Positions 1 through 35,323 of a stretch of 35,323 nucleotides of DNA are shown here, one piece after another. Origin of the DNA: a virus; IMG/VR virus record IMGVR_UViG_3300007276_000140, positions 1 through 35,323 of that record; one strand, written 5' to 3'. The notes under the pieces were generated by a model. It saw only the letters and a program-made list of their open reading frames with translations, made no database searches and was not told the DNA's origin. Within the stretch, counting starts at the first letter, position 1, and each line of letters begins with the position of its first letter. The position numbers were made by a program, and so were the translations under genes.

Positions 1-659
1 GTCTGATTACACAACTCAATCATGTACAAAGGATGCACACCTCGATCAGTAGCTTGAGTGTAATTAAAAAAGTTAGTAGCATTCCACCATGAAACCACAG
101 GGCTGTTATTCGTACGACCCCAATCCATGAATCTAAGCGTATCGAAAGGCTCTAAACTCTTAATGTAATCAGGATGAAAAATTCTTGTAGAGTTATCAAA
201 GCCGGGTAAGTATACTCTGATGTTTTCAATCGGTTGTACAATGTCCGTAATCCTAAGACTAAAAAGCCCATTACTCGGAACCTGCAAACTGATCTTTATA
301 TGCCCTTGTGATTGTTCTAATATAGTTAAAGAACCATCACCACCCACTCTAGGAACTATAGTTCCTATTCCATTGTAACGTATCGTATAAACGCCGTCAG
401 GGTATGTAGGAGAGCCTCCAGCAAATATGATGGACTCTATGTGCTGATTAGGTTGAAGGCTTTGAGGCCAGCCTAGCTCGTCTGTGATGACTGCGGGACC
501 TATACCCCATTGATGAGGATTAGCTTGGTGACTGATCCATTCTCGGGAACTTTTAAAAGCATCTACGAATGGAGTCTGAGTATGCCAGTCTTTAACACCC
601 TCTAAGTTCGTTCCTATTGGACTCTGAGGGACTAACGCAAGTAGTAGAGATAATATCAT
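1..659 (-). CDS. Partial secreted glycan-binding or glycoside-hydrolase-like protein (N-terminal 219 residues)
   Basis: The reading frame starts at an ATG at 657-659, reads leftward and leaves the window still open, so only the N-terminus is seen. The first residues (MILSLLLALVP) are hydrophobic and look like a short signal peptide or membrane-targeting segment, with no positive charge ahead of them. The mature part begins with a G-T-N-L-x-G-V-x-D-W pattern followed by P-F-V-D-x-F-K-x-S-R-x-W. Near the edge come R-F-M-D-W, then S-W-W-N, then Y-T-Q-A-T-D-R-G. From memory, this arrangement resembles large bacterial secreted proteins annotated as cellulose-binding or glycoside-hydrolase-like. 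I cannot confirm a named family. It is the last visible gene of a five-gene leftward operon. It may be a host-surface-degrading virion protein or an auxiliary secreted enzyme. The frame is sure, the function only suggestive. Confidence 0.6.
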   Translation of the reverse strand, partial: MILSLLLALVPQSPIGTNLEGVKDWHTQTPFVDAFKSSREWISHQANPHQWGIGPAVITDELGWPQSLQPNQHIESIIFAGGSPTYPDGVYTIRYNGIGTIVPRVGGDGSLTILEQSQGHIKISLQVPSNGLFSLRITDIVQPIENIRVYLPGFDNSTRIFHPDYIKSLEPFDTLRFMDWGRTNNSPVVSWWNATNFFNYTQATDRGVHPLYMIELCNQ

Positions 660-694
660 ATTACAGATATATACTCTTCATCGCAAAAGTATTT

Positions 695-1066
695 TTAAAG
701 ATATTTTTTATGCCACACGGGTAAATCGGGCCAATCAGTAATAAGCATATCGGACTTACTTTCATCACAGGTGGCACAGGCCCACACTAAATTCTCTGCT
801 GAATTGCTGCCCCCCGCCGAGATGGGGACTAAATGATCTACATGGGAATCTGGGCCAAAGTAGGGGATGTGGATGCCACAGTATAAGCAACTGGCACGTT
901 GGTTAATGTAGATCTGCCATAGCTCTTCCTTAGTGTGCTTGCCGTGTATATTAGCTCTGGCTCTCTTCCTTCTCCTTCGAGCGGACCTACAAGATTTACA
1001 GGACGAGGAGGCTTTCCAACCTTTGCTGGATCGATCCACCCCACAAGACTTGCAGTTGTTTTTCAC
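695..1066 (-). CDS. HNH endonuclease with N-terminal zinc ribbon
   Basis: The product has 123 residues and begins with GTG. The N-terminal part has two CxxC pairs (C5/C8 and C23/C26) around a very arginine-rich stretch (about residues 30-38), which suggests a zinc-stabilised DNA-binding tail. The C-terminal half is a classical HNH nuclease: CLYCG at 60-64, D77-H78 followed by P and GG, an EN-L at 91-93, CATC at 97-100 and a lysine near 104. These are the pieces of the beta-beta-alpha metal site with its supporting zinc. Such small HNH proteins in phages act as homing-type nicking enzymes or as packaging partners of terminase. This one lies far from terL in a leftward accessory operon, so a free-standing homing-type nuclease is more likely. 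All expected catalytic residues are present. Confidence 0.9.
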   Translation of the reverse strand: MKNNCKSCGVDRSSKGWKASSSCKSCRSARRRRKRARANIHGKHTKEELWQIYINQRASCLYCGIHIPYFGPDSHVDHLVPISAGGSNSAENLVWACATCDESKSDMLITDWPDLPVWHKKYL

Positions 1067-1082
1067 TAACCTGTATTAGTCC

Positions 1083-1688
1083 TCACTTACAACATTCCTT
1101 ACAATTGTTAAGCGCGTTTAGAGTGGGGAATCCTTCAGAATCAACATCGGTTTTATTTAGCTCTGTTGCCAATTCCTTGCCTATCTCTTCTTCGATGGGG
1201 TAAGTTACTCCAACGCCTAGTGTAATTTGTTGCGTTGGAGAAGTTAAAATTTGTTTTGCAAACTCAGGCATTTCATAAGGGAAGGGGGTACCATTCCTGA
1301 ACTCTATTCGCCCACGTTGTTTTCCTGTGCTACTTAGTGTATAAAGTTTATGAATGGCCGAAACGATGTGCCCATTCGGGAATAGCGTTCTACCGTTGTC
1401 CAAAGCAATGGGGCATTGACATCTTTTAGAAGGAAATTGTTTCTGTCTAGAAGAGTTATAACCTATACCCCCTTCAGCTATATCGAATTGGTTGATGAAG
1501 TTATAAGCTTGCCCCAGTTTACAACATTCAATCACTTGAATAATGTCAAGCTGAATAGAATAATTAAACATGTCATTAGGGTCATAAAGAATATGAACAT
1601 TTGAAACCCTGGTCACTGTGCATACACAAACCTCTTCCGATTCACCTTCTTGAGAGCGTTCTTTGAATTGAGAAACTGGTCTTACCAT
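1083..1688 (-). CDS. Unknown protein with paired cysteines
   Basis: The product has 201 residues and no family that I recognise. Cysteines come in clusters: CVC near residue 21, CC near 55, CQC near 89, and a C-terminal CKECC tail. This suggests disulfides or metal binding. No signal peptide or membrane helix is visible. The start ATG overlaps the TAA of the gene before it in the form TAATG (1686-1690), so translation is probably coupled to the 198-residue protein upstream, and the two may act as a pair. It lies in the leftward operon with the HNH nuclease and the glycan-binding-like protein. A virion accessory or adhesion role is possible but not shown. Confidence 0.75.
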   Translation of the reverse strand: MVRPVSQFKERSQEGESEEVCVCTVTRVSNVHILYDPNDMFNYSIQLDIIQVIECCKLGQAYNFINQFDIAEGGIGYNSSRQKQFPSKRCQCPIALDNGRTLFPNGHIVSAIHKLYTLSSTGKQRGRIEFRNGTPFPYEMPEFAKQILTSPTQQITLGVGVTYPIEEEIGKELATELNKTDVDSEGFPTLNALNNCKECCK

Positions 1689-2284
1689 TAGAGATCCACT
1701 AAAGTAGCTTTAAAGGTAGGACATCTTACTGCTAATTGTCCCATAGCCTGAGCTAGAATACCGTTTACGGTTCCTGAAGTATCAAAAGTTGTTTCATATG
1801 CCCCTGGCATCTCATCTACTACTAGACTAACATTTTGTGTACAGATTCCTGTAGGATCTAAAATAGCTCCAGCAGCATCTTTTCTAACTGGTCGCCTAAT
1901 AATACCCATAGCACTTGTACTAACTACCCCAGTTTCCCCAAAGCCTCCACTTGCCGCTGCGGTCTGAACTTGTAGAACATGCGGGTCAAATAGTTGCCCT
2001 GTAGAGGAACTGCCTACTGAGGAGAAGGCTACGTCATAGTAAACCTCATTTTGAGTTTGCACTGTGCAGTTCATGTCTAAGTAATTCGAAGTAACCGCAG
2101 GAGCAGTTAAAGTACTGCTAGTGTCACCATTGTATTGGTTTCTTCTAACATACATAATATCGACTGTTTGAACATGCACCCACCAATCCTGTACTCCACT
2201 TGCTCCAGCTTCTGTGGAGAACCCTAAGTTAGGATTAGTGGGACTTGCGGGGTTAAATACTGGGGCTGGGGGTGGTAATGCCAT
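1688..2284 (-). CDS. Unknown protein, probably virion-associated
   Basis: The product has 198 residues. Its N-terminus is rich in proline and alanine (MALPPPAPVFNPASP), and the rest is rich in Ser, Thr, Val and Gly with alternating polar and hydrophobic residues, as in beta-structured virion proteins. There is no catalytic motif, signal peptide or membrane helix. A good ribosome binding site (AGGAGA) lies eight bases before the ATG. The stop overlaps the start of the cysteine-paired gene that follows, so the two are co-expressed. The composition fits a small head-decoration or fibre-tip protein, but this is inference from composition only. Confidence 0.75.
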   Translation of the reverse strand: MALPPPAPVFNPASPTNPNLGFSTEAGASGVQDWWVHVQTVDIMYVRRNQYNGDTSSTLTAPAVTSNYLDMNCTVQTQNEVYYDVAFSSVGSSSTGQLFDPHVLQVQTAAASGGFGETGVVSTSAMGIIRRPVRKDAAGAILDPTGICTQNVSLVVDEMPGAYETTFDTSGTVNGILAQAMGQLAVRCPTFKATLVDL

Positions 2285-2336
2285 TTTTGTGTTCTCCTAA
2301 AATGTGAGGTAGTGTGATTCCTCTATAGTATGTAGG

Positions 2337-2756
2337 TTATTTACTTTCTTTAGTTGTTACTTTCTCTTCAATTTTTGGAGGACCATCGGTTTCTCCCGCC
2401 ACGATGGATCTTAGGTTTGCACCAAACATTGTTATGAGCAGAGTTAAAATTGAAGAAACAACGCTAATTTCACTTGAGGGAATGTATTGAACTGCATACA
2501 GAAAAGCTCCCACTAGTAAAAGAAGATAAAGAGGTCCAAAAACTGCGATGTGCTTTGAAGCGGATTCTCTCGCGGTCATTTGCAGTTTTAATTTAGCTAA
2601 TTCTAATTTAGCTTCTTCTCTAGACTTAGCTACAACTGCTTTGTATCTTCTTGCATCATTTCTAGATTCTTCGCGTTTAATTTTAATTGCGGAGTTAGTA
2701 TCTTTGACAATAAACTGGGTCTGAGGGGTCTCCTCGGGTATCTTGCTAGTATTCAT
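2337..2756 (-). CDS. Two-helix membrane protein with N-terminal coiled coil (holin candidate)
   Basis: The product has 139 residues. Residues 22-65 are highly charged, rich in Lys, Glu and Arg, and predicted as helix or coiled coil. Two hydrophobic helices follow at about 70-90 and 97-113, separated by a short polar turn, and the tail is charged. This topology fits small phage membrane proteins such as holins or antiholins, but no lysis gene lies beside it, so the name is not secure. The ribosome binding site is strong (AGGAGG seven bases before the ATG). It is the first gene of the leftward operon, and an AT-rich TATA-like stretch (2777-2790) sits just upstream. Confidence 0.75.
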   Translation of the reverse strand: MNTSKIPEETPQTQFIVKDTNSAIKIKREESRNDARRYKAVVAKSREEAKLELAKLKLQMTARESASKHIAVFGPLYLLLLVGAFLYAVQYIPSSEISVVSSILTLLITMFGANLRSIVAGETDGPPKIEEKVTTKESK

Positions 2757-2866
2757 GGTAGTGCCTCCTTTTGGAACTATAATATATAGACGGGGGGACC
2801 GGATCTTAGCTAAAAAATTCGACGGCCCTTCGGGCCTTAGTCTCTATATAAGATGAGGATTAAACT
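2757..2866. promoter_or_regulatory. Divergent intergenic region with promoter-like motifs
   Basis: This 110-base gap separates the leftward operon from the rightward gene at 2867. It holds AT-rich TATA-like elements on both sides: an ACTATAATATATAG stretch at 2776-2789 facing the leftward gene, and CTATATAA at 2844-2851 facing the rightward gene. Both genes have purine-rich ribosome binding sites inside the gap. T4-type late promoters consist only of a TATAAATA-like -10 element, and similar TATA words recur at other divergent gaps in this window. The promoter role is inference. Confidence 0.4.
2812..2836 (-). terminator. Possible leftward terminator hairpin
   Basis: A perfect 5-base-pair GC stem (GGCCC / GGGCC, 2824-2836) with a three-base loop is followed, in the leftward direction, by six bases and then a run of six T (plus-strand A 2812-2817). 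It could stop leftward transcripts coming from the small gene at 4066-4344 before the next leftward operon. The spacer between stem and T-run is longer than in a textbook terminator, so it may instead be a plain RNA hairpin. Confidence 0.3.
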
Positions 2867-3313
2867 ATGAAATTTATTGAAAGGGTTAAACTATCTGAGA
2901 AGCGAAAGCTGAAGAAAGAAGCAATGGGTAATAGGAAATCCGATGATGATGCGTTGCCAAACAGCCCGTCTACTGGGGGGGATCCTGATGCACATGATGA
3001 TCAAGAAGCTGATATGGATGCTGAAGACGAAGGTCCGATGGAGATGTCAAACCCTGGAAAGGTAGTGGCTTCTAAGAAGACTAAGCTGAAGAAAGAAGAT
3101 CTCAGCCCTTCAGGTGGCAAAACTGAGGAAAAAGAAAAAAATAAAGATTGGATCCAGAAGGCTGTAAATCCCGATAACAAGGGAGCTTGTACTCCAATGT
3201 CAAAGTCTTCTTGCACTCCGCGTAGGAAAGCTCTTGCTAAGACTTTTAAAAAGATGGGCAAGAAAAGAGATGCAGAAGTAGTTTCTAAGAAAGAAAAAGA
3301 TAAGGCTAAATAA
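2867..3313 (+). CDS. Charged low-complexity protein with a C-terminal Cys/Lys motif
   Basis: The product has 148 residues dominated by Lys, Asp and Glu. An acidic block lies at about residues 40-58, flanked by basic blocks. The better-ordered part is the C-terminus: DWIQKAVNPDNKG at about 94-106, then CTPMSK, CTPRRKALAKTFKK. Phage proteins with a D-W-I-x-x-A-I/V start to a short basic C-terminal module occur in large myoviruses. I recognise the pattern but not a function. It may be an internal head or DNA-associated protein. The start has a GAGG site about ten bases upstream. It precedes the phosphatase gene by 24 bases, so the two are probably co-transcribed. Confidence 0.75.
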   Translation: MKFIERVKLSEKRKLKKEAMGNRKSDDDALPNSPSTGGDPDAHDDQEADMDAEDEGPMEMSNPGKVVASKKTKLKKEDLSPSGGKTEEKEKNKDWIQKAVNPDNKGACTPMSKSSCTPRRKALAKTFKKMGKKRDAEVVSKKEKDKAK

Positions 3314-3337
3314 TATTAGTCTTTAAAAGGTTTAAAG

Positions 3338-4009
3338 ATGAATGAACCCATAGACGATTTACTATTCTCAAAAAAACCGAGGACCTTAAAAGGTGCTACT
3401 TCTTTATTTAGAGAAGAAGCTAATTTTATCCAACTGCCTCCTCCCCCAGCTAACTCTAGCTTAGATACTGCTAAAGATCTTCTTGCAGTACAGGGAGCAT
3501 CCTATATTCGAAAAGAAGCTCTGGAAAAAAGTATTAAAAAACATGATAAAGACCCTGCTTTTTCTGTTAAGATGTATATGTCAATCTTCGGTCTTGAGTA
3601 TGACCAAAAGTATATCAACCGAGTTTTAGACGAGTCCTCAGTAATCATCAGTGGTCTAAAGAATAAATTTAACAGGCCCAGGCCACATCAACTCTGCTCC
3701 TACTTCGGTATGGAGGTGGATGTCTTTAAAAGTGCTACTGCTAAGACTCCCTCTTACCCTAGCGGCCATACAACGCAGGCTAGGCTCATCGCAGAGATAT
3801 ATGGGTCTAAGTATCCCGAACATCGCTCTAATCTTCTGAAGGCTGCTGAGGAGTGTGGGCAGGGACGTATAATGGCTGGCTTACACTTTCCACAGGACCA
3901 CGTGGTAGGTCGTTATCTAGCCAAAAGATTATTCAAAGCGTTAAAGCCTTCAGCGGCTATTGAGTATGATCAACGCTACGAAGTAGCTTCTAAGAAGAAG
4001 AAAAAATAA
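3338..4009 (+). CDS. PAP2-superfamily (class A acid-phosphatase-like) phosphatase, soluble
   Basis: The product has 223 residues and carries all three signature motifs of the PAP2/acid phosphatase superfamily: K108-x6-R115-P116, P-S-G-H at 141-144, and R177-x5-H183-x3-D187. The two histidines and the basic residues form the phosphate-transfer site. Lipid phosphate phosphatases of this superfamily have six membrane helices. This protein has no obvious membrane helix or signal peptide, so it fits the soluble branch. Substrate unknown: lipid or lipopolysaccharide phosphates, polyphosphate or nucleotides are possible. It has an AAAGG ribosome binding site and follows the charged protein gene in the same direction. 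The very basic tail (five final lysines) may aid DNA or membrane contact. The superfamily call is firm, the biological role is not. Confidence 0.88.
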   Translation: MNEPIDDLLFSKKPRTLKGATSLFREEANFIQLPPPPANSSLDTAKDLLAVQGASYIRKEALEKSIKKHDKDPAFSVKMYMSIFGLEYDQKYINRVLDESSVIISGLKNKFNRPRPHQLCSYFGMEVDVFKSATAKTPSYPSGHTTQARLIAEIYGSKYPEHRSNLLKAAEECGQGRIMAGLHFPQDHVVGRYLAKRLFKALKPSAAIEYDQRYEVASKKKKK

Positions 4010-4065
4010 TGACATTAAAAAGGTTTATGATTCCTAGATGTGCTCGCTGTAGTAACGGGTGTTGA
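4009..4065 (+). CDS. Possible 18-residue cysteine-containing micropeptide
   Basis: An ATG overlaps the stop of the phosphatase gene as TAATG, the same arrangement used by several full-length genes here. It opens a frame of 18 codons (MTLKRFMIPRCARCSNGC) that stops one base before the end of the opposite-strand gene at 4066. It has three cysteines in a CxxC...C pattern. No independent ribosome binding site is needed if it is coupled. It could easily be chance. Confidence 0.25.
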   Translation: MTLKRFMIPRCARCSNGC

Positions 4066-4344
4066 CTATACTCTATCATCGTGTAGAGCTAGACCCCAAC
4101 TAAGCGCAAAAAGTAACCAGCAGGTTGCTAGAGAAAGAAATCCGTCTAGGATAAAGTTTCCCGTAATACTTCTCCAGGCTAGGCTTAGAAAGCATCCCGT
4201 CCAGAATCCCAAGCACATAGGACACTTAACTAATTCGCCTAGCTTTGGATGGATTTGCTCTGCCCCTTCTCTAAGATCTTTACAAATTTTACTATGTGTA
4301 ACCGTAAAGGTCATTCCAAAACTTACTAATATCCAACATACCAT
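4066..4344 (-). CDS. Small membrane protein with CPxCLGFW motif (DUF1360-like)
   Basis: The product has 92 residues with three hydrophobic segments (about 1-16, 43-58 and 67-86). Between the first two is the motif K-C41-P-M-C44-L-G-F-W-T-G, typical of a group of small phage and bacterial membrane proteins (DUF1360-like) whose function is unknown to me. I chose this strand over the longer overlapping rightward frame (4040-4408) because it has the motif and a clear membrane topology, while the rightward frame has neither and would run into the terminase start. It is a single leftward gene between the phosphatase and the terminase, with a 32-base divergent gap upstream. Confidence 0.8.
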   Translation of the reverse strand: MVCWILVSFGMTFTVTHSKICKDLREGAEQIHPKLGELVKCPMCLGFWTGCFLSLAWRSITGNFILDGFLSLATCWLLFALSWGLALHDDRV

Positions 4345-4376
4345 TATGTGCTATAATAGCTATATAAAGATCCTTT
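4345..4376. promoter_or_regulatory. Divergent promoter region upstream of terminase
   Basis: This 32-base gap contains CTATAATAG (4351-4359), which reads CTATTATAG leftward, directly followed by CTATATAA (4360-4367). A TATAAT centred about 22 bases before the terminase ATG would give a short leader. No -35 element is obvious, which fits a T4-like late promoter. The role is inferred from position and recurrence of the words. Confidence 0.4.
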
Positions 4377-5912
4377 ATGGAAAAATCAGAATTAATAGAA
4401 GAATTTAAAAGATGTAAAGAAAGCCCTACTTACTTTATTTCTAACTACATTAAAGTAACCCACCCCGTAAGAGGGTTGGTTCCATTTAAGCTATACCCCT
4501 TTCAACACGATATCCTGGATGCCTTAGAAGGCAATAGGTTTAACATCCTTAGAAAATTTAGACAGGCGGGGTGTACTACTATATCCGCAGCTTACTCATT
4601 GTGGATGATTGTTTTCCAGAAACATAAGCAGGTAGTTATTCTATCTAAGGGTGATGCCGAATCTACAGAAGTCTTAGATAGAATTAAAATTATGTATGAG
4701 GAGCTTCCATCCTTCATCAAACCTAAGATGGTTGAGGACAATAAGCATACAATGAAGCTGTCCACAGGGTCTACAATTAAGTCCCGACCGTCTGGTAAGC
4801 AGTCTGGTAGATCCCTGGCAGGATCCCTTCTGATTATCGATGAGGCTGCTTTTATTGAGAATATTCATACCATTTGGGCTGCTGTATACCCAATTATCTC
4901 TACAGGGGGTAGAGCGTTTGTTTTATCAACGGTTAACGGGGTAGGTAATTGGTATTACGATGTTTACCATAAAGCAGTAGCTGGCGAGAACTCGTTTAAC
5001 CCTATTGACATCAACTGGCAATCTCACCCAGAATACAGAAGAATGGAAGGTTTTGAGGATCTTTACCTCGAAATGGAAAAGAAAGATCTATATGTAGACA
5101 AATGGGAAGCAACCACTAAAGCTAATATGCCCCTTAAACAATGGCTTCAAGAATATGAATGTGAATTCCTAGGTACAGGAGATACTTACATTGATGGTTA
5201 TTTACTTACAAGGCTAGTAGAAGAGATCAATGAGGACTATTGGATCAAGTATAACAACAAGATGAGGGTCTGGAAGGAGCCACAGCCAGAGCACGAATAT
5301 GTTATTGGCGTGGATGTAAGTTTGGGTAGAGAACGTGATAACTCAGCTTTCCATATTTTTAACTCCTACACAGGAGAACAAGTTGCTGAGTTTTATTCTA
5401 ATAAAACTCCAATTAACGAACTTGCTCAAATTTTAACTACTGAAGCTAATCTATATAATAATGCATCCGTAATCATTGAGAGAAATACCATTGGTAATAA
5501 CTTAATTGATTGGATGTTTAACGTCATGGAGTATGATAATCTATGGATAGATGATAAAACTGACTTCGGGATTCAAATCACGACTAGAAACCGTGAGGAG
5601 CTTTTAGCCCGAATGGAGGAATATATTAGAAATAACATTCTAAAACTTAATTCTAAAAGAACAGTAGAGGAGCTTTTAACTTTTATTATTGATGACAATG
5701 GTAAGATTACCGCAGATGAAGGAAAACATGATGACTTAATTATGAGTTTATCTATAACAGTATTCTTACTACATACTTTAGGGGCTGGTGGTCCTATGGA
5801 GATGAGAGCGTCAGAAGAATCTGAGCAAAGAGTTCCCGAGCCACATAGAGCGGTAATTCACGACGGAAACGACCAACAATTAGAGGAAGATTTACGATGG
5901 CTGATGAATTAG
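4377..5912 (+). CDS. terL: Terminase large subunit (T4 gp17-like)
   Basis: The product has 511 residues and is the motor ATPase and nuclease that packages DNA through the portal. The N-terminal ATPase domain has the Q-motif-like region (F-K-L-Y-P-F-Q), a Walker A-like loop F-R-Q-A-G-C-T-T at about 61-68, and Walker B L-L-I-I-D-E-A at about 151-157. The C-terminal RNase-H-fold nuclease has G-V-D-V near 314, E-R-N-T-I-G near 368 and H-D-D-L near 458, supplying the acidic metal ligands. It is shorter than T4 gp17 (610). The usual Walker A lysine before TT is cysteine. A lysine a few residues earlier (R-K-F-R-Q) may replace it, as in other terminases with a shifted lysine. No strong ribosome binding site is seen. 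The portal gene overlaps its end by 16 bases. Confidence 0.96.
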   Translation: MEKSELIEEFKRCKESPTYFISNYIKVTHPVRGLVPFKLYPFQHDILDALEGNRFNILRKFRQAGCTTISAAYSLWMIVFQKHKQVVILSKGDAESTEVLDRIKIMYEELPSFIKPKMVEDNKHTMKLSTGSTIKSRPSGKQSGRSLAGSLLIIDEAAFIENIHTIWAAVYPIISTGGRAFVLSTVNGVGNWYYDVYHKAVAGENSFNPIDINWQSHPEYRRMEGFEDLYLEMEKKDLYVDKWEATTKANMPLKQWLQEYECEFLGTGDTYIDGYLLTRLVEEINEDYWIKYNNKMRVWKEPQPEHEYVIGVDVSLGRERDNSAFHIFNSYTGEQVAEFYSNKTPINELAQILTTEANLYNNASVIIERNTIGNNLIDWMFNVMEYDNLWIDDKTDFGIQITTRNREELLARMEEYIRNNILKLNSKRTVEELLTFIIDDNGKITADEGKHDDLIMSLSITVFLLHTLGAGGPMEMRASEESEQRVPEPHRAVIHDGNDQQLEEDLRWLMN

Positions 5913-7792
5913 ACAAGGATGACAAATTAAACGAAGACGCAATTGGTAATACCAAGTTCGGTGCGGGTGGAGGAGACGGTCGAATTGGCCCCTACTTTTA
6001 CCCATCGGGACGGTTAGGCCAATTCCTCGCTAGGTTCTTTGCTACAAAGGCTGCTCCCTACATCGCCAGACAAGGTGACGATGGGTCCACTCCTCAAGCT
6101 AATCTCGCAGGGGATACTGTTCAGAGCGCAGATGTTGTTAAACCTGGAGAAACCCCAGCAATGGGGAGTCTCAACAGGACTGCTCTTCAGCTTCCTGAAC
6201 TGGAACGAACTCGGCGAGAGAGATACGCTCGATACGAAGAGATGGACGATTACCCAGAAATCGGTACCGCTTTTGATATTTATGCTGATGACGCTACTCA
6301 GAAAAACCTTAGAAATAAAAGGTGGACAGTGCTTAGTGACAGTCAGATGGTAGTAGACGAAGTAAACCGTATGTTTACTAAAATTCACTTAGAGAGAGAC
6401 TACTGGGATATTATTCGAAACATGGTTAAGTATGGTGATTGCTTTATGGAGACAATCATTGATATTAATAACCCTAAGAAGGGCCTTCAAAGAATGAAGG
6501 TTCTTAATCCTAATTTTATTATTAGAGTAGAAAATGAATATGGATATCTCACTGACTTCCTACAAGAGATTCCTGACTCTAATGATTGGGCTGCATATGG
6601 AAGTGTTGCTGACAACATGGCGGGTGCTAAATTCCTTACATTAGATAGAAACCAGATTGTCCACTTCCGTCTTCGTACTTCAGATCCAGCATTTTATCCC
6701 TATGGGAAATCTATCGCTGCTTTAGCCATTAGAGTGTTCCGTTCATTGAAGTTAATGGAAGATGCGATGCTTATCTACCGTTTATCCAGAGCACCCGAAA
6801 GAAGGATTTTCTATATTGATGTAGCCAACATGCCAGCCACCAAGGCTGAGATGTTTATTGAAAAGGTTAAAGAAAAATTCAAGAAGGAAAAATACTACGA
6901 TAACAATACAGGCACTATTGATGCACGCTACAATCCGTTAAGTGCGGACGAAGATTTCTATGTGCCTACACGAGGTAGCCAAGGAACTAAGATTGATACG
7001 CTACCAGGAGCGCAGAACTTAGGAGAGGTTGACGATGTTCGCTACTTCCGAGACAAGCTTCTTGCAGCACTTAAGATTCCTAAAGACTACATTGTTGAAA
7101 AAGATAAGTCTCCTGAGCGAAAGGCTAACCTGTCACAGCTTGATGCTAAGTTTGCTAGGGTTATCGGTAGAGTTCAACAGCAGGCTGAAATTGGACTAGA
7201 ACAAATTGCTAAAAGACATTTAGCTTTAGTGGGCTTTCCAGCTAATCTTATTAAAGATGTTAAAATTCAACTTCCAGATTCTAGTGACGTATTCACTAAG
7301 CGAAAAATGGAGATTGACGAACAAAAAGCCCGAGTTGTCCAAGCCGTTTTGGGGCTTGATCTATTTCCTAAAGAAACTATCTACAAAGAATTCTACGATA
7401 TGACTGACCAAGAGATTCAGCATACCATGGACCTTAAGAAGCAAGAGAAAGCAGATGCCGCCGCAGAGGAACAGGCTGCGGCTGAAGCCTCAGCAGGAAT
7501 GGAACAAGAAGGAAAAGACAAAGATATGGATAGGGAGCAATCGGCTAAGGATGCGGATGCCGCTAGAGATGAGGGCGGTAAGCAGGCCGATGCTGAGAGA
7601 GGGATGGAAGCCGAGAAGAATAAGGCTTCCCTTAATAAGGAGTCTATAAACTCTGCTAACTTGTCCACTTTAGTAAAACTAAAACAAAAAATTCTAGAAG
7701 AATCGGGGCCTAATAGCAAAAGATTAAAATCTATTGAACGGTTAATCTCTAGAAATGTAAAGATTACCAAAAATAATACAGAAAGATCTTAA
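5897..7792 (+). CDS. Portal vertex protein (T4 gp20-like)
   Basis: The product has 631 residues. It forms the dodecameric ring at the head vertex through which DNA is packaged and to which the neck attaches. The recognisable part is E-I-G-T-A-F-D-I-Y-A-D-D near residue 120, followed by Y-G-D-C-F near 180 and the long helical stem region with R-A-P-E-R-R near 300, all typical of T4-type portals. The last third (about 510-590) is an Ala/Glu/Lys-rich, probably coiled or disordered tail that T4 gp20 lacks in this form. The start lies inside terL behind GAGGAAG, giving translational coupling between motor and portal. Confidence 0.93.
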   Translation: MADELDKDDKLNEDAIGNTKFGAGGGDGRIGPYFYPSGRLGQFLARFFATKAAPYIARQGDDGSTPQANLAGDTVQSADVVKPGETPAMGSLNRTALQLPELERTRRERYARYEEMDDYPEIGTAFDIYADDATQKNLRNKRWTVLSDSQMVVDEVNRMFTKIHLERDYWDIIRNMVKYGDCFMETIIDINNPKKGLQRMKVLNPNFIIRVENEYGYLTDFLQEIPDSNDWAAYGSVADNMAGAKFLTLDRNQIVHFRLRTSDPAFYPYGKSIAALAIRVFRSLKLMEDAMLIYRLSRAPERRIFYIDVANMPATKAEMFIEKVKEKFKKEKYYDNNTGTIDARYNPLSADEDFYVPTRGSQGTKIDTLPGAQNLGEVDDVRYFRDKLLAALKIPKDYIVEKDKSPERKANLSQLDAKFARVIGRVQQQAEIGLEQIAKRHLALVGFPANLIKDVKIQLPDSSDVFTKRKMEIDEQKARVVQAVLGLDLFPKETIYKEFYDMTDQEIQHTMDLKKQEKADAAAEEQAAAEASAGMEQEGKDKDMDREQSAKDADAARDEGGKQADAERGMEAEKNKASLNKESINSANLSTLVKLKQKILEESGPNSKRLKSIERLISRNVKITKNNTERS

Positions 7793-7836
7793 CTATATAA
7801 CCATAGTCTATAATAACATAAACCAAGGAGTTAGAT
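7793..7836 (+). promoter_or_regulatory. Promoter-like region and strong ribosome binding site
   Basis: The 44-base gap holds CTATATAA (7793-7800) and TATAAT (7810-7815), followed by AAGGAG seven bases before the ATG at 7837. The TATAAT would start a transcript roughly 15 bases before the ATG, leaving the ribosome binding site intact. This is the cleanest candidate for a TATA-only late promoter in the window. Confidence 0.45.
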
Positions 7837-12316
<4,480 letters not shown>

Positions 12317-12317
<1 letters not shown>

Positions 12318-12562
12318 TGACTTCACAAGAAAAAAAAATAATGATCTCAAAAGAAACTTTAATGCCCTTAGGCATGGTAGTAGCCCTTTGTAGTGGTGTA
12401 GTATGGATTAGTTCCCAACTTACTAATATTAATTATAAACTTGACGCTTTAGAAAATAAGCTCGAAAATAACTGGACTACGAGAGATATGGAAAATTGGG
12501 GCCTAAGACTAAAGTTACAGAACCCCACAGTTTCTGTTCCTGACACTAAACTTAAGAACTAA
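12317..12562 (+). CDS. Small one-helix membrane protein with coiled coil
   Basis: The product has 81 residues. One hydrophobic helix (about 14-33) is followed by a short coiled coil (about 37-52) and a W-T-T-R-D-M-E-N-W-G-L-R-L-K-L-Q-N-P segment. Small phage proteins of this design occur beside virion genes. I cannot name a function. It may be a virion membrane-contact, spanin-like or holin-like protein. Its ATG overlaps the stop of the collagen-like gene (TAATG), so it is coupled to that gene. Its stop overlaps the stop of the opposite-strand gene at 12559 by four bases. Confidence 0.75.
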
Positions 12563-12786
12563 TCAAGGAGATGCCCCGTCTTTAGGAGACGGATAACTCT
12601 TTGTGTGTAGGTTCTCCTTAGATTATTTAAGGAGTTAGACATATTCTCTAGCTTAGTAATACCCTCTACGCTAACATCATCACTTGCTAGAAAATTTCCC
12701 AGTTCTGCGTGAAGCCAGTTGAGATCTGATATTTCGGATGTGTTTAGCTTACTTCGTATTTCATTAAGTTCGTTAGGGTTTTTCAT
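12559..12786 (-). CDS. Small unknown protein coupled to the helicase
   Basis: The product has 75 residues, is mostly helical by composition, and has no motif I recognise. The start overlaps the helicase stop as ATGA, so it is the second gene of a two-gene leftward unit and is likely made in step with the helicase. In T4 a small gene (uvsW.1) also lies next to uvsW, but I see no sequence basis to equate them. A 6-base-pair perfect stem (CCGTCT/AGACGG, 12576-12592) sits in its last codons, at the convergent end with the rightward gene. Confidence 0.7.
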   Translation of the reverse strand: MKNPNELNEIRSKLNTSEISDLNWLHAELGNFLASDDVSVEGITKLENMSNSLNNLRRTYTQRVIRLLKTGHLLD

Positions 12787-14156
12787 AATATTCTCACCTC
12801 GTGTCCTTCGTTAGTATAATGTTTTTTTCTTGCAAGAGAGTGCTCTTTTAAGTATTTTTCTTTATCTAGGAAATCATAAACAAAAACTTTATCTTTTGAT
12901 TTATGACGGCGTAAAGCCCTTCCTAAAGCTTGGAGAGTAGCAATCTCAGACTTCATACCCCTTGCATTAATGAAATGGGTGATTTCTTCAATGTTAACTC
13001 CTGTTTGCAGGATTTTAGTGCCAATAAGCACACTAGAAGTTTTATGTCTTCGGAATTTGGATATAGCGTTATACCGCTCTCCGATGGAATCACTCCCTTG
13101 CAGGAACTCACAATTTCCTCCAAACAGCTTTTCCAGGGTTCTTCCGTGATCAAGTGATTTGGTAAGAACAAGGATACGGCTTTTGGGGTTTCTTTTTTTA
13201 ATGTCATTAACTATATCCTTAATAATATTGTTTCTATTCTCATTATAGACAATATACTCATCATATGCCTCCATATAGGTCATATCTTCATCTATACCAC
13301 TGGCTGTATACTCTCTGTTTATTAGCTGGATAACGGGCTTTGTCAGCTTTCCTGAGTCTACTAGGCCAGATGTATCTATAACGCTCCATACAGGGCCAAG
13401 AGACCCCTCTAGATTGAGTTTTGGAATAATATCGGATGGTGGGGTAGCTGTGAATCCGATGCGGTAGATAGCGTTAGGGAAGCTTCTGAGAGCAGCTAAC
13501 GTAGTTTTACCATTTGCAAACTCATGACACTCGTCTACCATCAATACTTCTGCTTCCTCTAAGTGTGTATCTAAAATTCTTTCTATACTTTGCACAGTGC
13601 AGAGCATAATATCACCCTGAATGAAGCCTTCTCCGTAACAAAGTCCGATATTGTCCATTCCGCACGTTTTAGTGAGAAATTCATAACTTTGAGTTAGTAG
13701 CTGTTTTGCATTAAAAAGCAGTACCATCTTCCTCCCAGCCAATGCTTTGACCAATCCTGCCATAATCAGTGTCTTCCCAGATCCCGTGGGGGACTTGATT
13801 ATACCCCTCATATTCTCTAATCCCCTTTCAATAAGCTCTTTTTGATAGTCATAATATTCAAAGTTATTAATAGTGTAGTTTTTATCGTAGTTAGGTTTAG
13901 TTTCTCCTCCCTCGTATACAATATCAGGAGAGCAGTCTATTTTTTTTAGGTCATCTAGTATCCTAGAAAGTAATCCAGTTCTAAAAGTACCATTTTTAGC
14001 TAGGAAGTGTACTTTTCCATCCCACTGTCTTTTCTTATAAGCAGGAGAATATTGATATCCAGGAGCTTTCTCCGAGTATAATCTATATAAAGCATCTAGA
14101 ATATCAGGATTATCCGTTTCTAATCTTGAATTTAGTGTATTTATGTGGATTTTCAT
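12783..14156 (-). CDS. uvsW: UvsW-like SF2 DNA helicase
   Basis: The product has 457 residues from the chosen ATG at 14154-14156. In T4, UvsW unwinds branched DNA and R-loops and helps the switch to recombination-dependent replication. Visible SF2 motifs in order: a Q-like D-Y-Q-K-E region, Walker A S-P-T-G-S-G-K-T (about 119-126), D-E-C-H (about 207-210), G-F-T-A-T-P-P (about 235-241), T-G-V-N with the following linker, and motif VI Q-A-L-G-R-A-L-R-R (about 418-426). The N-terminal 90 residues, with W-D-G-K near 40, match the UvsW N-terminal DNA-binding domain. A longer start at 14246 would overlap the opposite gene's start by 45 bases and adds a non-matching hydrophobic leader, so I rejected it. 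A TATAAT lies six bases before the chosen ATG. Confidence 0.93.
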   Translation of the reverse strand: MKIHINTLNSRLETDNPDILDALYRLYSEKAPGYQYSPAYKKRQWDGKVHFLAKNGTFRTGLLSRILDDLKKIDCSPDIVYEGGETKPNYDKNYTINNFEYYDYQKELIERGLENMRGIIKSPTGSGKTLIMAGLVKALAGRKMVLLFNAKQLLTQSYEFLTKTCGMDNIGLCYGEGFIQGDIMLCTVQSIERILDTHLEEAEVLMVDECHEFANGKTTLAALRSFPNAIYRIGFTATPPSDIIPKLNLEGSLGPVWSVIDTSGLVDSGKLTKPVIQLINREYTASGIDEDMTYMEAYDEYIVYNENRNNIIKDIVNDIKKRNPKSRILVLTKSLDHGRTLEKLFGGNCEFLQGSDSIGERYNAISKFRRHKTSSVLIGTKILQTGVNIEEITHFINARGMKSEIATLQALGRALRRHKSKDKVFVYDFLDKEKYLKEHSLARKKHYTNEGHEVRIL

Positions 14157-14201
14157 TACACTATTATAGAATATATCTATTTGTAGATATAGGAGTATTT
14201 T
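14157..14201. promoter_or_regulatory. Divergent promoter region between helicase and gp26-like gene
   Basis: The 45-base gap has CTATTATAG (14160-14168, containing TATAAT on the minus strand) next to the helicase start. On the rightward side it has AATATATC and AGGAG, the latter seven bases before the ATG at 14202. The leftward TATAAT is so close to the helicase ATG that its transcript would be nearly leaderless. Confidence 0.4.
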
Positions 14202-14972
14202 ATGACAGAACAAGCCTCGCCAAAGCCCCAGGAACAGATTAATCAAATCTCAGAACAGCAAATTATTGACAATATCTTAAAAAATATGCCCAGTAATGAT
14301 GAGGTTGCTGTAGAATTGCCTTCTAAAAATAAATTTTATAATTTAGTAGACCCATCAAAGCCGATTTCTCTAAAGCCTATGACATTTGATGATGAAAGAG
14401 CAATGATGAGTAAGAAAAGTGGGGGATCTGACATTATCAATATCTTACTTTCTAGATGTATGACTAACCTGGATGTGGGGTCTCTTCTTCAGATGGACAA
14501 ATTGTACCTGATTATGAAGCTTAGAGAAATTTCTTATGGTGACGACTACAATGCTTCTATTACATGTGAAAATTGTAAAACAGAAAACAAAGTAAAGTTC
14601 CAATTGGGATCTTTGCCTGTTACTTACGTAGATGACGATTATACCAATCCTATTACTATTGAGCTTCCTATATTAAAAAAGGAAGTTAAGTTAACTTTAC
14701 CAAGAGTTAAGGATGAAAGTTACTTTAGCACTGGGGAGAAGGCTATTAGTAATCTTTGGAGATTTGTAGAATCCATCGGAGGATGTGAGGCTAAAACTGT
14801 CATCTCTAAAGTTATTCCGCAGCTACCTTTAAAGGACGCTCATGTTATTTTAGATGCTTTAGGAGGTGCTGACTACGGTATTAATACAAAAGTTAGATTT
14901 GACTGTAACTATTGTTCCCACAGCGAAGTAATGGAGTTACCTATAACTTCTGATTTTTTTACAGGGAAATAG
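14202..14972 (+). CDS. Baseplate hub / tail assembly chaperone protein (T4 gp26-like), zero-frame product
   Basis: The product has 256 residues and resembles the T4 gp26 family of baseplate hub assembly proteins, which in contractile tails and related injection systems lie near the tape-measure gene. After a polar N-terminus, P-S-K-N-K-F-Y near 40 and L-K-P-M-T-F-D-D-E near 57 are family-like. Two CxxC pairs (C122/C125 and C235/C238) probably bind one zinc. The frame ends soon after a run of seven T (14954-14960) at T-G-K-stop. A -1 slip there would extend the protein by 64 residues (see the next entry). The ribosome binding site AGGAG is good. Family call from pattern memory. Confidence 0.8.
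   Translation: MTEQASPKPQEQINQISEQQIIDNILKNMPSNDEVAVELPSKNKFYNLVDPSKPISLKPMTFDDERAMMSKKSGGSDIINILLSRCMTNLDVGSLLQMDKLYLIMKLREISYGDDYNASITCENCKTENKVKFQLGSLPVTYVDDDYTNPITIELPILKKEVKLTLPRVKDESYFSTGEKAISNLWRFVESIGGCEAKTVISKVIPQLPLKDAHVILDALGGADYGINTKVRFDCNYCSHSEVMELPITSDFFTGK
14954..14960 (+). promoter_or_regulatory. Slippery heptamer T TTT TTT for -1 ribosomal frameshift
   Basis: In the zero frame the codons are GAT TTT TTT ACA GGG AAA TAG. The heptamer T_TTT_TTT fits the X_XXY_YYZ rule for tandem -1 slippage, and the zero-frame stop comes four codons later. After the slip the frame reads TAC AGG GAA and stays open to 15154. No strong downstream hairpin is obvious by eye. Confidence 0.65.
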
Positions 14973-15154
14973 CGGGATCATTTAATTTAAAAGAACTGCT
15001 ATATGAAGCCTATATACTTGTAAAGCATTGCCGTTTTACCTATGGTGATGTTAAAGACATGAGCCGTTCTGAGCGAAACGTGTTTTTAGAGTTTTTAACC
15101 AAAGAATTGGAAGACGAAAGAAATGCAAGTAAACAACACAGTAGTCGTAGATAG
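14960..15154 (+). CDS. -1 frame extension of the gp26-like protein (64 codons)
   Basis: The -1 frame after the slippery site encodes Y-R-E-I-A-G-S-F-N-L-K-E-L-L-Y-E-A-Y near its start, then H-C-R-F-T-Y-G-D-V-K-D-M and E-R-N-V-F-L-E-F-L. This looks like a real domain: it resembles the small proteins of contractile-tail clusters with an (E)-x-x-Y...H-x-x-(F/W)...E/D-(I/V)-x-x-(M/L)...R pattern (T4 gp51-like, or DUF6760-like in injection systems). The frame has no ATG, GTG or TTG early enough to encode it alone. The first ATG (15059) keeps only 31 codons. A fusion of about 317 residues by -1 frameshift is therefore the best reading. It overlaps the next gene start by 32 bases. Confidence 0.7.
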   Translation, partial: YREIAGSFNLKELLYEAYILVKHCRFTYGDVKDMSRSERNVFLEFLTKELEDERNASKQHSSRR

Positions 15155-16082
15155 AGGTAATCGTCCTAACATGACCCAAAGGGTGGGTCTTAGAACCTAC
15201 TTTATTAATGATGGAGCCTACATTGATCCCTACGAAATCAGTGGAGTGTCTGTTTTTGCTAAAAGTGCTACTTTAAGTCCAAACTCGGTTCTTGGAGCTA
15301 ATAACAACATCACAGCAGTTCCCTTAATGCAGTTTGGTGCATCGGGAGCAACACGACCAGTGGGTGCTGAGAATTCGAATAAGTTTGATGTAACTAATTA
15401 CAACCCTGCACTAACAGCTAGCGGTATTTATAGAATCAAACAAGGTGAGTATGTTGTAGTTTTCGATCAGACGCTCGCTTTATCAGGATTCGACAGCGTG
15501 AACAATGTCCAGGTTGCGGCAGCGGAGGCAAGCACTGTAGGAGATTACGTGGATATGTGGACAGTGAAGCTGGCTGAGGCTTCAGACTACCAAGTATTTA
15601 CCAACAACTTCACGTTAAATGAAGATACCTTCTTTACCTTTGTAGAACCTCTTCTTCTAACCACCAGTAACAAGCTTTTAAATAAGCATGTTAGATTGGG
15701 AGAAAAAGTAGACCTGAAGATAACCACGGAAACAACCGTTCAGAATCAGGATATTTTACACTCTGTTCAAAATATCTTTAAGGAGTCGGTAATTACTGAC
15801 GCTACCCTGGAAATCCGTAGAGTGAATCAAGATTTACATTTTGATGGACCATTTACGGTGTCATCCTTTTCAGATACAGCGGCAACTCCGACGAGCAATC
15901 CAGTGACTATTACTCAGGATAATACCCTTATCCTTAACTGGGATACTACGACAATCAAAGACTTAGTATCTTTCCAAAATGGAACATTCGGAAGTTTAAC
16001 AGGAACTTATAGTGTACAAGCGAAATATACCTTGCTAAATGAACTAATCATAAGTCCACTGTTTTATCTCACAGTGTCGTAA
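15123..16082 (+). CDS. Unknown virion structural protein
   Basis: The product has 319 residues, rich in Thr, Val, Asn and Ser with alternating hydrophobic residues, as in beta-structured virion proteins. No catalytic motif, signal peptide or membrane helix. The N-terminus carries R-T-Y-F-I-N-D-G-A-Y-I-D-P-Y-E-I, which I remember only from unnamed phage structural proteins. It lies between the gp26-like gene and the tape measure gene, so a tail or neck role is likely. The start overlaps the frameshift extension, and the only purine-rich sequence near the ATG (GACGAAAG) is weak, so it may depend on translation of the upstream frames. Its stop codon lies within the perfect 16S-complementary sequence at 16080. 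Confidence 0.75.
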   Translation: MQVNNTVVVDRGNRPNMTQRVGLRTYFINDGAYIDPYEISGVSVFAKSATLSPNSVLGANNNITAVPLMQFGASGATRPVGAENSNKFDVTNYNPALTASGIYRIKQGEYVVVFDQTLALSGFDSVNNVQVAAAEASTVGDYVDMWTVKLAEASDYQVFTNNFTLNEDTFFTFVEPLLLTTSNKLLNKHVRLGEKVDLKITTETTVQNQDILHSVQNIFKESVITDATLEIRRVNQDLHFDGPFTVSSFSDTAATPTSNPVTITQDNTLILNWDTTTIKDLVSFQNGTFGSLTGTYSVQAKYTLLNELIISPLFYLTVS

Positions 16083-17055
16083 GGAGGTGATTTATGAGAT
16101 AGTCGTAATCGTACTTTATTGTACGAAGCTCGACGAACCCCTGTAAGTCGATGCCCTTCATTAGAGCATCATTCCAATCTTTAACTTCCGAAGGAGGATG
16201 GCAGATGTAAAGGTCTGCCATTCTTTTTATGCGTCTAAGGTAATCAAACTTTCCTACGCCACGTCTTCCCGCATCATCGTTATCATACCCTATGATAATT
16301 CTGCCAGTAAAGTCTTTCAACGCCTCTACCTGATACTGTGATACGGAACATCCCATTGTACAAGTAGCGTTAACACCTGTTATCTGGAGTGAGATCGCGT
16401 CCAACGGCCCCTCACAGACAACCACATAATCTTCACCCATGTTGAAAGGATAAAGTATATGAGAAGATTTAGGCCACCCCTCAGAAGGGTTTAAGTATTT
16501 AGGAGTCTGATCCCCTAAGGTGCGTGCTTGAAAATAAAAAAGTTCACCATCCTCCTCAAAAGGGACAATCAATCTGCCAGCGTATGGTCCTTTGGTGGAT
16601 ACGTAGTACTTGGAGTCTTCGGTTTCTAGATTAAATAGCTTACGCTCATAAAGGAATGTCCAAGCTTTAAGAACCAGACTGTTATTAGAAGTATAATCCT
16701 CAACGGTTACGGGAAGAAGGTGGAGGTCCTCAGCTTCCGCCTGCGGGATTATAGTAGAAGGTTCTAAGTTTTTAGCGAAACTTCCATCAAGCTCTTTAAA
16801 GAGTATTTCAGACTCGGCTTGGTTATAAGTTATGCCTTCTAAATATGCGTAGATCTGTAGGAAGTTCCCTTTGTTACCCGACTTAAAACACTGCCATAGA
16901 CCCGTATCTAAATTGATGCTCATATGACGCTTGAAGTCATTAGGCACAAAAATAGAAGGTACAATTAATTCTCGCTCTCCAGAGGAATATCGAGAATCAT
17001 CCTTAAACTTCTCTGTCAGGTAGTCTCTAATAACTTGAGGTGCTATAATGTTCAT
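16069..17055 (-). CDS. DNA primase with TOPRIM domain (gp61-like)
   Basis: The product has 328 residues from the ATG at 17053-17055. It makes RNA primers for lagging-strand synthesis, normally with a replicative helicase that is not in this window. The TOPRIM core is clear: V-V-V-C-E-G-P-L-D-A (the catalytic Glu) near 203 and G-Y-D-N-D-D-A-G-R (the D-x-D pair) near 251, then K-D-W-N-D-A-L. The N-terminal region (L-W-Q-C-F-K-S-G-N-K-G-N-F) lines up with the CHC2 zinc domain of primases but has lost the zinc ligands. A TTG start at 17091 is possible but would overlap the opposite gene further. The chosen ATG shares the 8-base sequence ATGTTCAT with the opposite start. Confidence 0.88.
   Translation of the reverse strand: MNIIAPQVIRDYLTEKFKDDSRYSSGERELIVPSIFVPNDFKRHMSINLDTGLWQCFKSGNKGNFLQIYAYLEGITYNQAESEILFKELDGSFAKNLEPSTIIPQAEAEDLHLLPVTVEDYTSNNSLVLKAWTFLYERKLFNLETEDSKYYVSTKGPYAGRLIVPFEEDGELFYFQARTLGDQTPKYLNPSEGWPKSSHILYPFNMGEDYVVVCEGPLDAISLQITGVNATCTMGCSVSQYQVEALKDFTGRIIIGYDNDDAGRRGVGKFDYLRRIKRMADLYICHPPSEVKDWNDALMKGIDLQGFVELRTIKYDYDYLINHLLTTL
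16080..16102 (+). promoter_or_regulatory. Perfect Shine-Dalgarno sequence followed by a two-codon ORF
   Basis: TAAGGAGGTGAT (16080-16091) is a 12-base perfect complement of the usual 16S rRNA 3' end. Three bases later comes ATG AGA TAG (16094-16102). The stop of the structural gene at 15123-16082 forms its first three bases. Such a strong site normally drives a major gene, but no gene follows on this strand for almost 950 bases. It lies in the 3' end of the leftward primase gene, where it encodes I-N-H-L-L-T-T. The function is unknown. Confidence 0.5.
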
Positions 17056-17833
17056 AAATACTATTTCAGAATCTAAATCTAAGACATTCAAGGAATGTCA
17101 ACTTAAATACCGTTATCGGTATGTTGATCGTATCAAAGAGGAGAGGACAAATACTGACCCTCTTCACTTCGGGTCATACATCCACAAAATCTTCGAGGAT
17201 GGCTTCCAAGCTAACACGCTCGATCAACTTACTGTTATAGCTGAGAATGTCAAAAAAGACTACACATTCTCAGAAACCTACAATCCTAAGATTAAAGTAT
17301 GTTTGGAGAACTTTTTAAGATTCAACGCTACACTGGCTGAGACAGTCTCAACTGAAATGGTTTACGAGATTATTTATGATAAGGAAAAAGATCTAAAACT
17401 AAATGGGATCATTGACCGAGTTATCAAAGGAAAGGACGGAGGGTATCTTATTATCGATTATAAAACATCCAAGCGCGAAAGCACTGAGCTAGACATGTAT
17501 CAAGATAGACAGATGATGGGATATGCCTACGCCATCCATAAGAAGCTGGGAGTGTCCCTAGCTAACATATCTGTTGCCCACTACTACCCGCTGACAAATA
17601 ACTTTGTAGCTTGTAAGTATTCCCCGAATCAGATCAAACAGTATCTAAAGGAGAAGGTTGATCAAATGTGGAAGATACGTAAGATGAAGAAGCCCGACTT
17701 CAAGGCCATGCAAAACCAGTTCTGTAATTGGTGTGGCTACAAGAACCTGTGTCCTGAGTTTAATTCTGGGCTGGTGTGCGAGCAAAGGCTCCAAGCACTA
17801 AAGGATGCCAAGAAGACTAAAAAGAAAAACTAA
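17048..17833 (+). CDS. PD-(D/E)XK nuclease of the RecB/Cas4 type with Fe-S cluster
   Basis: The product has 261 residues. It carries the PDDEXK nuclease core: H40-F-G-x-x-x-H46 helix, G-I-I-D123-R, and D137-Y-K139-T-S. Cysteines C17, C226, C229 and C235 follow the one-plus-three spacing that binds a 4Fe-4S cluster in Cas4, AddB and related exonucleases. Such enzymes resect DNA ends. In a T4-type phage it could act in recombination-dependent replication or host DNA breakdown. There are no Cas1/Cas2 genes or CRISPR repeats here, so it is not a CRISPR component. The ribosome binding site GAGGTG lies seven bases before the ATG, which is head-to-head with the primase start. Confidence 0.9.
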   Translation: MFINTISESKSKTFKECQLKYRYRYVDRIKEERTNTDPLHFGSYIHKIFEDGFQANTLDQLTVIAENVKKDYTFSETYNPKIKVCLENFLRFNATLAETVSTEMVYEIIYDKEKDLKLNGIIDRVIKGKDGGYLIIDYKTSKRESTELDMYQDRQMMGYAYAIHKKLGVSLANISVAHYYPLTNNFVACKYSPNQIKQYLKEKVDQMWKIRKMKKPDFKAMQNQFCNWCGYKNLCPEFNSGLVCEQRLQALKDAKKTKKKN

Positions 17834-17968
17834 GGCTACCCCTCCAAACAGTAAAGATAATCCTAGGAAGTATATGAAGCCAATCAAAGCTGCAAATCTA
17901 GGATTATTTTCTGCTATAACATAGGCAGTGATAAGGTCTTCTAGATCATTATTATCGGGAATTGTCAT
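17798..17968 (-). CDS. Hidden 56-residue membrane protein
   Basis: A frame on the minus strand from ATG (17966-17968) to TAG (17798-17800) encodes MTIPDNNDLEDLITAYVIAE as its polar N-terminus. Then comes one long hydrophobic region (about 25-54), long enough for one or two helices. It overlaps the nuclease 3' end by 36 bases and the upstream leftward gene's end by 17 bases. It fills an otherwise unexplained gap, and its composition is a sensible membrane protein, so I think it is real. Function unknown. Confidence 0.6.
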   Translation of the reverse strand: MTIPDNNDLEDLITAYVIAENNPRFAALIGFIYFLGLSLLFGGVALVFLFSLLGIL

Positions 17969-18236
17969 TTATAATCAATGGGTAGTATATAAGTATGTCA
18001 ATAGAATCAAAAAAGTTGTCTACTTGGTCCCCAGAATATCTACATTTCTTTGTTAGATAATTGTAAAGACTACTTAGTTTAATAATCTTCTGCTTGGTTA
18101 AGGATTCAAGAACCTTTATTTGAAAATGTTTAATAAATTTTTCAGAGTACTTGTATCTCCATTTCTCTACAAAGTCCTTGTGTAGAGTAAAATTAATTAA
18201 ATCCATAAAATCTATTAAATCTATATCGGTATTCAT
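17952..18236 (-). CDS. Unknown small protein
   Basis: The product has 94 residues, mostly helical, rich in Ile, Leu, Lys and Asp. No motif, signal peptide or membrane helix. I do not recognise it. It is divergent from the gene at 18270, with a 33-base gap holding a TATAATAAAC sequence directly before its ATG and no visible ribosome binding site. It overlaps the next leftward gene by 17 bases and may be co-transcribed with it. Confidence 0.6.
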   Translation of the reverse strand: MNTDIDLIDFMDLINFTLHKDFVEKWRYKYSEKFIKHFQIKVLESLTKQKIIKLSSLYNYLTKKCRYSGDQVDNFFDSIDILIYYPLIINDNSR

Positions 18237-18269
18237 GTTTATTATATGTTCTAACTATTAGAGGTAGCA
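18237..18269. promoter_or_regulatory. Divergent promoter-like gap
   Basis: Thirty-three AT-rich bases with TATAAT on the minus strand (close to the leftward ATG) and GAGG about nine bases before the rightward ATG at 18270. It probably contains the start sites for the small leftward pair and the long rightward tail operon. Confidence 0.35.
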
Positions 18270-18698
18270 ATGCGTGAATTTTCAAAAGAAACTACGAAAT
18301 TTTTAAGTGGAATAGGAGAAAACCAAAAAAAGTTCCTTTCTCCCTCTACCCCCAGTGCAGACAGAATGACTCCTGGAGATATCATTATTTTTAGGTATTA
18401 CTTAGGAGTGGGTGAAGGTAGCAGGGGACAGCGTACCTGCTTAATAGTTAAAAGCAGACGGGGAGATGGTACTTTCCCAGGAAAAGAGGGTACTTTGGTT
18501 TCTTGTTTTAGACTAAATAATGGTAGTTCTGCGGAAGTTATAAATGTTATTCTAGAGAACCTATATAAGAAGAGACGAAGGGCTTCTTACTACGGAAAAA
18601 TTAAAGAAAGCCTTATTTCCCTATTAGGCTTAGACAGTTACAGAACTTATAAGCTTACTAAAATGAAAAGCATATGGAAAGTTCAATTAGGTAGTTAA
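18270..18698 (+). CDS. Unknown basic protein at the head of the tail operon
   Basis: The product has 142 residues with a P-G-D-I-I-I-F-R-Y stretch near 45, followed by more beta-type segments and a basic tail. The pattern is compatible with a small beta-barrel, but I do not recognise a family. It ends one base before the tape measure start. Proteins in this position in contractile tails include tail completion factors and tape measure chaperones. The position is the only argument for such a role. Confidence 0.7.
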   Translation: MREFSKETTKFLSGIGENQKKFLSPSTPSADRMTPGDIIIFRYYLGVGEGSRGQRTCLIVKSRRGDGTFPGKEGTLVSCFRLNNGSSAEVINVILENLYKKRRRASYYGKIKESLISLLGLDSYRTYKLTKMKSIWKVQLGS

Positions 18699-18699
18699 T

Positions 18700-20706
18700 A
18701 TGACAGCAATACCCCCAGCAGGAAACAACGACCAAGCCTTGAAGGATTTGCTTAAAGCAATGCAGGACGCTAATACTCTCGCCGAAAACGCTGAAAAAAG
18801 GAGAGTAGCGGCGGAAAAAGCACGTTCAGACGCAAAGGATGCAAATAAAAAACAATCCGCTCAGTCTCAACTTAGTAGAAAAGCTTTACTAGGTGTTAAT
18901 AAGCTTCAATCAGTGACAATGAAGCAGCTTAACTCTGCTTTTCAATCCTCCTTAAAGATGCAAGAGAGAAGCTTAGGGAGAGGCATGGGACTGAGTAAAG
19001 TTTTACAGGAAACTACTGCTCAACAAACACAACTTGCTGGTACAGTGACGGGGTTTGGAGAGGCTGTGGAGATCGGCTATGAGCAGTTCGAAAGTGGTTT
19101 GAAATCAAGCAATGCTGCCACAAACCAGCTTGCGGCCTACACGAAAGTTACAGGTGGAAATTCTCTTAAACTTTTAAAAAGCATGTCTAAGCTTACTAAA
19201 GGAATGAGCCTTAGCACTGAGCAGGAAACTGCTTTGATGTCTTCCATCCAGGGACTATCTCAAAACTATAAAATGTCTTCCGAGGAGTTGATGGATTCTT
19301 TAGGAGGTTTAGAGAAAGGTATGAGGGCATTCAAACTCATGGGAGTTGGAGCGGAGATGGCAGAGGCTGGTGTAAAGATCAGTGCTGCTTTAGGCAAGCA
19401 AGGTGGGGATATGGGTACCAAGCTATTAGAAACCCTGACCTCAGCCGAAGGACAGTTTACGGCAGCAGCCCTAGGGGTCACTCAAGAGCGATTAGCTTTA
19501 CTAAAAGGAGAAGGGGACGCTACTCAGAATGCTTTACAGATGGTAGTTAAAGCTGGCACTATAGCTAAAGATCGAATTGATCAAATGGTTAGGGGAGGGG
19601 CTGACCCTGCTGTAGCTATTGCGGCTTTAGAAAAAACCATGGGGCAGGGTTTCGGAGATGCTGCACTCGTCTTGGAGCAGCTAGAAAAAGAAGCTGGTAG
19701 CTTAGGTATAAGTTTAGGGGAACATGTTAAACGTGTCGGGGAAAAACAAGAACTAGATAAGAACTTTAATGCAAGTTGGAATAACTTTGTGTCACAAGTT
19801 TTCAGTCCTCTAAAAGAGACAGTGATGAAGCTGACCTCAGGATTCTTAGACTTTATAACAAATAATAAAGACATGGCAGTTAAGATCGGGAAGGTAATTG
19901 TCGCCCTCGCAGCATTAACTTCAGCCATTGTTGCCGCTAGTGCCACCCGAAAGTTAATGAGTGTAGCAGGCGTTACTGGCAAAGGCGGCATGGTGAGTGC
20001 AATAATGACAGGTCTTAAAAAATTGGGTCCTATGTTACTTGGTGCGCTCACGGCAATCCCAGTATTTGGACAGATCTTATTAGCTATTGCGGCAATCGTT
20101 GGGGTAATTTACTACTTTAGAGATGAAATTGCTGATTTCTTCGCAGCAGGGTGGGATATCCTTAAAAATGTAGGAACTTATATTTGGGAAGGTATTAAAT
20201 GGACAGGAAATTATATTTACGACGGTGTTAAAACTTATATCACGGGGATGATTAATATTTATAAAGTAGTAGGAACTAAGATTTGGGAAACTATGAAATG
20301 GGTAGGAAACTATATTTGGGACGGTATAACTAGTCTTCCTGGGAAGCTCATTAACGGTATATGGGAAATTATGAAATGGGTAGGAGAAAAAATAGCTAAT
20401 GCTTTTAGCTTCTTTGGGGAAGATGTTGAGGAACCCAAAATAGTGGGTTCCAAACAAGATAACAACTCCGCTCAAAAAGTTTCACAAACTACTGCACAGA
20501 TTAGAGAGATTAAATACCTGGATTCGGTTTCTTTAAAAGCGGGAGCAGGACAAAGTGCGTTTTCCAATATGCAAGCGGTTAAAGTACTTGAGGAACTCAA
20601 AGAAGCTCAACTAGTGTCTAACGCAATTGCTGCTCAAGGAGTAGAGGCTACAAATAACGTAAATAAACCTTCCCCACGACAAGCTCGCACTGGGAGTAGA
20701 CGCTAA
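18700..20706 (+). CDS. Tape measure protein
   Basis: The product has 668 residues. It sets tail length and is expected to fill the tube lumen. The N-terminal part (about 10-70) is a charged coiled coil rich in Ala, Lys and Glu. The middle is long and helical with many Ala, Gly and Met. Two hydrophobic stretches (about 396-415 and 445-472) are candidate membrane-crossing helices for DNA entry. Residues 490-563 hold Trp-rich repeats of the type I-W-E-x-(I/M)-K-W-x-G-N-Y-I. The length suits a tail of about T4 size (T4 gp29 has 590 residues). It stands directly before baseplate genes, as expected. The call rests on size, composition and position. Confidence 0.82.
   Translation: MTAIPPAGNNDQALKDLLKAMQDANTLAENAEKRRVAAEKARSDAKDANKKQSAQSQLSRKALLGVNKLQSVTMKQLNSAFQSSLKMQERSLGRGMGLSKVLQETTAQQTQLAGTVTGFGEAVEIGYEQFESGLKSSNAATNQLAAYTKVTGGNSLKLLKSMSKLTKGMSLSTEQETALMSSIQGLSQNYKMSSEELMDSLGGLEKGMRAFKLMGVGAEMAEAGVKISAALGKQGGDMGTKLLETLTSAEGQFTAAALGVTQERLALLKGEGDATQNALQMVVKAGTIAKDRIDQMVRGGADPAVAIAALEKTMGQGFGDAALVLEQLEKEAGSLGISLGEHVKRVGEKQELDKNFNASWNNFVSQVFSPLKETVMKLTSGFLDFITNNKDMAVKIGKVIVALAALTSAIVAASATRKLMSVAGVTGKGGMVSAIMTGLKKLGPMLLGALTAIPVFGQILLAIAAIVGVIYYFRDEIADFFAAGWDILKNVGTYIWEGIKWTGNYIYDGVKTYITGMINIYKVVGTKIWETMKWVGNYIWDGITSLPGKLINGIWEIMKWVGEKIANAFSFFGEDVEEPKIVGSKQDNNSAQKVSQTTAQIREIKYLDSVSLKAGAGQSAFSNMQAVKVLEELKEAQLVSNAIAAQGVEATNNVNKPSPRQARTGSRR
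20167..20391 (+). repeat. Trp-rich tandem repeat in the tape measure gene
   Basis: Two clear copies and one shorter copy of a unit of about 38 codons read G-T-x-I-W-E-x-(I/M)-K-W-(T/V)-G-N-Y-I-x-D-G. The third ends I-W-E-I-M-K-W-V-G-E-K-I. The DNA copies also share words such as atttgggaa and atgaaatgggtagga. Confidence 0.75.
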
Positions 20707-21701
20707 TGGTATTACCCGTAGGACCTTTGCAGCCGAATGATGCTCCTTGGAATGGGGGGGTACCTTTAAATGGACCCAACACTACAAGTTTGCATGAACC
20801 TGATTCTTACTATAAGATGTTTAGGAATAGATACTTACCTGAGAGATCTAGAATTGAATTTCATTATGGAGGCCAAGATAACACAATTGTATTCCTTCCT
20901 TTTTATGAAAATCCTACAATTAGTGAATCACAGGCAGCAAATTACGCAGACTACAACCCAGTGGGAAGAGCAGGAAGTTTGTATGCTTACTTAGGTTCAA
21001 AGTCTAGAACCTTTAAAGTAGAGATGACCTACACCCTTCCTCATCTTGCCATGCATGAGATGGGAATAAACAGGTTTATGCGAGTGTTCTCTAATGGAGG
21101 ACCACAATCAGAAAAAGCTTTATTTACTCAATCTTCTAAATTCAGTGCAAATCCTGTAGTCGGAGATGCTAATAAATCTTTATCTTTGGCTGTTAAAAAA
21201 GCTTACTTCGCACTTAAAAATGATGCAAACAGTACGGTCACTCAGCCGAATGGTACAGGTTCTAGTTTCCTTAATGACATTGGGAATAGTACCCCAGAGC
21301 TATTAGCTTCTATGAACCCTGATGAATCAAGCAAGATACTAGATACTTTATTATTTTTCATCGCTGTTTTAAGAACTTCTGTTGTTAACAATGCTAGTGA
21401 TCCCATGCAAGGACCTCCTCTTCTTAGACTAACTTTCGGAACTTTGTATCAAAGCGTTCCGTGTATATGTAAACAGTATTCTCTTAAGTTTGAAGAGGAG
21501 AGCGGTTACGATCTAGAAACTCTAACCCCTAGAAGAATTAAAATTAATCTAACTTTAGAAGAACTAAGAGTAGGCGATTTCCAAGAGTACGCTCCCGCAG
21601 TAATAACGCAGCGGGATAACTTAACGGGATGGGAGAGCGCAATCAATTCTCCATACACTGTGGATCCTCTCCCAGCCGCAGGATATTGGGCAGATAGCTA
21701 A
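20706..21701 (+). CDS. Baseplate tail-tube cap protein (T4 gp48/gp54-like)
   Basis: The product has 331 residues. It has P-F-Y-E-N-P-T-I-S-E-S near 62, followed by G-R-A-G-S-L-Y-A-Y-L-G-S-K-S-R-T-F-K-V near 85, a pattern of tube-initiation proteins where beta-strands continue the tube fold. Near 240-280 there is L-R-L-T-F-G-T-L-Y and E-E-S-G-Y-D-L-E-T-L-T-P-R. In contractile tails this class of protein joins the hub to the first tube ring. It overlaps the tape measure stop as TAATG. Family call from pattern memory and position. Confidence 0.72.
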   Translation: MVLPVGPLQPNDAPWNGGVPLNGPNTTSLHEPDSYYKMFRNRYLPERSRIEFHYGGQDNTIVFLPFYENPTISESQAANYADYNPVGRAGSLYAYLGSKSRTFKVEMTYTLPHLAMHEMGINRFMRVFSNGGPQSEKALFTQSSKFSANPVVGDANKSLSLAVKKAYFALKNDANSTVTQPNGTGSSFLNDIGNSTPELLASMNPDESSKILDTLLFFIAVLRTSVVNNASDPMQGPPLLRLTFGTLYQSVPCICKQYSLKFEEESGYDLETLTPRRIKINLTLEELRVGDFQEYAPAVITQRDNLTGWESAINSPYTVDPLPAAGYWADS

Positions 21702-22007
21702 ATGGATAACAGAGTAACAAAAAATAGACCATCGGCGGGTGAAGTAGAAATTACGCATAAGGGTAAGATATTTCGAACTTCTGTAGGAAGTAGAAGATAT
21801 GAGTCCAAATACTCTGGGGATAATAATACTCAGGCCCTAGGTTTTATTAATGGTAATATACCTTCTGGGTATGCTCACCGACCTGATTTAATTTCTAATC
21901 TTTTTTACAATACTCCTACTCAATGGTGGGTAATTTGTGAAAGAAATAGTATTTTTGATGTATTCGAACAGCTTGATTCAGGAAGTGCCATTCGTATTCC
22001 TAAATAA
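21702..22007 (+). CDS. Baseplate wedge protein, gp53/LysM-adaptor-like
   Basis: The product has 101 residues. The C-terminal half has H-R-P-D-L-I-S near 60, T-Q-W-W-V-I near 73, and N-S-I-F-D near 82, ending in A-I-R-I-P-K. This matches the R-x-D-L-I...W-W-(V/L)-I...N...D-x-F...G...L-R-I-P pattern of T4 gp53-type wedge proteins and the LysM-like adaptor proteins of contractile injection systems. It joins wedges to the hub. It starts directly after the tube cap stop with no gap. Confidence 0.72.
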   Translation: MDNRVTKNRPSAGEVEITHKGKIFRTSVGSRRYESKYSGDNNTQALGFINGNIPSGYAHRPDLISNLFYNTPTQWWVICERNSIFDVFEQLDSGSAIRIPK

Positions 22008-22019
22008 CTATTATATATT

Positions 22020-24836
22020 ATGAATGCTCCTGCTATTAACATTGTAATGACCTATCGCCCTGAGATAATGATGGCTTTTCAAGCATCTCATTCTTTTAAG
22101 GAGTTTGAAGAGGAGAAAAAAAAGCTAGATGCTGCCGATAGAGCTAGCGGTAAAAAAGCTCATACCTATATATTCAATAATTCTCCTGCGTCAACTTTTT
22201 TAAAGCTTCAGCATTCGCTTAATAAGACTGACGGTATGTTTCTAGAGGTTGAACTTATAGATCCTCAAGGACTCTTCGAGGAAGCTATGCTCGATAACAG
22301 TGTTGAGGCTATGCTACCCATTGAAGATAACCCGTTAGCGGCTAGAATTAAAACGCTACAGAGAGATAAAGAGGCTTTAAACGCCGAGGCTCTTGAACTA
22401 AAAAGATCTATGGATCATAAGAGAGGTCCGACCAGTTGGATATCTTCCAAAGAGCGAAAATCTCTGCTTGGATCCATTGCGGACAAACAGGCACAGATAA
22501 CTTCAGAACTTGTTAAGTTAGAGGATGTTAGCCAAGAAAATTTAGGAGAAAATGTTTTCTTAAAAAGAAGGCAGCAGGAGGCATTGAAAGAGGGTGCTAC
22601 TTCTCAATTTCAAAGACCTTTATATGTAACCTATGGAATAGGGGATAACTTACTAGACTGGAGTCGGCCCCAATGTTTTGGAAACATTTTTTCGGTAAAA
22701 TACTCCTTTAATGGTTCAGGGGCTAGAAAGTTATCCTTGAAGATGGGTTCGGCAACACATCCAAATCTTCTTGTCGGAGAAGGATTATCTGTGTTTGGGG
22801 AAGCCTTTACAAAAGGTCTTCTAACTAAGGGATCTTCGGATCCTTTATTTAACAAAGATCAAACAAAGTCTCAAAGAGAAAACTACAAAAAATATTTAAA
22901 GGCAAAAAACAAGAGATTGCCTATGGAGGTGTTTGATACTGTTGACACCTATATTAATGCTTCAAAGCCAAGTTTCCACTTGGCAGTTACACAAGCCCTC
23001 ACCGAGTTTATTAAAGCAGGAACGCAAAACAATAACGTCCTCGTTCTCCTCCCAGACCTAGATAAGTATCTTGCCAATTACTTAGAGACCCTCCTGGTGG
23101 AGCAAAGAACTAAAATAATGACGTATTATCAGTTTGCCCCTCTTAGCGATAACGAATGGGATTTAAAAATGGGATTGGCATATTACGGAGCTTTTAGGGA
23201 AGCGTTAGAAGGAATCGGTTTAGGATTAAGTGAAAGTAGTAGGTATGCTATTTCTGGTAGGGAACCAGTTACTACCCAACCCATAGGCAGGAGCACTTTT
23301 GCTAACCTTGAAAAATCTGTTACTGCAAAAGAAGAAATAGTTGACTGGTTTCAAAGCCGAGAGATTAAAGCAATCGTACAGTGTGATTATGACAGGTCTA
23401 CTTCTTATCTAGATAAACTACAGAATGTGGCAGCTTGCATTAATAATAAAATTGTTGAGTTTTCAACTAGCTCGATTCCTGCGCTTAACCCTCAATTGCC
23501 TAAAGACTCTGGCCTTCCTATAGGAGAAACTGATTTTAATATCCTAACTTTAATGAAAGAAGCTACCTTAATTCCTTCTGATGATAAACCCGCACTTATT
23601 TGGGGAGACAGCGAATTAGTAACAGATTATTTGCTAGCTCATTCTTTAGAAAAAACTCAAGATAGTGAGAATACTGGATCACAGCGAAAGCAGCAGACCG
23701 ATAAGCTAAAAAAAGTAATTCATCCTATGGATATTCTAAATGGATTAGATTATGATTATATGCAAAAGGTAGAGGATTACATTATACCTATTCCTTGGTT
23801 GTCTGCTTTCGGGCAGGTACCCTGGGCTTCTGCAAACGAGGATGTGAGTATGTTCGATACCTTTGCTGGAGATTCTAACATCCTTTCTACTCAATTACGA
23901 GAACTTAAAAGGACTCAGCCTATACAGGTAAATCGTATGCCAGTATTTTCTTTTGGAACTAGCCACCCTAATATTTTATCTGTTGATTTTGAAATAGATG
24001 CAATTTATTACGCTGCTTTAGGAATGGCTGTGCCGACCCCTGATCCTTCTAATCAAATTGCAACGGGGATTATTAAACCAGGACAGGGTAAACTTATTAA
24101 TAAATACTTTAAAAAGTTAGAAGAAATAATTGAGAGTGATACGAGAAGCGAAGCTAAGATAAAGGAAACTCGTGAAAGATTAGTAGCTGAGGGAGTAGAC
24201 ATAGGAGATAAATATAAATCTAGAGATCCTTATGATCCCCCTGAACTATTTAAACAATACTTAAAAAACTGGTTTGGGGAAGCAATTACTGAAGAACAAG
24301 GACAACTTTATGATACGTTTGATGCTTTAAATAATAACTCAGCAGAGGATTCTGCAAGAAAAATAAAGAATCGAGGTGGAGATGATAAAGAAGAATATTA
24401 TAAATTTATGTGGAGAAATTTTGTTAATCTTTATAACAAATCAAAAGAAGTTCCTCTGTCGGTTCGTCTAATGCCTTCTAATACAGATCCATTGGGGCAG
24501 TCAATAGTTACTAGTACTAAAATGAAGGAAACAGTAGCAGAGCAGCCGTTTGCTGGGAGTATCTCTACTATTCCCATGTTTCATTTATCTAATACTAGAA
24601 ATACCATGGGAAGACCTTGCCTCTTAACATGTATTGAGCCTAGATTTAATCAAAGCTCTAATAAACTAGACCTACAAAGAACATGGTTTAGTGGTAAGTA
24701 TACTATCGCTGGTTTTAAGCATACTATAACAAATAGCAGGGCGGAGTCTGAATTCTACATCATGAAAGATCCTGCCAAAGGCACGGAGCTTAATGAAAAA
24801 TCTAACACATCTCCCCAAGAACTACCTATTAATTAA
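22020..24836 (+). CDS. Baseplate hub protein (gp27-like), enlarged
   Basis: The product has 938 residues. It lies between the gp53-like gene and the spike, where the hub gene is expected. The C-terminus has F-S-G-K-Y-T-I-A-G-F-K-H-T-I-T (about 892-906) followed by S-E-F-Y-I-M, a typical ending of hub and gpD-type proteins. The rest is not recognisable by eye. A coiled coil lies at about 110-180. It is more than twice the size of T4 gp27 (391), so extra domains are inserted. The ATG has no ribosome binding site, only TATATATT before it. Confidence 0.65.
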   Translation: MNAPAINIVMTYRPEIMMAFQASHSFKEFEEEKKKLDAADRASGKKAHTYIFNNSPASTFLKLQHSLNKTDGMFLEVELIDPQGLFEEAMLDNSVEAMLPIEDNPLAARIKTLQRDKEALNAEALELKRSMDHKRGPTSWISSKERKSLLGSIADKQAQITSELVKLEDVSQENLGENVFLKRRQQEALKEGATSQFQRPLYVTYGIGDNLLDWSRPQCFGNIFSVKYSFNGSGARKLSLKMGSATHPNLLVGEGLSVFGEAFTKGLLTKGSSDPLFNKDQTKSQRENYKKYLKAKNKRLPMEVFDTVDTYINASKPSFHLAVTQALTEFIKAGTQNNNVLVLLPDLDKYLANYLETLLVEQRTKIMTYYQFAPLSDNEWDLKMGLAYYGAFREALEGIGLGLSESSRYAISGREPVTTQPIGRSTFANLEKSVTAKEEIVDWFQSREIKAIVQCDYDRSTSYLDKLQNVAACINNKIVEFSTSSIPALNPQLPKDSGLPIGETDFNILTLMKEATLIPSDDKPALIWGDSELVTDYLLAHSLEKTQDSENTGSQRKQQTDKLKKVIHPMDILNGLDYDYMQKVEDYIIPIPWLSAFGQVPWASANEDVSMFDTFAGDSNILSTQLRELKRTQPIQVNRMPVFSFGTSHPNILSVDFEIDAIYYAALGMAVPTPDPSNQIATGIIKPGQGKLINKYFKKLEEIIESDTRSEAKIKETRERLVAEGVDIGDKYKSRDPYDPPELFKQYLKNWFGEAITEEQGQLYDTFDALNNNSAEDSARKIKNRGGDDKEEYYKFMWRNFVNLYNKSKEVPLSVRLMPSNTDPLGQSIVTSTKMKETVAEQPFAGSISTIPMFHLSNTRNTMGRPCLLTCIEPRFNQSSNKLDLQRTWFSGKYTIAGFKHTITNSRAESEFYIMKDPAKGTELNEKSNTSPQELPIN

Positions 24837-24841
24837 TACTT

Positions 24842-26107
24842 ATGGCACTTAGACTAAAAACTGGAACAGTTATCAATCAAGCAGACGTTACTCAAACGGG
24901 CAAATTTATGGTATCCTTCAAAATCTCAGATGGCGAAGGGTATGAGGAAGAGCCTGTGCGATATGTAACTCCTTACGGAAATACTGAGGCAGCTTTTGTT
25001 GCAATCCCGATGGTGGGTAGTCAAATTCTCTGTGCATATGAGGATGATGTAGCTTCGGAAGGTGATCGGATCAAAGGGTATTATTACTTAGGCTCCTTAA
25101 TGGGAGATATTCCTGGGGCCAATGACAGTCTTCCTACTCCTCCTCCAGGCACCGAAGCACCCCCAAGCAATGATTATGTACCAAAAGATAAAACTGGTAC
25201 TTTTGGACCTGAGACAGGAGAGTTTGAAACAGCAATGCAAGAGCCTGAGAAGGTGCCTAGCTTTCCTTCCGCATTTAAGGACATGTATGACGGAAAGGGG
25301 ATTATCCCAGAGGCTATTGGACTAAGTAATCACCGTGGGGATGCTTTTAAGATTTCAAGTCAGTATGACTCTGTTTCTAAATCCAAGGATCCTTTTCAAA
25401 ACTATGCCATAGGTATGCAAAGTGGAAGTGGAAAACAATTTAAACTTATAGATTCTCCTATTGTTAATGGCATTGTCATGACAAATGAGCATAAAGGAAA
25501 AGACTACTTTATCTGGAGTTCGACAGGTAGTAAAGATAGTCCTTTTGCAGCAGGAGAGTATCATATGAGAACTCACGGACCTGTCAACATGTATACTTTA
25601 GCTAATAGATTCCATATGTGGGTAGAGGATGGTCTCAATGTAGAGATTGAAAATAAATCTACTGGTAAGGCTGCGTATGGAGATACCTCTACAAATAGTG
25701 ACGGAAGAGTAGACGCAGGGGGTGCCCCCGCTACTGGTCTCGGAGATCCTGGAGCAGGAGGTTATTCTACTAGACAAGGTGTTTTTGGTAACGAAACCAC
25801 AGGTTGCATTAAGTTGCGCTCTCACCATAATAATATCTCCTTAGAAGCTGAGGCACAAGATTCTGTAATTTTTGTTAGTGCTCCTGGACCGCATTCAAGA
25901 GTTATTGTGGAGTCTGGAGGTAGTGTTGATATTGTTGCTAAAGGGAAGATCACTCTACAAAGCGATATAGAAGTAGAAATTACTGCACCTACAGTAGATA
26001 TTAATGGTAGTACAACTGTAGATATTAATGGAACAGATGTAACCATCAACGGCGGTCCTAATATCAATCTTAACCCATCACCTGGATACGTAGCCCCACC
26101 GTCCTAA
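24842..26107 (+). CDS. Baseplate central spike protein (gp5/VgrG-like)
   Basis: The product has 421 residues. The N-terminal region (about 8-90) resembles the OB-fold of gp5/VgrG spikes, with G-x-V...V-S-F...Y...A-x-P-x-V-G-S near 55. The C-terminus (about 355-410) is a repeat of hydrophobic-x-I/V with G and N (V-D-I-V-A, V-D-I-N-G, V-T-I-N-G), typical of the triple-stranded beta-helix needle. There is no lysozyme domain like that of T4 gp5. It follows the hub gene, as expected, so hub and spike form the membrane-piercing device. A separate tip (PAAR) protein is not seen here. Confidence 0.85.
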   Translation: MALRLKTGTVINQADVTQTGKFMVSFKISDGEGYEEEPVRYVTPYGNTEAAFVAIPMVGSQILCAYEDDVASEGDRIKGYYYLGSLMGDIPGANDSLPTPPPGTEAPPSNDYVPKDKTGTFGPETGEFETAMQEPEKVPSFPSAFKDMYDGKGIIPEAIGLSNHRGDAFKISSQYDSVSKSKDPFQNYAIGMQSGSGKQFKLIDSPIVNGIVMTNEHKGKDYFIWSSTGSKDSPFAAGEYHMRTHGPVNMYTLANRFHMWVEDGLNVEIENKSTGKAAYGDTSTNSDGRVDAGGAPATGLGDPGAGGYSTRQGVFGNETTGCIKLRSHHNNISLEAEAQDSVIFVSAPGPHSRVIVESGGSVDIVAKGKITLQSDIEVEITAPTVDINGSTTVDINGTDVTINGGPNINLNPSPGYVAPPS

Positions 26108-26120
26108 CCCTATATAAATT

Positions 26121-29100
26121 ATGGCTTCATTCGATTTTTCAAAAACAGCAAACATTGTAACCAATTCTTCTAACCCAGTCCTAGATGCTATGGGGACACA
26201 GTTTGGAGTGCCTCAATGTATGATGGACTTCTCAAAAGATGTTCTTAACGCATTCCCCTCTCCAGTTCTTAATGACCTTAACAACTCAATTGGAGAAGGG
26301 AAAGATCTAGCAGATTCTATTTTTAAGGATGTGATGAGACAAGTATTCCTAGATACAGGAATTGTAGAATATAATACAAACTTAGGTAGATTTGTATTTG
26401 TTTCTAGTTCTTCTAACAGGGGAGTTGAGGATTCAGCGTTAGATGCTGTGAATGATTTAGATGGCTTGGGAACTATTCTAGGTTTCGGAGCAGAAGCTTG
26501 GGTCATTGGGGAGAATATTGGGGAACAGATTGATCTAATTAAAAACTGTATTGACAAGATGAAGACCTTTGGTGCTCTTCAAAAAGGCCCTTCAGCATTA
26601 GCAGATAAACTAGCGGGATTTGATATGGTGGATGCTAATGGTAATGTGATTAACTTCCCTGCCCCTCCGCCACCACTTGTAGCGGCTAGCAAGGTTTTTG
26701 ATCAAAATAAATCAGCCCTAGAGCAGTCCGCAGGGTTTATTGCTCAGGCCGAAGCACAACAACAAAAAATTCTAGAGATCACTCAAGCAAGAGCCGCTGA
26801 CCCAGAAAATAACCCAGAGCCTGTGTTCTGGAAGAATATGCCTAACCCAGATCCCAACGGTCCTCCTACTCTAGGAGATGCTCTGGGAGATTCTACAAGA
26901 TTTAAGTTAACAGATGCTGTAGCTGGCCCAGGTGGATTTCCAATTATTCCTTCAGATGCCGAAGATGAGTTTAATCCTTTTGTGGATGTAATTAATGCTA
27001 GTGGAATGCTCCCCCCTGTCTCCAAGGAAGGACAGTATCTATTTTCTAAAACAGGTATTTACTACGACTCCTATGGAGGGGGTTTAGATTACTCTGGGTG
27101 TATTACCAATATCGTCAACGCTATTTACTTTAATCAGGATGGTGTTCCAATTCCTGGAACAGGTGTACCTGAGCAATCTTTAGAATACTTATTTAAGTAT
27201 AATCCAAACCTTGGAGGAAAGGGCCAGCAAGTTACTTGGTCTACCTTTAACAAATGGGCTAACACTGCATTTGATATAGAGCATATCGATGAAAGTCCTA
27301 CAATGCAGGAATTTTATGATGATGATCACTTCCTACAAGTATTAATTGATCAACGCAATAGGCAAGTGTATGACACTTCAAATTACATTGGAGAACTTCA
27401 AACTCAGGGGTATGCTGAGGACAGCGCAGTTCTTACTAATCAGCGTCAAATTTTATATTCTGTAATTTCTACTCATGACTCTAAAATTAAGAAAAGAAAA
27501 AAACAAATTGAAGTTCATGTAATTCTAGCTCCTCAGGAAGCCCCTGCTATTAAGGGACAGATTCCAATTAATAATTTTCAAGATCTAGATAGTGGGTTGC
27601 TCGCTATCGAAAGATCTAAGCAAGAGAATTTAATTTTTAATCCTGGAGAGGTCTCAGGAGTGGTCCTTCCTCTATGCCCTGAGTTTATTAAGAGTTCAGT
27701 CCCGCAAGACGAATTTACGGTTAGTGAGTTAATGCTTCCTCCTGTTGGAGTAGGTCAAATCATTACTTCAGACTTCCCAGTAAGTGGCACTTCGGGAACC
27801 GTCTTGTCTCTCACTGACGAAGTGGCTACTAAAAATTTAGTAGCCATCTATAACTTCTTAGACGCAGATATTGTTAAGCCTGACTCTGATAAATACTTTT
27901 CAATAAACTGTAATGCTAGCTCTACAAGTGATAGACCTACTCAGTTAGTAGCTTCTTCCATCCCTAGTATGTTTCCTTCTGGAGTGGGGGTTCCTTACTT
28001 TAGAGGAGTTTGTAACTTCTTTAGCGGTTCGGACGGAAACCCTAAAGCTTCAAGCTATGCAAATAACAATCGCTATCTCTACTCAGCTTATCGACCCTAT
28101 GGCTACGGAAGAATTAAGAGTGGCTTTAATCAGGTTGACAGTTTGTTGTATAACCAAGTAGGAGCTACATTTGATTTCTGGACCCATGTTCCTGATTTAG
28201 CTGAAGCTAATGGTGAAGGATGGGCAGGAGATCAATCACTATCTTCTCTGCACAGAGTAGTTCTTGGATGTGAGAACCGAGGAGGTAGTAACTCCACCGA
28301 GTCCGATACGTGGACGGTTGGACCTACTCTGGGATCAAACTCTATACGAGGGTTAATGATGGGCTTTAGCCGAGATAGAAGAATTACTAAGGGGTCCGAT
28401 CCTAGTAATAATCCCTCGGATAATGATATTACTAAGGGATTAGTATTTCATATGAGTCCTACACAGTCCATTAATACTAGTGGGGTTACATTCTTCGCAG
28501 CTTCTGCTGATATAGGATATTGTCCTCAAGACGAAGTTCCCCCTAGTGGATATTACGGCATAGCTGTAGACACCTCTACTACTACCAGTAATGGAGATAG
28601 TTTTAATGATTGTTCTGCGGCATTCATACACACTACGGTCACAGTTGATTACGGGGCTGACTTAGTAAGTATCTATCTTAATGGTAACCTTTTGAAGGAG
28701 CAATCTGTAGAAGCCACCTTTGCAACCGCAGGAGCACCTCAGATCCCCTCTATGATCGATGCATCCTCGTTTGCATATGATACCCCTTATAAAGCCGAAC
28801 TGCCTCCTAACGCTCCCCTGTTCCCCCCAAACAGATTGGGATATAGAGACTTTTGGTATTGGGATGGACCAATCCCTGAGGGAAATCCAGGGTGGGGCAT
28901 GTCTTTTACACCTTGGATTATCGGAGGAGGGTATACCGATGGAATGCATCCTCATGCCTTAGAAGGGACTTCTCAGGATAGCAACGAAGGTATGAACTTT
29001 ATGGGTGGAAAATGGGGAGGTAAAAAAAGTGGTCTTCACGGCTTTATTGGAAGTCTGAAGCTATATAACAGGGCCTTATCTGCTTCTGAAGCATTAAAGA

Positions 29101-29153
29101 ATTATAATGCTCAAAAAGGCTTCTTTACCACTATCAGGACTTACTCGTATTAA
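26121..29153 (+). CDS. Large structural protein with LamG-like C-terminal domain
   Basis: The product has 1010 residues. The N-terminal 550 or so have no recognised family: a helical start, then P-rich linkers, and an S/D-rich region with a potential coiled coil at about 450-475. The C-terminal 380 residues resemble a concanavalin-like laminin G jelly roll, ending G-F-I-G-S-L-K-L-Y-N-R-A-L-S, the classical last strands of LamG domains. LamG modules bind sugars or proteins. Its place between spike and gp25 suggests that it is part of the baseplate, perhaps a side adhesin at the hub periphery. It has no T4 equivalent. The next start follows its stop directly. Confidence 0.8.
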   Translation: MASFDFSKTANIVTNSSNPVLDAMGTQFGVPQCMMDFSKDVLNAFPSPVLNDLNNSIGEGKDLADSIFKDVMRQVFLDTGIVEYNTNLGRFVFVSSSSNRGVEDSALDAVNDLDGLGTILGFGAEAWVIGENIGEQIDLIKNCIDKMKTFGALQKGPSALADKLAGFDMVDANGNVINFPAPPPPLVAASKVFDQNKSALEQSAGFIAQAEAQQQKILEITQARAADPENNPEPVFWKNMPNPDPNGPPTLGDALGDSTRFKLTDAVAGPGGFPIIPSDAEDEFNPFVDVINASGMLPPVSKEGQYLFSKTGIYYDSYGGGLDYSGCITNIVNAIYFNQDGVPIPGTGVPEQSLEYLFKYNPNLGGKGQQVTWSTFNKWANTAFDIEHIDESPTMQEFYDDDHFLQVLIDQRNRQVYDTSNYIGELQTQGYAEDSAVLTNQRQILYSVISTHDSKIKKRKKQIEVHVILAPQEAPAIKGQIPINNFQDLDSGLLAIERSKQENLIFNPGEVSGVVLPLCPEFIKSSVPQDEFTVSELMLPPVGVGQIITSDFPVSGTSGTVLSLTDEVATKNLVAIYNFLDADIVKPDSDKYFSINCNASSTSDRPTQLVASSIPSMFPSGVGVPYFRGVCNFFSGSDGNPKASSYANNNRYLYSAYRPYGYGRIKSGFNQVDSLLYNQVGATFDFWTHVPDLAEANGEGWAGDQSLSSLHRVVLGCENRGGSNSTESDTWTVGPTLGSNSIRGLMMGFSRDRRITKGSDPSNNPSDNDITKGLVFHMSPTQSINTSGVTFFAASADIGYCPQDEVPPSGYYGIAVDTSTTTSNGDSFNDCSAAFIHTTVTVDYGADLVSIYLNGNLLKEQSVEATFATAGAPQIPSMIDASSFAYDTPYKAELPPNAPLFPPNRLGYRDFWYWDGPIPEGNPGWGMSFTPWIIGGGYTDGMHPHALEGTSQDSNEGMNFMGGKWGGKKSGLHGFIGSLKLYNRALSASEALKNYNAQKGFFTTIRTYSY

Positions 29154-29155
29154 TT

Positions 29156-29659
29156 ATGGCAACGACTACCTCTAACACTACCTATGGAGCCGAAGTAAGC
29201 ATCGCTGTAAAAAGACATTCTGCCTCTAAATTTAAACAAAAATTTGGATTTAATTACCCATTAACGGGACAGTTCAACACTATCACGGGCGCACCTGAGT
29301 CTTTAAAGGCCAATGTAAGTGAGGGTGGTTATTTTGGTAAGGCTTATGGTGCTACCCTAATTAAAAATAATTTACGGCAACTTCTTCTTTGTGAAAGAGG
29401 AGAGAGGGTAATGATTCCTAATTATGGCATTTCATTACAAAAATATTTGTTTGAGCCTTTAGATGAAACCACTTACTATTTAATGAAAAATGAAATTTTA
29501 AAAACTTTAGAACAATATTTTTCCATAGTAAATGTTATCTCTCTTTCAGTATTTTCAACACCCATAGAGCAAGTTAGAAACGAGCTTGTTATTAAGTTAA
29601 CTCTCCAAGTACTGGATGAGTCATTAGATATTTTTGATGTCGAGGTTACATTAGCATAA
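29156..29659 (+). CDS. Baseplate wedge protein gp25-like
   Basis: The product has 167 residues. It has the gp25/GpW-family core: N-N-L-R-Q-L-L-L-C near 66, E-R-G-E-R-V-M-I-P-N-Y-G near 76 and L-F-E-P-L near 95, followed by paired strands in the last third. gp25 links the sheath ring to the wedge in contractile tails and carries a conserved E-x-R near this place. About 60 extra residues precede the core. It overlaps gp6 as TAATG. Confidence 0.92.
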   Translation: MATTTSNTTYGAEVSIAVKRHSASKFKQKFGFNYPLTGQFNTITGAPESLKANVSEGGYFGKAYGATLIKNNLRQLLLCERGERVMIPNYGISLQKYLFEPLDETTYYLMKNEILKTLEQYFSIVNVISLSVFSTPIEQVRNELVIKLTLQVLDESLDIFDVEVTLA

Positions 29660-31266
29660 TGGTATTTTCAGGAACAGTAGCAACAGATTTTATGAAGCTG
29701 GGGAAGATCCCAGACCGCAAGAAAGAAGAGTATATTGATTTTGCAGGAACTGATTTTTACTCTATGAGGGAAAATCTTATTGCTTATGTGAAAGCAGTAT
29801 ACCCACTAGATTATCAAAACTTCTCTGAGTCCGATTTAGGAGTAATGTTATTAGAGCTAGTATCTTACATGGGGGCAGTGCTATCTTTAAAGGGAGATAT
29901 GTTAGCCAATGAGAACTACCTAAGAACTGTTAAAACTAGAGACAATCTTCAGAAGCTTTTGGAACTAATTGGAGTAGACATGAGGGGTCCCTTAGCTGCG
30001 GGAGCTAATGCTCGCCTTACCTGTACTACGGAACCTGTAGTGGCAAACTTTCCACTAACCTATACTCCCGAAAATAGAGTTTTTGCTATTAGCTCTAAAG
30101 AAGACGGAGCACCAGTAAATTACAGCCTCTATAAGATTCAAAATAATGCTATTCAGAATATCTCAAATGCTGCTGCTTCTTTTCAACTAGAGGGTAGTGA
30201 GGCTGACAATGCTCTTAGCTCTGTATTTACCAACGTAGCTTTACTGGAAGGATCCTTAGCACTTCAACAGGGAACCTTCGATACCTTAGAAGCAAATAAA
30301 AGAGTAGTTCTTACGAACTCCCCTATTATTGATGGATCCGTCCAGGTATGGGTTACTACTTCTAATGGAGACGATCCTGCTAATGGAGCTTACCAGCAGG
30401 TAGACCGACTCTACGCTGCTTCTGGGGCTACTGATAAAATTTTTCAGGTCATTAATGATGATGACTACGCAGGAACAGTTCTGTTTGGGGATGGTGCCTT
30501 AGGAATTTCTCCTCCCGCTGGATCCGAGTTTTCTATTCTTTATAGAGTAGGGGGCGGAACACGCGGAAATATTGGAGCAGGGATTATTAATGTACAAACA
30601 ACTGCTAACGTAGCTGACAGTGCTAATACATTAATCTTTACCACAGAAAATAATACTCCTGCTACTGGGGGGCAGCCTGCGGAAACAGTAGAGCACGCAA
30701 AAAAATATGCTCCTTATACTTTTAAGAGACAAGACAGAGTAGTAACTCTCGAAGACTTTATTGCTATTGGAAATAGTTTTAGAAGCAAGCAAGGAACGGT
30801 AGGAAAAACAACTGCTGCTGTAAGGGATGCTTATTCTTCAGGAAATATTATTGATGTTTATACCTTAGAGAAGTTAGACAACCTCCATCTACAAAAAGCT
30901 TCAACTACTTTTAAGAAAGAATTACTAGAAGAAATTGAACCAAAAAAAATGTTAACAGATGAAGTTGTTATTGTTGACGGACTTATTAGAACTTTGGATA
31001 TTGTGGTAACAATTAGAATTGATAGAGAGTTAGAAACTTTCCAAGCTCAAGTAGAACAAGAAGTAGCTAATGTTATTGTAAATCACTTTAATACCGACAA
31101 TTCGGATTTCGGAAAGCCTTTCTTGCCTACTGAACTTACTAGAGAAATCTTTAGATTACCTAACGTAAGGTATGCTACTGTCGATAACTTGCCAGATATT
31201 ACTAATGTTGAATTTAATGAAATAATTCAACTTAATAACTTTACCATTAATACTGTTCTAATCTAA
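29659..31266 (+). CDS. Baseplate wedge protein gp6/baseplate J-like
   Basis: The product has 535 residues. The N-terminus (D-F-Y-S-M-R-E-N-L near 33, then L-G-V-M-L-L-E-L-V-S-Y near 63 and N-E-N-Y-L-R-T near 85) is the shared gp6/gpJ start. Residues near 280-300 (V-L-F-G-D-G-A-L-G...P-P-A-G-S) are the typical F-G-D-G-x-x-G-x-x-P-x-x-G pattern of baseplate J. It forms the wedge dimers around the hub. It is shorter than T4 gp6 (660). Both ends overlap neighbouring genes as TAATG, so gp25, gp6 and the gp7-like gene are coupled. Confidence 0.93.
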   Translation: MVFSGTVATDFMKLGKIPDRKKEEYIDFAGTDFYSMRENLIAYVKAVYPLDYQNFSESDLGVMLLELVSYMGAVLSLKGDMLANENYLRTVKTRDNLQKLLELIGVDMRGPLAAGANARLTCTTEPVVANFPLTYTPENRVFAISSKEDGAPVNYSLYKIQNNAIQNISNAAASFQLEGSEADNALSSVFTNVALLEGSLALQQGTFDTLEANKRVVLTNSPIIDGSVQVWVTTSNGDDPANGAYQQVDRLYAASGATDKIFQVINDDDYAGTVLFGDGALGISPPAGSEFSILYRVGGGTRGNIGAGIINVQTTANVADSANTLIFTTENNTPATGGQPAETVEHAKKYAPYTFKRQDRVVTLEDFIAIGNSFRSKQGTVGKTTAAVRDAYSSGNIIDVYTLEKLDNLHLQKASTTFKKELLEEIEPKKMLTDEVVIVDGLIRTLDIVVTIRIDRELETFQAQVEQEVANVIVNHFNTDNSDFGKPFLPTELTREIFRLPNVRYATVDNLPDITNVEFNEIIQLNNFTINTVLI

Positions 31267-34200
31267 TGTCCAGAAGATATGTAAAAAAAGCTAGGTGGAA
31301 TAGCCTTAATCAAATTACGCCTGAAGTTGTAGCGGTAGTTTCCGCTAGAGATAATGTTGAAAATGCAGCAGATGCTCAAAAATACTTTAAACGAAACTAC
31401 TTAGAGGCTATCCGACAGATTGTTCCTAACTTTTATTTTGCAGACGAACAAGCGATTAGTGGAGTACAAGTATCTTTTCCTGACCAGCTAATAAACTCTC
31501 ACATTCTAGCTGTAAAAAATCAACAAACAGTTCTTCCCTTATCAGGGCTTACATACGATACTAACTTATCGTCCTTAAACTCACCTGAAGGGCTAGCCTC
31601 TTATTTTTATAAGGATAAGCCTCCTGCTCAGATCGATGCCGATGATTTTGAAAGAAATATTTTATACCCTTTAGGGGCTTCTTTTAAACAATTCGCTACT
31701 AGCTCTCAGTTTGTGGACTATGTAAGTGGTGTTCTTCTTCCTAAAATACCTTCTATCCACGCTGGACACCATGCTACGGATAACCTAGCCGCCCTTACCA
31801 ACAACGCTTTCGCCACAGACTCCTCAGGGACGTATAAATATCTCGCTGAGAACTTAGGGTGGGTATACTTCCTAAACAGAACAGGCCCATATTTTGATAC
31901 TTCCACTGCTCTGCCTGAGTTGTTAACAAATACTTTATGGAAGGGTAGACCTTTAGTTTTAGAGGATAACTTAAATGTATTTGAGGAACACTTATGGAGA
32001 AATGAAGGAGCGTGGGGACTTGCGGATAAGGTAACTCCGCCAGCCTACACTTCCTCTTTGGATATGAGCGCAGGCACTTACACTAGTGGTGTTCAGGTCC
32101 TGGATAGGTTACAAACTCTAAACTCAGTTGTTTATTCTCCTGAGTTTTTAAACTCTACTGATTCAAAAGTAGAGAAAGCTTTTACTACATTTTTCAATAC
32201 CTCATCCCCCACTTCACCAGGATCTTTAATCACAGATACCGTTGAGGCGGGGCCTCTTTCTAGATTCCTGGAAGCTATGTCATTTAGTATAGCTGATGGC
32301 GTAGGCGAACAAGCAGAGTTAAATACTCTATATGATATTGGAAAGTGTCCTCAAGAATTTTTGCAAGTTCTAGGAGATTTAATTGGATGGCAATTCCTCG
32401 GGGCAGACTTTGACAGATGGAGAGTGCAATTAAGGAACGCAGTTAAAATTTATAAAATGAAGGGTACTAAGAGAGCTATTCAGTATCTCATTGACACTTT
32501 ATTTACAGCAGGGGTCTTTAACGTAACCACTAGTGATATTATCACTGAATTGTGGGAGTCTTATATTCCTGATCTGCTTTACTATTCTTTAGCTACTAAG
32601 TCTTCAGCGTTGAAGGACTTTACAACCTATACACCACAACTAGCATTAAATTTGGGAATAAGAGATTACGATCCAAATAGTATGCATAGAAATATTCAGT
32701 TCTTAGTAGACAAAATACTACTAGATCTAGTAAGGGAGTTTCCCAAAAGTTTCCTCATGGCGGGAAAGCCTTTCCCAGTACCCCAACTAATGTTGAACGG
32801 AGTTCCTTATAGTGGTCCATATACTACCAAGGACGTGCGCGACGAAAGACTAGCAGAGATTGAATTTGGTATTAATGATCTGCTTAGTATTCCTATTCCA
32901 AACCGAGGGGCTGGAGTTGCTGAGTCCATCGCCATTCTTCAAGCGAGAAGGGAAGAAATTCTAAATATGGTCGGGTTTAATAGCTCGGTTACAGAGTTTT
33001 ACTCTATTCCTGCAACAGGGGCTGAACCTCAGCTATTAACTTTAGATGTTAATTCTAGCTTCTCATTCAACTATAGAGGAAGAGTATATCCTATACCACC
33101 ATATGAGAAGCGACAGTATTACGCAGATACTCAAGTTACCCCTGATATGCTCGAAAGAATTGAATATTATCTTAGATGCTATGGGGTAGATAAAAGTTTT
33201 GCTGAGAGTGTGAGGGATTACCTTGTTACTAATAGCTCTCAATCCTTAGATATTAAAAAGGTTATAAATAACTTTATTATTTACACTCCTGAGAAGACCT
33301 ATCCTCCTAACTACTCTGAAATTTTAAGAGATACAACTAAGGAGAGGACTCCCGATCCAGTAAGCTTATTAAGCATGTGGAACGGGAAGTCTTCTCACTT
33401 CTTGATGTCTTTTGATGCTAGTTCTTTTAGCTGGCAGTCGTTGCAGCGTGATTCCACTTCTAAGTATGCAATAAACCAAGTTCTGCAAGCGGTAGATCAA
33501 GTCGTTCCTGCTCACGCTATACCCGAAGTTCTGTTAACTGTTTCTTCTATGGCGGATGGGATGGACGCTTTAGCTGATAATGCTTGTAGAGAGTGGAGAC
33601 CTAACTTCACAGACTTATACGAGGGGTCTAGCACAGTAACTACAGGCTTTGGAGTGTGTGCGGTAGATATGTTGGCCCTAGCTACTGCTAATGGTATCCC
33701 TCAACACAGATTTAAAAGAACACAGGTAGACAACATTAATGATGTTCTACTCTCTGGAACTACCTACGCTAGCGTCCCTCGAAATACTTTAAGAAGAAGG
33801 AACTATCGTAACCTGCTTCCAGAAACAAAAATGTTTACGAGGTTGGGTAGAAATAATCCAGGAAGCCTGGAACTTTCTTCTGCTTATTATTCCTCTGCTA
33901 TAGGATATATGCCTCTAGGATACATTCCTTCGGATCTAGCATTTCAACAGGTAGCTTTAAGACAAAACGACTATCAGTATGGGATTGGAAAACTTATAGA
34001 CTACGCAAACTTAAACGAAGTTTGGGATATCTGTATGAACCTTACTTCTCCTAGTTCAGCATTTGGATATGATGTAAGTAATACATTTGCTTCGAGAGCC
34101 AAACAGGCTGTAGAATCCTCATCCTGTAATACTTATGGAAGGCGTGGAGATCTACAGGAGATACTCTATGTTATGAATAAAGTTCATGATCAGGAAAAAT

Positions 34201-35323
34201 ATCTCCAAGCCACTAGTATTGTGTCAGGTTACATTGAGGCTGTATCTCAAGGTAAGATTCCTACCACCACCAGCAGTAATTTACTAATACCTTCTGAATT
34301 TAGTAGCTGGTATGCACAAGACATGGTTTATGGGGGTATGGATGTTCCTCGATCCATAGGAAACTATCTTATTAATAAAGAAGCCTCTGATGAATCCTTA
34401 AACTACTACGAGCATTTCACTTTTGGTAGACCTGTGCAGGAATTGTATAATACTTATCTTTCCGACTATGGAGGACATGGAACAGCAGGGCTGTATGATC
34501 TTCGTGGTGGGCCTAACTTGTTTAGCCATACTTACGGACCTTTGATTTATAATTCTAATCTAGATACGGACGGCTCTGCTTTAGAAGCTAGTGGATATCT
34601 AGCAGCTAGTGGGCCTAACTACGAAGTGAACTTGGCATACTACGGAGGTAGTGGTCTTCTTAGTGTTTCTGGGATGAACGGTAAAGGAGCCTACGACGTA
34701 GGAACTTCTGCTGCTAGTGGCGCAGCGGACTTACCCGTAGGTAATCCTGAGTTTAGAAACAAGTATCTTCTAAGCTCTATCGAGATCACAGATACATCAA
34801 CTGCATACACGTTCTCGCAGCACCCTACATTCTCTATCTATAGATTCTCTAGGGATAATCAAAGCCAGTATTCCTATGCAAAGTATTTGATTAACAATCA
34901 AGTTTTAAAGTATCATAGATCTACACAATCCGATTCTTTCCCTAGATTAAGAATTAATATCGATAATTCAGATCTAACAAATCTTTCTAGAAACTTTTTA
35001 GAGCCTGATCATGAGTATGAGGTTACTATTAAGGCCCACAACTTAGACTCCAGTAGCACCGCTTTAGGAGGCCAAGCCTTAGGATTATGGGTACATACTC
35101 AGCCTGAGCTAGAGCTTGGTAGAGAAGGGGAAAAACTAATGGTGTGGTCATACATTCCAGATGGAATTTACGATGATTGTAATAAGAAAGCTGATAGCTG
35201 GAGGCAATTTTCGGTTGAGGACGTAAGCGGACCAGCGGGAATTTACATAGCTACTAATAATTCTCAAACTAGAAACTTTGCTACAGGAAACTTAGACTCC
35301 GTGTTAGGGTTTGGAGAGGGCAA
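31266..35323 (+). CDS. Large gp7/gpI-like baseplate wedge protein (3' end missing)
   Basis: This frame starts at the TAATG overlap with gp6 and stays open to the window end, giving at least 1352 codons. At about residues 358-410 it has C-P-Q-E-F-L-Q-V-L-G-D-L-I-G-W, then R-W-R-V-Q-L and K-M-K-G-T-K-R-A-I, the phage tail protein I pattern, which in T4-type phages occurs in the wedge arm gene 7. Later parts have no recognised family. The final stretch (about 1160-1350) is beta-rich and may be an extra carbohydrate-binding or fibre-attachment domain. T4 gp7 has 1032 residues, so this protein is larger and its end lies outside. Confidence 0.85.
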   Translation, partial: MSRRYVKKARWNSLNQITPEVVAVVSARDNVENAADAQKYFKRNYLEAIRQIVPNFYFADEQAISGVQVSFPDQLINSHILAVKNQQTVLPLSGLTYDTNLSSLNSPEGLASYFYKDKPPAQIDADDFERNILYPLGASFKQFATSSQFVDYVSGVLLPKIPSIHAGHHATDNLAALTNNAFATDSSGTYKYLAENLGWVYFLNRTGPYFDTSTALPELLTNTLWKGRPLVLEDNLNVFEEHLWRNEGAWGLADKVTPPAYTSSLDMSAGTYTSGVQVLDRLQTLNSVVYSPEFLNSTDSKVEKAFTTFFNTSSPTSPGSLITDTVEAGPLSRFLEAMSFSIADGVGEQAELNTLYDIGKCPQEFLQVLGDLIGWQFLGADFDRWRVQLRNAVKIYKMKGTKRAIQYLIDTLFTAGVFNVTTSDIITELWESYIPDLLYYSLATKSSALKDFTTYTPQLALNLGIRDYDPNSMHRNIQFLVDKILLDLVREFPKSFLMAGKPFPVPQLMLNGVPYSGPYTTKDVRDERLAEIEFGINDLLSIPIPNRGAGVAESIAILQARREEILNMVGFNSSVTEFYSIPATGAEPQLLTLDVNSSFSFNYRGRVYPIPPYEKRQYYADTQVTPDMLERIEYYLRCYGVDKSFAESVRDYLVTNSSQSLDIKKVINNFIIYTPEKTYPPNYSEILRDTTKERTPDPVSLLSMWNGKSSHFLMSFDASSFSWQSLQRDSTSKYAINQVLQAVDQVVPAHAIPEVLLTVSSMADGMDALADNACREWRPNFTDLYEGSSTVTTGFGVCAVDMLALATANGIPQHRFKRTQVDNINDVLLSGTTYASVPRNTLRRRNYRNLLPETKMFTRLGRNNPGSLELSSAYYSSAIGYMPLGYIPSDLAFQQVALRQNDYQYGIGKLIDYANLNEVWDICMNLTSPSSAFGYDVSNTFASRAKQAVESSSCNTYGRRGDLQEILYVMNKVHDQEKYLQATSIVSGYIEAVSQGKIPTTTSSNLLIPSEFSSWYAQDMVYGGMDVPRSIGNYLINKEASDESLNYYEHFTFGRPVQELYNTYLSDYGGHGTAGLYDLRGGPNLFSHTYGPLIYNSNLDTDGSALEASGYLAASGPNYEVNLAYYGGSGLLSVSGMNGKGAYDVGTSAASGAADLPVGNPEFRNKYLLSSIEITDTSTAYTFSQHPTFSIYRFSRDNQSQYSYAKYLINNQVLKYHRSTQSDSFPRLRINIDNSDLTNLSRNFLEPDHEYEVTIKAHNLDSSSTALGGQALGLWVHTQPELELGREGEKLMVWSYIPDGIYDDCNKKADSWRQFSVEDVSGPAGIYIATNNSQTRNFATGNLDSVLGFGEG

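Follow-up and report, generated by a model that had tools for sequence, protein, structure and literature searches.

The window analyzed here, a stretch of 35,323 nucleotides from an uncultured phage (IMG/VR record IMGVR_UViG_3300007276_000140), contains a gp26-like gene that ends shortly after a run of seven T, beyond which the -1 frame is open and appears to encode protein. The question raised by this locus is how the segment in the -1 frame is expressed. Based on comparisons among related sequences, it is very likely that one gene at this locus encodes a T4-type tail assembly chaperone in two forms, a short one and a frameshifted long one. The features are as follows:

14202..14972, plus strand: gene of the putative gp26-like short tail assembly chaperone, with a 0-frame product of 256 aa (PF12322, phrog_150, AlphaFold model)
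14954..14960, plus strand: slippery heptamer T TTT TTT, positioned for tandem -1 slippage (X XXY YYZ phase)
14954..15154, plus strand: -1 frame segment, putative gp51-like helical C-terminal domain of the long form, 317 aa in total (conservation in 39 contigs, pN/pS, phrog_634, hhalign)
14961..14968, plus strand: 8-nt spacer from heptamer to hairpin (fold prediction)
14969..14975, plus strand: 5' arm of a predicted hairpin, including the 0-frame stop; may stimulate frameshifting but is weak in the window (fold prediction)
14970..14972, plus strand: 0-frame stop TAG, 9 nt past the heptamer, ending the short form
14996..15002, plus strand: 3' arm of the predicted hairpin (fold prediction)
15123..16082, plus strand: next gene, 319 aa, its start overlapping the end of the -1 segment
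18700..20706, plus strand: tape measure protein, presumed client of the chaperone (phrog_28, E 9.4e-15)

The 0-frame ORF ends in GAT TTT TTT ACA GGG AAA TAG, with three sense codons between the heptamer and the stop. In the -1 frame, a TGA lies immediately before the heptamer (14951-14953), and no further stop occurs until the TAG at 15152-15154. An earlier note on this DNA had described the heptamer ahead of the TAG and the open -1 frame, quoted a peptide from the segment, and stated that the segment has no usable start codon. The sequence agrees on all of these points: the heptamer is in phase, the quoted peptide is correct, and the first ATG, GTG, or TTG of the -1 frame is the ATG at 15059 (codon 35), which lies inside the conserved domain. 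Among the plus-strand genes checked in the window, an in-phase T_TTT_TTN is present at two of 8135 codon positions, and the one in the chaperone gene is the only one near a gene end. The other (TTTTTTA at 22196) is in the start region of ORF 22020-24836, distant from its stop, and is probably incidental.

A scan of viral contigs identified 39 relatives with 46–96% identity, hereafter the window clade. The earlier note had proposed an alignment of homologous loci to see whether the T-run and the open -1 frame are kept, and both are retained in all 39. An in-phase T TTT TTT or T TTT TTC is present in every relative (40 of 40 sequences when the window is included), and the distance from the heptamer to the 0-frame stop is exactly 9 nt in 39 of 39. 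Most relatives have six T followed by C (T TTT TTC) rather than seven T. The T preceding TTT TTY is constant although the codon that ends there varies (Asp, Asn, or Ser). The -1 frame encodes a conserved helical domain of approximately 60 residues, with a conserved core around EAYILVK..F.Y.DVK.M.R.ER..F. For codons 19–57 of this frame the median pN/pS is 0.30 (196 pairs), compared with 0.99 and 1.96 for the other frames. Moreover, the other two frames contain 249 and 113 stops among 32 sequences, whereas the -1 frame contains zero. The domain evolves as a protein in the -1 frame only. The overlap between the start of the next gene and the end of the -1 segment is also preserved in the loci examined.

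The 0-frame product matches PF12322 over nearly the full length of the profile (E 3.6e-17, positions 13–218 of 219) and phrog_150 'baseplate hub' (E 7.3e-20), and genes like it usually carry the annotation 'baseplate hub'. The AlphaFold model of the chaperone body has a mean pLDDT of 80.8. Its matches in BFVD are predicted gp26-family proteins, with the SP-15 'baseplate hub subunit' as the best (E 1.1e-18). Sequence and fold searches against solved structures yielded no significant match (YqbN entry 3klu at E 2.3), and no relevant family was found in Rfam. The -1 segment has a weak match to phrog_634 'baseplate hub assembly catalyst' (E 0.0098), and its domain is predicted to form four helices (pLDDT 81). 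In addition, the chaperone body has two invariant CxxC pairs, C122/C125 and C235/C238, which suggests a candidate zinc-binding site.

Both gp26 (208 aa, E 9e-64) and gp51 (249 aa, E 4e-52) of T4 belong to PF12322. Their genes are located at L042:3303-3929 and L042:3980-4729, respectively, and gp51 runs about 48 residues beyond the family region. The -1 domain of the window clade matches the gp51-type segments of cyanophages and their relatives (hhalign E 4e-11), and these segments match the C-terminus of T4 gp51 (E 1.6e-5); compared directly with T4 gp51 alone, the window domain gives a weak hhalign score (E 0.019, probability 2.5%). Judged from these profile matches, gp26 and gp51 of T4 are paralogues, and the C-terminal extension of gp51 is the counterpart of the frameshift domain in other phages. 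Because both T4 proteins belong to one family and the C-terminal matches are linked, T4 makes its short and long forms from two divergent genes, whereas in the window phage a single recoded gene very probably supplies both. The heptamer is absent in T4-type gp26 loci, which served as controls. In T4, gp26 and gp51 have been listed as hub assembly chaperones, and gp51 is needed yet not found in the virion (PMC3004832). The earlier note had explained the locus as a gp26-like/gp51-like fusion made by -1 frameshifting. The frameshift stands as the best explanation, but no fusion of two distinct proteins is involved: since T4 gp51 is itself a complete gp26-family protein with an extension, the gene would yield one chaperone in a short version and a long one.

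The same -1 layout is present in the isolates S-PM2, P-HM1, S-SSM7, pf16, ACP17, phi-pp2 (KVP40-like), OLIVR6, and Asswx_1, as well as in 121Q, Atu_ph07, PA5oct, RAS14, and XacN1. A T TTT TTC followed by one sense codon and a stop is common to 52 distinct cyanophage-type or jumbo contigs, as opposed to the T TTT TTT and three sense codons of the window subgroup. None of the related-phage records examined annotates the frame-joined product. These genomes bear on the possibility that the -1 segment is expressed independently as a small gene, through termination-reinitiation or from a non-AUG start. Such an arrangement is suggested by the gp51 genes of S-PM2, P-HM1, and S-SSM7, which are annotated from ATGs 2–20 nt past the gp26 stop, and by Vibrio phage VP-1, in which the stop overlaps the start of a gp51-like ORF as TAATG. 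However, start codons in the -1 frame of the window clade first appear at codons 14–35, all inside the conserved domain, and no conserved start codon was found ahead of the domain in this clade. Many cyanophage-type loci (e.g., L087, L095, and L100) also have no ATG before the domain, yet the heptamer and its phase are kept in all of them. Given that a conserved in-phase heptamer would be unneeded under separate initiation, we consider a separate gene improbable.

Downstream of the heptamer, a stem-loop at a distance of about 8 nt is predicted in most relatives, with differing sequences. For example, CTAGAAGAAG pairs with CTTCTTCTAG in L013, and L006 has a long stem of other letters. Stability was scored against shuffles that kept both the encoded -1 protein and its codon usage. 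The window clade has a median z-score of -1.67, as opposed to -0.59 in a control stretch; for 40 cyanophage-type loci, the corresponding values are -2.59 and -0.48. The hairpin of the window has a minimum free energy of -8.4 kcal/mol and a z-score of -0.99, which is not significant (30 of 200 protein-preserving shuffles were equally stable). RNAalifold predicted no shared pairs in the window subgroup; in the sister subgroup, it predicted five invariant or near-invariant pairs with no compensatory changes. Alignment-based folding therefore gave no covariation support for a hairpin in the window clade. The likely reason is that the subgroups differ by 3 nt in pairing register and that the arms are also coding sequence for the -1 domain. 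Taken together, a hairpin is a probable feature of the group and a candidate feature in the window itself.

These patterns are also relevant to transcriptional slippage, in which an RNA polymerase adding or omitting bases on the T7 run would yield the long form. Some polymerases could plausibly slip on seven consecutive T, and transcripts of mixed length could reach the -1 frame. Nevertheless, the phase for tandem slippage and the position of the hairpin are kept in the relatives with only six T and a C, and the Phe codons, which can re-pair in both frames, fit ribosomal rather than transcriptional slippage, so this explanation appears highly improbable. As for a pseudogene or a continuous gene broken by a miscounted T-run, homopolymers are error-prone, but this negligible alternative is refuted by the comparative data. 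The 39 contigs and many isolate genomes have the two-frame layout with exact spacing, and its retention in all 39 contigs far exceeds what chance would give, ruling out a sequencing error in the T-run. The outcomes that the earlier note had listed as refuting its proposal were accordingly not found in the window clade, where no start precedes the segment, the slippery run is never lost, and the T-run is free of error.

Under ribosomal -1 frameshifting, we infer slippage at an efficiency that would leave most ribosomes to terminate at the TAG at 14970 and release the short gp26-like form of 256 aa. Some ribosomes would slip back by one base on T TTT TTT, probably aided by the hairpin about 8 nt downstream, and would add a helical tail of 64 residues to give the long gp51-like form of 317 aa. 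If the pair works like lambda G and GT, the short form may cover the tape measure protein. The long form would be the rarer of the two, and its C-terminal domain may recruit tail tube subunits. The window gene and lambda G/GT are alike in having a -1 slippage site toward the 3' end of a chaperone gene that precedes the tape measure gene, and in that the long form has an additional C-terminal domain. They differ in their slippery sites and in that the tape measure gene of the window is several genes downstream; no sequence relation between lambda G and the window gene was found.

The G-T frameshift has been described as conserved in long-tailed phages 'except T4' (Atkins et al., 2016; PMC5009743). 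The earlier note knew of no described case among T4-type homologues, but one exists. As cited in later papers (PMC10885494, PMC12846349), Vladimirov, Gautam and Davidson (2022; Virology 566:9-15) identified T4-like chaperone genes, and the latter paper cites this work for poly-T -1 slippery sequences in T4-like short-form genes. Some T4-like phages are described as having a short gene and a longer fusion gene in place of frameshifting (PMC10885494). Because poly-T -1 sites have already been cited for T4-like chaperone genes, the phenomenon is, on these accounts, known, and the locus in the window represents a further, well-supported case. The chaperone locus of Vandenendeviridae and Andersonviridae (PMC12846349), likened here by description, also has a conserved -1 frameshift at a poly-T motif in a myovirus chaperone gene, although its motif (GTTTTT) differs from the T TTT TTT of the window. 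If these readings hold, many genes of cyanophages and T4-like jumbo phages that are annotated 'baseplate hub', together with short ORFs called 'gp51' or hypothetical, would represent one recoded chaperone gene. This suggests that the lambda-type principle of short and long forms applies to much of the T4 superfamily, T4 itself being the two-gene exception.

Viral scans with gp26 of 121Q and of SP-15 as queries returned three loci and one locus, respectively. In SP-15 and LuckySocke, the gene lies between the tail tube gene and a tail gene as long as a tape measure gene; in LIS04, it lies between the tail tube gene and an annotated tape measure gene; this placement is the chaperone position in all three. 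A matching segment is found in the +1 frame in SP-15, LIS04, SagM-GXN1, LuckySocke, Mel-JY01, and LR756508, and three such segments match those of cyanophages (hhalign E 7.7e-6). The loci of SP-15 (L043:3977-4913), LIS04 (L044:3986-4928), and SagM-GXN1 (L045:3998-5012) have in common a [GAC]CC CGA TT[CT] directly ahead of the 0-frame stop, which is a candidate +1 frameshift site. Alternatively, SP-15 and LIS04 may use a -2 slip on upstream Phe codons. The gp51-like domain in the +1 frame is without annotation in the SP-15, LIS04, and SagM-GXN1 records. The VP-1 locus (L058:1189-2117) has no T TTT TTY heptamer and carries a GTTTTT near its end.

There is about an even chance that the T4 superfamily produces its short and long chaperones in at least three ways, namely by -1 frameshifting on T TTT TTY in the window clade, cyanophages, and jumbo phages; by +1 or -2 frameshifting in SP-15, LIS04, SagM-GXN1, and others; and from two paralogous genes in T4. 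If so, the direction of recoding would have switched in evolution while the product pair stayed the same. Such repeated change of recoding mode (-1, +1 or -2, and duplication) within one chaperone family is possibly new.

The neighbors of the chaperone gene in the window include genes for the portal, terminase, gp25-like and other wedge proteins, and the tape measure protein; between the last of these and the chaperone gene lie three genes pointing rightward and one pointing leftward. Genes for a helicase and a primase, both leftward (12783-14246 and 16069-17091 on the minus strand), flank the chaperone gene amid the rightward tail genes, and a leftward ORF at the position of the primase gene is retained in relatives. 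Elsewhere in the window, the region 9651-12317 encodes a tail-fibre-like protein with long collagen-like G-P-T repeats. Finally, the product of 3338-4009 resembles a putative PAP2-type acid phosphatase, based on PSGHT and GLHFPQDH motifs recognized by eye.
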